DNA from: Rhizobium sullae
GTDB lineage: Bacteria > Pseudomonadota > Alphaproteobacteria > Rhizobiales > Rhizobiaceae
Reading direction: 5' to 3'
NCBI RefSeq assembly: GCF_025200715.1
Contig: NZ_CP104143.1
Coordinates: forward strand, 4,064,501 to 4,128,500
DNA length: 64,000 nucleotides
Below the pieces are notes generated by a model, which was not told the DNA's origin, made no database searches, and saw only the letters and a program-made list of their open reading frames with translations. A program made the translations under genes and the position numbers. Of the stretch, positions 1 through 64,000 are shown one piece after another. Positions within the stretch are counted from its first letter, which is position 1. The number at the start of each line of letters is the position of its first letter.

Positions 1-1
1 A

Positions 2-478
2 GCGGAAAACCTCGGACTGACCGTGTTTAGTCCCGACAATCGCCGCCGCGTCGTGCGGGCCGCAGCACTGACGGGCAACGTCCCTCCGCCGTTCCTGACG
101 GAACCGTCCGGTCTTGCCGGTGTCCATGGAAATCAGCGCGGGACGAGGATGCACCACAAATTTGTCGTGCTGGATTTCGACAAGCCGACGGCGCGGGTTT
201 ACCTCGGCTCCTACAATTTCTCGGAACCGGCCGACCTCAAGAACGGCGAAAATCTGGTGCTCGTCCGCGATCGCACGGTGGCGACCAGCTACATGATCGA
301 AGCGCTGCGCATGTACGACCATTATCGATTCCGCGTGGCATCCGAAGATGGGGAAGAAACCGGGCATCCCCTTGAGCTGCGATTGCCGCCGCAGGCGGGC
401 GAAGCGGCCTGGTTCGAGCGTGACTGGACCGATCCGGTACGGGCGCGCGATCGCCAGCTTTTTGCACGCGCCGACTGA
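2..478 (+). CDS. Phospholipase D-like domain protein, C-terminal part (5' end outside window)
   Basis: The reading frame is open to the left window edge, so this is the C-terminal part of a longer protein; a GTG at 23 lies inside the frame and need not be a start. The sequence HHKFVVLD fits the HxK(x4)D signature of the phospholipase D/nuclease superfamily and is followed by YLGSYNFS, the usual strand after the second HKD motif, and by ENLVLVRD. Such proteins hydrolyse or transfer phosphodiester bonds; the substrate cannot be told from this fragment. It ends with TGA at 476-478 and no partner gene follows on this strand. Confidence 0.75.
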   Translation, partial: AENLGLTVFSPDNRRRVVRAAALTGNVPPPFLTEPSGLAGVHGNQRGTRMHHKFVVLDFDKPTARVYLGSYNFSEPADLKNGENLVLVRDRTVATSYMIEALRMYDHYRFRVASEDGEETGHPLELRLPPQAGEAAWFERDWTDPVRARDRQLFARAD

Positions 479-845
479 TGCAGAGCCGGAAAGCAAAACA
501 AGATGGCGCTTTCCGGCTCGGCTGCTTTCTTCTTCACCCAGAGTCCGTTCGTCTTCTCCATTTCGATAAACTCGGGAAAGCGAGAGTGTCGTTCGGACCC
601 CCCGACGGCCCCTGCTTCCGAACAACGGGATTTCGAGTGTAGGCGCAGGTTGCTGCTCTTGGTCGTCTGACTGGCCCGAAGCTGCGCTTTTGGCCGAGCT
701 TAAAACGATCAAGAGCTGTGTTCTACACGCTGCTCAGGCCGGCACTCTGGAGACATTCCGCTCCACCAAACAGCTCCCTCTCTGAGCACGCACGACAAAC
801 CACCATTCGAGACACCTTGAGTGCAACCTCCGTCCCGATCGGACC
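479..845. other. Intergenic stretch without recognised gene
   Basis: About 370 bases lie between the PLD-like gene and the end of the oppositely oriented sugar operon. Short open frames here overlap one another and resemble no family I know. No hairpin with a T-run was seen, although a terminator for one of the two convergent units would be expected. Confidence 0.5.
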
Positions 846-1889
846 TCAATTCACGCGCCTTCCGTCCCCACCAAACAGATGAACCTTGGTCAGATCCGGA
901 GCGATCGATATCGTCTGTCCCGGACGAAGCTCGACACGATCCCTGAATAGCAAGGTCACATCCACATCTCCGAGCCTGACAATGACTTGCGTTTCGGACC
1001 CGGTCGGTTCCACGACGACCACGGTCGCGGATGCTCCGCCTTCGTGGATGGAGAGATGCTCTGGCCGAATGCCATAGGCTTTGGCAGCAGCACCGTCCTG
1101 ACCAGACGGCAGCGGCAATGCTGCGCCGCCTATGACGAATTTGCCCGCCGAAACCTTGCCCTCAAAGAGATTCATCGAGGGCGACCCGATGAATGTTGCC
1201 ACGAAGGTGTTTACCGGACGATCGAACAATTCGAGCGGTTTGCCGATCTGCTCGACGCGACCATTCCGCATCACCACGATCTTGTCGGCCATGGTCATGG
1301 CTTCGATCTGGTCGTGGGTGACATAGACGGTCGTGGTCTTCAGCCGCTGATGAAGTTCCTTGATCTCCGCACGCATCGTGACGCGGAGCTTGGCGTCGAG
1401 ATTCGAAAGCGGTTCGTCGAAGAGAAACACCTGCGGATGACGAACGATGGCCCGCCCCATCGCAACGCGTTGACGTTGGCCGCCTGACAGTTGCCTGGGC
1501 AGCCGGTCGAGCAGCGGTTCAAGCGCCAGAATATCAGCGGCCTCTCCAACGCGTTTTCGGATCGTCGCCCTGTCCTGACCTTTCAGCTTGAGTGCAAATC
1601 CCATGTTTTCCGCGACCGTCATGTGCGGGTAGAGCGCATAACTCTGGAACACCATGGCGATGTCGCGCTCTTTCGGCGCGACATCGTTGACGAGGCGGCC
1701 GCCGATGCGGATTTCGCCGGCGCTAATATCCTCGAGCCCCGCAAGCATGCGCAGCAGCGTGGACTTGCCACAGCCGGAGGGGCCGACGAGGGTAACGAAT
1801 TCACCGTCTTGGATGTCGACGGAAACGCCGTGGATTACGGGCACCGCGCCATATTGCTTGCGAACCTCTTCGATCGATATGGATGCCAT
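846..1889 (-). CDS. Sugar ABC transporter ATP-binding protein (UgpC/MalK type)
   Basis: This is a 347-residue ATPase of the CUT1 (MalK/UgpC/MsmK) class. Walker [10 protein letters not shown] is at residues 36-44, the signature LSGGQ at 134-138, Walker B VFLFDEP at 154-160 and the switch His at about 192; a C-terminal regulatory domain follows. The ATG at 1889 is chosen because AGGAGG lies just upstream; a longer frame to 1946 would overlap the preceding gene. It is the last gene of the operon, 19 bases after the GH32 gene, and should energise the two permeases encoded at 3634-5446. Confidence 0.93.
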   Translation of the reverse strand: MASISIEEVRKQYGAVPVIHGVSVDIQDGEFVTLVGPSGCGKSTLLRMLAGLEDISAGEIRIGGRLVNDVAPKERDIAMVFQSYALYPHMTVAENMGFALKLKGQDRATIRKRVGEAADILALEPLLDRLPRQLSGGQRQRVAMGRAIVRHPQVFLFDEPLSNLDAKLRVTMRAEIKELHQRLKTTTVYVTHDQIEAMTMADKIVVMRNGRVEQIGKPLELFDRPVNTFVATFIGSPSMNLFEGKVSAGKFVIGGAALPLPSGQDGAAAKAYGIRPEHLSIHEGGASATVVVVEPTGSETQVIVRLGDVDVTLLFRDRVELRPGQTISIAPDLTKVHLFGGDGRRVN

Positions 1890-1908
1890 GATTTCCTCCT
1901 CGGTTCGG

Positions 1909-3630
1909 TCAGAGCTTGAGCTGCCAGATGCGCGCGGTTGCGACATTGCCTTGGGGGGCGACCAGGCGCGCCGAGCGTACGGCGCCCAATCCCGGCAGGC
2001 GCTTCGTCCCTGTCCATCGACCGTCGTCGGCGAAGACCTCGATGGAGCCCACGTCCAGAAAGACCCGAAGCGTCGAAGGACGCGCGCCGGCCGCGATGTA
2101 GCGCGGCGGCGATTTGCCGTTGCGGATGTCGTAGATGATGCTCAAGCCTTCCTGACCGACCCTTAAACCGAGCTCGACATCGGGATGATCAAGCTCGAGA
2201 TCGAACACCGCGCCGGGCGCTGCGAGATCGATCACGATCTCGACGGCTCCATTGCCGAGACCGACCGTTTCGCCGGAACGCAGCATGATGTCGTCGACAG
2301 GTCGTTGGCGCAGGCGCTCGACAGCCGCGACCGGTGGTGTGAGAAGCGCGCCGTCCCGAAGAAGGACCTGTCGTGGCAGCGTCATCGCCGAGGGAAAATC
2401 CGCCTTGTTAGAGACATCAGTCCAGTTGGCCAGCCAGGCGATACCAACCGGGCCCGACCCATCCACGAAGGCCTGGAAGGCATAGGCGTCGGTTCCGAAA
2501 TCAAGTTCCTGTTCGAATTCCTTGATGAAGTTCCGGCCGTCGAAACGGCCGACAGTGGCGATGGTGATATTGCGTCGGCCGGTTGCCGGATCACGGCTCG
2601 TGAGAAGTCCAAAAGTCAGTGCCCAACGGGTTTGAGGGTCGTTCGCCGGGCCATCGAGCGGCACGAGGCAAGGGCATTCGGCCGCCGTCATGCCGAAACG
2701 ATCCTCGCGGTGAAGAATGCCCACGAACGTCCAGCTGCCCGCAGCCCCCGGATCGTTGGTTTCGTAGAGCAGGATGACGCCGCCGGCATGGTCTCGGCTT
2801 CCGAGCAGCATTTTCCAGCGCCCATCCGGACCTTTAACGACATAGGGATCGCGAAAATCGAGCGTCAGCTCGAGGCCTACTGGACGGTCCGGGAGGATGA
2901 CCTCCGGCGGGTTTGAAGTGACCATGTCATTGCTGACCGCTGTCAGCTGGATTTGCTCCTCGGGCACGCGATCCCTGACCTGCTCGGTGAAGAAGACGCG
3001 GACGCCGGGTGCGTCTTCTCCGAGCGGAATTGCGGTGCCGGAAAAGGCGCCGCCACGCCCGTCGGCCCGCGCCGAAAGCTCCGCCGAGGGAAAGAGGAAG
3101 ATCGGTAGATGCGTCCAGTGGAGGAGGTCGTCGGAGACGGCGTGGCCCCAATGCATCGTGTTCCAGCGCAGACTATGCGGATAGTGCTGATAAAACAGGT
3201 GCACTTTGTCGCCGAAGCGACCAAAGCCGTTCGGGTCGTTCATCCAGCCGAAGGGCGGCCGGAAATGATAGCCGTCGGGGACGTCAGGTGCCGCATTGGC
3301 GTCAGCGCTGTAAAGTACGGTCATGCCCGTATCCAGGACGTCGGCCGGCGCGTAGGCATAGATGATCGAGATGACAGTGGTGGCGGTGTCATAACTGAAT
3401 AACGTTTCACCGCCTGTTTCGACCGCCAGCGTCAGGAGCTCGAACTCCTCGGCGTTTTTGGCTATGAGACAAGCGAGCTCGCGTTCCCCCTGAGCTACCT
3501 TCAGCTCCGCGGGCCTGCCCGGATGGGCGGCCTTGAGCCACGCATGCAGCATGGTACCGGCAGGCAGCACAGCGCTCAGCGCCTCGGTGCTGCCATCGAC
3601 AAGCGAAGCGGGGTTTGCATGAGGTGTCAT
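1909..3630 (-). CDS. Glycoside hydrolase family 32 (beta-fructosidase)
   Basis: The 573-residue protein carries the GH32 landmarks: WMNDPNG with nucleophile Asp132, FRDP with the transition-state stabiliser Asp261, and ECP with acid/base Glu318. The family hydrolyses sucrose, sucrose-6-phosphate, inulin or levan. About 120 residues precede the catalytic domain, and there is no signal peptide, so it probably acts in the cytoplasm on imported sugar. It lies 3 bases after the permease gene inside an ABC sugar operon. Whether the substrate is sucrose or a short fructo-oligosaccharide cannot be decided here. Confidence 0.92.
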   Translation of the reverse strand: MTPHANPASLVDGSTEALSAVLPAGTMLHAWLKAAHPGRPAELKVAQGERELACLIAKNAEEFELLTLAVETGGETLFSYDTATTVISIIYAYAPADVLDTGMTVLYSADANAAPDVPDGYHFRPPFGWMNDPNGFGRFGDKVHLFYQHYPHSLRWNTMHWGHAVSDDLLHWTHLPIFLFPSAELSARADGRGGAFSGTAIPLGEDAPGVRVFFTEQVRDRVPEEQIQLTAVSNDMVTSNPPEVILPDRPVGLELTLDFRDPYVVKGPDGRWKMLLGSRDHAGGVILLYETNDPGAAGSWTFVGILHREDRFGMTAAECPCLVPLDGPANDPQTRWALTFGLLTSRDPATGRRNITIATVGRFDGRNFIKEFEQELDFGTDAYAFQAFVDGSGPVGIAWLANWTDVSNKADFPSAMTLPRQVLLRDGALLTPPVAAVERLRQRPVDDIMLRSGETVGLGNGAVEIVIDLAAPGAVFDLELDHPDVELGLRVGQEGLSIIYDIRNGKSPPRYIAAGARPSTLRVFLDVGSIEVFADDGRWTGTKRLPGLGAVRSARLVAPQGNVATARIWQLKL

Positions 3631-3633
3631 TTA

Positions 3634-4527
3634 TCAACCTTTCACGGCGGAGCCCACGAAGGAACTGACGAACCAACGCTGGAAAACGAGATAGAGGGCG
3701 AGGATCGGGAGCATCATAAGGACGGAGGCGGCCATGGCGCGATCCCAGTAGATACTGTCCTGGCCGAAGAAGGTCGCGATGGCGACGGAGATCGGCCGTG
3801 CATAGTCGGTCTGCGTCACCAGGATCGGCCAGAGATACTGATTCCAAGTCTCGATCCCCATGAGGATCGAGACGGTGGCAAGCGCCGGCAGGCTCAGGGG
3901 CAGGAAGATCGACCGGTAGATACGGAATACCGAGGCGCCATCGATCTGGGCCGCTTCGAACAGTTCCTTGGGCAATTGCGCGAAGAACTGGTAGAAGAGG
4001 TAGATATAGAGCGGGCTCGCGATCCACGGCACGATCTGGACGGCGAAGGTGTCGGTCATGCCGGCGCGCGACACCATGATGACGAGCGGCATGATGATGC
4101 TCTCCTGCGGGATGACATAGAGAGCGATCACTAGGGACAGGATCAGCGCCCGCCCGCGCAGCGAGCCCCAGGCCAGCACGAAGCCGGCCATCGAATTGAC
4201 GATGAGGCCGGCGCTCACGGTCGAGGCCAGAATGATTAGCGAATTGATGAGATAGCGGCCGAAGGCGAGTTCGCCTGAGAGGTTTCCGACCTCCGCGAAA
4301 TTCGAGAGCGTCGGATTCGATACCCAGAAGGCCCTGAAGCTGCCCATGTCGGCCAGAATCTGGAACCGGTCGTCCTTCAGGCTGGCGATGACGAGCATGA
4401 ACAGTGGCGAGATGATGACCAGCGCGATGACGAAGATGCAGGCGGTCTGCACGATGCGCAGGGAACCGGCCGCCGAGCGCTCACGCTTTGCCTCGGCATT
4501 CATTGCGGAAAGAGCGAGATCAGACAT
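3634..4527 (-). CDS. Sugar ABC transporter permease (MalG type)
   Basis: A 297-residue inner-membrane permease with about six hydrophobic segments. The cytoplasmic EAA loop is visible as EAAQIDGASVFRIYRSIFLP, the site that docks the ATPase. The C-terminus ends VGSAVKG, as is usual for CUT1 MalG-like subunits. Its start overlaps the end of the partner permease by 8 bases, which indicates translational coupling. It should form the membrane channel with the 4520-5446 product for the fructosyl sugar handled by the neighbouring GH32 enzyme. Confidence 0.92.
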   Translation of the reverse strand: MSDLALSAMNAEAKRERSAAGSLRIVQTACIFVIALVIISPLFMLVIASLKDDRFQILADMGSFRAFWVSNPTLSNFAEVGNLSGELAFGRYLINSLIILASTVSAGLIVNSMAGFVLAWGSLRGRALILSLVIALYVIPQESIIMPLVIMVSRAGMTDTFAVQIVPWIASPLYIYLFYQFFAQLPKELFEAAQIDGASVFRIYRSIFLPLSLPALATVSILMGIETWNQYLWPILVTQTDYARPISVAIATFFGQDSIYWDRAMAASVLMMLPILALYLVFQRWFVSSFVGSAVKG

Positions 4528-5446
4528 CGTAACGCCTCAGGAGCTGGCGCTGCACGAGCGCGATGACGAGAACGATCAGAAAGAGGATGACCGATACGGC
4601 GGACGCATATCCAAGCTTTTGTTCCTCGAAGCCGGCGCGCACCATGTAATGCACCACGGTTTCGGTACTGCTCTTCGGACCCCCTTGGGTCAGGATCGCG
4701 ACCTGGGTGTAGAGCTTGAAGGCCTGAATGGTGGTGATGACCAACACGAAGATGTGCGTCGGCCTGAGACCTGGCATGGTCACGTGCCAGAAGCGCTGGA
4801 GGACATTGGCGCCGTCGATCTTGGCTGCGTCGTAGAGTTCGTCGGGAATGCCCTGCAAACCAGCGAGGTAGACGATCATCTGGAAGCCATAGGCCTGCCA
4901 TGCCGAAAGCAGGACGATCGAGAACATCGCCCATTGCGGATCGCCGAGCCAATCGATCGGCTGGATATATCCGCCCGAGGCGAAGCCGAGGATCTGGTTA
5001 AGCGGTCCGGTGGGATACTGGAATAATGTGCCCCAGACGACGCAGACGACAACGATCGACGTGATCGCGGGCAGGAAGAAGAGGCCACGGAAGAAGTTTC
5101 GGAACGGTAGCTTCTGGTGCAGCAGCAATGCGGTGGCAAATGCCAGGCCGCATTGAGCGGGCAGGATCCAGAAGGTGAAGCGCGACACGTTCCAAAGCGA
5201 GATCCAGAAGAGATCGTCCTTGAAGATGCGCAGGAAATTGGTGAAGCCGACGAAGCGGACCGGTGTCGGGCGCGGTACCAAAGGTTGATTGGTCATTGCC
5301 GTCCAGAACGACAGAAGGAACGGCACGACCAGGAAGATCGTCAGCAACACGAGCGCGGGCGCCAGCATGCCGATCTCCTGGAACATTCGGACTCTGTCTC
5401 CGCGCCCCACGGGACGCGTCATGGGCGCTGGTTGCTGCAAGGTCAT
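4520..5446 (-). CDS. Sugar ABC transporter permease (MalF type)
   Basis: The 308-residue protein has a basic N-terminus, six predicted membrane spans and an EAA loop (YDAAKIDGANVLQRFWHVTM). The ATG at 5446 is preferred over an upstream in-frame ATG at 5524 because a strong AGGAGGAGGAG run lies immediately before it. A gap of about 100 bases separates it from the binding-protein gene, the usual place for processing that lowers permease expression relative to the binding protein. It pairs with the MalG-type permease that follows. Confidence 0.92.
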   Translation of the reverse strand: MTLQQPAPMTRPVGRGDRVRMFQEIGMLAPALVLLTIFLVVPFLLSFWTAMTNQPLVPRPTPVRFVGFTNFLRIFKDDLFWISLWNVSRFTFWILPAQCGLAFATALLLHQKLPFRNFFRGLFFLPAITSIVVVCVVWGTLFQYPTGPLNQILGFASGGYIQPIDWLGDPQWAMFSIVLLSAWQAYGFQMIVYLAGLQGIPDELYDAAKIDGANVLQRFWHVTMPGLRPTHIFVLVITTIQAFKLYTQVAILTQGGPKSSTETVVHYMVRAGFEEQKLGYASAVSVILFLIVLVIALVQRQLLRRYDV

Positions 5447-5547
5447 GATCTCCTCCTCCTCACTCGATCGCGGACGGTCGATCGCCATGCGACGACCGCA
5501 TCGGGTGTCCGCGCGGATTGGCACCGCGCGGTGGCCTCATCGCGTCA

Positions 5548-6837
5548 TTATTGTCCGTTGAAGGGCGGGTAGCCGTCGTTGTCTTCGATGTCCTCGTCTA
5601 TCTTCTCGGCCGCGGCGGTCAGCGCCGCCTTGACGTCGCCGCCATTGAAGATCTCATCTACCGCCTGCATGAAGGTGGAGGTGATCGTCGGATAAGCGGG
5701 ATGCGGCGGCCTGGCGATCGCCGTCTTTGAGGCCTGCTCGAAGGCAATGGCCATCTGGCCGCCAGTGGCGTACAGCGGAGATTCCGCGGCAAAGCTCTTC
5801 AATCCCGGATAGGCAGACGTATCGCGCGCATGTTCGCGAAACTGCCCGTCCTTGAGCATGAAGCTCACGAACTTGCCGGCGATATCAGGATGCTTGGAGG
5901 CCGTGGTGATGGCCCAGATCCAGGTGCCGTTCGGACTTGCGCCCTTCGGTCCGAATTTGGGCAGCGGCATGACGACGATGTCGTCCTTCATCGAGGCGGC
6001 GGCTTCCGCGTAGACCCAATGGCCGCCCAGCGCGAGAGCAGCCGGATGTCCTTCCGCGTAGAACTGGTTGGTACCGGAGGATTGCGGCACGACCCAGCCG
6101 TTCTTGACCCAAGTCTGCATCAACGTCAGCGCATCGACGCAAGGTTCGCTGTCGAGCGTTCCCACGGATTTCCAGGTCTTCCGGTCGATCAGGTCGCAGC
6201 CTGCCGATTGCAGGATCGGGCTATAGGCATAGGTGATCCATTCGGTCTTGATGCCGTAGCCGCGAAACGTGTCGATCGGCCATTTGACGCCTTCGAGCTT
6301 CGACAGCTTTTCGAGGTAGCCTTCGAACTCCTCTCGCGTCCAGGCGTCGTCGACGGACTTTGGAATCCGGGCGCCAATCGCTTCGAGATACTTTTTGTTG
6401 CCGTAAAGGACGACCGAGGAGTCCGTCAGGCCGAGCGCATAGAGGTCCTCGTCGACGGGGTAGGTGCCCTGGGCGATGTTGGAGTCTGTCATGTCGTCGA
6501 GGACACCCGGATCGATCAAAGGTTTGATTTTCTGCAGGTAGCCGGACCAGACGTAGTTTGCGAGAAACGGCGCGTCGAGCTCCATGATGTCAGGCATCTG
6601 CTCGGACATGACGGCGGCGCTGAACTTCTCGTTATAGGCGTCGTGCGGCGCGTAGATCAGTTCGATATCCACGTCCGGATTGGCATCTTCGAAGCGTTTG
6701 GCCACCGCGCCATAGGCCGAGACCGTATCGGGATCGCCCTGATGCATGACCTGGATGACGGTCTTTGATTCGGCCGGACTTATGGCGAATCCCAGCGCCG
6801 CGGATGCTACGAGCATAGAAAGTAAACGATTACCCAT
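5548..6837 (-). CDS. Sugar ABC transporter periplasmic binding protein
   Basis: A family-1 extracellular solute-binding protein of 429 residues. The first ~24 residues (MGNRLLSMLVASAALGFA...) form a Sec signal peptide; the mature part begins with a strand-helix typical of the family (VIQVMHQGDPDTVSAY, then FEDANPDVDIELI). The ATG at 6837 has GGAGGA nine bases upstream and is better than the GTG at 6846. It follows lacI by 41 bases and precedes the two permeases, so it captures the substrate later cut by the GH32 enzyme. Confidence 0.92.
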   Translation of the reverse strand: MGNRLLSMLVASAALGFAISPAESKTVIQVMHQGDPDTVSAYGAVAKRFEDANPDVDIELIYAPHDAYNEKFSAAVMSEQMPDIMELDAPFLANYVWSGYLQKIKPLIDPGVLDDMTDSNIAQGTYPVDEDLYALGLTDSSVVLYGNKKYLEAIGARIPKSVDDAWTREEFEGYLEKLSKLEGVKWPIDTFRGYGIKTEWITYAYSPILQSAGCDLIDRKTWKSVGTLDSEPCVDALTLMQTWVKNGWVVPQSSGTNQFYAEGHPAALALGGHWVYAEAAASMKDDIVVMPLPKFGPKGASPNGTWIWAITTASKHPDIAGKFVSFMLKDGQFREHARDTSAYPGLKSFAAESPLYATGGQMAIAFEQASKTAIARPPHPAYPTITSTFMQAVDEIFNGGDVKAALTAAAEKIDEDIEDNDGYPPFNGQ

Positions 6838-6878
6838 TTGCTTCACTCCTCCTCAACAGGTTTCACTTCCAATTGCAT

Positions 6879-7883
6879 TTATACGGATGATCGCTCCACA
6901 AGTTGGAACGGCAGCTTTCGCACGTCGCCGGGTGTCGCATCGCCCACAAGCAAGATCTCGGCGGCCATGCGACCCATGGCGCGATGCGGCAGCGCCATGG
7001 TCGTCAGCGGCGGATCGAGGCGCGAGGCGATTTCGATCTGATTGTCAAAGCTGGCGACGGCGACATCGTCCGGAATCCGGGCGCCGACCCGACGCAGCGC
7101 CGCGTAGACCTCCATCGCAACCCGGTCGTTGCCGCACAGGATGGCGTCGGGGCGCTCGGGGCCGCCCATCAGTTCGGTGATATGCGACAGAACGAGGCTC
7201 GGCGCCCTGTCGCTGTAGATGCCGCGGCGCACGGCCGGCAAGACTCTTGCGCCGGCGCCGTCGAGGCCTGCTTCGGTCAACGCTTGGCGAAAACCCGCCT
7301 CGCGTAGATCTCCGGCGAGCAGGCCCGGTAGATTGATGAAGGCGATGTTGCGCCGGCCGGCACCGATCAAGTAACTGGCGATCTCGTGCGCAGCGCCTGT
7401 TTCGTCCGGCACCAGCGCGGTTACCCGGTCGTTTGCCTCGCGGCAATTGATCATCACGCCGACCGTATCGACAAACGCCTCCGGCAACGCCACGACCTTA
7501 TGGTACATGGCGGCATAGGCGATCGCCCGCGGTCGAAAGCGCCGAACCTCCTCGATCACCGAGGCCACGTCGCGCCGCCCGCTCAACGTCATCGCGAAGA
7601 CGGCCATCTCTGCCGTCCGCGCGGCGCCATCGAGCCCGCGAATAATTTCAGTCGCAAATGGCGAGGTGATCAATTCGTCGGCGACAACGCCGATCAGCGG
7701 CATCCAGCCCTGGCGCATGCTGCGCGCGGCCAGATTGGTGACATAGCCGAGCTCCTCAGCAATCTCCTTGATGCGCTGCTTGGTCTGCTCCGACATCCGC
7801 GCCGAGCCGCCATGCAATGCGCCTGACACCGTCTTGACCGAAACGCCGGCACGTTCGGCTATGTCGCTGAGGGAAGCGGTCAC
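6879..7883 (-). CDS. LacI-family transcriptional regulator of the fructosyl-sugar operon
   Basis: The N-terminal helix-turn-helix reads SLSDIAERAGVSVKTVSGAL, followed by the hinge helix LGYVTNLAARSM and a periplasmic-binding-protein-like effector domain. I choose the GTG at 7883 (334 residues): it puts the HTH at the normal distance from the start and leaves the palindrome at 7895-7914 outside the gene, while the longer frame from 7937 would run through that operator. It is the first gene of the unit ending at 846, so it probably represses its own operon and is released by an imported sugar. The effector is not known. Confidence 0.9.
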   Translation of the reverse strand: MTASLSDIAERAGVSVKTVSGALHGGSARMSEQTKQRIKEIAEELGYVTNLAARSMRQGWMPLIGVVADELITSPFATEIIRGLDGAARTAEMAVFAMTLSGRRDVASVIEEVRRFRPRAIAYAAMYHKVVALPEAFVDTVGVMINCREANDRVTALVPDETGAAHEIASYLIGAGRRNIAFINLPGLLAGDLREAGFRQALTEAGLDGAGARVLPAVRRGIYSDRAPSLVLSHITELMGGPERPDAILCGNDRVAMEVYAALRRVGARIPDDVAVASFDNQIEIASRLDPPLTTMALPHRAMGRMAAEILLVGDATPGDVRKLPFQLVERSSV

Positions 7884-7894
7884 AGGGGTTCGCC

Positions 7895-7914
7895 TTGGGT
7901 TATCGATTACCCAA
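7895..7914 (-). promoter_or_regulatory. LacI-type operator before the lacI/GH32 operon
   Basis: The 20-bp sequence TTGGGTTATCGATTACCCAA is a palindrome broken only at two symmetric positions, centred on CG as LacI-family operators are. It lies 12 bases upstream of the GTG start of the lacI gene, where a bound repressor would block transcription of the whole operon. Confidence 0.75.
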
Positions 7915-7973
7915 TCGCAATACCAATCGAGTTCCAATGAGTCAAGTCCTCAAGCAGAGCCGGGCCGCGACAG

Positions 7974-8192
7974 TTCTCGACCTTCCCCTATGACCCCGCC
8001 TGGATCGAGAATCACCGCGCCTTTGCCGTGCAGCCGACCTTCCCCTTGAAGCTGGGCCATTTCAGACATCCGGCAAACCCGGAAACATGCGCGACGCACT
8101 GGCGGGCGTCTTCGCCGACGCCGCGCCAGACAGCTGGGGCCGCAGGCTTCTCGAACGCGGCTATGGCAACGGCCTTTCCGAATTCGAGAAGT
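7974..8192 (+). pseudogene. HipA-like kinase remnant (frameshifted N-terminal fragment)
   Basis: Two frames give pieces of a HipA-family N-terminus. The first, FPYDPAWIENHRAFAVQP, runs to about 8080. After a one-base shift the second reads DALAGVFADAAPDSWGRRLL and RGYGNGLSEFE, matching the conserved LRDAAPDxWGRR stretch of HipA. No kinase domain follows and no HipB-like antitoxin is seen. It therefore looks like a dead fragment of a toxin gene between two sugar operons. The family assignment rests on short motifs only. Confidence 0.5.
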
Positions 8193-8339
8193 CAGCGGCC
8201 CCTTCTGCATCAGCTCGACGCCGGTCGTAGTTCGAGCTCCTTGGCGGTGATCGCCTCATCGGCAGGCTCATGTCGCCGAGGCTGAACTGGATGATGATGC
8301 CGCGCGGGCGAGACGCCTGAGACATCTCGCGTCCTTAGG

Positions 8340-9068
8340 CTATTCGACTTCAGACGGTAGCTTTCTGACACCCAGGCCGATCGGCCGAAGGCTGTTGCCC
8401 GGATGGCGCGGATCTGGACCCCAGATGGCTTGATACGTGTCATACGCCATCCCTCTCCGCTGCAGCATGGCAAACACCACCGCCACCATCAGATACCATG
8501 TGCCGATGAACAGGAGCATCCACCGCGGGGCGTTCGCCTGCCACAGACCTGTTGAAACGGCGGCCATGGAGACCAGCAGCACCAGATATCCCATTGACTT
8601 ATGAATGCGCTCAAAGACACGGCGGCGGCGTGTCATATCGTAGTGATCGCCGCTCCAGCTGCCGTCTGCGGTCGGTGCCGACGGGCCGCCCTTCGTTCCT
8701 CTGAGCCATCCCGTAAGATACTGCATGCCGCCGAGTGCCAGGGCCACCCATCCTGTCAGCTGATGCGCCCAAGACGAGGCGGTAATCGATTTGGTTGCCG
8801 CGGGAGCGGAAAGTATCAGGAGCAAGCCAATCAGCATCAGCGCCAACGCGGCGTACTGGGCGCCACGATGAAGGTGCCACCATCGGCGATCGTCCAACAC
8901 ACGAGGCCAGTCCTGGCCAGGGAAGATCTTGAAGAATCGCGCTGCGATCACGCCGATGGGGACGAGTACCGACCAGGCCATCACCATTGATCGCGCGTGC
9001 CATGACAGGTGCATTCCGACTTCATGAACTCTTGTCGGATCGCACGGCGCGAGCAGCCACTCGAACAT
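8340..9068 (-). CDS. Cytochrome b561-like membrane protein
   Basis: A 242-residue protein with about five to six membrane segments. Four histidines, at residues 24 (HARSMVMAW), 67 (HLHRG), 102 (HQLTGW) and 156 (HKSMGY), are spaced like the two bis-His haem b sites of the eukaryote-type cytochrome b561/DOMON-associated family. The ATG at 9068 lies two bases after the stop of the permease gene and GGGTGA precedes it, so it is translated with the ABC operon. A role in transmembrane electron transfer is inferred; why it is joined to a sugar transporter is unclear. Confidence 0.7.
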   Translation of the reverse strand: MFEWLLAPCDPTRVHEVGMHLSWHARSMVMAWSVLVPIGVIAARFFKIFPGQDWPRVLDDRRWWHLHRGAQYAALALMLIGLLLILSAPAATKSITASSWAHQLTGWVALALGGMQYLTGWLRGTKGGPSAPTADGSWSGDHYDMTRRRRVFERIHKSMGYLVLLVSMAAVSTGLWQANAPRWMLLFIGTWYLMVAVVFAMLQRRGMAYDTYQAIWGPDPRHPGNSLRPIGLGVRKLPSEVE

Positions 9069-9070
9069 TG

Positions 9071-9940
9071 TCACCCTTTCACAGCGCCGGCGGTCATGCC
9101 TGTAATGATTTGTCTTGAAGCGACGAAGGTGAAGATGATCGGAGGGATCGCTAGCAACATGCCGGTAGCCATGACGACGCCCCAATCGATATCGTATTCG
9201 GTAAGCGAGTTGACGATCGTCACCGGCACGGTTCGGGTGTGCCTATTGGTCAACGCGTTGCCAAGGAGGAATTCATTCCAGGCGATGCGGAAAGTGAATA
9301 TCGCCGCTGCTGCAAGTCCTGGCCGGATGACCGGCAACACCACCAGGAAAAACACCTGCAATGGGCCAGCGCCGTCCATCCGGGCCGCTTCTTCGAGCTG
9401 GATCGGAACCTGCACGATGAAACTCTGCAGGATCCATATCACGAAGGGAAGATTCATCGCGACGTAGACCAGAACAAGTCCGGTGAGGGTTCCATCGAGC
9501 CCGAATTGGTAGGTCCATATTCCAAACACCGGAACGAGCAGTACCGCTGGCGGCACCATGCGCATGATCAACGTCGTCAAAGAAACGACGTTGCGGCCCA
9601 TGAACCGAAAGCGGACGAGCGCGTACGCTGCCATGCAACCGATAACGAGCGTCAGGGCGGTCGACGCCAAGCCGACGATCAGGGAATTTCCGAGCGAACG
9701 CGCGAAGGTCGGGTCACAACGACCTACATTCTGCGGCGAAAACCAGAGCACGTCGCACAACACCTTCTCGTAGTTGTGTAATGTCGGTAAGAAAAACAGG
9801 CTAGCGCCGTCGGACATGATATCGACGTTCAGCCGCAGTGAAGTAAGAAGCATCAGCGCGATCGGCCCGACAGCCATCATCACCAGGACTGCCAGAAGAG
9901 CATAAAAAGAGGGGTTCGTTTTCTGGTCACGCGCGATCAT
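9071..9940 (-). CDS. Sugar ABC transporter permease (MalG type), second operon
   Basis: The 289-residue permease has six predicted spans, a large periplasmic loop after the first span, and the EAA loop EEAARMDGAGPLQVFFLVVL. It ends TAGAVKG, the common terminus of MalG-like subunits. It starts three bases after the MalF-type gene and is followed two bases later by the b561-like gene. Together with 9944-10864, 10924-12249 and 12272-13357 it makes a complete CUT1 importer of unknown sugar specificity. Confidence 0.92.
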   Translation of the reverse strand: MIARDQKTNPSFYALLAVLVMMAVGPIALMLLTSLRLNVDIMSDGASLFFLPTLHNYEKVLCDVLWFSPQNVGRCDPTFARSLGNSLIVGLASTALTLVIGCMAAYALVRFRFMGRNVVSLTTLIMRMVPPAVLLVPVFGIWTYQFGLDGTLTGLVLVYVAMNLPFVIWILQSFIVQVPIQLEEAARMDGAGPLQVFFLVVLPVIRPGLAAAAIFTFRIAWNEFLLGNALTNRHTRTVPVTIVNSLTEYDIDWGVVMATGMLLAIPPIIFTFVASRQIITGMTAGAVKG

Positions 9941-9943
9941 CTA

Positions 9944-10864
9944 TTATTCGCCTTTCAGGGCTGCGGTCCGCAGTCGCGCCGCACGGCCTTCAATCATCTT
10001 GTTGTAAGTGAACATCCCAAGCGTCAGCCCGAGGAGGAGGACAAGCAACAGGTTCGACATTGCAGCCGCCAGCCCAAGCTCGCGAAACTCTGACGCTGTA
10101 CGAGAAATGCGCAGCGAAAGGATTTCGGTGGACAGACCTGGCCCTCCGTTCGTCAGGACCAGGATCACTTCGAGAACCTTGAACGCATCGATCAGCCGAA
10201 GCAAAGTCGCAACAACCAAGACAGGAAGCATCAGCGGCAGCTTGATATAAAGCACTTGCTGCCAGCCGGTCGCACCATCGATCCTGGCAGCTTCCAATGT
10301 GGAGCGGGGCAGTGATTGAAGGGCAGCGAGCGATAGAATGAAGATGAACGGAGTCCACTGCCATATGTCTGCAATGATGACAGAGGTAAGAGCCCATCGG
10401 CTCTCGGACAGCCAAGGGGCCGGCTCGAAGCCGAGAGACACCAACGCTCGGTTGAAGACGCCGACTGTCGGATGGTACATGTACCGCCACATCAATCCAA
10501 CAACGATTGGCGCGATCATCATCGGCAGGATGAACAAGGTTTTCAATACCGACAATCCGCGGATATTGCGATCCAGCAGAAGAGCGAGGCCTACGCCCAG
10601 CACCATCTCGGCAGCCACGACTACCCCGGCGAAAGTGATGGTAACTGCGACGCTCTCGTGAAACTGGGCGTCGCTGAGAAGCTTCACATAGTTGCCGAGC
10701 CCTACCCAGTCCGCCTCACTGATCCGTTGACTGGGATTCCAGTTCAAGAAGCTGGCATAGATCATGTAGCCGATCGGGTAGAGTAACGCAGCGCCAAGAA
10801 TGAGCGTAGCTGGCGCGAGAAATAAGTAAGGGGTCAGCCGATTCACGTTGGCAGCCTGCATCAT
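9944..10864 (-). CDS. Sugar ABC transporter permease (MalF type), second operon
   Basis: A 306-residue inner-membrane permease. The N-terminus (LTPYLFLAPATLILGAALLY) is the first span, and the EAA loop is LEAARIDGATGWQQVLYIKL. There are two adjacent ATG codons at 10864 and 10861; TGGAGGAC lies upstream of them. It follows the binding-protein gene after 59 bases and is the partner of the 9071-9940 permease. Confidence 0.92.
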   Translation of the reverse strand: MMQAANVNRLTPYLFLAPATLILGAALLYPIGYMIYASFLNWNPSQRISEADWVGLGNYVKLLSDAQFHESVAVTITFAGVVVAAEMVLGVGLALLLDRNIRGLSVLKTLFILPMMIAPIVVGLMWRYMYHPTVGVFNRALVSLGFEPAPWLSESRWALTSVIIADIWQWTPFIFILSLAALQSLPRSTLEAARIDGATGWQQVLYIKLPLMLPVLVVATLLRLIDAFKVLEVILVLTNGGPGLSTEILSLRISRTASEFRELGLAAAMSNLLLVLLLGLTLGMFTYNKMIEGRAARLRTAALKGE

Positions 10865-10923
10865 GTCCTCCAGGTAGATTCTAAGCGGGCCGGCACCCGG
10901 CCCGCGCAGCGCGAAATCAGCGA

Positions 10924-12249
10924 TTACTGCCAGCTGTAATAGCCGGCCTCCTGCATGGAAGACCGGGCGCGTTCTGCAACGCCGTCGAGAGCGGTCTTTG
11001 CGTCAAGTCCCTCCGTGAGCACCTTGCTCAGTGCCGTTCCGAGATCACCATTGATCTTTCCCCAGGTTGGGATGATGGGGCGCCAGTCGGGATCGGCGTA
11101 GGTGAGCGCCTTGCCGAATGTTGCCATGTAGGGAAACGTGGCGTTGACTTCCGGGTCATCGTGAGTCGATCGGCGAATCGGGTTTCCGCCCTCCAGCGCA
11201 ATCAGCTTGTCGGCATATTTGGAGGTGAGCCACTGCAGGAGCAGGAACGCCGCTTCCTTGTGAGCGGCATTCTTTGGAATAGCCAGACCGAAGCCGCCCG
11301 TCTGGGAACCTCGTCGCACACCCTTCGGATGCAGCGCCCAACCCACTTTGCCGACGACTTGGCTTTTCGTCGGATCGTTGACCTGTCCCGCGAAAACAGT
11401 GCTATCCAGATACATCGCAGTTTTGCCCTGAAGAAAAGCCGCACCCGCCTCAGCGAAGCCGAAGGTCTTGGCCCCCGCTGGTCCGCAGTCGACGATTTTC
11501 TTCAAAGCATCGGCTGCAGCTATGCCCTTCTCGTTGTTGACGACCGGGTTCCAGTTTTCATCGAAGATGCGGCCTCCGAGCGGCGCCAGATGCAACAGGA
11601 AGGCATGACTCGCATGCTGCCCGGATGCCGCACGGCTGGCGAGTCCGCCCATGCCTGGCTCAAGCTGGGGAATTCGGCAAGCCAGCTCGAGGAGCTCCTC
11701 GTAAGTCTCTGGCACCTTCAGGCCATGCTTCTCGAAAATATCCTTGCGATAGCCAAGAATAGAGGTCTCCGCGCCAAACGGGAGCCCGAACAGCGAACCC
11801 GTCGGCCCTGGCAAATATCCCTTGGTGCCACCTGCGATACCGATGTTCTGTATATAGCCGTCTATGATGTCGGCGGCATCATAGGTCGGATCGGCAAACC
11901 TCGGGTTCATGAAATATTTTGCGAGGTTCTCAAGCTGATCGGCATACACATAGTCGGCCTTCGAGAACACGACATAGGAAATCAGGTCGTAATCACCCTC
12001 GGCTTTGGTGAGCTCAAGCGTCTGCTTCTCGCGCATCTTGAGATACTCGAGTTGATCGACCTCGACCTCGATCCCGGTCTCGGCCGTGAACTGCGGCAGG
12101 ATCTTCACCACGGCGTCGTAGTGTGGGTGGGCAGGGAAATTCACCACGAGCGGGGTGCCTTTGTATGCCTCATATGGGTTCGCACTGGCCGCTATGGTTT
12201 GTAGCAAGAAACCGGCGAATGCCCCTGCTAGAATGGGTAGTCTGCGCAT
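10924..12249 (-). CDS. Sugar ABC transporter periplasmic binding protein, second operon
   Basis: A 441-residue family-1 solute-binding protein. Residues 1-23 are a Sec signal peptide ending ASA before NPYEAYKGTP. The mature part shows the usual start with a ligand-domain strand (LVVNFPAHPHYDAVVKIL) and a later glycine-rich FGLPFGAETSILGYRKDIF segment. It sits 22 bases after the ATPase gene. The ligand is not evident; the operon carries no catabolic enzyme that would identify it. Confidence 0.9.
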   Translation of the reverse strand: MRRLPILAGAFAGFLLQTIAASANPYEAYKGTPLVVNFPAHPHYDAVVKILPQFTAETGIEVEVDQLEYLKMREKQTLELTKAEGDYDLISYVVFSKADYVYADQLENLAKYFMNPRFADPTYDAADIIDGYIQNIGIAGGTKGYLPGPTGSLFGLPFGAETSILGYRKDIFEKHGLKVPETYEELLELACRIPQLEPGMGGLASRAASGQHASHAFLLHLAPLGGRIFDENWNPVVNNEKGIAAADALKKIVDCGPAGAKTFGFAEAGAAFLQGKTAMYLDSTVFAGQVNDPTKSQVVGKVGWALHPKGVRRGSQTGGFGLAIPKNAAHKEAAFLLLQWLTSKYADKLIALEGGNPIRRSTHDDPEVNATFPYMATFGKALTYADPDWRPIIPTWGKINGDLGTALSKVLTEGLDAKTALDGVAERARSSMQEAGYYSWQ

Positions 12250-12271
12250 GTTCGTCCTCCCTTTGCAGTCA

Positions 12272-13357
12272 TCAAAGTCTCAATGTGGTCGTGCGGTCGA
12301 AGATCAAGATGTCGTCGGTCACGACTGCGAACGCCGCCAAGGTCCCTGGTCGTGGGGACACGGCAGACGGCAATTCGACAAGTACTTCCTCGCCGCTCGG
12401 CAACTTGGTAACGAGGGTCGTCTGCGCTCCGAGATATTCGGAAACGACCACCTGCAACTCGATGGGTGCGCCGGAGTCGGTGTCCAGGTTGATAGAAGAG
12501 GGCCGAATGCCGAGTGTGACGTCGCTTGCCTTGTGAGGGCGGACCCGATTTGCCGTCTCCTCGGACAAAGGCAGAAGGAACCCGGCTCCGCGAGCCCAAA
12601 GGCGGCCCTTTTCCTCGACGAGCATGCCATCGATGAAATTGATCGCCGGACTGCCGATAAAACCCGCCACGAACTTGTTGTTCGGCCGCTTGAAGAGCTC
12701 TTCGGGCGTTCCCTGTTGCTGAACGACTCCTTCGTTCATCACAACAATGCGATCGCCAAGCGTCATTGCTTCGACTTGGTCATGCGTGACATAGACCATG
12801 TTCTTTTCCAGCCGGTCGCGCATTTCGCCGAGCTCAGTTCGCATCTGGGCCCGTAATTTGGCGTCGAGGTTCGACAGAGGTTCGTCAAAGAGAAAAGTCG
12901 ACGCATCGCGCACCAAGGCTCTCCCCATCGCCACGCGCTGACGCTGCCCCCCAGAGAGTTCCGCCGGCTTGCGCTCGAGCAGGTGCGTGATGCTCAGCAT
13001 CTTAGCTACCCGTTGGACGCGGGCGTCGATCTCAGGCCTGGGTACGCGTGCCAGGCGCAGACCAAAAGACATGTTTCGCGCGACATTCATGTGCGGATAC
13101 AGCGCGTAGTCCTGGAACACCATCGCGATGTCGCGTTCCTTCGGCTCCAGCCGACCGATGGCGCGATCATCAAAATAGATCTCGCCGCCACTCAACTGTT
13201 CTAATCCGGCAAGAATCCTCAAGGTGGTCGACTTTCCACAACCAGAGGGCCCGACGAGAACGGTAAACTCGCCGTTCTCCAGGGTTAGGTCGATTGGCGG
13301 CAGAACTTCAAGCGACCCAAATCGCTTAGTGACATGTTCAAATACGATCTGCGGCAC
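12272..13357 (-). CDS. Sugar ABC transporter ATP-binding protein, second operon
   Basis: The 361-residue ATPase has Walker [10 protein letters not shown] at 36-44, [16 protein letters not shown], Walker [15 protein letters not shown] and the switch histidine in VTHDQVEAMT, then the C-terminal regulatory domain of CUT1 ATPases. Here it is the first gene of the operon, unlike the neighbouring sugar operon where the ATPase is last. Its start faces the LacI gene at 13468 across a 110-base region with two operators, so it should be repressed by that regulator. Confidence 0.93.
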   Translation of the reverse strand: MPQIVFEHVTKRFGSLEVLPPIDLTLENGEFTVLVGPSGCGKSTTLRILAGLEQLSGGEIYFDDRAIGRLEPKERDIAMVFQDYALYPHMNVARNMSFGLRLARVPRPEIDARVQRVAKMLSITHLLERKPAELSGGQRQRVAMGRALVRDASTFLFDEPLSNLDAKLRAQMRTELGEMRDRLEKNMVYVTHDQVEAMTLGDRIVVMNEGVVQQQGTPEELFKRPNNKFVAGFIGSPAINFIDGMLVEEKGRLWARGAGFLLPLSEETANRVRPHKASDVTLGIRPSSINLDTDSGAPIELQVVVSEYLGAQTTLVTKLPSGEEVLVELPSAVSPRPGTLAAFAVVTDDILIFDRTTTLRL

Positions 13358-13375
13358 AGTGCTCCCCCAGCGGTT

Positions 13376-13391
13376 TTGTTATCGATACCAA
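13376..13391. promoter_or_regulatory. LacI-type operator O1 of the divergent region
   Basis: TTGTTATCGATACCAA is a palindrome with one symmetric mismatch pair and a central CG, close to the LacI-family half-site GTTATCGATAAC. It lies 18 bases before the start of the ABC operon, in position to control that promoter. Confidence 0.65.
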
Positions 13392-13435
13392 TGGCGTATA
13401 TTCTGACCACGAGGAAGATTTTGATCTGGGGAATC

Positions 13436-13453
13436 AGCGTTACCGATAACGTT
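13436..13453. promoter_or_regulatory. LacI-type operator O2 of the divergent region
   Basis: AGCGTTACCGATAACGTT contains the core CGTTAnCGnTAACG and is imperfectly palindromic about a central CG. It lies 14 bases before the GTG start of the lacI gene. Its centre is 61 bp from that of O1, about six helical turns, so one tetramer could hold both. Confidence 0.65.
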
Positions 13454-13467
13454 GCTGGGGGGCGCCG

Positions 13468-14490
13468 GTGCGAAGAAAGCGTGGCTGTACGACAGTTGAT
13501 ATAGCGAGGGCACTCGGGGTGAGCACAATGAGTGTATCACGCGCGCTGCGAGGCATCGAAGGCGTGTCAGAGAGCACCCGGTCCGCAATCTTGCGCATGG
13601 CCGAAGCGATGAATTACGTTCCCGACAGCACGGCACGGGCGCTCAGCCAACCTTGCTCGAACTTGATTGGTATTTCCGTTCCGACATTGTTCAATGACGT
13701 CTTCGCGGAAATACTGGAGGGAATGCGCAGCACTTTCCAGTCCGCTGGCTACGAGACAGTAATCGATACAACCGACTACAGTCCGGCAGCCGAGCTGGCA
13801 TGGGTTGAACGGGTCCTGTCCTGGCGACCGGCTGCTATGATTCTCACGGGCGCCCACGCCGATCCACAACTTCGCGATTGCCTGAAAGTACGAGGCGTGC
13901 CCACTCTCGAGTTGTGGCAATACACAGACGATCCTATCGATATTTGCGTGGGCATCGACCACTATGCCGCCGGCCTTGCGATAGGGAGGCACGTTTTCAG
14001 GCTTGGCTATCGGCGGCCCGCTTTCGTCGGCGCCCCGGAATTTCGGGATCCGCGAGCCGAAGAGCGCCTGGCTGGCTTCATGGCGGCCTTCGGAACTACT
14101 TCAAGGAGAGAGGCTTCGATAGCGCGTCCCGTCGAGACAAATGCCTTTGAGGCCGGTCGCACTGGCACGCTAACGTTGCTCGCTGAATCGAGCGAGTATA
14201 AGCCGGACGTCATCTTTTATCTCAATGACCATCTTGCGTTCGGCGGCTCAACGGCTTGCCAAGCGCTTGGATTGCAGATTCCGCGGGACATAGGAGTAGT
14301 CGGCTTCAACGCGCTCGGGTTAACCAAGGTGCTATCCGTGCCGATGACGACCGTTTCCACCCCACGCAGATTGATGGGCGTAATGGGGGCACGCAACCTG
14401 CTGGCGCGCATCAGAGGCTCCAGAGTTCCAAGCAGTATTTGTCTGCCCGTCGAAGTCATTGCGGGTGCGACAACACGCCTCCAATTCTGA
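13468..14490 (+). CDS. LacI-family transcriptional regulator of the second sugar operon
   Basis: The 340-residue protein starts at a GTG with a G-rich run a few bases before it. The helix-turn-helix TTVDIARALGVSTMSVSRAL and hinge helix NYVPDSTARALS are followed by an effector domain ending with the typical VGFNALGLTKVLSVPMTTV and a dimer-interface terminus. It is divergent from the 13357-8340 operon and both promoters carry palindromic operators, which suggests autoregulation and repression of the transporter. The inducer is unknown. Confidence 0.9.
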   Translation: MRRKRGCTTVDIARALGVSTMSVSRALRGIEGVSESTRSAILRMAEAMNYVPDSTARALSQPCSNLIGISVPTLFNDVFAEILEGMRSTFQSAGYETVIDTTDYSPAAELAWVERVLSWRPAAMILTGAHADPQLRDCLKVRGVPTLELWQYTDDPIDICVGIDHYAAGLAIGRHVFRLGYRRPAFVGAPEFRDPRAEERLAGFMAAFGTTSRREASIARPVETNAFEAGRTGTLTLLAESSEYKPDVIFYLNDHLAFGGSTACQALGLQIPRDIGVVGFNALGLTKVLSVPMTTVSTPRRLMGVMGARNLLARIRGSRVPSSICLPVEVIAGATTRLQF

Positions 14491-14712
14491 GCCAAAGTCA
14501 TTGTACTAAGCGCTAACACGGCAGCGAAGCTGACGGTCCTTTGTGCTCCAGGCCAAAGGCGCTCTTCTCGCTCGAGACTTCAAAAATCGTCCGATCGATG
14601 CCTATAGTCGCTGAAACGAAGCAGATCGCGAATCGCAGGGTAGGTTCTTCGTAGCGTTCGGAAAATGCGCTGTCAGATCAAAGTGTTAGGATCGCTCAAA
14701 ACAATCGAGTAG

Positions 14713-14729
14713 GAATGATTTTCATTCCC
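14713..14729. promoter_or_regulatory. Short palindrome resembling a Fur box
   Basis: GGAATGATTTTCATTCC is an inverted repeat with a 3-base loop just past the ogt stop codon. On the minus strand it reads AATGAAAATCATT in its centre, 12 of 13 bases of the classical Fur-box core. No promoter is apparent beside it, so it may equally be only a weak hairpin after ogt. Confidence 0.25.
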
Positions 14730-14734
14730 ACTGC

Positions 14735-15298
14735 TTAAAATCCTAGCGATTGCTGCGCCGGCTCCGGCGGGGCAAGGCGGACACCTTCCAGTGCGAGCAT
14801 TCTGAGTTTGGAATTCGAGCCGCCCGGCGCCGAAAATCCGCCGACCTTGCCGCCTGCGGCGAGCACGCGGTGGCACGGGATGATGAGGGCAATTGGATTC
14901 TTTGCCATCGCTTGACCCACATCCTTCGCCGCTTCCGGCCCAGCGCCAAGCTCCTTCGCCAGCGCGCCATACGTAGTCGTTCGACCCCAGCCGACGCGGC
15001 GCGCAGCAGCATAGATGCTCTTAAAGAATGCATCCTGCCCCTCAAGGTCGAGCTTTACGCCTGAAAAATCTGTTTTTTCGCCGTTGAAGTAGCGTTTTAC
15101 AGCAGCGATCACCTCGTCAACCTCAGGCGTCGGCATGCCTGGTTCGGCTGCCGCAAGGCGGCGCAACAGCAGCCGCTCCGTCGCATCCGCGGCTTTCGTT
15201 GGCAACTGGAAACGTGTGACGCCGACATCGTTCCAGGCAATTCCACAGAAGCCGGCAGCGGTTTCGAAGATCAGATACTGGTGCGCTTTCTCAGCCAT
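14735..15298 (-). CDS. ogt: Methylated-DNA--protein-cysteine methyltransferase
   Basis: A 187-residue O6-alkylguanine-DNA alkyltransferase. The active-site motif PCHRV is at residues 141-145, with the acceptor Cys142; the DNA-binding helix-turn-helix segment around GRTTTYGALAKELG (106-119) precedes it. It transfers alkyl groups from O6-alkylguanine to itself in a single suicide reaction in the cytoplasm. No Ada regulatory domain is present. It stands alone, convergent with the lacI gene. Confidence 0.92.
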   Translation of the reverse strand: MAEKAHQYLIFETAAGFCGIAWNDVGVTRFQLPTKAADATERLLLRRLAAAEPGMPTPEVDEVIAAVKRYFNGEKTDFSGVKLDLEGQDAFFKSIYAAARRVGWGRTTTYGALAKELGAGPEAAKDVGQAMAKNPIALIIPCHRVLAAGGKVGGFSAPGGSNSKLRMLALEGVRLAPPEPAQQSLGF

Positions 15299-16110
15299 GA
15301 TATCGCCTCCGTGCTTTTTACTTCACCTGAAAATCGTGCAGCCGCACCGCCAATTCAACCCGATTCTTGCCGTAGTTTGCCATTTCGCGCAACCTTGGCC
15401 AAGAGATCGATGTTCTATTTCTGTTCTTGTATTTGACTTCAGTTCGGTAGATTTCGAGATCCAGGAAAGAAGGAGGCGACCGCGACGCATGCCTGTCCTG
15501 GAACAATTTAGAACTTCCTTTCGCCCACCTAGGAACCGGATGTCCGCCGCCTCGCGGGGACATTCGGAACGGAAGCTCCAACCTGTGTTTTGCGATTTTC
15601 CCTGACTGGCAATTGGCGTTCGTGCCGCCAGCATTGCGTCAGATCTTCAAAATAGGTTTGGTTTGAAGGGGCGGCCGCGATCGCGCGATCTGCTTCATGT
15701 TTCGCTATATCGCGTCGGGCAATGGGAAAGCCTGCCTGGCGATGCAGTATTTGCCGCGATGGCGGCTGCGGCTTGCATCCGTATGGCGCCGTGTCACTGG
15801 AGTTCAATCGCGCGCTGAGCTTCAGGCAGAACCGGCACCCACTGGTTCCTTGTGCCAACCAGGGGCGCAATGAAGTCATATCGCTTCATCGGCAGCTGGC
15901 GCTCGCGCTTTGCGGCAGCGGCGTGAACGTCACCGTCAGCGTTACTTGGCAAAAGCAAACATGAGCATATCGGTCGCTGACCACTGATCGGATAGCAGGG
16001 ATAGCGCAAATGCTCTTTGCTTCAGGCGAAGAGCGGCGCTCTGCCGCCTTGCACTTGTCCGCCGGACTCGCATAAAGCTCCGTTGAGGAGAATTTGCGGA
16101 GCGACGTAGC
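15299..16110. other. Intergenic stretch without recognised gene
   Basis: About 810 bases lie between ogt and the aspartoacylase-like gene, which point away from each other. Several open frames of 80-126 codons occur on both strands, but they overlap, lack convincing ribosome sites and match no family I recognise. The stretch must contain the promoters of both flanking genes. It could also hold decayed coding sequence, which I cannot identify. Confidence 0.45.
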
Positions 16111-17172
16111 ATGGATGTTTCCGAAATCATCATTCCCGGCGACACACCCGGCATCGAGTGGCGTCTGCCGGTTTTTCGGTTCAAGGGTGACGACCCGGCG
16201 ACGCCGAAGGTTTATATCCAGGCGGCTCTCCATGCCGACGAGGTTCCGGGCACAGCGCTTCTGCACTTCCTGTGCGAGAAGCTACGTGATGCAGAAAGTA
16301 CCGGCAGCATCGCGGGCGACATCACCATCGCGCCGCAGGCCAATCCGATTGGCGCAGCGCAGTCGCATTTCGGCGAACTGCAGGGCCGTTTCGATCTCGG
16401 CTCACGGACCAATTTCAACCGGGATTTCCCGCTGATTTCGCTGCGGGACCGCAACAGCCTAATCGAAGATCTCGATCGTTACCCGGCAACCGACCAGCTG
16501 AAGCGGCAGCTGATGCATGTGGCGCTTGGCGCCGATCTCGTGCTCGATCTGCATTGCGACGACGAATCCCTGCAATACGCCTATATCGATGAGGCGTTCT
16601 GGCCGGAGGCAAGCGACCTTGCCGCCGCCTTGGCGATGGACGCGGTGCTGCTTTCAGACGGCGAGAGCTCGGCGTTTGAGGAGGCAATTGGCTTTGCCTG
16701 GAAATATGAGGTGCCCGGCGAGAGGCACGCCCATCTTCCTGGCAAGCTTTCTGTCACCGTGGAGCTTCGCGGCCAACGCGATGTCTATCCGCATATGGCC
16801 AAAGCGGATGCAGAAGGCCTGTGGCGCTTCCTCGCGGCACGCGGGATCATCAGAGACGAGAGCATATCGCCGAGCACGTTCGCTGGTCCGGCCGTGCCGC
16901 TGGACAATATCGAGATGATCCGCTCGCCGGAGTCCGGCACGGTCCTCTTTCACTGCAATATCGGTGAAGAGGTTACCGAAGGCGATCTGCTGGCAACGAT
17001 TATCACGCGTCCCGGCATGGCGCACGGCAGCATTGAAATTCGTGCGCCGCAAGCCGGCCTTATCGTCACCCGCACATCCGACCGGCTGGTGCGCCGACGC
17101 GCCGACCTGATGAAGATCGCCTGCAGCCAGCCCAGTGGCATAGTACGCAAAGCCGGAACCCTCGAGGACTAA
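16111..17172 (+). CDS. Succinylglutamate desuccinylase/aspartoacylase-family zinc hydrolase
   Basis: A 353-residue M14-like zinc amidohydrolase. Zinc ligands appear as H41 and E44 (AALHADEVPG) and H148 (LDLHCDDES); the catalytic Glu is in SVTVELRG at 218. The C-terminus has a biotinyl-like beta domain (SPESGTVLFHCNIGEEVTEGD). The family removes acyl groups from N-acyl amino acids. GAGGAG lies upstream of the ATG. It begins an apparent operon with yffB and a ybaK-like gene, one base apart. The substrate is not known. Confidence 0.85.
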   Translation: MDVSEIIIPGDTPGIEWRLPVFRFKGDDPATPKVYIQAALHADEVPGTALLHFLCEKLRDAESTGSIAGDITIAPQANPIGAAQSHFGELQGRFDLGSRTNFNRDFPLISLRDRNSLIEDLDRYPATDQLKRQLMHVALGADLVLDLHCDDESLQYAYIDEAFWPEASDLAAALAMDAVLLSDGESSAFEEAIGFAWKYEVPGERHAHLPGKLSVTVELRGQRDVYPHMAKADAEGLWRFLAARGIIRDESISPSTFAGPAVPLDNIEMIRSPESGTVLFHCNIGEEVTEGDLLATIITRPGMAHGSIEIRAPQAGLIVTRTSDRLVRRRADLMKIACSQPSGIVRKAGTLED

Positions 17173-17173
17173 G

Positions 17174-17524
17174 ATGACTGCCATCATTTATGGTATCAAG
17201 AATTGCGACACGATGAAGAAGGCGCGCGCCTGGCTGGAGGAGCATGGCATTGCCTATGATTTTCACGACTACAAGGCCGTGGGTATCGACCGCGCCCATC
17301 TGGAGCAATGGGTCGACAGAGCCGGATGGGACATCGTGCTCAACCGTGCCGGCACAACATTCCGCAAACTGCCGGACGCCGACCGCGAAAACCTCACACG
17401 AGAAAAAGCGATTTCCCTGATGCTTGACCAGCCGTCGATGATCAAGCGGCCGGTTCTTGAAGCGGGCGACAAGCTGCTTATCGGCTTCAAGCCTGAGAAT
17501 TACGGGACAGAATTCGGAACATAA
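17174..17524 (+). CDS. ArsC/Spx-family thioredoxin-fold protein (YffB type)
   Basis: A 116-residue thioredoxin-fold protein. The N-terminus IIYGIKNCDTMKKARAWLEE carries one Cys (11), and the later NRAGTTFRKL and MIKRPVLE segments are typical of the YffB group rather than true arsenate reductases. The reaction is uncertain; glutathione-dependent reductase activity has been proposed for the family. It starts one base after the aspartoacylase-like gene and ends just before the YbaK-like gene, so the three are probably cotranscribed. Confidence 0.85.
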   Translation: MTAIIYGIKNCDTMKKARAWLEEHGIAYDFHDYKAVGIDRAHLEQWVDRAGWDIVLNRAGTTFRKLPDADRENLTREKAISLMLDQPSMIKRPVLEAGDKLLIGFKPENYGTEFGT

Positions 17525-17525
17525 G

Positions 17526-17999
17526 ATGTCAAAAACGACGCGCGCCACACAGGTTCTTTTCAAAGCCGGCGTCGGTTTCACGGTACATAACTACGACTAT
17601 GATCCGAATGCAGACCGTGTCGGTCTCCAAGCCGCCGAAGCGCTGCGCGAGGAGCCGCATCGCGTGCTGAAAACATTGATGGCGGAAGTGGATGGCAAGC
17701 CGGTCTGCGTCGTTGTACCGTCCGACCGTGAAGTCAGCATGAAGAAGCTTGCGAGCGCCTTCGGCGGCAAGTCGGCAAATATGATGAAGCCGGCGGACGC
17801 CGAGCGGCTGACCGGATATCATGTCGGCGGCATCAGTCCATTCGGCCAGAGAAAGCTGGTTCCCACGGCGCTGGAGGAAGCAGCACTCAATGAACTTTTG
17901 GTTTACATGAACGGTGGTCAGCGCGGATTGCAGGTGCGTCTTGCGCCGCGGGATGCTTTGAAAATATTGAACGCCAGGGCGGTACCGCTCATCGCCTAG
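17526..17999 (+). CDS. YbaK/EbsC-type aminoacyl-tRNA deacylase
   Basis: A 157-residue YbaK-domain protein related to Cys-tRNA(Pro) deacylase. Recognisable are the beginning TTRATQVLFKAGVGFTVHNY, the segment VCVVVPSDREVSMKKLA with the family lysine, and GYHVGGISPFGQRKLVP. It hydrolyses mischarged tRNA in trans in the cytoplasm. The ATG at 17526 is one base after the yffB-like stop codon; an in-frame ATG at 17457 lies inside that gene and is not used. It closes the three-gene operon. Confidence 0.88.
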   Translation: MSKTTRATQVLFKAGVGFTVHNYDYDPNADRVGLQAAEALREEPHRVLKTLMAEVDGKPVCVVVPSDREVSMKKLASAFGGKSANMMKPADAERLTGYHVGGISPFGQRKLVPTALEEAALNELLVYMNGGQRGLQVRLAPRDALKILNARAVPLIA

Positions 18000-18069
18000 C
18001 AAGCTGCGAGGTGACGGCATTCTGAAAGGTCAAAGTTTCCAGCCAGACGGCAACGAGGGAATAAGAACG

Positions 18070-18984
18070 GTGAGCGTCAAGGAAGCATCACTCGGGGATA
18101 GCCGGCACAGCTATCGCCTGCACAATGTCGCCATCCCAGCCCGCCCGCTGGAAGCGGCACTTTATCTTGTCGCGACGCCGATCGGCAACCTTGGCGATAT
18201 CACCTTGCGGGCGCTGGAAACGCTGGCGGGTGCCGATGTGCTCGCCTGCGAGGACACGCGCGTGACCCGCGTTCTGCTCGATCGATACGGTATCCATAAC
18301 CGCCCCTTTGCTTATCATGAGCACAATGCGGATGAGGCGGGTCCGCGATTGCTGCAGGCCCTGGAAGCAGGCAAGTCTGTCGCACTCGTCTCCGACGCCG
18401 GGACCCCGCTTGTCTCCGATCCCGGCTATCGCCTTGCACAGTCGGCGATCGAAGCCGGTTACCGCGTCGTTCCCATTCCCGGAGCATCGGCGCCGCTTGC
18501 CGCGCTCGTCGGCTCGGGTCTGCCGAACGACGCCTTTTTGTTCGCGGGGTTCCTCCCGGCGAAGGACAAGGCGCGGCGTGACCGGCTGGCCGAATTTGCC
18601 GTCGCGCCGGCGACGCTCCTCTTCTTTGAATCGCCGCACCGGATCGGCGCGACGCTGGCTGCCGCTGCCGACGTGCTCGGGTCTACCCGCAGGGCGTCCG
18701 TTTGCCGCGAGTTGACGAAGACCTATGAGGAATTCCGCCGCGGCACGCTCGCGGAGCTTGCGGCGCATTATGCCGAAAACGACAACGTGAAGGGCGAGAT
18801 CGTGCTCGTCATAGGCCCCCCGGAAGAGCGGCCGGCGGACGAAGCGGATGTCGCTGCCATCCTTGCTGACCTCGTCACGTCCATGCCGACGGCAAAGGCG
18901 GCTGCGGAAGCCGCACGCCTCACCGGTCTGCCACGCAAGGAACTCTACCAGCGTCTGCTCGATATGAAGGTCAGGAATGAGTGA
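18070..18984 (+). CDS. rsmI: 16S rRNA (cytidine1402-2'-O)-methyltransferase
   Basis: A 304-residue tetrapyrrole-methylase-fold protein. YLVATPIGNLGDITLRALE, the AdoMet loop VSDAGTPLVSDPG and PGASAPLAALVGSGLP identify RsmI, which methylates the 2'-OH of C1402 in 16S rRNA using AdoMet. The start is a GTG at 18070. In many alphaproteobacteria rsmI is followed by yraN and gshB; here a damaged yraN overlaps its end and gshB lies 5.4 kb on, with ugpBAEC between. Confidence 0.93.
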   Translation: MSVKEASLGDSRHSYRLHNVAIPARPLEAALYLVATPIGNLGDITLRALETLAGADVLACEDTRVTRVLLDRYGIHNRPFAYHEHNADEAGPRLLQALEAGKSVALVSDAGTPLVSDPGYRLAQSAIEAGYRVVPIPGASAPLAALVGSGLPNDAFLFAGFLPAKDKARRDRLAEFAVAPATLLFFESPHRIGATLAAAADVLGSTRRASVCRELTKTYEEFRRGTLAELAAHYAENDNVKGEIVLVIGPPEERPADEADVAAILADLVTSMPTAKAAAEAARLTGLPRKELYQRLLDMKVRNE

Positions 18985-19323
18985 TAGCTGGCCGCGATCA
19001 TTAGCCGGCGAAAGGCGCGCAGCGCCGCGTCTCGGAATATATCGCGACACTCTTTTTGATGTTGAAAGGGCCATCGCATCAAGCTCGGCGAGATTGATAT
19101 CATCGCCGGGAAGCGCGACCTGGCAGCCTTCGTCGAGGTAAAGGCCCGGCGCGACGAAATGGGCGCCATAGATGCGGTTCGTTACGCTGCCCAAAAACGT
19201 ATCCGTGACGCCAGCGATCTCTGGCTTTCGCACCAGCCGGATGATGGCCGTTGGTCGCAACGAGATGATATTGTAGCAGCAATGCCCGGCCGTCTGCCCC
19301 GGCATTTTCCGGACGCTTTTTGA
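18977..19323 (+). pseudogene. yraN: Broken yraN (UPF0102, endonuclease-like)
   Basis: Pieces of a YraN protein appear in different frames. SEYIATLFLMLKG runs near 19035-19073, then after a shift HRIKLGEIDIIAGKRDLAAF, FVEVKARRDEM and PGRLPRHFPDAF run to TGA at 19323. Between LKG and HRIKLGEID the residues that normally hold a basic loop are missing, a stop (TAG) interrupts the first part's frame, and the ATG at 18977 opens yet another frame. The C-terminal half looks well conserved, so the lesions are recent or partly sequencing errors. Confidence 0.75.
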
Positions 19324-19355
19324 TTGCTTTGCATAGGCGTGCAAAAGTCCGGTTT

Positions 19356-19384
19356 TTGTAATCTTTCTGTCACTGAACTGTTAA
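19356..19384 (+). promoter_or_regulatory. PHO box (PhoB site) before ugpB
   Basis: Three heptamers recur at 11-base spacing: TTGTAAT (19356), CTGTCAC (19367) and CTGTTAA (19378). The last two fit the PhoB consensus CTGTCAT-N4-CTGTCAT well; the first is weaker. The site is 66 bases before the ugpB start, so the operon is likely induced by phosphate starvation through PhoB. Confidence 0.75.
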
Positions 19385-19450
19385 GGAGGCGTCATACAAG
19401 GCCTCTATTGCGTGTCCTCACCCCAACGACTGGTGGAGAGGATTTTATCC

Positions 19451-20776
19451 ATGTTCAAAAAGCTTTCTTTGGCCGCCGCTGCGGTCGCATTGTCTGCATC
19501 CACGTCCTTTGCTGCGACCGAAGTCACCTGGTGGCACGCCATGGGTGGCGAACTCGGCAAGAAGCTCGAGCAGATCGTCCAGAAATTCAATGACAGCCAG
19601 TCTGATTATCACGTCACTCCGGTTTTCAAGGGCACCTATCCGGAAACGCTGACGTCCGCGATCGCCGCTTTCCGCGCCGGTCAGCAGCCTGCCATCGTTC
19701 AGGTCTTCGAAGTCGGCACCGGCACGATGATGGCCGCCAAAGGCGCTATTTACCCTGTTTATAAGCTTATGGCCGATGAAGGCGAGCCGTGGGATCCGTC
19801 GAAGTTCATCGCTCCCGTCGTCGGCTACTATTCCGATCCGGAAGGCAACATCTTGTCCTTCCCGTTCAATTCCTCGACGCCGATCCTCTATTACAACAAG
19901 GACGTCTTCAAGAAGGCCGGCCTTGATCCGGACGTTGCCCCGAAGACCTATGCGGAACTTGCAGACTTCTCCAAGAAGATCGTTTCCTCCGGTGCTGCAA
20001 AGTGCGGCTTTACGATCACCTACGCTGCAACCTGGATCGGCCTCGAAAACTTCTCGGCCATCCATGACCTGCCTTACGGCACGCTTCAGAACGGCTTCGG
20101 CGGTCCGGCTGCCGAATTCACCTTCAACGGCCCGACCCAGGTTCGACTCTGGGACGACCTGAAGAAGTGGCAGGACACCGGCTACTTCCAGTACGGCGGT
20201 CCGGGCGGTGGTCCTGACTCTGCTCCGAAGTTCTATTCGCAGGAATGCGCCATCTACATGGGCTCCTCGGGCTCGCGCGCCGGCGTCATCGCCAACGCCA
20301 AGAACTTCCAGGTCGGCTTCTCGACGCTCCCTTACTACGACGACGTCACCAAGGATCCGAAGAACTCGATCATCGGCGGCGCGACGCTGTGGACGCTGAA
20401 CGGTCAGAAGCCGGAGGTTTACAAGGGTGTTGCCAAGTTCTTCACCTATCTCAGCCAGCCGGAAGTTCAGGCTGACTGGCATCAGTTCTCCGGCTACCTG
20501 CCGATTACCAATGCTTCTTACGATCTCGGCAAGTCGCAGGGTTACTACGAAAAGAACGCGGGCTCCGACGTCGGCATCAAGCAGATCACCCGTGGCACGC
20601 CGTCCGACAATTCCAAAGGCGTTCGTTTCGGCAACTTCACGCAGATCCGCGACGTTGTCGACCAGCAGTTCGAAACCGTGCTCTCAGGCAAGCAGACGGC
20701 AAAGCAGGCGCTCGACGCAGCCGTCAAGGAAGGCAACGCCATGCTGCGCGAATTCGAAGCCGCAAATTCGAACTAG
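19451..20776 (+). CDS. ugpB: sn-Glycerol-3-phosphate ABC transporter binding protein
   Basis: A 441-residue periplasmic protein with a Sec signal peptide (FKKLSLAAAAVALSASTSFA, cleavage near 21-22). The mature start ATEVTWWHAMGGELGKKLEQ and the segment PAIVQVFEVGTGTMMAAKGA are characteristic of UgpB. It binds glycerol-3-phosphate and its diesters for import as a phosphate and carbon source. The ATG at 19451 has GGAGAGGA upstream. A PHO box lies before it, and ugpA, ugpE and ugpC follow. Confidence 0.93.
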   Translation: MFKKLSLAAAAVALSASTSFAATEVTWWHAMGGELGKKLEQIVQKFNDSQSDYHVTPVFKGTYPETLTSAIAAFRAGQQPAIVQVFEVGTGTMMAAKGAIYPVYKLMADEGEPWDPSKFIAPVVGYYSDPEGNILSFPFNSSTPILYYNKDVFKKAGLDPDVAPKTYAELADFSKKIVSSGAAKCGFTITYAATWIGLENFSAIHDLPYGTLQNGFGGPAAEFTFNGPTQVRLWDDLKKWQDTGYFQYGGPGGGPDSAPKFYSQECAIYMGSSGSRAGVIANAKNFQVGFSTLPYYDDVTKDPKNSIIGGATLWTLNGQKPEVYKGVAKFFTYLSQPEVQADWHQFSGYLPITNASYDLGKSQGYYEKNAGSDVGIKQITRGTPSDNSKGVRFGNFTQIRDVVDQQFETVLSGKQTAKQALDAAVKEGNAMLREFEAANSN

Positions 20777-20796
20777 GTTCGCGAGCTGACCCCTCA

Positions 20797-20818
20797 GTCC
20801 TCCCCACACGGGGAGGAC
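20797..20818 (+). other. Intercistronic hairpin between ugpB and ugpA
   Basis: GTCCTCCCC and GGGGAGGAC form a perfect 9-bp stem with an ACAC loop. It lies 20 bases after the ugpB stop. Such stems commonly protect the binding-protein mRNA from 3' decay or stop part of the transcripts, giving more UgpB than permease. No T-run follows, so it is not a full terminator. Confidence 0.7.
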
Positions 20819-20837
20819 CTTTCCATGCGAGCGAGCC

Positions 20838-21722
20838 ATGCAGACAAAACGCACCATTTTTTCGAATCGCGTCTTGCCATACGTTCTTTTGGCGCCGCAG
20901 CTCGCGATTACTCTCATTTTCTTCATCTGGCCCGCATTCCAGGCTTTTCGGCAATCGTTCCTGCGCGAAGATCCCTTCGGCATGAAGACCACTTTCGTCT
21001 GGTTCAGCAACTACACCAGGCTCTTCGAGAATGCGGATTATCTGAATGCGCTATGGGTGACGCTCATCTTCGCTGTCTCGGTGACGGCACTGTCCATGAG
21101 CCTGTCGCTGCTCTTTGCCGTCTGTGTCAACCGCGTGCTGCGGAGTGGCCGGTTCTATACGACGTTGCTCGTCTGGCCTTATGCGGTTGCTCCGGCCGCC
21201 GCCGGTCTGCTCTGGTGGTTCATGTTCAACCCCAGCATTGGTATCCTGCCTTATGGGCTGCGCTATTTCGGCTATGACTGGAATTATCGGCTGCATGAAG
21301 GCGATGCCATGGTGCTGATCGTCGTTGCCTCGGCCTGGAAGCAGATTTCCTACAACTTCCTGTTCTTCGTCGCCGGCCTGCAGTCCGTGCCGCAATCGGT
21401 GATCGAGGCGGCGGCGATCGATGGCGCTGGTCCCTTCAAGCGCTTCTGGACGGTGATTTTCCCGCTGCTCTCCCCGACGACGTTCTTCCTGGCGGTCATT
21501 AACATCACCTATGCGCTCTTCGACACCTTTCCAATTGTCGATTCGACGACCTCCGGCGGCCCTTCGCAATCGACCAACACGCTGGTCTACAAGGTCTATG
21601 CCGACGGTTTCGTCGGGCTGAACCTGGGGCCGTCCGCCGCCCAATCCGTCGTGCTGATGCTGATTGTCGTCGCGCTCACTGTCGTCCAGTTCCGCTGGAT
21701 CGAAAACAAAGTGCAGTACTGA
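20838..21722 (+). CDS. ugpA: sn-Glycerol-3-phosphate ABC transporter permease
   Basis: A 294-residue MalF-type permease with six spans. The N-terminus FSNRVLPYVLLAPQLAITLI and the EAA loop IEAAAIDGAGPFKRFWTVIF fit UgpA. It starts 61 bases after ugpB; the region before its ATG lacks a clear ribosome site, the nearest GGGGAGGA being inside the intercistronic hairpin. With UgpE it forms the channel for glycerol-3-phosphate. Confidence 0.93.
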   Translation: MQTKRTIFSNRVLPYVLLAPQLAITLIFFIWPAFQAFRQSFLREDPFGMKTTFVWFSNYTRLFENADYLNALWVTLIFAVSVTALSMSLSLLFAVCVNRVLRSGRFYTTLLVWPYAVAPAAAGLLWWFMFNPSIGILPYGLRYFGYDWNYRLHEGDAMVLIVVASAWKQISYNFLFFVAGLQSVPQSVIEAAAIDGAGPFKRFWTVIFPLLSPTTFFLAVINITYALFDTFPIVDSTTSGGPSQSTNTLVYKVYADGFVGLNLGPSAAQSVVLMLIVVALTVVQFRWIENKVQY

Positions 21723-21732
21723 GGCTCATGCG

Positions 21733-22581
21733 ATGGTCGAAAATCGTCCCTATCTGAATTTCCTCACACATCTGATCCTCATCATTGGCGCCGCAACCGT
21801 GGTATTCCCGGTCTACCTTGCCTTCATTGCTTCCACCCACGGTGCGAGCGATTTCATGAGCGGCCTCGTGCCGATGCTTCCCGGCGATCAATTGGCGTCG
21901 AATTTCAGTCAGTTGTTGAACGTCGGCAATTCGGTGGCAGGCGCTCCACCCTTCGCGCTGATGCTCGCAAACAGCCTGCTGATGGCGATATTGATCGCCG
22001 TCGGCAAAATCGCAATTTCGATCATCTCGGCCTTCGCGATCGTCTATTTCCGCTTTCCGCTGCGCCTAGTGGCCTTCTGGATCATTTTCCTGACGCTGAT
22101 GCTGCCGGTCGAAGTCCGCATCCTGCCAACCTACAAGGTCGTTGCCGATCTCGGCATGCTGAACTCCTATCCCGGTCTTGTCATTCCGCTGATCGCATCC
22201 GCGACCGCGACCTTCCTGTTCCGCCAGTTCTTTCTGACCATCCCTGAGGAACTGATGGAAGCGGCCCGCGTTGATGGTGCCGGCGCGATGAAATTCTTCC
22301 GCGATATCCTGCTGCCGCTGTCGCGCACCAATATTGCAGCGCTCTTCATCATCCTCTTCATCTACGGCTGGAACCAGTATCTCTGGCCGATGCTGATCAC
22401 CACCGATCCGCAATATTACACGGCCGTCATGGGCATCAAGCGCCTCGCCTCGGTGCTCGACGGCGATACCCAATGGAACCTGGTGATGGCCGGTGTCATC
22501 CTGGCCACCCTGCCGCCGGTTCTCGTCATCATCGTCATGCAGCGCCTCTTCGTTAAAGGCCTGGTCGAAACGGAGAAATGA
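21733..22581 (+). CDS. ugpE: sn-Glycerol-3-phosphate ABC transporter permease
   Basis: A 282-residue MalG-type permease. The EAA loop [20 protein letters not shown] and the ending [12 protein letters not shown] are as in UgpE. The ATG at 21733 is 10 bases after the ugpA stop, with GAGG upstream. An earlier in-frame ATG at 21664 lies within ugpA and is not used. Its stop overlaps the ugpC start by four bases (ATGA), indicating coupled translation. Confidence 0.93.
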
Positions 22582-23690
22582 CAATGGCTTCCATCGAGGT
22601 CGAAAGCGTCGGCAAGATCTACCACGGTGGCGTTAAGGCCGTTTCCGGCGTCGGCATCAATATCAGGGATGGTGAATTCATCGTGTTGGTCGGTCCGTCG
22701 GGCTGCGGCAAGTCCACGCTGCTGCGCATGATCGCGGGTCTTGAGACCATTTCGGAAGGCCGGGTAAAGATTGGCGATCGCGTCGTCAACAATGTCGAGC
22801 CTGCCGACCGCGACATCGCCATGGTCTTCCAGAATTATGCGCTCTATCCGCATATGTCCGTCTATGACAATCTCGCCTATGGCCTGAGGAACCGCGGCAC
22901 GCCAAAGGAGGAAATCGAAGCGCGCGTTGCGGAAGCTGCCCGCATGCTGCAGATCGAGCCCTATCTGCAGCGCAAGCCCAAGGCGCTTTCCGGCGGCCAG
23001 CGCCAGCGCGTTGCCATGGGCCGAGCTATCGTCCGTAAGCCGGCTGTCTTCCTCTTCGACGAGCCGCTGTCGAACCTCGATGCCAAGCTCCGTGTTTCGA
23101 TGCGCGGCGAGATCAAGCGCCTGCAGCGCCGCCTCGGCACCACCTCGATCTACGTCACCCACGACCAGCTGGAGGCGATGACGCTGGCCGATCGCCTTGT
23201 GGTGCTGAATGGCGGCAGGATCGAGCAGATCGGCGCGCCGCTCGATGTCTATCACACGCCTGCCTCCACCTTCGTTGCAAGCTTCATCGGCTCGCCAGCC
23301 ATGAACCTCTTGAAGGGCGAACTGCATGGCGACAAGTTGGCGCTCGGCCCGACCTTGATCGATCTCGCAGGTAACGCGCCTGCCTCTGGCCCTGTGACTA
23401 TCGGCATTCGCGCCGAGGATCTGCGGCTGGCGGGTTCAAATGAATATGCGATGCCATTGACGGTGGAATATGTTGAAGAACTCGGCTCGCAGCGCCTCGT
23501 GCATGGTCTTTTGGGCGATCAGCCGCTGACAGCTGTCGTTTCCCCGGAAACAGCACTGGCATCGGAGTTGCGTTTCGTGATCCCGCCGGAGAAGCTGCAT
23601 TTCTTTGCGCACGACACAGGCAAACGAATCGGTGTCGGTGCTTTGGTCACTGCCCATCATCCGACAGTTGCTGACGCCGTAAAGGTTTGA
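22578..23690 (+). CDS. ugpC: sn-Glycerol-3-phosphate ABC transporter ATP-binding protein
   Basis: A 370-residue ATPase with Walker [10 protein letters not shown] at 39-47, [16 protein letters not shown], Walker [15 protein letters not shown] and switch His in [12 protein letters not shown]-terminal regulatory domain follows. ATG at 22578 overlaps ugpE; a second ATG at 22584 is equally plausible. It completes the ugpBAEC importer, whose product enters phospholipid synthesis or glycolysis. Confidence 0.93.
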
Positions 23691-23784
23691 AACGCATCGT
23701 TAAAATTTTAGCGGCCCATTGAACGCCTCCGTTACGACTCTCTGCTATTCCGCAATGATTGGGGTAGCAAATTGGGGGTGGTCC

Positions 23785-24288
23785 ATGGCCATGAAGCTCA
23801 TGCTCGCAAGCGCGGTCGCAATGGCCGCGCGTTCGGTGCCGTATGCCATCGCGCCAACGCGCGGCAGGAATTTCGTCGCGCACTCCAGCGACCATTTGCC
23901 GATGAAATCGACCCCGATCAATCCTGACTGGGTCGTCGGTGGCGACCCACAGGCGCGCACGGCGGAACATTCCCGCGGCCATGACGACGCATCGCTGACG
24001 GCGATCTGGGATTGCACAGCCGGCGAATTCCGCTGGTTCTTCGGCTGGGACGAGACGGTGATGATCCTCGAAGGCGAGGTTCACATTACCGCCGAAGATG
24101 GAACGGAGCGCACGCTACGCGCCGGCGACGTTGCCTTCTTCGCGGGCGGCACATGGGCGAGCTGGCGGGTGGACAGCTACGTCCGGAAGATTGCGTTTCT
24201 CCGCAAGCCCTTCCCCAAGCCTGTGGCAATCCTCTACCGTCTTCGCAACCTGATGCGCAGCGGCGGCCAGCACGGGCTCGCGGCCTGA
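23785..24288 (+). CDS. Cupin-domain protein (ureidoglycine aminohydrolase-like cupin fold)
   Basis: A small protein of about 167 residues with a single cupin barrel: WDCTAGEFRWFFGWDETVMILEG is the first conserved stretch and LRAGDVAFFAGGTWASWRVD the second, as in the cupin_3 (DUF861) group. Usual metal-binding histidines of cupins are not obvious. GGGGGTGG precedes the ATG at 23785; another ATG at 23791 is possible. It sits between ugpC and gshB on the same strand but its role is unknown. Confidence 0.7.
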   Translation: MAMKLMLASAVAMAARSVPYAIAPTRGRNFVAHSSDHLPMKSTPINPDWVVGGDPQARTAEHSRGHDDASLTAIWDCTAGEFRWFFGWDETVMILEGEVHITAEDGTERTLRAGDVAFFAGGTWASWRVDSYVRKIAFLRKPFPKPVAILYRLRNLMRSGGQHGLAA

Positions 24289-24384
24289 AAAATCCTTGAT
24301 GCCGGCGCTCGGAAGTCCTTGGCTGGCCGTTGCGTTTGCTCTGCTTGCGACCTACATCTGTCCGGCACTCACTGAGGGACGGAA

Positions 24385-25332
24385 ATGGCCAAGATCAAGA
24401 ACGTAGCGGTCCAGATGGACCATGTCGCGGGCATCAATATCGCAGGCGATTCCACCTTCGCCATGAGCCTCGAAGCGCAGGCCCGGGGCTACAAGCTTTT
24501 CCATTATACTCCTGAGCGGCTGAGCCTCCGCGACGGCAAGCTTTATGCCTCCGTCGAGCCGATGCTGCTGCGCGACGTGAAGGGCGATCATTTCGAGCTC
24601 GGTGCGCCCGAACGTGTCGACCTTTCGACCATGGATGTCGTGCTGCTTCGCCAGGACCCGCCCTTCGACATGGCATACATCACCTCGACGCATCTTTTGG
24701 AGCGCATTCACCCGAAGACGCTCGTTGTCAACGATCCTGGCTGGGTGCGCAATTCGCCGGAAAAGATCTTCGTCACCGAATTCGCCGACCTCATGCCGAA
24801 GACGTTGATCACCAAGGAGGCTGCCGAAGTCCGTCGCTTCCGCGACGAGATGGGCGATATCATCCTGAAGCCGCTTTACGGAAACGGCGGCGCCGGCGTC
24901 TTTCACTCGACGAGGGATGACCGCAACCTCTCCTCGCTGCTCGAAATGTTCGGCCAGCTCTTCCGCGAACCCTTCATCGCCCAGCAGTATCTCCCGGATG
25001 TCCGCAAGGGCGACAAACGCATTATCCTCGTCGACGGCGAACCGGCGGGTGCAATCAACCGCGTGCCGGCGGAGCACGACAGCCGCTCCAACATGCATGT
25101 CGGCGGCCGCGCGGAAGCGACTGAGTTGACTGCGCGCGAAAAGGAAATCTGCAAGCGCATCGGTCCGGCGCTCAGGGAACGCGGCTTCCTGCTCGTGGGC
25201 ATCGATGTCATCGGCGACTATATGACCGAGATCAACGTTACCTCGCCGACCGGACTTCGCGAGGTTCGCAAGTTCGGCGGCGCGGATATCGCAAGCCTTC
25301 TCTGGGATGCAATCGAGCGCAAACGGCCTTAA
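24385..25332 (+). CDS. gshB: Glutathione synthetase
   Basis: A 315-residue ATP-grasp ligase. The start [20 protein letters not shown], the segment [20 protein letters not shown], the glycine-rich loop [11 protein letters not shown] and the terminus [11 protein letters not shown] are diagnostic of GshB. It joins glycine to gamma-glutamylcysteine with ATP in the cytoplasm. In related genomes it often follows rsmI-yraN; here ugpBAEC and a cupin gene intervene. Confidence 0.95.
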
Positions 25333-25706
25333 CCGTTCCGGCTTCTGTTCCTCTTCGTTCACGCTTTGCAACGCGCTGCAACTGCAGCGGCGGCGTGAAT
25401 CTGTTCCTTTATTGCTCTTGTTTTACTCTTTTTCTACGCAAGATTGCAATTGGCGACGATGAGAAGTCGCAACGGGGCATGTAAAAGGTTGCGGGGACAT
25501 TAATCCATATAGGTCTGCGGCGTGTTTGACTCCCATTGAACGGGCAAGCCTCCAGTCCGAACCCTCGCGCCGCCGCCCGCATCGAAAAACCTACATCAAA
25601 CCGGAACTTCGAGACCGTTTGGGATATACGCTTCTTAAGAACGAGCGCGGCCATGTGGTGGTGCTATGATCCCTGAACCCCTTCTCCAGTAGGACTCGGC
25701 GCAGTG
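25333..25706. other. Intergenic stretch after gshB
   Basis: About 370 bases between the convergent gshB and the glycolipid-binding-type gene. No conserved frame, tRNA or strong terminator hairpin was recognised; an 81-codon frame on the minus strand resembles nothing known to me. The decayed accessory region begins shortly beyond. Confidence 0.45.
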
Positions 25707-26270
25707 TCAGGCAGGCACCGGCAACCGCTCGAAAAGGTGTTCGTATTGCAGCACCAATCCCTCCTCATCGACCGCTAGGTCAGCTTGAAAACCGGCGGAA
25801 AGGCCCAGGTCGACGTAACGTACTCGCCCGGGACCCTGCCGGTCGTAGCGCTGCTTCGAACGGGCGACCGTCAGCGCTGGCCCATCGATGAAAGCGGTGT
25901 CGAGCGTAAGGCTTTCCCCGGCGGCAGTGGGCGTCCTGCGGATGGGAAAGGTGTTGCAGAAGGGCGTGACCGACAGGTCCGGATCTTCCGCGCCTTCGAG
26001 GTCTAGCCGCGGTTCGCCGTTCACCCGCCAGCCGGTCCCGGCACGCTCCAGGCTCAGCATCCCGCGGCCTTGCGCATTCCAGCGCTCAACCACAACGGAC
26101 TGCGCGTGCCAATCCGAGTCGAGCCGCCAGCGGTGGTCGAGGCGGAAGCCGCCAGCTTCCAGGCATATCACGGTTGAGTCGGCCGTCACTCCCTCAGGCT
26201 CAACAAGAAGTTCCAGACGCTCAAGGCCCTCGAAATCTGTCCGATGCCAGAAAAGGAACGATCTGGTCAT
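25707..26270 (-). CDS. Putative glycolipid-binding family protein (DUF1089-like)
   Basis: A 187-residue protein that begins TRSFLFWHRTDFEGLERLEL and contains GFRLDHRWRLDSDW and TPFCNTFPIRR, the pattern of the 'putative glycolipid-binding' family (PF06475). The family's biochemical role is poorly defined. No signal peptide or membrane segment is visible. The ATG at 26270 has GAGGAG just upstream and is preferred over the one at 26306. It lies alone between gshB and the IS110 remnant. Confidence 0.7.
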   Translation of the reverse strand: MTRSFLFWHRTDFEGLERLELLVEPEGVTADSTVICLEAGGFRLDHRWRLDSDWHAQSVVVERWNAQGRGMLSLERAGTGWRVNGEPRLDLEGAEDPDLSVTPFCNTFPIRRTPTAAGESLTLDTAFIDGPALTVARSKQRYDRQGPGRVRYVDLGLSAGFQADLAVDEEGLVLQYEHLFERLPVPA

Positions 26271-26344
26271 GCTCGGCTCCTCCGCGCACTCGTTTTTCCA
26301 AAACATGAGCTGATCGCGGCGCGATCGTCCCAGGCCACTTTTTT

Positions 26345-26727
26345 ACACGATGATGGCTGGCTGGGGTGGTTGCCCCGATAAGATGGAAAAACGGGCTCAC
26401 GATTGGAACCGGGCCCAAACATCGAATGGAGGCAACATGGACCAATATATCGGGCTTGATGGTTCATTGAAAGATACCGCGATCTCGATCCGCGAGGACG
26501 GGAAGCGGATCTGGCGGGGAAAGTGTCCCTCGGATTCGAAGGTTCTGGCGCAGATGATCCGCAAGCATGCCCCGCACGCTAGGCGCGTCGTATTCGAGAC
26601 GGGGCCGCTGTCGACGTGGCTCTATCATGCGCTGACGACCGAGGGGTGCCCGCGATCTGCATTGAAGCACGGCACGCAAAAGGTATTAGACGAGACGCTC
26701 AACAACACCACTGAAAATAATATATAG
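26345..26727 (+). mobile_element. IS110-family remnant (left end plus start of transposase)
   Basis: The non-coding leader at about 26345-26436 and the first ~95 transposase codons remain; the catalytic C-terminal domain and right end are missing. It marks the left border of a degraded region reaching to about 31.7 kb. Confidence 0.7.
26437..26727 (+). pseudogene. Truncated IS110-type transposase
   Basis: The frame begins DQYIGLDGSLKDTAISIRED and continues VFETGPLSTWLYHALTTEG, matching the DEDD-transposase N-terminal domain of IS110 elements (first catalytic Asp in GLDGS). From 26643 a one-base shift scrambles about ten residues; the correct VPAICIEARHA is readable in the next frame, and a compensating shift then restores QKVLDETLNNTTENN. 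A stop follows at 26725, far short of the ~340 residues expected. It cannot encode an active transposase. Confidence 0.8.
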
Positions 26728-26810
26728 GCTGGTTCTGACAAGGTGGTGTCAGCACTCGCGGCGTGGCGCGAACTTCCGCTCCCCGTCCACTACAGTCATT
26801 TAGAACCATG

Positions 26811-26993
26811 GCGGCGGCTCCACTCGCTGATGTTGGTCCGCCCGGTTCCGGAAAATCGATGCTTGCTGCGCGACTGCCCTCCATTCTGCCGCCGCTTTCG
26901 GCTGTCGAGCTTCTCGAGGTCTCGATGATTCATTCGGTTGCCCGTCAGCTTTCCGGCCGCAAGCTCTCGGACCGCCGGCCGTTCCGCACATCC
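26811..26993 (+). pseudogene. ComM/YifB (Mg-chelatase-like AAA+ ATPase) remnant A
   Basis: The fragment reads [20 protein letters not shown], then [20 protein letters not shown] and DRRPFRT, the Walker A region and following helices of the ComM/YifB family. N- and C-terminal parts are absent, and it breaks off before the expected PHHSA motif. A second, differently deleted copy lies at 31223-31709. ComM proteins aid branch migration during natural transformation; this piece is non-functional. Confidence 0.75.
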
Positions 26994-27063
26994 CTCTCTA
27001 CGAAAGCCATATTTTTGTTGAATCTTCATGAAATCAGAAATCCGGCTAGTCGGAGATTGTCCC

Positions 27064-27465
27064 ATGCCTCGTAACGCATTTCTGCTGTGCGCAGGTCTGG
27101 TGGTCACCGGAGGTGTGGCTTCTGCCGAAGAGACTGCTCTCGCCAGAACGTTTCGGTACGCCATCCTCATCAATCAACAAGAGCCAATTTACGGCGAGGT
27201 GGAATGCGCGAAATATCCATGCCAATTGCTCAATCACAAAGCACCCGACATTAATCGTTCACTCAGCAGCGATGACGGTGCTTTCGTCCGTCCGATCGTC
27301 TCTTGTGGGGTAGGGGATTGTTTCGTTTCGTATAGGTCTGAGAATATTGACGTGCGACAGACCGGGAAGTTCTTGAAGTTCAAGTTGGCCGAAGGCAACG
27401 CGCCAGGCAATCACGCGGTCCTTCTTAAAAGCCGCCCGATGGGTGAAATCATCATGTCCTTCTGA
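27064..27465 (+). CDS. Small secreted protein of unknown function
   Basis: A 133-residue protein whose first ~21 residues ([20 protein letters not shown]) form a signal peptide. The mature part contains four cysteines in [11 protein letters not shown] and [11 protein letters not shown], suggesting two disulphides in the periplasm. The ATG at 27064 has GGAG nine bases upstream; an ATG at 27028 in the same frame is less likely. General shape recalls IalB-like proteins, but I cannot confirm that. It is convergent with the methyltransferase gene across a long inverted repeat. Confidence 0.6.
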
Positions 27466-27470
27466 CGTTC

Positions 27471-27565
27471 AATGGCCGGTGTTGTGAAGGCTTTCGGACG
27501 CCGGCCCGGCGCCAGGCCAACACGTGGATAGCCGGCATCCGAAACCCTTCACACAACCGGCCATT
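27471..27565. repeat. Long imperfect inverted repeat between convergent genes
   Basis: Arms of 34 bases (27471-27504 and 27532-27565) pair with only four mismatches around a 27-base loop. The outer part is AATGGCCGG and its complement. No T-run follows either arm. It may act as a two-way transcription barrier or be a copy of a dispersed rhizobial palindromic element. Confidence 0.7.
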
Positions 27566-27584
27566 CCCGCAAGTTCTGTGTGCG

Positions 27585-28211
27585 TCACGCCCGACTCGCC
27601 CGAACGCTCAGCCACCGATCATGGGGCTTTCCGACGCACCGACGGACCTCGCTGACGATCCAGCCGGCGTCTGTGAGTGCGGACCGCAGGGCAGACTCGC
27701 GCCAGTACGTCTCGACGTAGCGCCGGGGCGCTGCAGCACTGCCGTGTGTGGACACATCCTCGCCTTCGCCCTCTCTAACCGAGGCGTGCAATCGGCCACC
27801 GGTCCGGGTCGCCTCGGCAAGCCGTCCAAGCACCGTGCCAAAATCCTCGCGCGCGACATGAATCAGGCAGGCACAGGCCCAGATCCCGTCGTACGGCGTG
27901 CCGGGACGCTGCGGGTCGGCCAAGTCTTCGGTCAGCGGGTCCAGCAGGTCGGCCTCGAAGCCACTTTCGCGAAGCAGTTCGACGAACCCCCTTGAAATGT
28001 CGGTGCGCCGGACGCTAATTCCCCGCTTCTCAAGCTCAAGTGCATCTCGCCCGCCACCGCTTCCGATCTCCAGCACCCTGCCCGAGCCGCCCAGCTCGGT
28101 CACGAACGCATCGATCTCTGTCGCGACCCATTCGGGCATCGCCGCGGCCTCGGCAGCGTACTCCGCCGCGACCGTATCATAGGACCGCACGGTATCCAGG
28201 TCGGTGCTCAT
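27585..28211 (-). CDS. Class I SAM-dependent methyltransferase
   Basis: A 208-residue protein of the Methyltransf_11/25 type. Motif I VLEIGSGGGRDALELEKRG binds AdoMet, followed by the acidic strand VRRTDIS and the motif DGIWACACLIHV. GGAGCGCT lies before its ATG. The substrate is unknown. It is intact although it lies inside the region of remnants. Confidence 0.85.
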   Translation of the reverse strand: MSTDLDTVRSYDTVAAEYAAEAAAMPEWVATEIDAFVTELGGSGRVLEIGSGGGRDALELEKRGISVRRTDISRGFVELLRESGFEADLLDPLTEDLADPQRPGTPYDGIWACACLIHVAREDFGTVLGRLAEATRTGGRLHASVREGEGEDVSTHGSAAAPRRYVETYWRESALRSALTDAGWIVSEVRRCVGKPHDRWLSVRASRA

Positions 28212-28740
28212 CCTAGCGCTCCTCCTTCAAGACAAGAGGCCTGATGAGCGAGAGGCCCATCAGCCCGTTGCGCCCTTCACACTTCGGCAGTTGGTGACAT
28301 CGCGGGCGATTTGCTTCCCAGCTTTAGCAGAAATGCGGTCAGACACACCACCGGCCGAGCCAATGCTGCCGGGCGGCAATGCGCCGCATCCGGACCTTGG
28401 GGATGCCGCGAAGGTCACCTCTCAACCCGAAGGGTCCGTTTGTCGCACGGTCATCCACGTGACGCCATGGCCCTGAGCCGACCTCCATCGATCCCTTTCA
28501 TTGCGATTGGGGACCGTTCGCGGAACGGATGCCAATTGGAAACGTTTCCTCGCCTCTACCTCGAATGCCTGCCTGCGATCGGCCGTAGAATGGGATGCTT
28601 CCGTATCGTTCGGCAGCCAGCGAGGACTCGTGGAACCAGAAACTCTCATCCCACGAGCGGGATCAAGAGCTGAGGCGGGTATTCTGGTAAACGCGGAGAA
28701 CGCGACGATGCGTCGCTAGGTGATGGTCTCAGAGAGCAAG
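28212..28740. other. Stretch without recognised gene in the accessory region
   Basis: About 530 bases separate the divergent methyltransferase and oxidoreductase genes. Frames of up to 120 codons occur, but none has a convincing ribosome site or familiar motif. Given the remnants on both sides this may be decayed coding DNA. Confidence 0.4.
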
Positions 28741-29685
28741 ATGACTAACCAACCTGGTCGAAATGATTTAGCCGGCAAAAACATTGTGACAGTGTTCGGC
28801 GGAACGGGCTTCCTCGGGCGGCGGATCGTAACCAGGCTTCTGGACAAGGCCGTTGATGTGCGTTCCGTCTCGCGCCATCCGCACAAATATAAGTTGGACA
28901 CTGTGTCCGGTCAGAGGCCATCTCAGGAGATCGAGGCGGACATACTCGATTCATCCTCGATCGCCGCTGCCGTGGCTGGATCTCGCGCGGTTGTGAATGC
29001 GGTCAGCCTTTATGTCGAGCGCGGTGAGCACACCTTCGAGCGTGTCCATATAGAAGCCGCGGCCGATCTGGCGACCGCTTCACGGGATGCAGGCGTCGAG
29101 ATGTTCGTCCAGATTTCGGGCATTGGATCGGATCCGAAATCCCGTTCGAATTACATCCAGGCCCGGGGCCGCGGCGAGGAGGTGGTGAAGGCGGCGTTTC
29201 CAGGCGCGGTAATCGTCCGTCCCTCTGTAATGGCGGGACCCGACGACGCGTTCATCACAACGATCGCGAGGCTGGTGCGCATCCTCCCGATCTATCCGCT
29301 GTTTGGAGAAGGCGGCACTCGGTTGCAGCCGGTTTATGTCGAGGACGTGGCGGAAGCCGTGAGCCGCTTGGCCTCAGGACAGTATTCCACGGATGCTTCG
29401 ATCTTCGAGTGCGCCGGTCCGCGCATTTATTCGTATCGGGAACTCGTCCAGGAGATCGCCACTCAACTCAACGCGCGAAGCAGGCTTGTGCCCGTGCCAT
29501 TCGCAGTATGGAGCATAGTGGCGACTGCTGCGGAGTTTCTTCCCGCCGTGTCCCTAACGCGCAACCAAGTCGATCTCATGCGGCGTGACAATGTCACGGC
29601 AAACGATCTTCCGGGCCTTGAAGAACTGGGCATCCAATCCCGCGGCATCGAGGAACTCGTCCATATGATTGAGCACGAGGCTTGA
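28741..29685 (+). CDS. NAD(P)-binding protein of the complex I NDUFA9 / atypical SDR type
   Basis: A protein of about 314 residues. The N-terminal Rossmann motif is VFGGTGFLGRRIVTRLL, followed by RSVSRHP and the segment VEMFVQISGIGSDPKSRSNY, then VIVRPSVMAGPDD and QPVYVEDVAEAV, as in the NDUFA9-like extended/atypical SDR group. The ATG at 28741 has AGAGAG close by; another in-frame start at 28720 is possible. Rhizobia usually carry such a gene for complex I stability or as an oxidoreductase of unknown substrate. Confidence 0.8.
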   Translation: MTNQPGRNDLAGKNIVTVFGGTGFLGRRIVTRLLDKAVDVRSVSRHPHKYKLDTVSGQRPSQEIEADILDSSSIAAAVAGSRAVVNAVSLYVERGEHTFERVHIEAAADLATASRDAGVEMFVQISGIGSDPKSRSNYIQARGRGEEVVKAAFPGAVIVRPSVMAGPDDAFITTIARLVRILPIYPLFGEGGTRLQPVYVEDVAEAVSRLASGQYSTDASIFECAGPRIYSYRELVQEIATQLNARSRLVPVPFAVWSIVATAAEFLPAVSLTRNQVDLMRRDNVTANDLPGLEELGIQSRGIEELVHMIEHEA

Positions 29686-29997
29686 GCCGGAGCCTCGCGA
29701 CTGGCCGGTTATGCGGGGGATGTCTTGTTTCCGCAACCGTCGCCGCAAGAACATCCGCGGCGGACCATGCCCCATCACGGGATGACGCCGCACATTTCCG
29801 GAACCTCGTTGTCCGCGCAGGCGCGGTGCGCGGCCGGAACGCGGGAGATTCTCGAATGCTGGTTCGAAGGGGGGCCCATTCTCGAGGAATACCTGATCGT
29901 CGACGGAGGACGGCTCGCCGACGCCGGCGCACATTCCTATAGTGCCGGTGATGTAACGAGCGGGTCCGAAGAAGCGGCCCGCTTCAAGAACAAATGA
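29686..29997 (+). pseudogene. C-terminal remnant of NAD-dependent formate dehydrogenase
   Basis: Directly after the stop of the preceding gene, and in its frame, comes RLAGYAGDVLFPQPSPQEHP, then MPHHGMTPHISGTSLSAQAR, TREILECWFEGGPILEEYLI and GAHSYSAGDVTSGSEEAARF. This is the C-terminal ~100 residues of the bacterial NAD-formate dehydrogenase family, including the active-site His segment (TPHISGT). The first three quarters of the enzyme are missing, so it cannot be active. Confidence 0.8.
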
Positions 29998-30045
29998 TCT
30001 CGGCGGGCTGAGCTAGACACAACGGCGAAATGGCAGCTAAAGCAA

Positions 30046-30870
30046 TCATGGGGCGGCCCTGGTGATGTCTCTTTTCAGCGCCTCCACGAAGCGGATGACC
30101 TGACCAATCGTGTCGTCGTTCCAAATATCATTGTGACCAGAGCCGTCATAAATCCGCATCTGCTTCGGCTCGGGAGCGATGCAATATAGCGCTTCGCCCG
30201 AAGACAGCGGGATGATATCGTCGCGCCGGCCGTGGATGAACAGCTTCGGTTGCCTCAGCTTCGCTATTCTGAGGTCCGAGCGGAAGGGATCCTTGACAAG
30301 AAGCGCAACCGGAACGAACGGGTAGTACGTCTGTGCGAGCGACAGGACCGACAGGTAGGCGGACACCAGGATGACGGCCGCAGCCGGCCTTTGTGCCGCC
30401 GTGTTGATGGCGACGCCGCTGCCCAGAGACTGGCCCAGCACAACGATCTGGCCTTCAGTGCGTATAAAAAGCCAATCGAACGCGGCGATGCCGTCGGTCA
30501 GAAGCCCGTCCTCGCTCGGCGAGCCGGTCGATCCCGGATAGCCGCGATAGGAAATCGCCAGCAGGCCAATGCCCCGCGCCGCCAACGCCTGGGCGAGGAA
30601 GCCGTAGTTGCTGGCCCGATCAGCATTTCCGAGAAAGAAGAGCACTGACGGCTTGCCGGACTCGCCCCGGCGGTAGAGTCCGTGAAGGGTCTCTCCGTCG
30701 GGCGTCCTGATAAAGATGCTCTCGCCCCAGCGCGCGTGCTCTGGAGCAAGTGTAGGGCTGGCGCCCGGATAGAGGAGGGCGCGCTGTGAAAGATACATCA
30801 GGCCGACAAGCGACACATACGCGAATGCCGCCATCAGCGGCAAGATCAGCACGAGTTTGGTGACGCTCAC
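30046..30870 (-). CDS. Alpha/beta hydrolase with N-terminal membrane anchor
   Basis: With a GTG start at 30870 the protein has 274 residues: a membrane segment (VLILPLMAAFAYVSLVGLMY), then a BEM46/ABHD13-like hydrolase domain. The nucleophile Ser is in LGQSLGSG, the acid in HGRRDDIIP and the His in GSGHNDIW. The frame extends to an ATG at 31002, but that adds 44 unlikely residues. The substrate is unknown. It runs toward the formate dehydrogenase remnant. Confidence 0.8.
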   Translation of the reverse strand: MSVTKLVLILPLMAAFAYVSLVGLMYLSQRALLYPGASPTLAPEHARWGESIFIRTPDGETLHGLYRRGESGKPSVLFFLGNADRASNYGFLAQALAARGIGLLAISYRGYPGSTGSPSEDGLLTDGIAAFDWLFIRTEGQIVVLGQSLGSGVAINTAAQRPAAAVILVSAYLSVLSLAQTYYPFVPVALLVKDPFRSDLRIAKLRQPKLFIHGRRDDIIPLSSGEALYCIAPEPKQMRIYDGSGHNDIWNDDTIGQVIRFVEALKRDITRAAP

Positions 30871-31222
30871 GACAACATGTCCAAACGTAGGTCCGTCGAA
30901 TGTCCAGAACCTCTTCCGGCAAAGCCATCCCGTTCCCGAATGAGGCGGAACCGCGCGGCGGACTTGACCCCTGAATGGAAGGGCACAAATATACGGTAGC
31001 ACCCAGAGCCTGGCGATGCAGAGATTATTTGACGTTTCAGTGGCGGAAATAGTCGGGTGCGTCGGACCGAAACAGGGTTTTCACAGATTGCAGCTTGTGA
31101 GCGGGTTAACCCTCCGGCTCGCGTCAATCGCGCCTGTTAACTTGCCGCCATGGCCTTCTCGCGCGAAGGCGAAAGGAGCAAACCCGACGCCGATCTCTCC
31201 TACTGGCGGCGCAATGCGGACA

Positions 31223-31709
31223 GGTCGGCATATCGCGCTGATGGTTGGTCCGCCCGGCTCAGGTAAGTCGATGCTTGCCGCGCGGCTGCCTTCCATTCTG
31301 CCGCCGCTTTTTCCCCTGATGGACCGCATCGATATCCGCATTGACGTTCCGGCGGTGTCCGCGACCGATCGCATCTGGCCGATGCCCGCGGAAACCAGTG
31401 CTGCCGTGGTCGCCCGTGCCTGGAAAATTCAGAAGGATCGCTTCATCGCAGCGGGCGTCGGCGGCATCGCCACGAATGCCCGATGCTCGACCGCGTTGAT
31501 CGAAAAATACGCCGAGCCGGATGCTAGCGGCCTCCAACTGTTGCGCGACGCTGCCGAGAAAATGCGGTTTTCAGCGCGTGGCTACCACCGCGTGCTGAAG
31601 GTGGCGCGGACGCTTGCCGATCTGGATGGCAAGGCGACGTCGGGCGCATTCATCTGCGGAGGCAATTTCCCATCGTATTGCGGGCGAACGGTTGACGGCG
31701 GCGGCCTGA
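31223..31709 (+). pseudogene. ComM/YifB remnant B (internal deletion, frameshifted end)
   Basis: The frame reads [20 protein letters not shown] and ILPPL, then jumps directly to PLMDRIDIRIDVPAVSATDR, losing roughly 150 residues including Walker B. It continues NARCSTALIEKYAEPDASGL and FSARGYHRVLKVARTLADLD, typical of the ComM C-terminal domain. Near the end the frame shifts at least twice (VGRIH, then AEAISHRIAGERLTAAA and TGA at 31707). It is therefore a pseudogene distinct from remnant A at 26811. Confidence 0.8.
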
Positions 31710-31753
31710 CGGAAAAAGGGGCGCCGAAGCGTACCCGAATTCCGCTGGAAAAC

Positions 31754-32716
31754 TCAGTTTCCGAGCCCCTCGAAAAGGGCGGTCGAAAGATAGCGCTCGG
31801 CGAAGGAGGGGATGATGACGACGATGTTCTTGCCGGCATTTTCCTCGCGGCTGCCGACCTTGATTGCTGCCGCCAGCGCCGCGCCCGAGGAAATGCCGAC
31901 TGGAACGCCTTCAAGCCTGGCGACCAGGCGCGCGGTTTCCATCGCCTGCGCGCTGTTGATGGTGACGACTTCATCATAGATTTTCGTATCGAGGATGGCC
32001 GGCGCAAAGCCTGCGCCGATACCCTGGATCTTGTGCGGTCCCGGCTGGCCGCCGGAAAGAACGGGAGATTCCTCCGGCTCCACGGCGATTACCCTGATGC
32101 CTGGTTTCTTCGACTTCAGAACCTGGCCGGCGCCGGTGATCGTGCCGCCGGTGCCGATGCCGGAAACGAGGATGTCGACGGCACCCTCCGTGTCGTTCCA
32201 GATTTCCTCGGCCGTCGTCTTGCGGTGGATTTCCGGGTTGGCCGGGTTCTCGAACTGCTGCGGAATGATGGCGTCGGGAAGCGTCGCCGCAAGTTCCTCC
32301 GCCTTGGCGATCGCGCCCTTCATGCCCCTCGGCCCCTCGGTCAGCACGAGTTCGGCGCCGAGCAGCGCCAGCATCTTGCGGCGCTCGACCGACATGGTCT
32401 CCGGCATGGTGAGAATTAGCTTGTAGCCTTTGGCGGCGGCGGCAAAGGCGAGCGCGATGCCGGTATTGCCGGAGGTCGGCTCGATGAGCGTCGTCCTGCC
32501 GGGCGCAATCTTGCCTTGTGCTTCGAGGCTCTCGATCATGGCGACGCCGATACGGTCCTTAACGGAAGCAATCGGATTGAAGAATTCCAGCTTGGCGAGC
32601 AGATTGGCCGTCACGCCCTTTTCCTTGGCGAGCTTGTCGAGGCGGACGATCGGCGTATCGCCGATGGTTTCCGTGATCGACGAGTAGATGCGGCCGCGGC
32701 CCGGTTTTCTCGACAT
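31754..32716 (-). CDS. cysK: Cysteine synthase A (O-acetylserine sulfhydrylase)
   Basis: A 320-residue PLP enzyme. The PLP lysine is K53 in [12 protein letters not shown]; the substrate loop [14 protein letters not shown] and the phosphate-binding [13 protein letters not shown] are present, as is the late [11 protein letters not shown]. It makes cysteine from O-acetylserine and sulfide in the cytoplasm. It is preceded by GGGAGCGC and stands alone, convergent with the comM remnant. Confidence 0.95.
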
Positions 32717-32850
32717 GAGTGCGCTCCCTTAATGATTGTTGGGCGAGAGAATAGGGTCAAAGGCCGAAGCAGGCCAGAGGGCCTTGATCCACGGAACCGC
32801 TGTCCAAGAGAAAAAATCGTTTGAATACGATGCTTTATCGAATGATTTTT

Positions 32851-33468
32851 TCAGGCAGCGCGCGCGGCGATAAAGGCTGCCGTTCCGGCCAGGATGCTTG
32901 CCGCAACCCGGTTGAGCGCTTGCAGCGCACGCGGCTGTTTCAGCATCGTGCGGGCGCGCGCCGCAAGCAGCATATAGGGGATCAAAACCACCAGCAGCAC
33001 GATGAAGGTTGCGATCAGAAGTATGCCATATTCGCGAAGGCCGATATGGTTGACGTCGATCAGCGTCGGCACGAGGGCGACGTAAAAGAGCATCGTCTTT
33101 GGATTGCCGAGCGTTACCAGCAGGCCGGACAGGAAGGACATTCCGACGCTGCTCGATTTGCGTGCGGCAATATCCTGCGGCAAAAGACCTGCGGTCCAGA
33201 GCTTGTAGGCAATGTAGCAGAGGTAAAGGACGCCGGCGAACTTGATGGCGAGGAAAATCCCGGTGAAGGTCTGCGCCACGAATGAGAGCCCGAGGATCAC
33301 CGCCGTCAGATACGTGATGTCGCCGAGAACAAGGCCGAGACCCATGAAAAAGGTCTCGCGAAAATTCGAGCCGAGCGCGCGGGCGACGATCGCGGTGATG
33401 CCGGGTCCGGGAATGATCGCGGCGATGAAAAGGGCGCCGCTATAGGCAAGCAGGGCTGCAACGGTCAT
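32851..33468 (-). CDS. LysE/RhtB-family amino-acid exporter
   Basis: A 205-residue membrane protein with about six spans. It begins TVAALLAYSGALFIAAIIPG followed by PGITAIVARAL, the conserved PGP motif of LysE-family exporters; NPKTMLFYVALVPTLID is the second family hallmark. ATG at 33468 has AGGAG eight bases upstream, while a frame to 33579 is longer but lacks a ribosome site. The substrate is probably an amino acid or analogue; no adjacent regulator identifies it. Confidence 0.88.
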   Translation of the reverse strand: MTVAALLAYSGALFIAAIIPGPGITAIVARALGSNFRETFFMGLGLVLGDITYLTAVILGLSFVAQTFTGIFLAIKFAGVLYLCYIAYKLWTAGLLPQDIAARKSSSVGMSFLSGLLVTLGNPKTMLFYVALVPTLIDVNHIGLREYGILLIATFIVLLVVLIPYMLLAARARTMLKQPRALQALNRVAASILAGTAAFIAARAA

Positions 33469-33572
33469 CTTTGCTCTCCTCAGGCAGCTTCTTTTACTGA
33501 TGCTATGGGCTGCTTTCAAGATGAAGTCACACGATCGAATCAGATAAAAGGGCGCCGAAAAGGAGAAAACAA

Positions 33573-34133
33573 ATGACAACCGCGTTGCTGCTCATCGATG
33601 TTCAGAATGCCATCTTGAAAGGCCTCGGAAGCCCCACACGCCAGCCCTTGATTGACAGGGCGCTGGACGAGACGGTGGCGCGTCTCGCAGAGGTTCTCCA
33701 GAAGGCTCGCGCGGTGAATGCACCGGTCGTCATCATCCAGCATGACGGGCATGCGTCCCACCGTCTTGCGGCAGGCAGCGAAGGCTGGCAGTTGCGTGAC
33801 GAGATTGCGCCTCAAGATCGCGAGATCGTCGTTCACAAGCGCAGCTGCGACTCATTTTTCGAAACCGAACTTGAGCAGCGCCTCAAGGAGAACGGCATCA
33901 CCAGGCTGGCGGTCGGCGGCTGCATGACCCCGTTCTGCGTTGATACCACCGCACGCCGCGCCGTTTCGCTCGGCTACGACGTGACGCTAATTTCCGATGG
34001 GCACATGACCGCGGACATGGGCGAACTCCGCTTCGAGCAGATCATCGCCCATCACAATGCCGTGCTCGATGAGTTCGATGCCGGCAGCCACGAAATCCGG
34101 CTTGCGAAGGCGGCTGCGATCAGTTTCGGATAG
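33573..34133 (+). CDS. Isochorismatase-like cysteine hydrolase
   Basis: A 186-residue protein of the isochorismatase/nicotinamidase superfamily. The catalytic triad is visible: Asp9 (LLLIDVQNA), Lys89 (EIVVHKRSCDSFF) and Cys122 (MTPFCVDTTARRA), with the usual non-proline segment GGCM before it. AAAAGGAG lies upstream. It is divergent from the LysE-type exporter, and its end overlaps the convergent EamA gene by 14 bases. The substrate is unknown. Confidence 0.87.
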   Translation: MTTALLLIDVQNAILKGLGSPTRQPLIDRALDETVARLAEVLQKARAVNAPVVIIQHDGHASHRLAAGSEGWQLRDEIAPQDREIVVHKRSCDSFFETELEQRLKENGITRLAVGGCMTPFCVDTTARRAVSLGYDVTLISDGHMTADMGELRFEQIIAHHNAVLDEFDAGSHEIRLAKAAAISFG

Positions 34134-35016
34134 GCCGCAGCCAACGCCCTGGCGTCCAGCCGAGATTCATGCCGGCGGCCGCAACAAGGATGATTGCCGC
34201 ACCGAGGATCTGCAGCGGCTGCAATGCATGGCCAAAAGCCAGGCCGTCCACCGCGATCGCAACGATCGGATAGATGAAGGAAAGCGCGCCGGTGAGATGG
34301 GTCGGCAGCTTCTGGATCGCGCCGTAGAGCAGTACATACATCAAGCCGGTGTGAACGACGCCCATCGCCACCAGAATGGACCACGATCCGGCGGTCGTCG
34401 GCAGGTCCGAAAAGTCGGTCACGGGCGCCAGCATGAGAATGCCGGTCGAAACCTGAATGAGCGCGATCAGATGCGGCGGTGTACCTTTCAGCCACTTTGC
34501 AGCAAGTGCCGCCAGCGCATAGAAGAACGCGGCTCCAAGTGCCAGCGCAATACCCAGCCCGTAGCTTGCTGAAATGCCCCCGGCCTCAGGTTTGGCCTCG
34601 ACAATCGCCATCATGCCGGCAAAGGCGAGGGCCAGCCAAAAGAGTTTCGCTGCCGTGATCTTTTCGCCGAGGAATACGGCGCCAAGCGCCAACAGCATGA
34701 AGGGCTGGGTATTGTAGATGGTGGTCGCGATCGAGATCGATGCGTGCGAATAGGAGGCGAAAAGCAGCAGCCAGTTCAGCACGATGGCGACCCCGCCGAG
34801 AACGGCGATGCCGAAAGTTCTCGGCGAGAGAATGCTGGGCTTCAGGAATCCGAGGGCACCGCAGACGACAAGAAGGCTCGCAGCACCAAACAGGCAACGC
34901 CAGAAAACGACCCCGCTCACAGGCTGGCCGGACATGACGACGAACCAGCCGATCGTCCCCGAAATTACCATTGCGGCCGTCATCTCAACCGTGCCTTTTC
35001 CTATATCGTTCTGCAT
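34120..35016 (-). CDS. EamA/DMT-family transporter
   Basis: A 298-residue protein with ten hydrophobic segments arranged as two EamA repeats (VEMTAAMVISGTIGWFVVMS in the first; GISASYGLGIALALGAAFFY in the second). Such proteins export amino acids or other metabolites. ATG at 35016 with AAAGGAGA upstream is preferred over 35061. It is divergent from the Lrp-type regulator at 35105, an arrangement common for amino-acid exporters under control of their neighbour. Confidence 0.87.
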   Translation of the reverse strand: MQNDIGKGTVEMTAAMVISGTIGWFVVMSGQPVSGVVFWRCLFGAASLLVVCGALGFLKPSILSPRTFGIAVLGGVAIVLNWLLLFASYSHASISIATTIYNTQPFMLLALGAVFLGEKITAAKLFWLALAFAGMMAIVEAKPEAGGISASYGLGIALALGAAFFYALAALAAKWLKGTPPHLIALIQVSTGILMLAPVTDFSDLPTTAGSWSILVAMGVVHTGLMYVLLYGAIQKLPTHLTGALSFIYPIVAIAVDGLAFGHALQPLQILGAAIILVAAAGMNLGWTPGRWLRPIRN

Positions 35017-35104
35017 TGCGATCTCCTTTGTGTGTTGGAGATTATTGTGTTTGGATGCCAACTTCTATAATCTGCAATGCGCGATAATCGGTCTTCTCCT
35101 AATA

Positions 35105-35587
35105 ATGAAAGGTAAAATCGCTTTGGTGGCTAATGAGGCGTCTCGCTTGGATATCATCGACCAGCGTCTCCTCGATGCGCTGGCGCAGAATGCACGCATT
35201 TCGCTGAAGGAGTTGGCGCAGGCCGCCAACCTTTCGTCGCCAAGCGCGGCGGAGCGGCTGCGCAGACTGGAGGAGCGCGGCATCGTCAAGGCTTTCACGA
35301 TCGATATCGATCCGGCCGCCCTCGGCTATCCGCTCCAGGCGATCGTTCGTGTCCGACCGCTGCCGGGACAGTTGCACGTTGTCGAACGCATAATTCAGGA
35401 GACGCCGGAATTCATCGAATGCGACAAGGTGACCGGCGACGATTGCTTCATCGCCCGCCTCGTCGTCCGCTCGATGGGAGAACTCGATGGTATTTTGGAC
35501 AAGGTGGCCGAGAAGGCAGAGACCAACACCTCGATGATCAAGGCTTCCCCCGTCAAACGCCGCCTGCCGCCGCTTTCGACCCGCTGA
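35105..35587 (+). CDS. Lrp/AsnC-family transcriptional regulator
   Basis: A 160-residue protein with an N-terminal helix-turn-helix (LDIIDQRLLDALAQNARISL, then KELAQAANLSSPSAAERLRR) and a C-terminal RAM/ligand-binding domain (VRVRPLPGQLHVVERIIQET, TGDDCFIARLVV). The frame is open far upstream; I take the ATG at 35105, though a GTG at 35126 with AAAGG before it is also possible. It is divergent from the EamA exporter and probably regulates it in response to an amino acid. Confidence 0.87.
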   Translation: MKGKIALVANEASRLDIIDQRLLDALAQNARISLKELAQAANLSSPSAAERLRRLEERGIVKAFTIDIDPAALGYPLQAIVRVRPLPGQLHVVERIIQETPEFIECDKVTGDDCFIARLVVRSMGELDGILDKVAEKAETNTSMIKASPVKRRLPPLSTR

Positions 35588-35612
35588 GTCGATGGCCCGT
35601 GAGACGGACCGT

Positions 35613-36512
35613 TTAGAAGTCCGCCATCGGCGAGAGCATCGCGGGAGACGCAGGCGCGAGATCAGCCGTGCTCCGGATCATGAAGGCCGTACCGTTGTCG
35701 AAACTGAGCGCCTCTCCGCGCCACTCAAGCTTGTCCGGCGAAAAGAAGACGTCGACATGTTCAGGCGTCACGCCGAGCCCGCCGAGGATGACGGCAAGCG
35801 GCGGAATTTCCGCAGCGACGACGTCAAGCAGGCTGAAGCGGCCAGCCTCTCCGGGTTTCCACGCGACGACGGCTTGCTCGGCATCGAGCCAGCTCAAACG
35901 AACGTCGGGATCGAGTTGCGTATTGATGAGAAACATCGATGCATTGCCCGAAACAGCCAGCACATCCGAAACCGGCGCACGCGTCTTCAGCGCTTGTTGC
36001 AACGGGGCAAGTTCTGTCCCGTTTCTCGGATCGAGCGGCCGGGCAGGCTCTGTCGCGGGATGTAGCTTTGGTGCTGCCCCGGAGTAGCGTTGCATCGGCA
36101 GGCTGCGGAAGCCGTAAGGTTGGTAGAGCGAGGGCTTGTCGGTGTAGAGCACGATAGCTTCGAACTGTTGGCTCTCGCACCATTCAAGCGCTTTCCGTGT
36201 CACGTCGCGGTAAAGCCCGCGCCCGCGCCACGGCGGGCGGCCGGCGCCGGATTGAAAGGCGGCCGCGTTGATCTGCCGGCCATTTATGACGAGCGGCATG
36301 GCAAAGGCGGACAGGTTGGCGCCGAGGGTGCCGTCGGCGGCAAACCAGCCGAAAGGCATGCTTGTCGGATCCGGGCCGCCGAGCTGTTGCAGCGGCCCGA
36401 TGTCAATGCCGAATGTATCGTCGAGGAGAGAGACGAGCGCGGCCCATGCCGCCAGATCATCGAAATAGTCCTGACGAAAGGTCAGCCCGGCACTGTCGAA
36501 AGACTTGCTCAT
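35613..36512 (-). CDS. GNAT-family N-acetyltransferase, two-domain (Eis-like C-terminus)
   Basis: A 299-residue protein. The acetyl-CoA loop is [20 protein letters not shown], followed by [17 protein letters not shown] sequence ([20 protein letters not shown]) and PYGFRSLPM. About 150 residues follow, as in multi-domain GNAT proteins with a sterol-carrier-like C-terminal part. Its start overlaps the dut stop by four bases, so it is translated with dut. The acceptor is unknown. Confidence 0.75.
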
Positions 36513-36979
36513 ATGCCGGTCGAGCCGAAGCCGCCGGCGCCGCGCGCAGTTGCGCTGCTTTGGGTGACCTCCGCAACCCGCACCTGCGTGACCGGGGCGA
36601 TCACCATCTGCGCGATGCGCATACCGCGCGTGATCTCGAAAGTCTCATCGCCGAGATTGACGAGCAGCACCTTCACTTCGCCGCGATAGTCGCTGTCGAT
36701 CGTGCCTGGCGTGTTGAGGCAGGTGATGCCGTGTTTGAAGGCGAGGCCGGAGCGGGGGCGGATCTGCGCTTCGTAGCCATCCGGAATCTCGAAAATGAAG
36801 CCGGTCGGCACCAGTGCGCGCTTGCCGGGCGCAAGCGTCATCGGTTCGTTGCCGGCAACAGCCGCCCGAAGATCCATGCCGGCGGCGCCGCTCGTTTCAT
36901 AGGAGGGCAGGTCGAGACCTTCGCCGTTCGGCAAACGGACAAGGTTAAGCTGCGGGCGGATGTCGTTGTGAATGGTCAT
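36509..36979 (-). CDS. dut: Deoxyuridine 5'-triphosphate nucleotidohydrolase
   Basis: A 156-residue trimeric dUTPase with all five motifs: [43 protein letters not shown] and the flexible C-terminal [11 protein letters not shown]. It converts dUTP to dUMP and pyrophosphate, keeping uracil out of DNA and feeding dTMP synthesis. It is divergent from prfC and is followed with a four-base overlap by the GNAT gene. Confidence 0.95.
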
Positions 36980-37069
36980 GAGCCATTACTTTGCGCCAGG
37001 ACGCCCAAGGTCAATTGCAATGGTCGGCTTTAATCGCTAGATACGCGGCAATTCCACAGGATTCACACC

Positions 37070-38653
37070 ATGGCCGAAAGCCTCGCCGAGGCGGTTTCCC
37101 GCCGCCGCACATTCGCTATTATCGCACACCCCGATGCGGGCAAAACCACGCTCACCGAAAAGCTGCTGCTTTTCGGCGGCGCAATCCAGCTCGCCGGTGA
37201 GGTCAAGGCGAAGAAGGACCGCATCCAGACCCGGTCGGATTGGATGAAGATCGAGCGCGAGCGCGGCATCTCGGTGGTCACCTCCGTCATGACCTTCGAA
37301 TATGGCGACAACGTCTTCAACATCCTCGACACGCCCGGCCACGAAGACTTCGCGGACGACACCTATCGCACGCTGACGGCGGTGGACGCGGCCGTCATGG
37401 TCATCGACGCCGCCAAAGGCATTGAGCCGCGCACGCTGAAGCTCTTCGAAGTCTGCCGTATGCGCGACATCCCGATCATCACCTTCATCAATAAGATGGA
37501 TCGCGAAAGCCGCGATCCTTTCGAGATCCTAGATGAGGTGGAGGAGAAACTGGCGTTGGATACCGCGCCGATCACCTGGCCCATCGGCCGCTCCAAAACG
37601 TTCTGCGGCTCATATCATCTGGCGACCAACACTGTGCGCGGTTCAGACACGGAAGTGGAAGCAACGCCGGTCAACGGTCCGCGGAACGTCGCTGATCGGT
37701 TGCCGGAAAACGAACGCCAAGTGTTTATCGACGAAACGGAGCTCGCGATGGAGGCCTGCCGGCCGTTCGACCGCAAGGCATTCCTGGAGGGTCACATGAC
37801 GCCGGTCTTCTTCGGCTCGGCGCTTCGCAATTACGGCGTCCGCGATCTCATCAACGCGCTTGGAGACTTCGCGCCGCCGCCGCGCGACCAGGTTGCCGAT
37901 TTAAGGACGGTGCATGCGGCCGAGGACAAGATGACGGCCTTCGTCTTCAAGATCCAGGCCAACATGGACCCAAACCATCGCGACCGCATCGCCTTTGCCC
38001 GCATCTGCTCCGGCAAGCTGGAACGCGGCATGAAGGCGCGCTTGTCACGCACCGGCAAGCAGCTGGGATTAACCGCGCCGCAGTTCTTCTTCGCCTCGCA
38101 GAGGCAGCTTGCGGATACCGCCTTTGCTGGCGACGTCGTGGGCATTCCGAACCACGGCACGCTGCGCATTGGCGATACGCTGACGGAAGGCGAAGCGCTG
38201 GTGTTCCAGGGCGTACCGAACTTCTCACCGGAAATCCTTCGCCGTGTCCGTCTTGAAGATGCGATGAAGGCAAAGAAGCTCAAGGAAGCTCTGCAGCAGA
38301 TGGCAGAAGAGGGAGTCGTCCAGCTCTTTTCTCCGGAAGACGGTTCGCCGGCGATCGTTGGTGTTGTCGGCGCGCTACAGCTCGACGTGCTGAAGGAGCG
38401 CCTGCAGGCGGAATACGGCCTACCGGTTTCCTTTGAAATGTCGCGCTTTTCGGTCTGCCGCTGGATTTCGGCCGATCAGTCGGCTGAACTCGAAAAGTTC
38501 CTGACGGTCAAACGCGGCGATATCGCCCGCGATCTCGACGGCGATCCGGTGTTCTTGGCGCAGGACAGCTTCTCGCTGCGCTACGAGGCGGAGCGCTATC
38601 CAGCGATCAAGATGGTCGCGATCAAGGAATATCACATCGCCAAAGCGGCGTGA
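37070..38653 (+). CDS. prfC: Peptide chain release factor 3
   Basis: A 527-residue translational GTPase. G1 is AHPDAGKTTLTEKLL at 19-33, the switch I/G2 region RGISVVTSVMTFEY, G3 DTPGHEDF and G4 NKMDRESRDP. The later parts TFCGSYHLATN and RFSVCRWIS are specific to RF3. It recycles RF1/RF2 from the ribosome after peptide release. It stands alone, divergent from dut and convergent with the RidA-like gene. Confidence 0.95.
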   Translation: MAESLAEAVSRRRTFAIIAHPDAGKTTLTEKLLLFGGAIQLAGEVKAKKDRIQTRSDWMKIERERGISVVTSVMTFEYGDNVFNILDTPGHEDFADDTYRTLTAVDAAVMVIDAAKGIEPRTLKLFEVCRMRDIPIITFINKMDRESRDPFEILDEVEEKLALDTAPITWPIGRSKTFCGSYHLATNTVRGSDTEVEATPVNGPRNVADRLPENERQVFIDETELAMEACRPFDRKAFLEGHMTPVFFGSALRNYGVRDLINALGDFAPPPRDQVADLRTVHAAEDKMTAFVFKIQANMDPNHRDRIAFARICSGKLERGMKARLSRTGKQLGLTAPQFFFASQRQLADTAFAGDVVGIPNHGTLRIGDTLTEGEALVFQGVPNFSPEILRRVRLEDAMKAKKLKEALQQMAEEGVVQLFSPEDGSPAIVGVVGALQLDVLKERLQAEYGLPVSFEMSRFSVCRWISADQSAELEKFLTVKRGDIARDLDGDPVFLAQDSFSLRYEAERYPAIKMVAIKEYHIAKAA

Positions 38654-38660
38654 TTTCCAT

Positions 38661-39047
38661 TCACGCTGCGGCAATGATCTCGATCTCGACCAGCCAGTCG
38701 TCTTGCAGCGTTTCGACGACGATGGCTGTTGTCGGCGCCCGATGCTCTCCGAGCGCCGCCACCCGTGCATTTTGGTTTGCCTCGGTGAAGGATACGTCGC
38801 GCAGGTAGCTGGTCACTCGCACGATGTTTTTCGTGGTCATCTGAGCCTCTGCCAGAATTCGCCTGAGGTTCGACCAGATCAGGTGGAGTTGGGAGTTTAG
38901 GTCGGCGCCGGCTCTGCCAGCGGGGTCAAGGCCCATCGTTCCGCTGACGAAGACAAGACGTTCAGGCTGACGCACCTCCATGGCATGCACGTAATCGGGC
39001 GTTGCGGCATAGATGCCGTCGTGTGGATTGCGAACGATCATTTCCAT
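38661..39047 (-). CDS. RidA-family protein lacking the catalytic arginine
   Basis: A 128-residue YjgF/RidA fold protein: RLVFVSGTMGLDPAGRAGAD, then LRRILAEAQMTTKNIVRVTS and DDWLVEIEIIAA. In enamine deaminases of this family an Arg lies in a P-x-R-S-C-V segment; here the same place reads APTTAIVVETL, so the Arg is replaced. Deaminase activity is therefore doubtful and a different ligand or reaction is likely. GAGGAG-type ribosome site precedes the ATG. It is divergent from an Lrp-type regulator. Confidence 0.85.
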   Translation of the reverse strand: MEMIVRNPHDGIYAATPDYVHAMEVRQPERLVFVSGTMGLDPAGRAGADLNSQLHLIWSNLRRILAEAQMTTKNIVRVTSYLRDVSFTEANQNARVAALGEHRAPTTAIVVETLQDDWLVEIEIIAAA

Positions 39048-39060
39048 TTCTGCTCCTCTG

Positions 39061-39102
39061 GAACTTTATATGGCCTTGCCGCTATCTTGCCGAATAAAGT
39101 TC
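39061..39102. promoter_or_regulatory. Inverted repeats between the RidA-like and Lrp-type genes
   Basis: GAACTTTAT (39061-39069) is exactly mirrored by ATAAAGTTC (39094-39102). Nested on the right is GCCGAA-N5-TTCGGC (39089-39105). The pair lies in the 81-base divergent promoter region and is a fair candidate for the Lrp-type binding site. Confidence 0.45.
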
Positions 39103-39128
39103 GGCTGAAAAGCAGAGGAGACGTGTGG

Positions 39129-39656
39129 ATGGAAAATACAGAAGGCATTCGGCAAAAGCGGCGTGAGAGCGCTTCAATCGATCCGTTCGACCGAAAGATA
39201 TTAGCGGCGCTCGCCGCCGATGCGGGCCAGAGCTACGCCGCGCTTGGGGAGAAGGTGGGGCTCTCGCCGCCGTCGGTGCACGAACGGGTCAAGCGGCTGA
39301 AGCGGTCCGGCGTCATCCGGGATGTGGTCGCCCGGCTTGATGGTACAGCAGTCGGCAAGCCGTTGTTGGCCTTCGTGCATGTGGAAGCGGCTGGCTGGGG
39401 CAAGAGCGAACGGCTGATGCAGATCAGCCGGTTTCCGGAAGTGGAAGAAATGCACTCGGTCGCCGGGGATACCAGCATGATCCTCAAGGTGCGGTTGGAA
39501 AATCCGCAGGCACTGGAATTTCTACTCGGGCAGATTCATTCCGTGCCGGGCGTTCGCGGCACGCGCAGCTATGTCGCGCTCTCCACCTATCTCGACCGGC
39601 CGGTACAGGCGCAAGTGACGGCCGAGTGGCCCTCGGTGCCGTTGCCGCCGGAATAG
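39129..39656 (+). CDS. Lrp/AsnC-family transcriptional regulator
   Basis: A 175-residue regulator. The helix-turn-helix segment is SYAALGEKVGLSPPSVHERV, and the C-terminal RAM domain carries LLAFVHVEAAGWGKSERLM, VAGDTSMILKVRL and GVRGTRSYVALSTYL. GAGGAG lies eight bases before the ATG at 39129. It is divergent from the RidA-like gene and convergent, with no gap, with the dehydratase gene. Control of the RidA-like gene is inferred from the arrangement. Confidence 0.87.
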   Translation: MENTEGIRQKRRESASIDPFDRKILAALAADAGQSYAALGEKVGLSPPSVHERVKRLKRSGVIRDVVARLDGTAVGKPLLAFVHVEAAGWGKSERLMQISRFPEVEEMHSVAGDTSMILKVRLENPQALEFLLGQIHSVPGVRGTRSYVALSTYLDRPVQAQVTAEWPSVPLPPE

Positions 39657-40601
39657 TCAGTCGAACCTCACCGCTGCCGTATTGGCACCGCAGACCAACA
39701 CGCAGACGCGCTCATCCCGCGCCGGAACATATTTGCCGGAAAGCATGGCTGCGAATGCCGCAGCACCTCCCGGCTCGGCAACGACCCTTGCCCCTTCCCA
39801 CAGGGTTTTCTGGGCAGCGCGGATTTCGTCATCCGTTACCAGCACCGGCGGCTGCACGAATTGCTGCGCGAGGGGAAACATCAGTTCGCCAACCCGTTTC
39901 GGGGCGAGCGAATCTGCCGCGATGCCGCCTGCCGGAGCGTCCACCGGTTTGCCGGCCTTGAAGGCTTCGTAGAGGGTCGGCGCGCCGTCGGATTCGACGG
40001 CCACGATCTTCACCCGGCCGCGAAACCACGCGGCGATGCCGCCGATCAATCCCCCGCCGCCGACCGCGACCAGCAATGTGGTGATGTCCGGCACGTCCTC
40101 TTCGATCTCCTTGCCAAGCGTTCCCTGGCCGAGGAGCGTCTCGACCTGGTCGTAGGCATGTATGGCAAGCGCGCCGCTCGCCCGCACATGGGTCTCGCTC
40201 GCCGCTAGCGCATCGGCGTAACGCTCGCCGCCGGTCACCAGATTGGCACCGTAGGCGCGGATTTTCTCCAACTTGGCAGGCGAGGAGACGCTCGGCACGA
40301 AGATGGTGGCCGGGACGCCAAGCTGCGATGCGGCATAGGCAACGGCCGCGCCGTGGTTGCCGCCCGAGGCTGCCACGACGCCGGTTGCAGGCACCTGCCG
40401 CGTCAGGAGGTGGGAAAAGGCGCCGCGTGCCTTGAAGGAGCCGGAATGCTGCAGGCATTCGAGCTTGAGATCGACCTTGAGCGGCGCTCCGCCGAAATCC
40501 TGCATGTCAACGCGCATCACGGGTGTGCGGCGGATATAGGGCCGGATCAGCCCTTCGGTTTCGGCGATGCGTTCGAGAGAAAGGGCGGTTTCGATCGGCA
40601 T
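39657..40601 (-). CDS. Threonine/serine dehydratase-like PLP enzyme
   Basis: A 314-residue fold-type II PLP enzyme. The PLP lysine is in LQHSGSFKARGAFSHLL; the substrate loop VAASGGNHGAAVAYAA and the phosphate-binding VAVGGGGLIGGIAAW are typical of threonine dehydratases without the regulatory ACT domain. ATG at 40601 has GGGAGAG upstream; the frame is open to 40886, but that would run across the divergent ArsR gene. It likely deaminates a hydroxyamino acid. The exact substrate, including possible ectoine-type intermediates, is open. Confidence 0.82.
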   Translation of the reverse strand: MPIETALSLERIAETEGLIRPYIRRTPVMRVDMQDFGGAPLKVDLKLECLQHSGSFKARGAFSHLLTRQVPATGVVAASGGNHGAAVAYAASQLGVPATIFVPSVSSPAKLEKIRAYGANLVTGGERYADALAASETHVRASGALAIHAYDQVETLLGQGTLGKEIEEDVPDITTLLVAVGGGGLIGGIAAWFRGRVKIVAVESDGAPTLYEAFKAGKPVDAPAGGIAADSLAPKRVGELMFPLAQQFVQPPVLVTDDEIRAAQKTLWEGARVVAEPGGAAAFAAMLSGKYVPARDERVCVLVCGANTAAVRFD

Positions 40602-40625
40602 GCAGGCTCTCCCGTGGATTGACAA

Positions 40626-40647
40626 TATTTTGTTACTTGGCAAAATA
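40626..40647. promoter_or_regulatory. ArsR-type operator candidate
   Basis: TATTTTG and CAAAATA form a perfect inverted repeat with an 8-base spacer in the 51-base gap between the divergent dehydratase and ArsR-type genes. It ends 5 bases before the regulator's start, fitting autorepression. Confidence 0.5.
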
Positions 40648-40652
40648 ACGAA

Positions 40653-40955
40653 ATGCAAGATGTTGATGTTCTCAAAGCTCTGGCGAATGAAAAGCGCCTC
40701 ATTACTCTCGAATGGCTGAAGCAGCCCCGGATTCATTTCGAACCGCAGGTTGATGGCGACCTGGTCGAGGATGGCGTGTGTGCGCTGCTGATCGCCCGCA
40801 AACTCGGGATAAATGCCGCCACGCTCAGCGAACATATGCGTATCCTCGTGCAGGCGGAATTGGTGCATGCCAAGCGTATCAAGCAATGGATATTCTACCG
40901 CCGCAACGAGGAGCGCATCGCGGCGCTGAAGCAGGGGCTTTTCGCGAGCCTATGA
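40653..40955 (+). CDS. ArsR-family winged-helix regulator
   Basis: A 100-residue protein: DVLKALANEKRLITLEWLKQ is the first helix pair, then ALLIARKLGINAATLSEHMR the recognition helix and KRIKQWIFYRRNEERI the wing. No CxC metal site is present, so it probably does not sense metal. It is divergent from the dehydratase gene with a palindrome between them and likely controls both. Confidence 0.85.
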   Translation: MQDVDVLKALANEKRLITLEWLKQPRIHFEPQVDGDLVEDGVCALLIARKLGINAATLSEHMRILVQAELVHAKRIKQWIFYRRNEERIAALKQGLFASL

Positions 40956-40963
40956 CTGGGCGC

Positions 40964-41866
40964 TCAAAGCTGACCCAGCCGCTCACTCAGGAATTCGACG
41001 GTGGCGCGTACCGATGGCAGTTGGCCACGCCGGTGCGGCACGAGCACCGTTGTCGTAATTCTACCGGCTGTCCATTCGGGCAGGACACGGAGCAATTGAC
41101 CTTGCTCGATAGGCTCTCGGCAGACGGACGTCGGAAGAATGGTGATTCCCATTCCCGCCGCTGCAGCTCTCAGCAAGACGAAAGGTTCGTCGGCTGCCAT
41201 CACTGGGTGTGGTTTGACCAACGTCTCTTCCCCCGAGGTGGAGAAAAGCCGCCAGACCATGTCGGAGAGACTGGGCATGACGGCAGCATGCGCCGCGAGC
41301 TCTTCCGGCCTTTGTGGAACCCCGTGCCTGTCCGCATAGGATGGCGCGGCAACAAGAAGGAATTCGTGTTCCGCAAGTTTGCGCTGCACGAGGCTTGAAT
41401 CGGCAAGCGGCAGCTGATGGCTGCGTACTGCAATATCGAAGCCCTCTTGTATGATGTCGACAAAGCGATCGGTGACATGCAGGGAAACCTTGAGCTTCGG
41501 ATATCGGATTGCGAGTTCCGGTAGATGCTCCGCAAGCGTAAACTGCGAAGTCGGCACCGAGGCCGTGATACGCACCGTGCCACTCGGCTCACTGAGACGC
41601 GATCGAACGATGCTCTCCGCCATCTCCGCTTCGATCACGGATGCCTGGGCGTGCTCGAAGAAATCGCGTCCCAAATCTGTGAGCGAAAAGCTGCGCGAGG
41701 TGCGCTGGATCAGTCGCGCGCCCAGCTTCGCCTCCAGTTCCGCAACCCGCTTGCTCACCGTTGATTTGGGAACACCAAGCCGCCGTCCAGCGGCCGTGAA
41801 GCTGCCGCTTTCCACCGCGTGAACGAAGAGGTTGAGGTCATTGAGATTGAAGGAGCTCAATTCCAT
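40964..41866 (-). CDS. LysR-family transcriptional regulator
   Basis: A 300-residue LysR protein: NLNDLNLFVHAVESGSFTAA, then RRLGVPKSTVSKRVAELEAK as helix-turn-helix and a periplasmic-binding-like effector domain (VRITASVPTSQFTLAEHLPE). GGAAG is upstream of the ATG. It is divergent from the glutathione S-transferase gene across 105 bases and probably controls it. Confidence 0.88.
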   Translation of the reverse strand: MELSSFNLNDLNLFVHAVESGSFTAAGRRLGVPKSTVSKRVAELEAKLGARLIQRTSRSFSLTDLGRDFFEHAQASVIEAEMAESIVRSRLSEPSGTVRITASVPTSQFTLAEHLPELAIRYPKLKVSLHVTDRFVDIIQEGFDIAVRSHQLPLADSSLVQRKLAEHEFLLVAAPSYADRHGVPQRPEELAAHAAVMPSLSDMVWRLFSTSGEETLVKPHPVMAADEPFVLLRAAAAGMGITILPTSVCREPIEQGQLLRVLPEWTAGRITTTVLVPHRRGQLPSVRATVEFLSERLGQL

Positions 41867-41971
41867 CTTCCAAATTCATAGACTTTGATGTGCATTTTTG
41901 GCTTCTTTTCACTGATCGTCTACAAAACGATATTCCGATCGTGGAATCAGTTCAAACGAAAGGAATGATGA

Positions 41972-42679
41972 ATGTCTCCGATTTTGTTTTACGGCGTGCC
42001 GGAAGGTTGCTCCTTCGGCTCCATCGTCGCGCTCGAATGGTCAGGCAAACCCTATCGCCTTTGCCGTGTCGAGATGCCGAAGGTGGTATCGGGCGACGAC
42101 TACAAGCGCATCAACGCGATCGGCGAAACACCTTCGCTCATGCTTGGCGATGGCCGCGTCATCAACGAGAGCATGGCCATTCTCAACTGCATCGCCTCCG
42201 ACCATATCGGCAAGGGTCTTGGCTTTGCACAGGGCAGCGCTGAGTTCGACAGGCTGAACCAGATACTTGCCTATCTCAACACCAGCTTTTTCAACGCCTT
42301 CAGCCCCCTCTGGTATTCGATCGAACATGAGCTGGAGCCGGAGGCAAAGAAGGCACTGGTCGCCTATGGCGTTGCCAAGGTCGAGAAGGTGCATAGCGAA
42401 CTCGAGCAGCTCCTTGACGGCCGCATGTGGCTGGTTGACAAAGGACCCAGCCTTGCTGACGCTTATTTCGCCGGCATCGCCCGCTGGAACGACTTCCATA
42501 ATGTCGTGGATCGCAAGCAATTCCCGGCATTGAACAGCCTTTATGAAAGGCTGCAGGAAAATCCGGCGGTGCGCTTTGCCTTGGCGATAGAACACGAACA
42601 ACAGGTCGAAAGCAGCGGCCGCTTCCTCGGTCACGTCTCGCTGGATGAAGCGTTGGGCTACCTGAAGCAGGCAGCCTGA
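41972..42679 (+). CDS. Glutathione S-transferase family protein
   Basis: A 235-residue protein with an N-terminal thioredoxin-fold domain (ILFYGVPEGCSFGSIVALEW; NAIGETPSLMLGDGRVINES with the glutathione-contacting ES) and an all-helical C-terminal domain containing GPSLADAYFAGIARW. The usual catalytic Ser/Tyr/Cys would be in PEGCSFGS. AAAGGAATG precedes the ATG. Its divergent LysR neighbour suggests inducible detoxification or catabolism; the substrate is unknown. Confidence 0.87.
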   Translation: MSPILFYGVPEGCSFGSIVALEWSGKPYRLCRVEMPKVVSGDDYKRINAIGETPSLMLGDGRVINESMAILNCIASDHIGKGLGFAQGSAEFDRLNQILAYLNTSFFNAFSPLWYSIEHELEPEAKKALVAYGVAKVEKVHSELEQLLDGRMWLVDKGPSLADAYFAGIARWNDFHNVVDRKQFPALNSLYERLQENPAVRFALAIEHEQQVESSGRFLGHVSLDEALGYLKQAA

Positions 42680-42704
42680 TACGTTGCAAAAATGTCCGTG
42701 CGGG

Positions 42705-44219
42705 TCATTCTCCGCGCGGATATCGCTGATTCTCTTCCAGCACGTTGAGATCCATGTGGTTGCGCATATAGCGCTCGGATGCCTTCTGCAGCGGCTGGTA
42801 ATCCCAAGGATAATAGGCGCCATTGCGCAGCGCCGCATAGACGACCCAGCGGCGTGCCTGGCTTTCGCGCACCGCTGCGTCGTAGATTGTGAGATTCCAG
42901 CGTTTGCTTGCCTCTTCGGTCAATGCCGTGAGCATCGCGGCATAGGCAGGGTCGACAGCGAGGTTCTTAAGTTCGTGCGGATCGGCATCAAGGTCGAAGA
43001 GCATCGGCGGGTCTTTTTCGCAGAGCGACAGCTTATAGCGCCCGGCGCGCAGGCAGACGAGCGGCGCGATCGAGCCTTCCGCCGCATATTCCATCGGCAC
43101 AGGCCCGCGGCTGCCCGTGCCCATAGCGAGCGGCCCCAGATCCTCGCCGTCGGTCCATTTCTTGAGCGAGCTTATGTCGAGACCGGCAAGGCCCGCCAGT
43201 GTCGGCGTTACATCCAGCGTCGAAACCGGCTGATCGATTCGCGCTGCGTTCCAGCCGGGTGCGGCAATCATTAGCGGGACGCGCGCGGACCCGTCGAAAA
43301 AGCACATCTTGAACCAGAGGCCCCGTTCGCCGAGCATGTCGCCATGATCGGAGACGAAGAGGATGACGGTGTTCTCCGCCATCCGTCCGCGCTCAAGCAC
43401 GTCGAGGATTTCGCCGATTTTCTCGTCCACATAGGAGATATTGGCGAAGTAGCCCTGCCGCGCCCGGCGTATCTGCTCCGGCGTAATGTCGAAAGCCTCG
43501 TAATCGCACGCCTCGAGCAGGCGCTGCGAATGCGGGTCAAGCTCGTCGAAGGGGACTGGTCCGATCTGCGGGTCGAGCGCCGGGCAGTCTTCATAGAGGT
43601 CCCAGAATTTCTGCCGCGCAACGTAAGGGTCGTGCGGGTGTGTAAAGCTGACAGTCAGACACCACGGCCGCTCGTCCTGACGGCGTGAAAGATCGTAGAG
43701 TTTGCGGGTCGCGTGATAGGCGACCTCGTCGTCATATTCCATCTGGTTCGTGATTTCGGCGACACCGGCGCCGGTGACCGAACCGAGATTGTGATACCAC
43801 CAGTCGATCCGTTCGCCGGGTTTCGTATAGTCGGGCGTCCAGCCGAAATCGGCAGGATAGATATCGGTCGTCAGCCGTTCCTCGAAGCCGTGAAGCTGAT
43901 CCGGGCCGACGAAATGCATTTTGCCGGAAAGCGCCGTTTGATATCCGGCGGCCCGCAGGTGGTGCGCGTAAGTTGGGATGTCGGAAGCGAATTCCGCGGC
44001 GTTGTCATAGACGCGCGTCCGGCTTGGGAGTTGGCCGGACATGAAGGAAGCCCGCGCCGGCGCGCAGAGCGGGCTTGCCGTATAGGTGTTGGCGAAGCGC
44101 ACGGAGCGCTCCGCCAATGCCTTCAGATGCGGCGCATGGAGGAATTCGGCCGGTCCGTCCGGAAACAAGGTCCCGTTGAACTGATCGACCATCAAGATAA
44201 GGATATTAGGGCGCGCCAT
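42705..44219 (-). CDS. betC: Choline-sulfatase
   Basis: A 504-residue type I sulfatase. The formylglycine motif is CAPAR at 52-56 (Cys52, Arg56) within TASPLCAPARASFMSGQLPS; the metal Asp is in LILMVDQFNG and later FVSDHGDMLGERGLW. The ending MDLNVLEENQRYP with GAYYPWDYQPLQ is typical of choline-sulfatases. It frees choline and sulfate from choline-O-sulfate in the cytoplasm, giving the precursor of glycine betaine. It is divergent from its LysR-type regulator. No betA/betB is seen beside it. Confidence 0.93.
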   Translation of the reverse strand: MARPNILILMVDQFNGTLFPDGPAEFLHAPHLKALAERSVRFANTYTASPLCAPARASFMSGQLPSRTRVYDNAAEFASDIPTYAHHLRAAGYQTALSGKMHFVGPDQLHGFEERLTTDIYPADFGWTPDYTKPGERIDWWYHNLGSVTGAGVAEITNQMEYDDEVAYHATRKLYDLSRRQDERPWCLTVSFTHPHDPYVARQKFWDLYEDCPALDPQIGPVPFDELDPHSQRLLEACDYEAFDITPEQIRRARQGYFANISYVDEKIGEILDVLERGRMAENTVILFVSDHGDMLGERGLWFKMCFFDGSARVPLMIAAPGWNAARIDQPVSTLDVTPTLAGLAGLDISSLKKWTDGEDLGPLAMGTGSRGPVPMEYAAEGSIAPLVCLRAGRYKLSLCEKDPPMLFDLDADPHELKNLAVDPAYAAMLTALTEEASKRWNLTIYDAAVRESQARRWVVYAALRNGAYYPWDYQPLQKASERYMRNHMDLNVLEENQRYPRGE

Positions 44220-44454
44220 GCGTAGTCTGTCCTTGGATATTAGAGGCCGAGAGAACTTTTTACTGCGTCTGCAGCAGGCTCTCCGTCAAGCGATCACGCT
44301 GGAGATGGTGGAGAGAAGGAAGCCTGCAGCGATCCGGTTCATGCGTAAAATTCTTTTCATTGCAGTTCCTCTGTTATTCGAGCAATTTATTGAACATCAG
44401 TTTGGTTTCCTTTGTGAAGCTGGCTTTTTTCAATGGATGATCAAAGGATTTTTT

Positions 44455-45375
44455 ATGGCGGAGCGACCAATCGACCTTGGATGGGTTCGCGTATTTGCAG
44501 CGGTGGGGGAAATGGGCAGTCTCTCGTCTGCGGCCGGAATTCTCGGCCTGACCCAGCCTGCCGTCAGCTATCAGGTCCGCCGCCTCGAAGAGCAGATGGG
44601 CGTCAGCCTCCTGCAGCGGCAGCATCGCGGTGTCGAGTTGACGCCGGAGGGACGCCGGCTTTTCGACGTCGCCTCACGCACGGTCGATGATGTCGACGCG
44701 TTGGTGCGCAGCTTCCGCAGCCAGTCCGAACGCCCCGCGATCAGGCTGAGAACGGATTATGCTTTCTCGTCGCTCTGGTTGATTCCGCGTATGCATACCT
44801 TCCGCCTGCTTTATCCGGAAATGGACATCCAGATCGTCGCGACGCAGCGCATGGAGCAGGGCCCGTCGGATGGCGACATTGCCGTCGTCTTCGGAACGCG
44901 GCAGGAATTCGGCAGAAACGCAACGCTACTTCTGCCGGAAAGGGTCGTCCCGATTTGCACCCAAGGCTTTCTGGATCGGAACGGCCCCTTCTTCGATCCG
45001 TTCGAGATTGCCGGCGCGCGTCTTCTGCATCTCGATTCGCGCGCGCCGTCGCCGTGGTTCGATTGGAAGAGTTACCTCGCCGAACTCGGCATCAGCCGTG
45101 ATGCGGCCGTAGGGCAGGGCGAGCTCAGTTTCAACACCTATTCGCTCGTCGTGCAGGCGGCGATCGGTGAGCAGGGGCTGGCGATCGGCTGGATGGGTCT
45201 GGTCGATTCGCTGCTCTCGTCACGTATGCTCGTCGCGGCCGGACCGATGCTGGAGGCCAAGGACCGCGGTTACTGGCTTTTGCCGCCGAAAGCGCAGAGC
45301 GCAGAGACCGATCGGCTTGCTGCCTGGCTGATCTCTGAGGCAGGCATGGACCCGGTCAAGGCGCAAGATCTTTGA
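44455..45375 (+). CDS. LysR-family regulator of choline-sulfate utilisation
   Basis: A 306-residue LysR protein starting at the ATG at 44455 with AAAGGA upstream. The helix-turn-helix is GSLSSAAGILGLTQPAVSYQ. Its beginning IDLGWVRVFAAVGEMGS and place divergent to betC match the choline-sulfatase transcription factor group. It likely activates betC when choline-O-sulfate is present. Its last 20 bases overlap the convergent otsA gene. Confidence 0.88.
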   Translation: MAERPIDLGWVRVFAAVGEMGSLSSAAGILGLTQPAVSYQVRRLEEQMGVSLLQRQHRGVELTPEGRRLFDVASRTVDDVDALVRSFRSQSERPAIRLRTDYAFSSLWLIPRMHTFRLLYPEMDIQIVATQRMEQGPSDGDIAVVFGTRQEFGRNATLLLPERVVPICTQGFLDRNGPFFDPFEIAGARLLHLDSRAPSPWFDWKSYLAELGISRDAAVGQGELSFNTYSLVVQAAIGEQGLAIGWMGLVDSLLSSRMLVAAGPMLEAKDRGYWLLPPKAQSAETDRLAAWLISEAGMDPVKAQDL

Positions 45376-46729
45376 GAAAATCCCGGCACCAGCGCGAAAC
45401 ATCGTGTTCCAGCAAATGGTCCATCATCATCTGCCAGCGCTCTTTGCGCTCTTCCATAGGCATGCTGAGCGCGCGCGCCAGCGCGTTTGCCGTACCCTCT
45501 ATGTCGTAAGGGTTGACCAGTAGGGAGCCTTTCAATTCACGGGCGGCACCGGCGAAACGCGAAAGTACGAGCACGCCCGGATCGTTCGGGTCCTGCGCGG
45601 CCACATATTCCTTCGCTACAAGGTTCATCCCGTCGCGGAGCGGCGTCACGAGGCCGACTTTGCCGAGCCGGTAAAGGCCCGCAAGGATGTGTCGGCCGAC
45701 GGAGCGGTTGATATAGCGTATCGGCACCCAATCGACGGCGCTGAGAGCGCCGTTCACCCTGCCGGCCTGCTCGGCCACGGTGCGCTGCATGGCTTCGTAT
45801 TCCGGCACTTCGGAGCGGGATTTCGGCGTGATCTGCAGATAGGTGACGCGCCCCTGCTGCGCTGGGTTTGCCAGGATGAAGCGCTCGAAAGCGTCGATGC
45901 GCTGCGTGATTCCCTTGGAGTAATCGAGACGATCGACGCCGATGATCAGGCTGCGGCCTTCTATGCTTAGACGCGCTTTTTTGACCATGCTGTTGGTCGC
46001 GGCCTTTTGGGCGAATTCGGCAAAGGCTGCAGTCTCGATGCTGATCGCATAGGCCCCGCCCTTGAAAGTCCGGCCGTGGGAGCTGTAGCGCCCTTCGCCA
46101 AGCTCGTCGCCGATACCTTCCCGTCTGAGACATCCGGCAAAATTCTCAAGGTCGTGATCCGTCTGAAAGCCGACGACATCGTAGTGCGAGAGGCCACGCA
46201 TGATCTGCTCGTGAACCGGCATCGTGAAGATTACGTCCGCAGGCGGCCAGGGAATATGAAGGAAAAAGCCGATGCGGTTCTTCAGACCCATTTGACGCAG
46301 CTCTGCAGCGAGCGGGATCAGGTGGTAGTCGTGCACCCAGATGAGGTCGTCGGGTTCGATCAGCGGCGCCAGTCGATGGGCGAAAAAACGGTTGACGCGG
46401 AAATAGCCGGCCATCTCCTTGCGGCCGTATTCCGCGAGATCCAGCCGGTAGTGACAGATCGGCCAGAGAACGCGGTTGGCAAAGCCGTGATAGTATTCAT
46501 CCACATCGGTATCGGTCAGATCCGTCAGTGCATAGGTGATATTGCCTTGCTGCAGCCGTGCAAGCGGCGGCGGCTCATGCTCGCCGCTCGATTTTCCCGA
46601 CCAGCCCATCCATATGCCGCCGCGCTCTTCGAGGGCTGCCTTCAGCGCAACCGCCAGCCCGCCGGCGGGCGCAATGCCGCCCTTGTCGGGAACGGGCACG
46701 CGATTGGAGACAATGACAAGACGGCCCAT
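45356..46729 (-). CDS. otsA: Trehalose-6-phosphate synthase
   Basis: A 457-residue GT20 enzyme. It begins GRLVIVSNRVPVPDKGGIAP, then AGGLAVAL, WVHDYHLIPLAAELR, FFLHIPWPP and the sugar-nucleotide site RLDYSKGI. It joins UDP-glucose and glucose-6-phosphate to trehalose-6-phosphate. ATG at 46729 has AAGGAA upstream and is better than the ATG at 46744. It follows otsB by 44 bases on the same strand, so the two enzymes of the pathway are coexpressed for osmoprotection. Confidence 0.94.
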   Translation of the reverse strand: MGRLVIVSNRVPVPDKGGIAPAGGLAVALKAALEERGGIWMGWSGKSSGEHEPPPLARLQQGNITYALTDLTDTDVDEYYHGFANRVLWPICHYRLDLAEYGRKEMAGYFRVNRFFAHRLAPLIEPDDLIWVHDYHLIPLAAELRQMGLKNRIGFFLHIPWPPADVIFTMPVHEQIMRGLSHYDVVGFQTDHDLENFAGCLRREGIGDELGEGRYSSHGRTFKGGAYAISIETAAFAEFAQKAATNSMVKKARLSIEGRSLIIGVDRLDYSKGITQRIDAFERFILANPAQQGRVTYLQITPKSRSEVPEYEAMQRTVAEQAGRVNGALSAVDWVPIRYINRSVGRHILAGLYRLGKVGLVTPLRDGMNLVAKEYVAAQDPNDPGVLVLSRFAGAARELKGSLLVNPYDIEGTANALARALSMPMEERKERWQMMMDHLLEHDVSRWCRDFLKDLAP

Positions 46730-46773
46730 GCCAGTTCCTTTCATACAAGAAAATATTACGAGTGCTCAAATCT

Positions 46774-47571
46774 TCAGGAGACCAATGTCGCAATAATGCC
46801 GCGCAAAGCCTCGGCAGAGGGGATGGAGCCGCGCGCTTCACTCGCAGGCGAAAGCGGCCCGACGCGGATCGAATGGCCGCCAAGCCGGTTGACCGTGCGA
46901 AACATCGCTTCGTCGGTCACGTCATCTCCGATTGCAATGGCGCGTCTGCCGGCAAAGACCGGCTGTGCGAGAAAGGCTTCGACCGCATGGCCCTTGTCGG
47001 CGCTGGCGGGACGAATTTCGATGACCATTTTGCCGTGCTGGATCGTCCAGTTCGGTCCTGCTCGGCTAAGCGCCTGTTCCATCAATGGTTCGAGTTCGAG
47101 CTCCCTCTCTGGCGCAAGCCGATAATGTGCGGCGACTGCCGCTCCCTTATCCTCGATCAGAACGCCCGCCCAACCTGCAGTCTCGGCGGTGAGATCCTCC
47201 TTCAGCCGCTCGAATTCCGCTGTTACTTCGGCTTTGCGCACGCGTCCGTCCGGGTCCCGCCGCTCGGCGCCGTGAAGCCCAGCGATCGGAAAGTGAAACG
47301 GCGAAAAAAGCTGGTCGGCATAATCAAGCCGCCGGCCGGTCACGAGGGCTAGTGCACCCTCGAGCCTTGTCGACAAGGTGTCGAGATTTGCAGGCAGCGA
47401 CGGCGGAACGACTATGTCGTCCGGCGTTTCGGCTAGCTCGAGCAAGGTCCCGTCAATATCAAGGAAGAGAGCCCATTTTTCCGGCTCGGCGGAGAGCATA
47501 GCGAGAATAGAATCTTTCCCTGAAGCCGTATCCGGTTTCGAGGCGCTGAGAGACTGCTTCTGGTATGACAT
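46774..47571 (-). CDS. otsB: Trehalose-6-phosphate phosphatase
   Basis: A 265-residue HAD phosphatase. The nucleophile motif is LFLDIDGTLLELAETPDD, followed by LVTGRRLDYADQLF, the cap domain, and the metal-binding IAIGDDVTDEAMF. It dephosphorylates trehalose-6-phosphate to trehalose. It lies just upstream of otsA in the same direction. Confidence 0.93.
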   Translation of the reverse strand: MSYQKQSLSASKPDTASGKDSILAMLSAEPEKWALFLDIDGTLLELAETPDDIVVPPSLPANLDTLSTRLEGALALVTGRRLDYADQLFSPFHFPIAGLHGAERRDPDGRVRKAEVTAEFERLKEDLTAETAGWAGVLIEDKGAAVAAHYRLAPERELELEPLMEQALSRAGPNWTIQHGKMVIEIRPASADKGHAVEAFLAQPVFAGRRAIAIGDDVTDEAMFRTVNRLGGHSIRVGPLSPASEARGSIPSAEALRGIIATLVS

Positions 47572-47608
47572 GAGGCTCTATCTATGTCAGGCCCCGCTTC
47601 AGGCAACC

Positions 47609-48010
47609 CTAGCTTTCCGTTTCGAAACGCGGCAGGCCTTCGATATTGGCGGTCCAGGGTAGAGCGGAGCGGCACCAGATCTGCTTGCGCGGCCGCAGCT
47701 CGGCCCGCTGATCGATCGTGCCGACGCGGATGCCGACGAAGGCGTTGTCCTCTCCCATGCGATAGAGATGCGAACCGCAATCCGGGCAGAAGAATTGCCG
47801 GCTGCGCGCGCCACTTTCGCCATGCTTGACATAGATTTTCGGCGTGCTGCGGAGAAGCCGGAAGTCCTCCTGCCGCGCAACCGCGCTGACGCGATAAGCC
47901 GTCCCTGTCAGCCGCTGGCAATCCGTGCAATGACAGATGATGACGCGCTCCGGATCGATCTCGGCCTCATAGGCAACCGCGCCGCAATGGCATCCACCGG
48001 TAACGTGCAT
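47609..48010 (-). CDS. GFA/CENP-V-family zinc protein
   Basis: A 133-residue protein with zinc-binding cysteines in GGCHCGAVAYEA, CHCTDCQRLTGTAYR and FFCPDCGSHLY, as in the glutathione-dependent formaldehyde-activating (GFA) family. Family members are mostly of unknown activity. ATG at 48010 has GAGGAG nearby; the longer frame to 48067 runs into the upstream peptidase gene. It lies seven bases after that gene. Confidence 0.88.
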   Translation of the reverse strand: MHVTGGCHCGAVAYEAEIDPERVIICHCTDCQRLTGTAYRVSAVARQEDFRLLRSTPKIYVKHGESGARSRQFFCPDCGSHLYRMGEDNAFVGIRVGTIDQRAELRPRKQIWCRSALPWTANIEGLPRFETES

Positions 48011-48017
48011 CGGCTCC

Positions 48018-49511
48018 TCAATCCGCCAGCTGCGTCGCCGGATGCTGGCCATAGAAGGCCTTGGCATCGGCGGTGAAGGCGGCCCGCGCTTCCACGTTGG
48101 TGTAGAACATATGGCCGCCGCGATAGACGTCCAGGCTTACACGGCCTCGGGTGAGGCTTTCAGGCAGATGATCCACGACATAGCGGCTAACGCCATAGGG
48201 CGTGACGATATCGCTGTAACCATGTGCGATCAGCAAATGAAAGCTTGGATTGGAACCCAGCAATTCGCGGATGTCGTCCGTTATGCTCGCCTGCAACCGC
48301 GATCCGCCGCCGCGTCCACCCCCCCATTCCCACTGACGGCTGACGTCGCTTTCGAGCAGCGCATAGGTCATCTCGGTTTTGAAGCCGAGTTCGTTGCGCG
48401 CGTAATCGGCAAAAGCGCCCCCATAAGCGCGCGTGAAGCCGTCGAGGACCGCATCGTCACCACGATCGGAGTCTGACTCCGGATAAGGGTCCAGCGTTGC
48501 GAACGAAGCATCATAGGGGCTCATCACCTCGCCTAGCGACCTGGCGGAATTCTTGGCAAAGGCGTTGCCCAGGAAGCCGCGGTTGCGGGTGACGACGTCT
48601 TCGGGAATGCCGGACATCGCCGAGACCTTGCCATAGAATGCTTTCGCAGCGTCCCCCACCGGCGCCGGGCCGGCCAGGGTCGTCAGATATTCGCCGAGCG
48701 CGAACTTCTCCGCGTCCTGCTGCGTCTTCTCGTCGAAGGTCTTGCGGCGTTCGGCTTCAGCGGCGGCGAGCGACGGGAACTCGAGAGCAGCCCCAAGTGC
48801 AAACCGGTCTGCATTGAACATCAACTGGCCCTCTAGCAACGGCGAGAGCATGATCGCGCCGGAGACGATGACGCCCTGGCTTTGCCGAAGGGCTGCAGCG
48901 ACCTTCGCCGCTCGGAAACCGCCATAGCTTTCGCCGAGAAGATATTTTGGTGAGCCTGAGCGATTGTTATGCGCGACATAAAGCGCGATCGCCTTTGCGA
49001 TGCTCTGCGCATCGGCGCTGACGTTGTAGTAATTCGATGCGTCGTCGGCTCTCGCTGTGCGGCTCCATCCCGTGCCGATCGGATCGATCAGCACGAGATC
49101 GGTAAAATCGAGCCAGCTCTGTGGGTTATCGACGAGCTTCGCGTTTGCGCCGTCCCGGGCCTGCGGGCCGAAATCCAATATGCGCGGCCCTACGAGCCCA
49201 AGATGCAGGAATGCGGAGGCAGCACCCGGACCACCATTGAACGCGAAGGTGATGGGCCGGTCGGCTACACCCTCCTTGGCGGTATAGGCGGTGTAGAATA
49301 TCGCGCCTGTCCGCGAGCCGTCCTGACCGAAGAGATCGAGCGTGCCCGCCGTCGCCGTATAGGCCAGCCTGCGGCCGCCGATGTTTCGCTCATGCTGGGT
49401 CACGGAATCGGGCGGCAACAGCTTCAACACGCCGGGCCGCTCCTGGGCATTCGAGATAGCAGGTGCGGCAAGAGCCAGCAGGGCGAACAGGATGGCAGAT
49501 CGGAAGGACAC
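48018..49511 (-). CDS. Secreted S10-family serine carboxypeptidase
   Basis: A 497-residue protein with a signal peptide (SFRSAILFALLALAAPAISN, cleaved near 22). S10 landmarks are FNGGPGAASAFLHLG, the nucleophile in LLGESYGGFRAA, the Asp in GYSDIVTPYG and the His in YRGGHMFY. It should trim C-terminal residues of peptides in the periplasm. GGAGGAAAG precedes the ATG. The GFA gene follows seven bases later, with which it may be cotranscribed. Confidence 0.9.
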   Translation of the reverse strand: MSFRSAILFALLALAAPAISNAQERPGVLKLLPPDSVTQHERNIGGRRLAYTATAGTLDLFGQDGSRTGAIFYTAYTAKEGVADRPITFAFNGGPGAASAFLHLGLVGPRILDFGPQARDGANAKLVDNPQSWLDFTDLVLIDPIGTGWSRTARADDASNYYNVSADAQSIAKAIALYVAHNNRSGSPKYLLGESYGGFRAAKVAAALRQSQGVIVSGAIMLSPLLEGQLMFNADRFALGAALEFPSLAAAEAERRKTFDEKTQQDAEKFALGEYLTTLAGPAPVGDAAKAFYGKVSAMSGIPEDVVTRNRGFLGNAFAKNSARSLGEVMSPYDASFATLDPYPESDSDRGDDAVLDGFTRAYGGAFADYARNELGFKTEMTYALLESDVSRQWEWGGGRGGGSRLQASITDDIRELLGSNPSFHLLIAHGYSDIVTPYGVSRYVVDHLPESLTRGRVSLDVYRGGHMFYTNVEARAAFTADAKAFYGQHPATQLAD

Positions 49512-49610
49512 TCTTTCCTCCTGGGCGATGGAACACGATCAGCGGCAGCGTAACATCTGCGATCCCAGAGAGGTATCAAGAGATGGTGATATGCAGGTGA
49601 GGAGGGGCGC

Positions 49611-50900
49611 TTACGTCTTCTGGATCGTCTGCGCATTGACGTACAGTGCACGTCCGGCATTCCAGCCGCTGATCGCGGCTCCAAGTCCGAGCAGAACGAA
49701 GAGTATCGCGGACCAGGCATAACCTCCCGTGGCGCCGCGAATGAGCCCGACGATCAGCGGGCCGACAGCGGCCAGCAGATAGCCGACGCATTGTGCCATG
49801 CCGGATAGGTGAGCTGCGACATGCGCATCGCGCGAGCGCAGCACGATCGTCGTCATTGCGACTGCAATCAGGCCGCCTTGTCCTATCCCCTGCAGCGCCG
49901 CCCAAAGCCAGACCGTCGAAAGCGGCGCGAAGAGCAAGCCGAGCAGGGCTACCACGGCAATGATACAAAGCGACGCATTGATCAGCCGCTGGTCCTTGCC
50001 GCGCACGGCAATCTGCGGCGTCACGAGGCAAGCAGCAGCCTGCACCACGACTGACACCGAAACGATGGCGCCGGCAGTCACGCCGTCGAGTCCGCGCTCG
50101 CGAAGGATCGGCGCGAGCCAGCCGAAGACGCAATAGGCCAGCGCTGATTGAAGGCCCATGAAAAGCGTGACCTGCCAGGCAAGCCGGTCGCGCCAAAGCC
50201 CATCGACTCTGAAGCCGCTCCGGCGCGGCCGAGCCGGAATCCCGAGAACCTGGGGAAGCCAGATCAGAGCGACGACGAAGGCGGGCAATGCCCAGGCGGC
50301 AAGAGCGCCCTCCAGCGATCCGTCGAGCGTATGCTCGATCGGCAGCGTGAAACCGGCAGCACTCGCCGCGCCGGCGCAAAGCGCCATCGTGTAGCCGCCG
50401 GTCATCAGCGCGGTGCGGTCGGCGAAGTCGCGCTTGACCAGGCCGGGAAGCAGGACGTTTCCGATGGCGATACAAGCACCAGCGAGTGCTGTTCCGAGAA
50501 AGAGAAGCGGAACAGAGGATAGCCCGCGCATGGCCGTGCCGAGCGCCAGCAGCAACAGCACGCCGAGGAGCGTTCGCTCGGCACCCATGCGCTGTGCCAG
50601 CTTTGGCGCGAGCGGCGAAAAGACACCCAGGCAAACGATGGGAAGCGTGGTCAACAGGCTCGCGCCGAGAGCCGAAAGGCCGAGACCTGAGCGAATTTCC
50701 GGCAGCAGCGCCGATGCGCTGGAAAAGACCGGGCGAAGGTTAAAGGCAATGAGCAACAGACTGACGCCGAGAATGATGCGGCTTGCCGCTGTCGACTGTG
50801 CAGGCGCTTCCGGTGCGGGAATGCTGTCCGCCTCGGCATCGATCAACTGCTCGTCGATGGCATCGAGAGCCTCGGCTGTATCAGAAATGGAGGTGGTCAT
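49611..50900 (-). CDS. MFS transporter of the CynX/NimT type
   Basis: A 429-residue protein with about twelve spans after a hydrophilic N-terminus of ~40 residues. The stretch SRIILGVSLLLIAFNLRPVF with SSASALLPEIRSGLGLSALG is characteristic of the CynX/NimT (cyanate, nitroimidazole) group. The substrate is not predictable. Its start overlaps the gntR stop by four bases, so it is coexpressed with, and probably repressed by, that regulator. Confidence 0.88.
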   Translation of the reverse strand: MTTSISDTAEALDAIDEQLIDAEADSIPAPEAPAQSTAASRIILGVSLLLIAFNLRPVFSSASALLPEIRSGLGLSALGASLLTTLPIVCLGVFSPLAPKLAQRMGAERTLLGVLLLLALGTAMRGLSSVPLLFLGTALAGACIAIGNVLLPGLVKRDFADRTALMTGGYTMALCAGAASAAGFTLPIEHTLDGSLEGALAAWALPAFVVALIWLPQVLGIPARPRRSGFRVDGLWRDRLAWQVTLFMGLQSALAYCVFGWLAPILRERGLDGVTAGAIVSVSVVVQAAACLVTPQIAVRGKDQRLINASLCIIAVVALLGLLFAPLSTVWLWAALQGIGQGGLIAVAMTTIVLRSRDAHVAAHLSGMAQCVGYLLAAVGPLIVGLIRGATGGYAWSAILFVLLGLGAAISGWNAGRALYVNAQTIQKT

Positions 50901-51574
50901 GAAAGAATCATCCGTTCAAGGGCGGCGATGACCGGCTGCATGAAGCGGCGCACGGCGGCGTCAGCTTTCGCGGGGCGTCCGGTCTCGATGGCATCGATGA
51001 TACTGACGTGCGCCTGCATGTCGGGTTCGGGAATATCCTGCCCGAGCGTTGCCTCGATGGTTTCGGCGATCGAAGCCGAGAAGAAGTCATAGATCTCGAT
51101 CATCGCGCGGTTGCCCGAGGCTGCGATGATCGCCTTGTGAAAGGTAAGATCGCGCTCGATAAAAGCCGCCTTGTCGCCGCCTTCGTAATTGCCGCGCTCG
51201 GCCAGAAGGTCGCGCAGCCGAGTGATGATTTCCGGCGTCTGCCGCAGCGAAGCGAGGCGGGCCGCCTCGACATCCAGGGCGCAACGCGCTTCGAATTGGT
51301 CGCGCAGGCTTGCGCGTCGGGCCATCGTCAGCGGCCGAGTCGCATCCATTGTCGAAAGGACGTAGGTTCCGGAGCCCTGCCGCGTTTCGAGCAGGCCCTG
51401 AGAGACAAGCACGCGCACGGCCTCACGGATCGTGCCCCTGCTGACTGCCAGCGCGGCGGAAAGTGCCGCCTCGTTCGGCAGCTTGTCGCCGACGCTCCAT
51501 CGCTTCGCGAGGATCTCGCCGCGGATTGCTTCAATCGCGGTCTCGGCCAAGTTTGTTCTGTTGAGCGGCTGCAT
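50897..51574 (-). CDS. GntR-family (FadR subfamily) transcriptional regulator
   Basis: A 225-residue regulator with an N-terminal winged helix (LPNEAALSAALAVSRGTIRE, AVRVLVSQGLLETRQGSGTY) and an all-helical FCD effector domain (AIIAASGNRAMIEIYDFFSA) with metal-binding-type histidines (LTFHKAI; MQAHVSIIDAI). There is no Shine-Dalgarno sequence before the ATG at 51574, because a perfect palindrome runs to the start codon. It leads a two-gene operon with the MFS transporter. Confidence 0.88.
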   Translation of the reverse strand: MQPLNRTNLAETAIEAIRGEILAKRWSVGDKLPNEAALSAALAVSRGTIREAVRVLVSQGLLETRQGSGTYVLSTMDATRPLTMARRASLRDQFEARCALDVEAARLASLRQTPEIITRLRDLLAERGNYEGGDKAAFIERDLTFHKAIIAASGNRAMIEIYDFFSASIAETIEATLGQDIPEPDMQAHVSIIDAIETGRPAKADAAVRRFMQPVIAALERMILS

Positions 51575-51616
51575 GGCATATTCATAAAGTCATCAGATGA
51601 CTTTATGAATATGCCA
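51574..51616 (-). promoter_or_regulatory. 43-bp perfect palindrome, operator of the gntR-MFS operon
   Basis: Two 21-base arms, TGGCATATTCATAAAGTCATC being 51574-51594 apart from its exact complement at 51596-51616, flank a single base. The element covers the predicted -10 site and the whole leader of gntR, ending on the first base of its ATG. Autorepression by the GntR protein is the simplest reading. Confidence 0.8.
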
Positions 51617-51635
51617 GTGCCTCGGCGCCTGTCAA
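51606..51635 (-). promoter_or_regulatory. Predicted promoter of gntR
   Basis: On the minus strand TTGACA (51635-51630) and TATTCA (51611-51606) are 18 bases apart. The -10 element lies inside the palindrome, so a bound repressor would block it. The leader would be only about 25 bases. Confidence 0.55.
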
Positions 51636-51646
51636 AGAAAATCTGC

Positions 51647-51677
51647 AAAATAAAAAGGGCCGCCTCAGCGACCCTTT
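51647..51677 (-). terminator. Intrinsic terminator of the small transcript
   Basis: On the minus strand AAAGGGTCGC and GCGGCCCTTT form a 10-bp stem (one U-G pair) with a TGAG loop, followed by TTTTTATTTT. It ends a transcript from upstream of 51680, presumably carrying the small ORF, and separates it from gntR. Confidence 0.75.
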
Positions 51678-51736
51678 CCATGAGTTTGGCCTGTTAACTG
51701 GCCTGGACCGTCAAGGCGGCCCCAGGAAGGCGGGGA

Positions 51737-51808
51737 TTAGAGCGAGGGCTGCCTCGCTTTCGTCACCTCTCCCATGCCCGTTACGAGGTCCGAAATCTCA
51801 TTAGACAT
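51737..51808 (-). CDS. Small ORF of 23 codons
   Basis: ATG at 51808 is preceded by an unusually strong ribosome site (AAGGAAGGTGAT, about 5-8 bases away), and the frame runs 23 codons (MSNEISDLVTGMGEV then TKARQPSL) to TAA. An intrinsic terminator lies 60 bases beyond. No tryptophan, cysteine or regulatory amino-acid run is present, so it does not look like a classical attenuation leader. No homologue is known to me. It could be a small protein or the leader of a short regulatory RNA. Confidence 0.45.
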   Translation of the reverse strand: MSNEISDLVTGMGEVTKARQPSL

Positions 51809-52095
51809 TGGATCACCTTCCTTTCGTTCTGTTGCTGATGATTAAAAGGTAAGGAAAAATTTCGATGATGCAAGGGAAATTCTTGCGATGACCGCCGTGA
51901 CGTAGCCGAGAGGCAATGTGTTCACAAACGAAGAAACGTGATCGCCGAATGTGATCGCCTGCAGTGTTTCCAACCCGCATGCCGCCTTAAAAAATTGCAA
52001 TCGTTAAGTTTTTATTCACCATCGCGCTCGACAATCGATCGGGCATTTCCAATCAGTCCCGTTGCTGAGACGGCGGGTTCCGGAGTCAGAAAAGC

Positions 52096-52905
52096 ATGTG
52101 TCGCTGGGCAGCCTATCGTGGAGACCCCCTCTATCTCGAGGAACTGGTGTCCTCTCCCGCCCATTCACTCATCGAACAATCCCATTGCGCCACCCGCGCC
52201 AAGACCGCAACGAACGGCGACGGCTTCGGTATTGCCTGGTATGGCGACCGGCCGGAGCCGGGCCGCTATCGCGACATCCTTCCCGCATGGTCCGACTGCA
52301 ATCTGAAGAGCCTGGCACGGCAAATCCGCTCGTCGCTTTTCCTGGCCCATGTTCGAGCAGCCACAGGAGGCGGCACACGGCGCGATAATTGCCATCCCTT
52401 CACGCACGAGAATTGGTCTTTCATGCACAACGGCCAGATCGGCGGCTTCGAGCGCCTGCGCCGTGCCATGGAGGCGATGCTCGATGACGAGCTCTTCAAT
52501 GTTCGCAGTGGCACGACTGACTCCGAGCTGATGTTCCTGCTCGCTTTGCAATTCGGTCTGCGCCAGGCGCCGCTCGTTGCGATGGCGGAAATGGTGAGCT
52601 TCGTCGAAGGGCTTGCTGAAAACATCCTGGGCCGAGCCCATCTGCGTTTCACCGCCGCGTTTTCCGACGGACGGTCGCTGTACGGAATTCGTTATGCAAC
52701 CGATCGAAGGGCGCCGACACTTTACGCCTCACCGATGCGCCAGGGACATTGCCTTGTTTCCGAGCCGTTGAACGACGACATCGATGCCTGGACCGAAATA
52801 CCGGACGGTAGCGCAGTTACGATTGGCGAGAACGGCATCGAGGTCGCCGCCTTCAAGCCGGAAAAGTGCAGCGGCGTCGTGGCGGATATCGCTATTTCTG
52901 CCTGA
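52096..52905 (+). CDS. Class II glutamine amidotransferase (YafJ/EgtC-like)
   Basis: A 269-residue Ntn-type amidotransferase beginning with the catalytic Cys2 (MCRWAAYRGDPLYLEELV). Substrate-binding stretches SHCATRAKTATNGDGFGIAW, LFLAHVRAATGGGTRRDNCH and PFTHENWSFMHNGQIGGFER are those of the YafJ/EgtC family. The acceptor is not known. Related proteins take part in ergothioneine synthesis, but no egtB or egtD is beside it. Its end overlaps the convergent coaBC by 14 bases. Confidence 0.88.
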   Translation: MCRWAAYRGDPLYLEELVSSPAHSLIEQSHCATRAKTATNGDGFGIAWYGDRPEPGRYRDILPAWSDCNLKSLARQIRSSLFLAHVRAATGGGTRRDNCHPFTHENWSFMHNGQIGGFERLRRAMEAMLDDELFNVRSGTTDSELMFLLALQFGLRQAPLVAMAEMVSFVEGLAENILGRAHLRFTAAFSDGRSLYGIRYATDRRAPTLYASPMRQGHCLVSEPLNDDIDAWTEIPDGSAVTIGENGIEVAAFKPEKCSGVVADIAISA

Positions 52906-54103
52906 AGCGCTCGGCAATCAGCGCCGCCAGCTTTTCCGCAACCTCTTCCTTGGCGAGATCGGGCCATTTCTCGACACCGCTTCGGCTGACCAGCTTCACG
53001 CTGTTGCGCGTGCCGCCCATGATGCCCGTCGCCGCAGAAACGTCGTTGGCAACGATCAGGTCGGCGCCCTTGCGCTCGAGCTTGGCCTTGGCGTTGCTTT
53101 CCACATCCTGCGTCTCGGCGGCAAAGCCGATCACCAGCTTTGGTCGCATCGTGTGGTGGCCGACGGTCTTAAGGATGTCCGGGTTTTCGGTGAGAGACAG
53201 CGTCGGGATGGACTCGCCCGGATGCTTCTTGATCTTCTGATCGGCGGCAGAGGCCACGCGCCAGTCGGCCACGGCCGCCACCATGACGGCAATATCGGCC
53301 GGCAGCGCCGCGAGCACCGCATCGCGCATTTCTTCGGCGCGCTCGACATGAATCGTCCTGACGCTGACGGGATCGGCAATCGCCACTGGTCCGGAGACGA
53401 GCGTCACATCCGCGCCGAGCCTCGCAAGTGCTGCGGCAATCGCGTGCCCTTGCCTGCCGGAGGAGCGATTGGCGATGTAGCGGACCGGGTCGATTGGCTC
53501 GTGGGTCGGTCCCGAGGTAACGATCGCCCTGCGCCCTGCAAGCGGCTTCGGTCCATCGTCAAGCAGCGCTTCCGCGGCGGCTACGATCTCCAGCGGTTCA
53601 GCCATGCGGCCGGTGCCGATCTCGTTGCCCTCTGCCATCTCGCCCGCCATCGGCCCGACGAAATGGATTCCATCACTTTTCAGGATGTCGAAATTCCGCT
53701 TCGTCGCCGCGTGCGACCACATCTTCGGGTTCATCGCCGGCGCGGCAAGGACCGGCCTGTCCGTCGCGAGCAAAACGGTCGAGGCCAGATCGTCCGCGAA
53801 ACCGTTTGCCATCTTGGCCATCAGATCGGCCGTCGCCGGCGCGATGACAATGAGGTCGCAGTCGCGGGCAAGCCGGATATGGCCGACATCCTGCTCGTCC
53901 TGCCGCGAAAAGAGATCGGTGAACACGTGGTCTGCAGCAAGCGCACCGACGGCAAGCGGCGTCACGAATTCCTGCGCGCCCTTCGTCATCACCGGACGTA
54001 CCGAGGTCCCGCGCTCGCGCAGGCGCCGGATCAGGTCGAGGCTCTTATAGGCCGCGATACCGCCTGAAATGATAAGCAGGATGCGTTTGCCGCTGAGAGC
54101 CAT
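52892..54103 (-). CDS. coaBC: Bifunctional phosphopantothenoylcysteine decarboxylase/synthase
   Basis: A 403-residue Dfp/CoaBC protein. The N-terminal flavin decarboxylase has LIISGGIAAYKSLDLIRRL, the catalytic His in DVGHIRLAR and PAMNPKMWSHAATKRN. The C-terminal synthase has IVTSGPTHEPIDPVRYIANR and SSGRQGHAIA. The loop MAEGNEIGTGRMAEP lies where E. coli has an active-site Cys, absent here as I recall for other alphaproteobacteria. It makes 4'-phosphopantetheine from phosphopantothenate, cysteine and CTP on the way to coenzyme A. Confidence 0.94.
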   Translation of the reverse strand: MALSGKRILLIISGGIAAYKSLDLIRRLRERGTSVRPVMTKGAQEFVTPLAVGALAADHVFTDLFSRQDEQDVGHIRLARDCDLIVIAPATADLMAKMANGFADDLASTVLLATDRPVLAAPAMNPKMWSHAATKRNFDILKSDGIHFVGPMAGEMAEGNEIGTGRMAEPLEIVAAAEALLDDGPKPLAGRRAIVTSGPTHEPIDPVRYIANRSSGRQGHAIAAALARLGADVTLVSGPVAIADPVSVRTIHVERAEEMRDAVLAALPADIAVMVAAVADWRVASAADQKIKKHPGESIPTLSLTENPDILKTVGHHTMRPKLVIGFAAETQDVESNAKAKLERKGADLIVANDVSAATGIMGGTRNSVKLVSRSGVEKWPDLAKEEVAEKLAALIAERFRQK

Positions 54104-54180
54104 GGCCTTCTACCCGTCGCCTTGTTGACCACTGCCGACCCTAAGCCTTTGGCGGATAACATGCAATCATCACGGCGCGC

Positions 54181-55098
54181 CTAAGCTCTCCGGCCATTCG
54201 GAGTGAAGATCGCGATCGCAAGTCCGACGCCCGCGAGTTGGAGAATGGAGCCGCCTGCTTCCGCGAGCGTCGGCAGGCGTTGCTCGAAGAGGAAGCCGAA
54301 GATCAGTCCAAAGATCGTTTCGGCAACGATCAACTGCGCGGCAAGCGCAAGCGGCAGCCGCTTCGAAGCGATCATCCAGAGCAGCGTCGCCAACCACGCT
54401 CCGGCGAGCCCCATGATGAGCGACCAGAGAATGAATCGTAAAAGCTCGGCGCCTGTGAAGACGATGTCCGTGCCGATCGAAGTGAATGGGATGAGCACGA
54501 GGCTGCCGATACCTGCGCCGATACCCTGAAGGCCTGTCCATTGCAGGATATCCGGCGCCTCCGGCGACTGCATTGCCGCCGTGCTCGCAAGTCCGTAAAT
54601 GACCCACAATGCAAGACCGATCAGCGTTGAGCCGATACCCAGGATGATCGCTGCCTCATCGCCGGAAGGCGTGGCGGAAAAGATCGAGACATTCACCCAA
54701 CCGATGCCCGCTGCAATCAAGAGCAGCGGCAGGGCGAGCATCTGCCAGGCAACGGAGCGGTCGCGAAAATTCGCAATGATCGCGAGAATCACCGGCATGG
54801 TCCCGATGACGAGCGGCGGAATGGCAGCGCCTACAAGCCGAACGGCATAGGCGACGCTGACGAAATAGCCGACATAACCGACACCGCCGAGAAGCAGTGC
54901 GGTGACTGCAAGCCGAGGCTTTATGTTCCTCGGCCGGAAGCGTGGATTGACCATCAGAACCACGCTCGCCACGGCAAAGAGCCCGTAGCGCGCGATTGTC
55001 AGGTCCATCGTGTTGAATGGCGCAATGGCGCGGGGCACGACGAAAGTCAGTCCCCACAAAGCGCATGTGGCGAGGCCGCAAAGGACACCGATGAGCAT
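54181..55098 (-). CDS. EamA/DMT-family transporter
   Basis: A 305-residue protein with ten hydrophobic segments in two repeats; it begins LIGVLCGLATCALWGLTFVV, and LWMIASKRLPLALAAQLIVA is in the second repeat. Small-molecule export is expected but no substrate can be named. It stands alone between coaBC and a hairpin-containing gap. Confidence 0.85.
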   Translation of the reverse strand: MLIGVLCGLATCALWGLTFVVPRAIAPFNTMDLTIARYGLFAVASVVLMVNPRFRPRNIKPRLAVTALLLGGVGYVGYFVSVAYAVRLVGAAIPPLVIGTMPVILAIIANFRDRSVAWQMLALPLLLIAAGIGWVNVSIFSATPSGDEAAIILGIGSTLIGLALWVIYGLASTAAMQSPEAPDILQWTGLQGIGAGIGSLVLIPFTSIGTDIVFTGAELLRFILWSLIMGLAGAWLATLLWMIASKRLPLALAAQLIVAETIFGLIFGFLFEQRLPTLAEAGGSILQLAGVGLAIAIFTPNGRRA

Positions 55099-55250
55099 GG
55101 TTCACCTGAGGGTCGAGGGTGCCCGAAAAGCAAAAAGGAAGCTCGAGTGATATGCGGGATAACCATCCGAGACAAGTCTCAGCCGCGACATCTGTTTTCC
55201 AGCCTTGATCGCTGGAAGAGGCCAACAGGAAGGGGTATTTCGGATTGGAA

Positions 55251-55293
55251 AGTTGCATGAATCCATTGGTGATAGCCGAGGATTCATGCAGCT
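55251..55293. terminator. Stem-loop downstream of the SDR gene (possible terminator)
   Basis: AGTTGCATGAATCC and GGATTCATGCAGCT pair over 14 bases with one mismatch around a 15-base loop. It lies 75 bases past the SDR stop. No strong T-run follows, so a terminator is only one possibility. Confidence 0.4.
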
Positions 55294-55368
55294 GTTGATA
55301 GGTCGATGTGCATTCAAAAGCGTTCGCGATAACGCTGGTGGTTTGGGTGGCAGATAATCGCGCTGCGG

Positions 55369-56133
55369 TTACGTGCGAGTGATTGAAACGCCGCCGTCGA
55401 GCAGCGAAGCCGTGCCTGTTACGAAGCTCGAGTCGTCGGAGGCAAGGTAGAGGACGGAGCGGGCTATCTCTTCCGGCGTTGCGACGCGCTTCAGGGCGTG
55501 CAGATTGGTGATGAAGTCCTGTTTGTCCGGCGTATCGTTCATGTCGCGATACATGTCGGTATCGACTGCGCCGGGCAGGATGGCATTGACGCGGACATTC
55601 TGCGGGCCGAACTCGGCAGCAAGTGCCTGCGTCAGGCCGATCAGTCCGGACTTGCTGGCGGCGTAGGCGGCAACGCCCGGGAAGGCGAAGCTGTAGCCGA
55701 CGAAGGTAGAGGTGAAGATCACCGAGCCGCCGCTGTGTTTCGCCATTTCCGTGATCTGGTGTTTGGCGCCCAGGAAAGAGGCGGTGAGGTTGACAGCCAG
55801 AGCTTCGTTGAAGCCTGCCTCGGAAACGCCCGTGCTCGGCCCAGCTTCGCCGAGCATGCCGGCATTGTTGAAGGCGATGTCGAGCTTGCCGTAATTTTCG
55901 ATCGCCGCAGCGACAAGTGCCTTCTGGTAGTCTTCCGAGCGCACGTCACCAGCGACTGCAAAGGCTTCGCCGCCGGCACCCTTGATTTCCGCGACGAGGC
56001 TGTCGAGTTCTACCTGCCGACGCGCGCCAATGACGACTTTGGCGCCTTCAGCGGCGAAGAGCTTTGCTGTCGAGCGGCCGATGCCGGAGCTAGCTCCGGT
56101 GATGATTGCGACTTTGTTATTCAAGCGGTTCAT
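55369..56133 (-). CDS. Short-chain dehydrogenase/reductase (SDR)
   Basis: A 254-residue classical SDR. The cofactor motif is ITGASSGIGRSTAKLFAAEG with a following GARR, suggesting NADP. NNAGMLGEAGPS and the catalytic YAASKSG (Tyr-x-x-x-Lys) with an upstream Ser are present, and the end DSSFVTGTASLLDGGVS is typical. ATG at 56133 has AGGAGA upstream. It is divergent from a LysR gene, which probably regulates it. The substrate is unknown. Confidence 0.9.
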   Translation of the reverse strand: MNRLNNKVAIITGASSGIGRSTAKLFAAEGAKVVIGARRQVELDSLVAEIKGAGGEAFAVAGDVRSEDYQKALVAAAIENYGKLDIAFNNAGMLGEAGPSTGVSEAGFNEALAVNLTASFLGAKHQITEMAKHSGGSVIFTSTFVGYSFAFPGVAAYAASKSGLIGLTQALAAEFGPQNVRVNAILPGAVDTDMYRDMNDTPDKQDFITNLHALKRVATPEEIARSVLYLASDDSSFVTGTASLLDGGVSITRT

Positions 56134-56254
56134 TGTTCCATCTCCTAGTCGGGGGGACAGCGTCTGTGGCCCCTTCGATGCGTTGAAGATGGCATTTTCC
56201 ATGCGTTCGGATTAGTCTCCATATGATGGAACTCGAATTCGGAAATGCCGAACG

Positions 56255-57160
56255 ATGATCAAGATCGAAGGGATAGCGGTTTTCGTCGCAGTGGTGGAAT
56301 CAGGTTCCGTGAGCGAGGCTGCGAGGCGCCTCCGCCTGTCGAAATCCGTTGTCAGCGAAAGGCTGGCTGATCTGGAAAAGACACTTGGCGGTTTGCTGCT
56401 TCACCGCACGACACGCAAGCTAACGCTGACGGAAGACGGCACGGCTTTTATGGAGCGTGCGCTTCGAATCCTGCGTGAGATAGAAGAGGCCGCAGCCGAC
56501 ATGGCCGAACGCCGAGGTACGCTCGCCGGTCCCTTGCGTATTGCAGCACCTGTCACCCTCGGTCGCCTCCATCTTGGTCCGGCGCTTTATCCGTTTTTGG
56601 CAGAGCACCCCGAAATCGCGCTGACGCTCGACATTGATGACCGTCGCGTGGACGCCTCGTCGGAAGGCTACGACGCCATCATCCGCCATGGGCCGATCGC
56701 CGATTCACGCCTGGTGGCCTGGAAGCTCTCGCGCAGCCGCCGTCTTCTGACGGCTTCCCCGGCCTATCTCGACCGCCATGGGACACCGGCGACATTGGCC
56801 GATCTCGACGATCATCGAGGCCTGTTCTACACTAATCGCGGTATCGCGGACTGGCGCTTCCAGACCCTGGAGGGTGCAATCGTCGTGCGTGCGAAGCTGG
56901 CGATGGGTATCAATAATGGCGACATGCTTCGCGATGCGGCAATCGCCGGTCTCGGCATCGCGCTGCTGCCGACCTTCATTGCCGGTCCGGCAATCCGCGA
57001 AGGCAAGCTTGTCGAGATTGATGTCGGCTACAAGCCCGAAGCTGAGTTCATCTACATGGCGCATCCGGAAGGCCGTAACCCTTCCGCCAAACTCCGCGCC
57101 ATAGCCGATCACCTGAAAAAAGCCTTCGGCGATCCGCCTTATTGGGATCCTGCAGGCTAA
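56255..57160 (+). CDS. LysR-family transcriptional regulator
   Basis: A 301-residue regulator: KIEGIAVFVAVVESGSVSEA, RRLRLSKSVVSERLADLEKT as helix-turn-helix and an effector domain of the CrgA/DhcR-like subgroup (GPLRIAAPVTLGRLHLGPAL). It faces the SDR gene across 121 bases and so probably controls it. Confidence 0.88.
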   Translation: MIKIEGIAVFVAVVESGSVSEAARRLRLSKSVVSERLADLEKTLGGLLLHRTTRKLTLTEDGTAFMERALRILREIEEAAADMAERRGTLAGPLRIAAPVTLGRLHLGPALYPFLAEHPEIALTLDIDDRRVDASSEGYDAIIRHGPIADSRLVAWKLSRSRRLLTASPAYLDRHGTPATLADLDDHRGLFYTNRGIADWRFQTLEGAIVVRAKLAMGINNGDMLRDAAIAGLGIALLPTFIAGPAIREGKLVEIDVGYKPEAEFIYMAHPEGRNPSAKLRAIADHLKKAFGDPPYWDPAG

Positions 57161-57161
57161 A

Positions 57162-58034
57162 TCAAAGCAGGCTCAACAGGTTATCCGTTACCGGCGAGCG
57201 CTGCGTCTTCAGCACGGCAAGCGCCAGCCGCGCGACAGCAGGCGGCCCGTCGATCGGGCGATAGGCGACGCCATCGAGCCTGATCTGTGCGATCGATGCC
57301 GGAACGATCGACACTCCAAGTTCTGCCGCAACCAGATTGACGACGGAGGAAATTTGTGGCGCCTCCTGTGCCACCGTCAGTTCGAAACCCGCTTTCCTGC
57401 AGGCGAGCACGACATCGTCGAAGAGGCTGAGGCCAACCAGCCGCGGGAAGAGAATGAACGGCTCTTTCGACAGCAGCGCCAAAGGCAGACGCTCGTACTT
57501 CGCCAGCGGATGGTTTGCAGGCAGGGCGACCACCATCGGCTCGTCATCAAGACGCTTCAGGCGCACGCCCGGCGGATCGTCGAGGCTGGGGCGCATGAAG
57601 GTCGCATCCAACTCGCCGCGATTGAGCCTCTCCATCAGCGCCAGCGTGTTCATTTCCGTCAGAGACAGCCGTACTTCCCGCCACTGCGCACGAAACCGTC
57701 TGATCGTCGCGCTGACCACCGGATTGAACGCCGAGGATGCCGTAAAGCCGAGCGCCAGCTTGCCCGTCTCGCCGCGATTGGCACGCTGCGCGGCGAGCTT
57801 CGCCTTCTCGGCAGAAGCAAGCGACACTTTGGCTTCGCCGAGAAACGCCTCGCCCGCCACCGTCAATTCCGCCCCGTGCGGCACGCGATGAAACAAGGCC
57901 GCACCGACCTCGGCTTCGAGATCGCGGATCTGCTGGCTGAGCGGTGGCTGGCCGATGCCGATCCTTGCGGCCGCCCGCGTAAAATTGCCTTCTTCCGCGA
58001 CCGCCAGAAAATAGCGAATATGCCGAAGCTCCAT
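57162..58034 (-). CDS. LysR-family transcriptional regulator (CatR/BenM-like)
   Basis: A 290-residue regulator starting ELRHIRYFLAVAEEGNFTRA, followed by ARIGIGQPPLSQQIRDLEAE, the helix-turn-helix form common in the CatR/BenM group. The ATG at 58034 is chosen because the frame before it has no family resemblance. It is divergent from an MFS exporter gene 91 bases away, which is the likely target. Confidence 0.88.
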   Translation of the reverse strand: MELRHIRYFLAVAEEGNFTRAAARIGIGQPPLSQQIRDLEAEVGAALFHRVPHGAELTVAGEAFLGEAKVSLASAEKAKLAAQRANRGETGKLALGFTASSAFNPVVSATIRRFRAQWREVRLSLTEMNTLALMERLNRGELDATFMRPSLDDPPGVRLKRLDDEPMVVALPANHPLAKYERLPLALLSKEPFILFPRLVGLSLFDDVVLACRKAGFELTVAQEAPQISSVVNLVAAELGVSIVPASIAQIRLDGVAYRPIDGPPAVARLALAVLKTQRSPVTDNLLSLL

Positions 58035-58125
58035 GTGGTATCTCCAAAACGTATCGCAAACGTCAGTGCCATATATTGGACAACTTATGCCCTTCTGACT
58101 AGATGAGTGGCGAAAGGCTTGAGCC

Positions 58126-59674
<1,549 letters not shown>

Positions 59675-59753
59675 AGCGCTGTCAGGCACAGGCTTGACAG
59701 GCGCCTTCGTCCCCTATATTTAATCCATAGGTTAATTAACTGATGAGTTTACT

Positions 59754-60104
59754 GTGTCTGCCGATCGACTAAGCATGACGTTTTCGGCTCTCGCCGATCC
59801 AACCCGCCGCGCGATCCTCGCACGGCTGGCGCTCGGCGAGGCTTCGGTATCCGAACTCGCCGAACCATTCGATATGTCCCTCGTTGCCGTATCGAAGCAT
59901 CTGAAAGTGCTGGAAAATGCCGGCCTCGTATCAAAAGGACGGCAAGCACAGTGGCGACCCTGCAGACTGGAGGCAGGGCCACTTCGCGGTGTTGATGACT
60001 GGCTCGACACCTACCGCCGGTTCTGGAGCGAAAGCCTCGATAGATTGGAAGCCTACGCAGCCACCCTCAAGTCAAGGAAGAACGAGGATGAAGGCAAGAA
60101 ATGA
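59754..60104 (+). CDS. ArsR-family winged-helix regulator
   Basis: A 116-residue protein with a GTG start. FSALADPTRRAILARLALGE and SVSELAEPFDMSLVAVSKHL are the ArsR winged helix, followed by the wing and LRGVDDWLDTYRRFWSESLD, the ending common in regulators paired with AHSA1 genes. No metal-site cysteines are present. It overlaps the next gene by 17 bases and probably represses the ArsR-AHSA1-GFA operon. Confidence 0.9.
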   Translation: MSADRLSMTFSALADPTRRAILARLALGEASVSELAEPFDMSLVAVSKHLKVLENAGLVSKGRQAQWRPCRLEAGPLRGVDDWLDTYRRFWSESLDRLEAYAATLKSRKNEDEGKK

Positions 60105-60576
60105 AATCCGCGTCGCCGGCGGTCGCAGCCGTGAGATCGTGCTCACCCGCGAGATCGATGCGCCGCGCGAGCTTGTCTTCAGCCTGTGGACCGAGCCGGA
60201 GCACCTGATGAAATGGTGGGGTCCGCACCATTGCTCGGCGTCCTCGGTTTCGGTCGATCTGCGCGAAGGCGGCGCCTGGCGTCATTGCATTCTCGGGCTG
60301 GACGGCAAGGAATACTGGAGCCGGGGCCGGTACGTTGAGATCAGTCCGCCGGAACGCCTCGTCTTCACCTTTGCCTGGGAAAATGACGCCGGAAAGCCGG
60401 AGCACGAGATGTGCGTAACGGTCGAGTTGGAAGAACGGGGCGAGGGTACGCGCCTCACCTTCCGTAAGCGCGAGCTGCCGAGCGATACCGAATTCAAATT
60501 ACAGTCGGAAGGTTGGCGCGAGGCGCTCGATAAGGCCGCTGCCTACGCGGAAGCCGCAGTCAAAAGGAGAAAGTAA
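60088..60576 (+). CDS. SRPBCC/AHSA1-domain protein
   Basis: A 162-residue START-like protein: LTREIDAPRELVFSLWTEPE, HLMKWWGPHHCS, GGAWRHCILG and RYVEISPPERLVFTFAW are hallmarks of AHSA1/activator-of-Hsp90-like proteins. They bind hydrophobic ligands; the ligand here is unknown. The start at 60088 lies within the ArsR gene, which implies coupled translation. Confidence 0.9.
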   Translation: MKARNEIRVAGGRSREIVLTREIDAPRELVFSLWTEPEHLMKWWGPHHCSASSVSVDLREGGAWRHCILGLDGKEYWSRGRYVEISPPERLVFTFAWENDAGKPEHEMCVTVELEERGEGTRLTFRKRELPSDTEFKLQSEGWREALDKAAAYAEAAVKRRK

Positions 60577-60977
60577 TGAAGAAGACCTATCACGGCAGCT
60601 GCCATTGCGGCGCAATCCGCTACGAAACCAGGCTCGATCTGTCGGCCGGCACGTTCCGCTGCAATTGCTCGATCTGCATGAAGAAGCGCAACTGGCTGGC
60701 GGTGGCCCAGCCGGAGGATTTTCGCCTTCTATCAGGGGAAGAAAAGCTCGGAGAATATCAGTTTGCCTCCCGCAAACTGCATCATCTGTTCTGCAAGGAT
60801 TGCGGCATCAGCTCCTACAGTTGGGGCGAAAACGAACATCTCGGCACCTTCTACGCGATCACCGTAAGTTGTCTGGACGATGCGACTGCTGAAGAGCTCA
60901 TCGCCGCACCCATTGCCTTCGTCGACGGCCTGCGCGACCGCTATGACGGTCCCCCGGAGGAGACGCGGCATCTTTGA
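60576..60977 (+). CDS. GFA/CENP-V-family zinc protein
   Basis: A 133-residue protein with zinc-binding cysteines in GSCHCGAIRYET, CNCSICMKKRNW and LFCKDCGISSYS. It overlaps the stop of the AHSA1 gene by one base (TAATG) and completes the ArsR-AHSA1-GFA operon. It is different from the GFA protein at 47609. Reaction unknown. Confidence 0.88.
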   Translation: MKKTYHGSCHCGAIRYETRLDLSAGTFRCNCSICMKKRNWLAVAQPEDFRLLSGEEKLGEYQFASRKLHHLFCKDCGISSYSWGENEHLGTFYAITVSCLDDATAEELIAAPIAFVDGLRDRYDGPPEETRHL

Positions 60978-60992
60978 TGGAGCGCCGATATT

Positions 60993-62654
60993 TCAATCAA
61001 GCTGGATATACGACACATCCTTCTTTTGCACTTCGTCCAGCGCTTCATCGTATCCGGCGTCTGCATAGCGCATGACGCCGAGCGCCGTATCATTGGTGAG
61101 CGCATGGTCGAGGCGTTCGTCGGCAGCCGCCGTGCCGTCGGCGACGACAGTCACGCCGCAACTGGTCATGTAGCCGGCATAGCCGCCGCCGCCGGAATGG
61201 ACGACGACGAGGTCGGCCATCGAGGAGCAGAGCATCATGGCATCGAGCAGCGGCCAGTCGGCGATCGCGTCGGAGCCGTCCTTCATGCGCTCGGTCATGA
61301 TGTTCGGATGCGCCATAGCGCCGGCATCAAGATGATCGCGCGAGAAGGCGACAGGGCCTTTCAGATCTCCACTGGCGACCAATTCGTTGACGCGGCGGGC
61401 AAGCGCGGTGCGCTCGCCGTGGCCGAGCCAGGCGATCCGCGCCGGCAGGCCCTCGAAGGGCACATGCTCGCGGGCAAGCCGGATCCAGTTGGTGATAATC
61501 TTGTTGTCCGGGAACATTTCGAGCAGCAGATCGTCGATCCGGGCGATGTCGCTTTCTTCGCCGGAAAGCGCCATCCAACGGAATGGGCCAATCGCCCGGG
61601 CAAACAGCGGCCGCAGATAGGCTTCGGTGAAGATCGGAATGTCGAAGGCGTTGGCAACGCCGCCTTCCTTCGCCTGTGTGCGGATCAAGTTGCCGTTGTC
61701 GAAGACTTCGGAACCTTTCTTCTGGAACTCCAGCATCGCCGTTACATGCTGAACGATCGAGGCGCGGCTTGCGGCCATTAACTGGCCCTGGCCGTCATCG
61801 CGAAGTTCCTTGACCTGGGCAAGGCTCATGCCCTTCGGCACGTAGCCATAGACGAGATCATGCGCCGAGGTCTGGTCCGTCACGATATCCGGCACGATGC
61901 CGCGCCGGGCGATCTCCGGGTAGATCTCGGCCGCATTGCCGACGAGGCCGACGGATAGCGCGCGCTTTTCCTTCACGGCCGTATCGATCATCTGCAGTGC
62001 GGTATCGAGATCAGGTGTGATCTCCTGCAGGTAACCGATCTGCTGGCGCTTCTTCGCCCGCTCGGGATCGATATCGACGCACAGGATCGCGGCCCCTGCC
62101 ATGCGGCCGGCGAGCGGTTGAGCCCCGCCCATACCGCCAAGGCCGGCGGTGAGCACGAAGCGGCCGGAGAGATCGCCGCCGAAGCGTCGCTCGGCGATAC
62201 GCATGAAGATTTCGTAGGTGCCCTGGATAACACCCTGGCTGCCGATATATTGCCAGGCGCCCGCCGTCAGCCCACCCCAGCAGATCAATCCCTTGCGCTG
62301 CAGTTCGTAAAACACTTCGACCTTCGCCCATTGGCCGACGATATTGCAGTTCGCCATGATGACGAGCGGTGCCTTGGCATGGGTTTTCACGAGGCCGATC
62401 GGCTTGCCGGACTGGATCAGCAGGGTCTGATCCTCCTCCATCTCCGTCAGCGCCTTGACGATGCCCTTATGCGCCGCCCAGTTGCGCGCGGCCTTGCCAA
62501 GTGCCGCATAGACGACGAGATTGTCCGGGTCCTCGCCGACGGCAAGCACGTTTTCGAGGAGACGCAGCAACGCTTCCTGCCGCCAACCCTTGGCCCGCAG
62601 TTCCAGCCCGCCGGGAATCGGAAATTTTGGATGACGTGGATTAGGCTTCGGCAT
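60993..62654 (-). CDS. Urocanase-family hydratase, possibly S-methyl-thiourocanate hydratase
   Basis: A 553-residue urocanase-fold protein. The NAD-binding GLGGMGGAQP is at 171-180 and TAGAWQYIGSQGVIQGTYE at 130-148. From memory, classical HutU has YGGIGKAARN, MMYGQMTAG and GGGVGxGYSQHAG; here these are YAALGKAARN (49-58), ICWGGLTAG and GGGGYAGYMTSCG (488-500). Ordinary urocanase activity is therefore not certain. ATG at 62654 follows AAGGAC. It lies after a TfoX-N gene and a DUF917 gene, and DUF917 enzymes include an S-methyl-thiohydantoin desulfurase. No hutH, hutI or hutG is in view. Confidence 0.75.
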   Translation of the reverse strand: MPKPNPRHPKFPIPGGLELRAKGWRQEALLRLLENVLAVGEDPDNLVVYAALGKAARNWAAHKGIVKALTEMEEDQTLLIQSGKPIGLVKTHAKAPLVIMANCNIVGQWAKVEVFYELQRKGLICWGGLTAGAWQYIGSQGVIQGTYEIFMRIAERRFGGDLSGRFVLTAGLGGMGGAQPLAGRMAGAAILCVDIDPERAKKRQQIGYLQEITPDLDTALQMIDTAVKEKRALSVGLVGNAAEIYPEIARRGIVPDIVTDQTSAHDLVYGYVPKGMSLAQVKELRDDGQGQLMAASRASIVQHVTAMLEFQKKGSEVFDNGNLIRTQAKEGGVANAFDIPIFTEAYLRPLFARAIGPFRWMALSGEESDIARIDDLLLEMFPDNKIITNWIRLAREHVPFEGLPARIAWLGHGERTALARRVNELVASGDLKGPVAFSRDHLDAGAMAHPNIMTERMKDGSDAIADWPLLDAMMLCSSMADLVVVHSGGGGYAGYMTSCGVTVVADGTAAADERLDHALTNDTALGVMRYADAGYDEALDEVQKKDVSYIQLD

Positions 62655-62682
62655 GGAATGTCCTTCCTCAAGTCCTGTCTTG

Positions 62683-63012
62683 TTATTTCCCCGGCAGCAT
62701 CTCCACATAGGCGAGTGCCGCATCAAGCAGACGCTTTCGCAGTGCATCCTCGCCATACACATCGGCATTGACGCGCACCCAGCCTTGCATCAAGCGCCCG
62801 CCCGACAGCATCTGCACCGCTCCCGGTAGAGCCAGTGCCCAGCCGTCATTGCCTTTGCCGAGCCGAACCAGCATGCCATCCTCTCGCGCACCACAGAGAA
62901 GGTTGCCGTTCAACAGAAAGCCCCAGCCGCCGAACATGGCCTTTTCGCTGAGACCCGGATGGCCGCTGAGCTCTTCTCTCATCAGTTCCTCAAGACCGGC
63001 ATCCCGCGCCAT
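62683..63012 (-). CDS. TfoX N-terminal-domain protein
   Basis: A 109-residue protein with the TfoX_N pattern: KAMFGGWGFLLNGNLLCGAR and EDGMLVRLGKG. The C-terminal TfoX helical domain is missing, as in many stand-alone family members. It lies between the DUF917 gene (three-base gap) and the urocanase-like gene, so the three are probably one transcript. Its role there is unknown. Confidence 0.85.
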   Translation of the reverse strand: MARDAGLEELMREELSGHPGLSEKAMFGGWGFLLNGNLLCGAREDGMLVRLGKGNDGWALALPGAVQMLSGGRLMQGWVRVNADVYGEDALRKRLLDAALAYVEMLPGK

Positions 63013-63015
63013 AAG

Positions 63016-64000
63016 TCACGCCTTTGCCGCCAAGGCATAGCGCCCAATCTCAATACCCATCACTTCTTCCACGGGCGGGTAGACGGTTGGGTCGAGGACG
63101 CTTGCAGAAAGTGGAATGATATCCATGGGTACATGCAGGATGAAAACCTGCATGCCGCCCTTGAGCTGGCCGACGCTGAGCGGCTCACCTTCCGGCGAAA
63201 GCGTCGTGATGACCGAGGGAAACGTCGCCACGCGCTTACCATCGGCATCGTCGATGGCCATGTATTCGTTCATCACATGCACCGTCACGGCTTCGGCGCC
63301 GGAGCCGACGACGATCGTGCCGATGTCGAAGGCTTCTTTGGTGTAGACGACATCCTTCATCGTAATGATGCCTTCAGCGAGGATGCTGCCGCCGGTTGTT
63401 TTGCAAATCGCATCGATGACGGCCGATCCGCCATTCTTCTCCGCCGCAATGATCGCTTCGCCGAGCGCAAGCGCCATAGAGATGCCGCCGAGTGCCGCAT
63501 GCGTGCGCACATAGGATGCCTGCAGCGGATTGCGGCAGCTGGCGATGAAGCCGCCCGATTGGTCAGCGGCGGCTCGCAGGATCGGAGAGATCTTCGCGGT
63601 CGCACCCTTCACCACAAGCTCGATGTAGCGGTTCTCCGCGCGGTTTCCGCCAACGGCCGTCTGGATCATCTGCTCCGGCGAACCCGCCATGCCGATCGAG
63701 CCCATGTCGCCGGTCGGATGCGCCCGGATATCGCCAACCGCATCGACAACCTTCGTGCCGAGAATGGCCGAGGGCAGCCAGCCGTTCAGCGTCGAGGATT
63801 TGCCGTTCTGCCCGATGATGAGCCCGGAGAGCTTTTCGCCGAGTTCGTCCTGAAGAAGCTGGACGGCTTTCACGTAATCGATGCCCTGCATTTCCCAAGG
63901 CGTCGTGGAGGCTGGCGCGCCGATCGCCGCTGCCGTCGCGATCCAGTCGTCGTCTCTAAGTTCATCGATGGAAACGAGTTCCGGCTTGCCGATGCTGACC
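63016..64000 (-). CDS. DUF917-family protein (S-methyl-thiohydantoin desulfurase-like), 5' end outside window
   Basis: The frame is open to the right edge, so the N-terminus is missing; the ATG at 63891 is internal, because SIGKPELVSIDEL and DDDWIATAAAIGAPASTTPW continue the family's sequence before it. Later landmarks are GANGKSS-like IIGQNGKSSTLNGW, HPTGDMGSIGMAGSPEQ and GGSILAEGIITMKDVVYTKE. DUF917 (COG3535) enzymes are linked to hydantoin use, and at least one hydrolyses S-methyl-thiohydantoin. It is the upstream gene of the TfoX-N and urocanase-like genes. Confidence 0.8.
   Translation of the reverse strand, partial: VSIGKPELVSIDELRDDDWIATAAAIGAPASTTPWEMQGIDYVKAVQLLQDELGEKLSGLIIGQNGKSSTLNGWLPSAILGTKVVDAVGDIRAHPTGDMGSIGMAGSPEQMIQTAVGGNRAENRYIELVVKGATAKISPILRAAADQSGGFIASCRNPLQASYVRTHAALGGISMALALGEAIIAAEKNGGSAVIDAICKTTGGSILAEGIITMKDVVYTKEAFDIGTIVVGSGAEAVTVHVMNEYMAIDDADGKRVATFPSVITTLSPEGEPLSVGQLKGGMQVFILHVPMDIIPLSASVLDPTVYPPVEEVMGIEIGRYALAAKA

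Follow-up and report, generated by a model that had tools for sequence, protein, structure and literature searches.

A predicted ergothioneine-use operon with a Cys-type lyase and a TfoX_N gene in Rhizobium sullae

The breakdown of ergothioneine, an antioxidant of fungi, is as such a known route. In the described Ert pathway (NF058530/NF058529/NF058538/NF058540; the Burkholderia sp. HME13 route), the lower steps from thiourocanate to glutamate involve a hydratase, a desulfurase, ErtD, and ErtE, and the S-methyl ergothioneine route (NF058531/NF058532) uses a homologous hydratase and desulfurase. The characterised ergothionase of Treponema denticola (6s7j) combines the HAL fold with loss of the MIO triad, a one-residue deletion, and two lysines (Lys63 and Lys383), all of which recur in the lyase described here. 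The Rhizobium sullae locus has the hydratase, desulfurase, ErtD, and ErtE in common with the Ert pathway, but differs from it in having a Cys-type lyase as its first enzyme, a TfoX_N gene within the operon, and a chromosomal site between ubiB and an MFS gene.

Operon layout and predicted pathway

The window, a stretch of 64,000 nucleotides (positions 4064501-4128500 of contig C1, in a genome of 7.6 Mb), ends inside a six-gene operon on the minus strand in the order lyase, ErtD, ErtE, desulfurase, TfoX_N, and hydratase. The urocanase-family, TfoX_N, and DUF917 genes lie at the right end of the window, all on the minus strand, and the other genes were read from a stretch reaching past the window end (L003; window coordinate = L003 coordinate + 60499). 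With 99% identity in the hydratase and 100% in the lyase, the genome is very close to Rhizobium sullae. The features are listed below.

60993..62654, minus strand: predicted thiourocanate hydratase, 553 aa; last operon gene; NF058530; in a clade with 7ned
62683..63012, minus strand: TfoX_N-domain protein, 109 aa; PF04993; operon member
63016..64000, minus strand: predicted thiohydantoin desulfurase (DUF917/S-Me-THD), C-terminal 327 of 365 aa; NF058529
L003 3595-4875, minus strand, outside the window: predicted ErtE, N-carbamoyl-glutamate amidohydrolase (Zn hydrolase); NCBIfam
L003 4872-6254, minus strand, outside the window: predicted ErtD, hydantoin-5-propionate amidohydrolase (hydantoinase type); NCBIfam
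L003 6301-7860, minus strand, outside the window, upstream of ErtD: Cys-type HAL-family lyase without the MIO motif

The genes are closely packed. The start of ErtE (taken at L003 4875) overlaps the stop of ErtD, the desulfurase start lies 20 bases ahead of the ErtE end, TfoX_N starts 3 bases past the desulfurase stop, and the hydratase starts 28 bases past TfoX_N. The DUF917 gene begins at approximately 64113, 113 bases past the window end, and is complete at L003 2517-3614 (365 aa). The hydratase ORF ends at 60993, and its likely start is the ATG at 62654, which is preceded by a ribosome site (GGAAGGA), while the start of the longest ORF is at 62768. Upstream of the lyase are ubiB and then ubiE (ubi genes named by eye), and the block as a whole is flanked on the chromosome by ubiB and an MFS gene.

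These six genes very probably form an operon for ergothioneine use, which would break ergothioneine down to glutamate and release trimethylamine, sulfide, CO2, and ammonia. In the first step, the MIO-less lyase would take trimethylamine off imported ergothioneine to give 2-thiourocanate; we infer this step from the loss of the MIO triad, the kept lysines, the position in the operon, and co-occurrence. The hydratase would then produce 3-(5-oxo-2-thioxoimidazolidin-4-yl)propionate, the DUF917 enzyme would swap sulfur for oxygen with the release of sulfide, ErtD would open hydantoin-5-propionate to N-carbamoyl-L-glutamate, and ErtE would yield CO2, ammonia, and L-glutamate. Steps 2 to 5 are predicted from assignments over curated cut-offs and from gene order. 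Their chemistry was reportedly worked out in Burkholderia sp. HME13, and the NCBIfam family names found here agree with it. ErtD scored 778 bits against its NCBIfam model (cut-off 600) and ErtE scored 631 bits (cut-off 520), although a broader Zn-hydrolase model outscores the ErtE model on the same protein (812 bits, cut-off 486).

The original prediction had named the sequence beyond 64000 as the place to look for an ergothionase-like lyase and for transporters. The lyase was indeed found upstream in the operon, as a MIO-less HAL relative, but no transporter gene was found in the Rhizobium operon among the ORFs or in the profile search beyond the window. In genome G631, a glycine-betaine-type ABC transporter is located between ErtD and a Cys-type lyase (its OsmF-type binding protein scored 472 bits against a cut-off of 400), and in G432, genes for an ABC permease and an ATPase of unassigned type occupy this place. 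A betaine substrate is favoured because of the MIO loss together with the glycine-betaine-type ABC genes beside the lyase in G631. The characterised ergothioneine importer EgtU belongs to the same broad class as the glycine-betaine-type ABC transporters (PMC9732360). An OsmF-type betaine transporter was also considered as a pathway-specific importer and was rejected as not diagnostic, being present in 33/33 genomes with or without the operon. EgtD had no match in this genome (in a search without an over-cut-off control genome), and ergothioneine would therefore need to be imported.

Family assignment of the hydratase and desulfurase

The urocanase relative is predicted to be a thiourocanate hydratase, and neither HutU nor the S-methyl enzyme. 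The family is NAD-dependent. The protein scored 1065 bits against NF058530 (thiourocanate hydratase; cut-off 930), and the whole DUF917 gene, whose family is confirmed by matches to the S-Me-THD N and C domains, scored 599 bits against NF058529 (thiohydantoin desulfurase; cut-off 440), so that its product is predicted to be a thiohydantoin desulfurase. The linkage of the two genes, as noted previously, is borne out by their place in the same operon.

The S-methyl-ergothioneine (S-methyl-thiourocanate) route involves the same superfamilies, and both proteins do score on its models, the hydratase with 746 bits against NF058531 (S-methyl thiourocanate hydratase) and the desulfurase with 279 bits against NF058532 (the S-methyl form). 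However, these scores are below the cut-offs of 880 and 450, whereas both proteins exceed the cut-offs of the non-methylated families; catabolism of S-methyl-ergothioneine is very improbable here and was rejected on the NCBIfam cut-offs. The original prediction of thiohistidine catabolism is thus partly supported, as it was right in kind but off by one methyl group: the thiohistidine part agrees with the scores for the thiourocanate and thiohydantoin enzymes, and the S-methyl branch does not.

The hydratase differs from HutU at three motifs, although the two are 51% identical when the strain's own HutU is compared. The first motif is YAALGKAARN in the hydratase vs YGGIGxAARx in HutU, the second is ICWGGLTAG vs xMYGQMTAG, and the third (residues 488-500 in the 553-aa numbering) is HSGGGGYAGYMTSCG vs HHGGGVGMGYSQHSG. 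The differences and their numbering had been proposed before, and both the alignment and 80 relatives confirm them. Among these relatives (L005-L084, the nearest 80 of 315 hydratase relatives found), CWGGLTAG and GGGGYAGYM occur in 80/80 and the exact YAALGKAARN in 72/80. With these counts, the changes are not due to chance. The motifs were also present, slightly varied, in 7ned and in 18 hydratase rows from clusters of the same kind (own included), and they were absent from 10/10 HutU rows from the loci (the strain's own among them) and from 1x87. The L151 row, whose Agrobacterium cluster is of a different type, matched none of the motif patterns. In the tree, the hydratase groups with 7ned (99/93), which we take to be a thiourocanate hydratase (its PDB name is urocanate hydratase), and the HutU clade is apart from them (100/100); the proposed phylogenetic comparison with HutU therefore places the protein away from the classical enzymes.

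An ordinary, diverged hut cluster could account for the score of the hydratase against TIGR01228 (hutU), which at 703 bits is over the cut-off of 375 of that broad model, and for the database names of the lyase relatives ("histidine ammonia-lyase" or "aromatic amino acid lyase"). This reading is scarcely credible, as the hydratase falls outside the 100/100 HutU clade and the lyase lacks the MIO triad. Moreover, the genes hutH, hutI, and hutG, which the original prediction had named as evidence against itself if they followed beyond the window, were not seen there, and ErtE, ErtD, and the MIO-less lyase are present instead. A separate hut cluster, and with it another hutU of the strain, is located on C2 (hutU 978 bits on TIGR01228, hutH 731 bits), with hutI- and hutF-like ORFs beside hutU/hutH (read by eye). 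The ordinary hut cluster was rejected on the NCBIfam cut-offs, the clade, and this second hut set.

The Cys-type lyase

The predicted first enzyme of the ergothioneine operon looks like an apparently uncharacterised and new branch beside the characterised ergothionase. In a sequence comparison with the PDB, it matched ergothionase 6s7j best (157 bits; HAL 133), and the two are approximately 23-25% identical over the fold. As in ergothionase, C-A stands in place of the MIO triad ASG and is one residue shorter (GSIGCA-DIG vs GSVGASGDL), and the triad is lost in 79/79 lyases found among the 80 loci. R. johnstonii 3841 (L032) is among the strains that have this lyase. The structural comparison indicates a HAL fold, with VIA-align Z scores that amount to a tie (ergothionase 35.0 vs HAL 34.2 and 33.8) and P. 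putida HAL entries ranked first by Foldseek.

The lyase and the T. denticola (Td) ergothionase have Lys68 and Lys381 (Td 63 and 383) in common. These lysines are present in 7/7 and 6/7 ergothionase-clade rows, respectively, and absent from 5/5 HutH rows. Lys63 occurs in all aligned desulfurase-linked lyases (14 Cys-type, L147, L155, L150, and L156), and it is absent from the five HutH rows and from 6 AA-type or related rows. The idea that Lys63 marks a thione substrate was weakened by its presence in the lyases of L190-L193, which have no desulfurase match within 9 kb.

In contrast to these shared residues, several positions separate the Cys-type lyases from ergothionase. Td 142 is Cys in the Cys-type (Cys147 in this strain) vs Glu in 5/7 ergothionase-clade rows, Td 326 changes from Phe to Ser, and Td 327 is Leu vs Glu or Asp in 7/7 ergothionase-clade rows. 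Cys at the MIO position together with Leu at 327 was found in 13/13 core Cys-type rows, and the fourteenth (L158) has Cys and His. With Glu142 kept in 5/7 rows of the ergothionase clade examined, these residues may not be family-defining. The Cys-type lyases form their own clade (100/100) on a long branch, apart from the characterised ergothionase. In the last tree, which included more rows, left out the long rows L158_36 and L150_28, and had a root that was not program-inferred, the Cys-type was sister to the ergothionase clade when viewed from the HutH side (91/83), which is not a firm branch. The dropped L158 row is a cluster-linked lyase of the Cys-type with 36% identity. In the two earlier lyase trees, which were midpoint-rooted, the Cys-type stood apart from all others.

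The separate clade and the replacement of Glu142, Phe326, and Glu327 by Cys, Ser, and Leu may also suggest that the lower pathway is as described while the substrate of the Cys-type lyase is a different 2-thiohistidine, such as ergothioneine sulfonate, one with other N-alkyl groups, or 2-thiohistidine in its free form. Without the two acidic residues of the ergothionase clade, another leaving group would be possible. For the sulfonate, a recent paper refers to an ergothioneine-sulfonate route that is reported for Agrobacterium radiobacter (PMC13405746, its reference 43); A. radiobacter K84 is Rhizobium rhizogenes, and the Cys-type is present in three R. rhizogenes loci (L038, L039, and L046). 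We regard such another substrate as unlikely. The MIO loss disfavours ammonia elimination, and the Td 383 lysine is present, which HutH rows lack and which is kept in 6/6 of the remaining MIO-less rows that group with the AA-type. In addition, a thiohydantoin-type desulfurase fits unoxidised sulfur, and the betaine transporter adjoins the lyase in G631. Ergothioneine itself remains the favoured substrate.

Among the literature matches listed, no work on a rhizobial ergothionase was found in titles and abstract openings. A 2026 paper describes BLAST searches with the Burkholderia enzyme in which ergothionase was found in few genera, and warns that divergent homologues may escape (PMC13405746); the Cys-type lyase would be such a missed homologue. 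In that case the names "histidine ammonia-lyase" and "aromatic amino acid lyase" would be corrected as misannotations, and the lyase set would offer a residue code, open to testing, for the loss of MIO and the choice of substrate.

The TfoX_N gene and distribution of the operon

The gene between the two enzymes, earlier read as TfoX_N, scored 39.4 bits against PF04993 (cut-off 30.1). It is located between the desulfurase and the hydratase, on the same strand, in 74/80 Rhizobium/Ensifer loci and also at that place in a Shinella plasmid (50% identity). The median dN/dS against the window copy was 0.16 (64 usable of 65 pairs), and TfoX_N is therefore a kept protein gene. By this placement and its co-occurrence with the hydratase (see below), it is a real operon member, which also looks new. 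No match to it was found in 16 other loci (L145-L152 and L154-L161; including Ochrobactrum, Neorhizobium, Paracoccus, Thalassospira, and Burkholderia), although the stretch of L148 also gave no match for the hydratase and the clusters in L150 and L151 are more distant. Because of this absence, TfoX_N looks like a Rhizobiaceae addition that is dispensable for the pathway in general. The TfoX_N domain is associated mainly with competence regulation. Here it might be a putative pathway-specific regulator or accessory, and the gene would offer a metabolic context for the domain. The genome encodes one further TfoX_N protein besides the operon copy. Titles and abstract openings among the literature matches listed contained nothing on TfoX_N in such an operon.

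The operon is a very common trait of the genus Rhizobium, with a hydratase over the cut-off in 107/120 genomes of the genus sample, and ergothioneine breakdown would prove to be equally common if the pathway is as predicted. In the class sample the desulfurase was over the cut-off in 5/385 genomes, and in the phylum sample the hydratase was over it in 6/398 (own genome included in all three samples). Linkage was examined in all 13 hydratase-negative genomes of the genus and in 20 of the 107 positive ones, picked non-randomly from the listing. The Cys-type lyase (82-90% identity) was present in 20/20 positive vs 0/13 negative genomes, and the operon TfoX_N in 19/20 vs 0/13.

In 4/5 hydratase-negative genomes examined, the MFS flank gene is directly beside ubiB, so that the site of the whole block is empty there; in the fifth (L185), ubiB is present and the other flank had no match in the stretch covered. 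The operon, with its TfoX_N, also occurs in seven Ensifer/Sinorhizobium-like loci (L077, L078, and L080-L084), in whose stretches ubiB had no match. From the co-occurrence, the empty sites, and these seven loci, the operon and its TfoX_N gene seem to move as a unit. It is conceivable, though doubtful, that rhizobia possess a distinct, uncharacterised class of MIO-less, Cys-site lyase specialised for ergothioneine or for a closely related betaine of thiohistidine (from fungi/actinobacteria), along with a dedicated TfoX_N partner that is gained and lost with the pathway. On that reading, the trait would belong to the standard gene set of root-associated Rhizobium, and sulfide and trimethylamine would be made at the root. 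In one of the seven loci (L084), a LysR-type gene is located upstream of the operon.

A lyase that retains the MIO triad

At one locus from a relative's genome (L156, genome and contig G472:C3), a lyase of the histidine ammonia-lyase (HAL) family directly adjoins the desulfurase and the hydratase:

about 8075-9700, HAL-family lyase
9830-10915, thiohydantoin desulfurase (DUF917)
10948-12591, thiourocanate hydratase

This lyase retains the MIO triad (GASGDLA) and also carries the lysine common to ergothionases at position 63 of the Treponema denticola enzyme (PDB 6s7j). It is a candidate 2-thiohistidine ammonia-lyase.

Other lyases with a lost or reduced MIO stretch

A further MIO-less lyase type, reading GSIGAA-DLAP, occurs in the relatives' loci L166, L167 (15704-17161), L169, L171, and L194, and in L166, L167, L169, and L194 it is adjoined by glycine-betaine-type binding-protein genes. 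The L194 copy is annotated as hutH, and its neighborhood also contains hutC, a putative sulfate exporter, and an ornithine cyclodeaminase. Two additional HAL-family lyases, about 39% identical to HutH, have the MIO stretch cut down to GSVGY--L:

L167, 6340-7695
L170, 7771-9222

A lyase on S. meliloti 1021 pSymA (L190, NC_003037.1, 170050-171603) shares 56% identity with the Burkholderia arboris ergothionase-type enzyme. Its MIO position is occupied by Gln, and neither a desulfurase nor a hydratase match lies within 9 kb of it.

Partial and distant clusters

The genes leading from thiourocanate to glutamate are present in Paracoccus aminophilus (L145) and Thalassospira (L146) together with TRAP transporter genes, and in Neorhizobium (L154) together with amino-acid ABC transporter genes, with no lyase match within the stretch examined at each locus. 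These organisms possibly use thiourocanate from other organisms.

A distant cluster is located on A. tumefaciens pAt:

NZ_CP011248.1, about 402214-421158 (L151), DUF917 (distant, 37%), urocanase, ErtE-like, and ErtD-like genes

The same cluster contains molybdopterin S/N-oxide reductase, GST, and betaine-type ABC genes, and may represent a route for an oxidised thiohistidine.

Genes convergent with the operon

In the R. sullae window, a small gene group is convergent with the probable minus-strand ergothioneine-use operon:

59754-60977, plus strand, ArsR-like regulator, AHSA1-like protein, and GFA-domain protein (PF04828)

The names ArsR-like and AHSA1-like were read by eye. A GFA match near the hydratase occurs in some, not all, Rhizobium loci.
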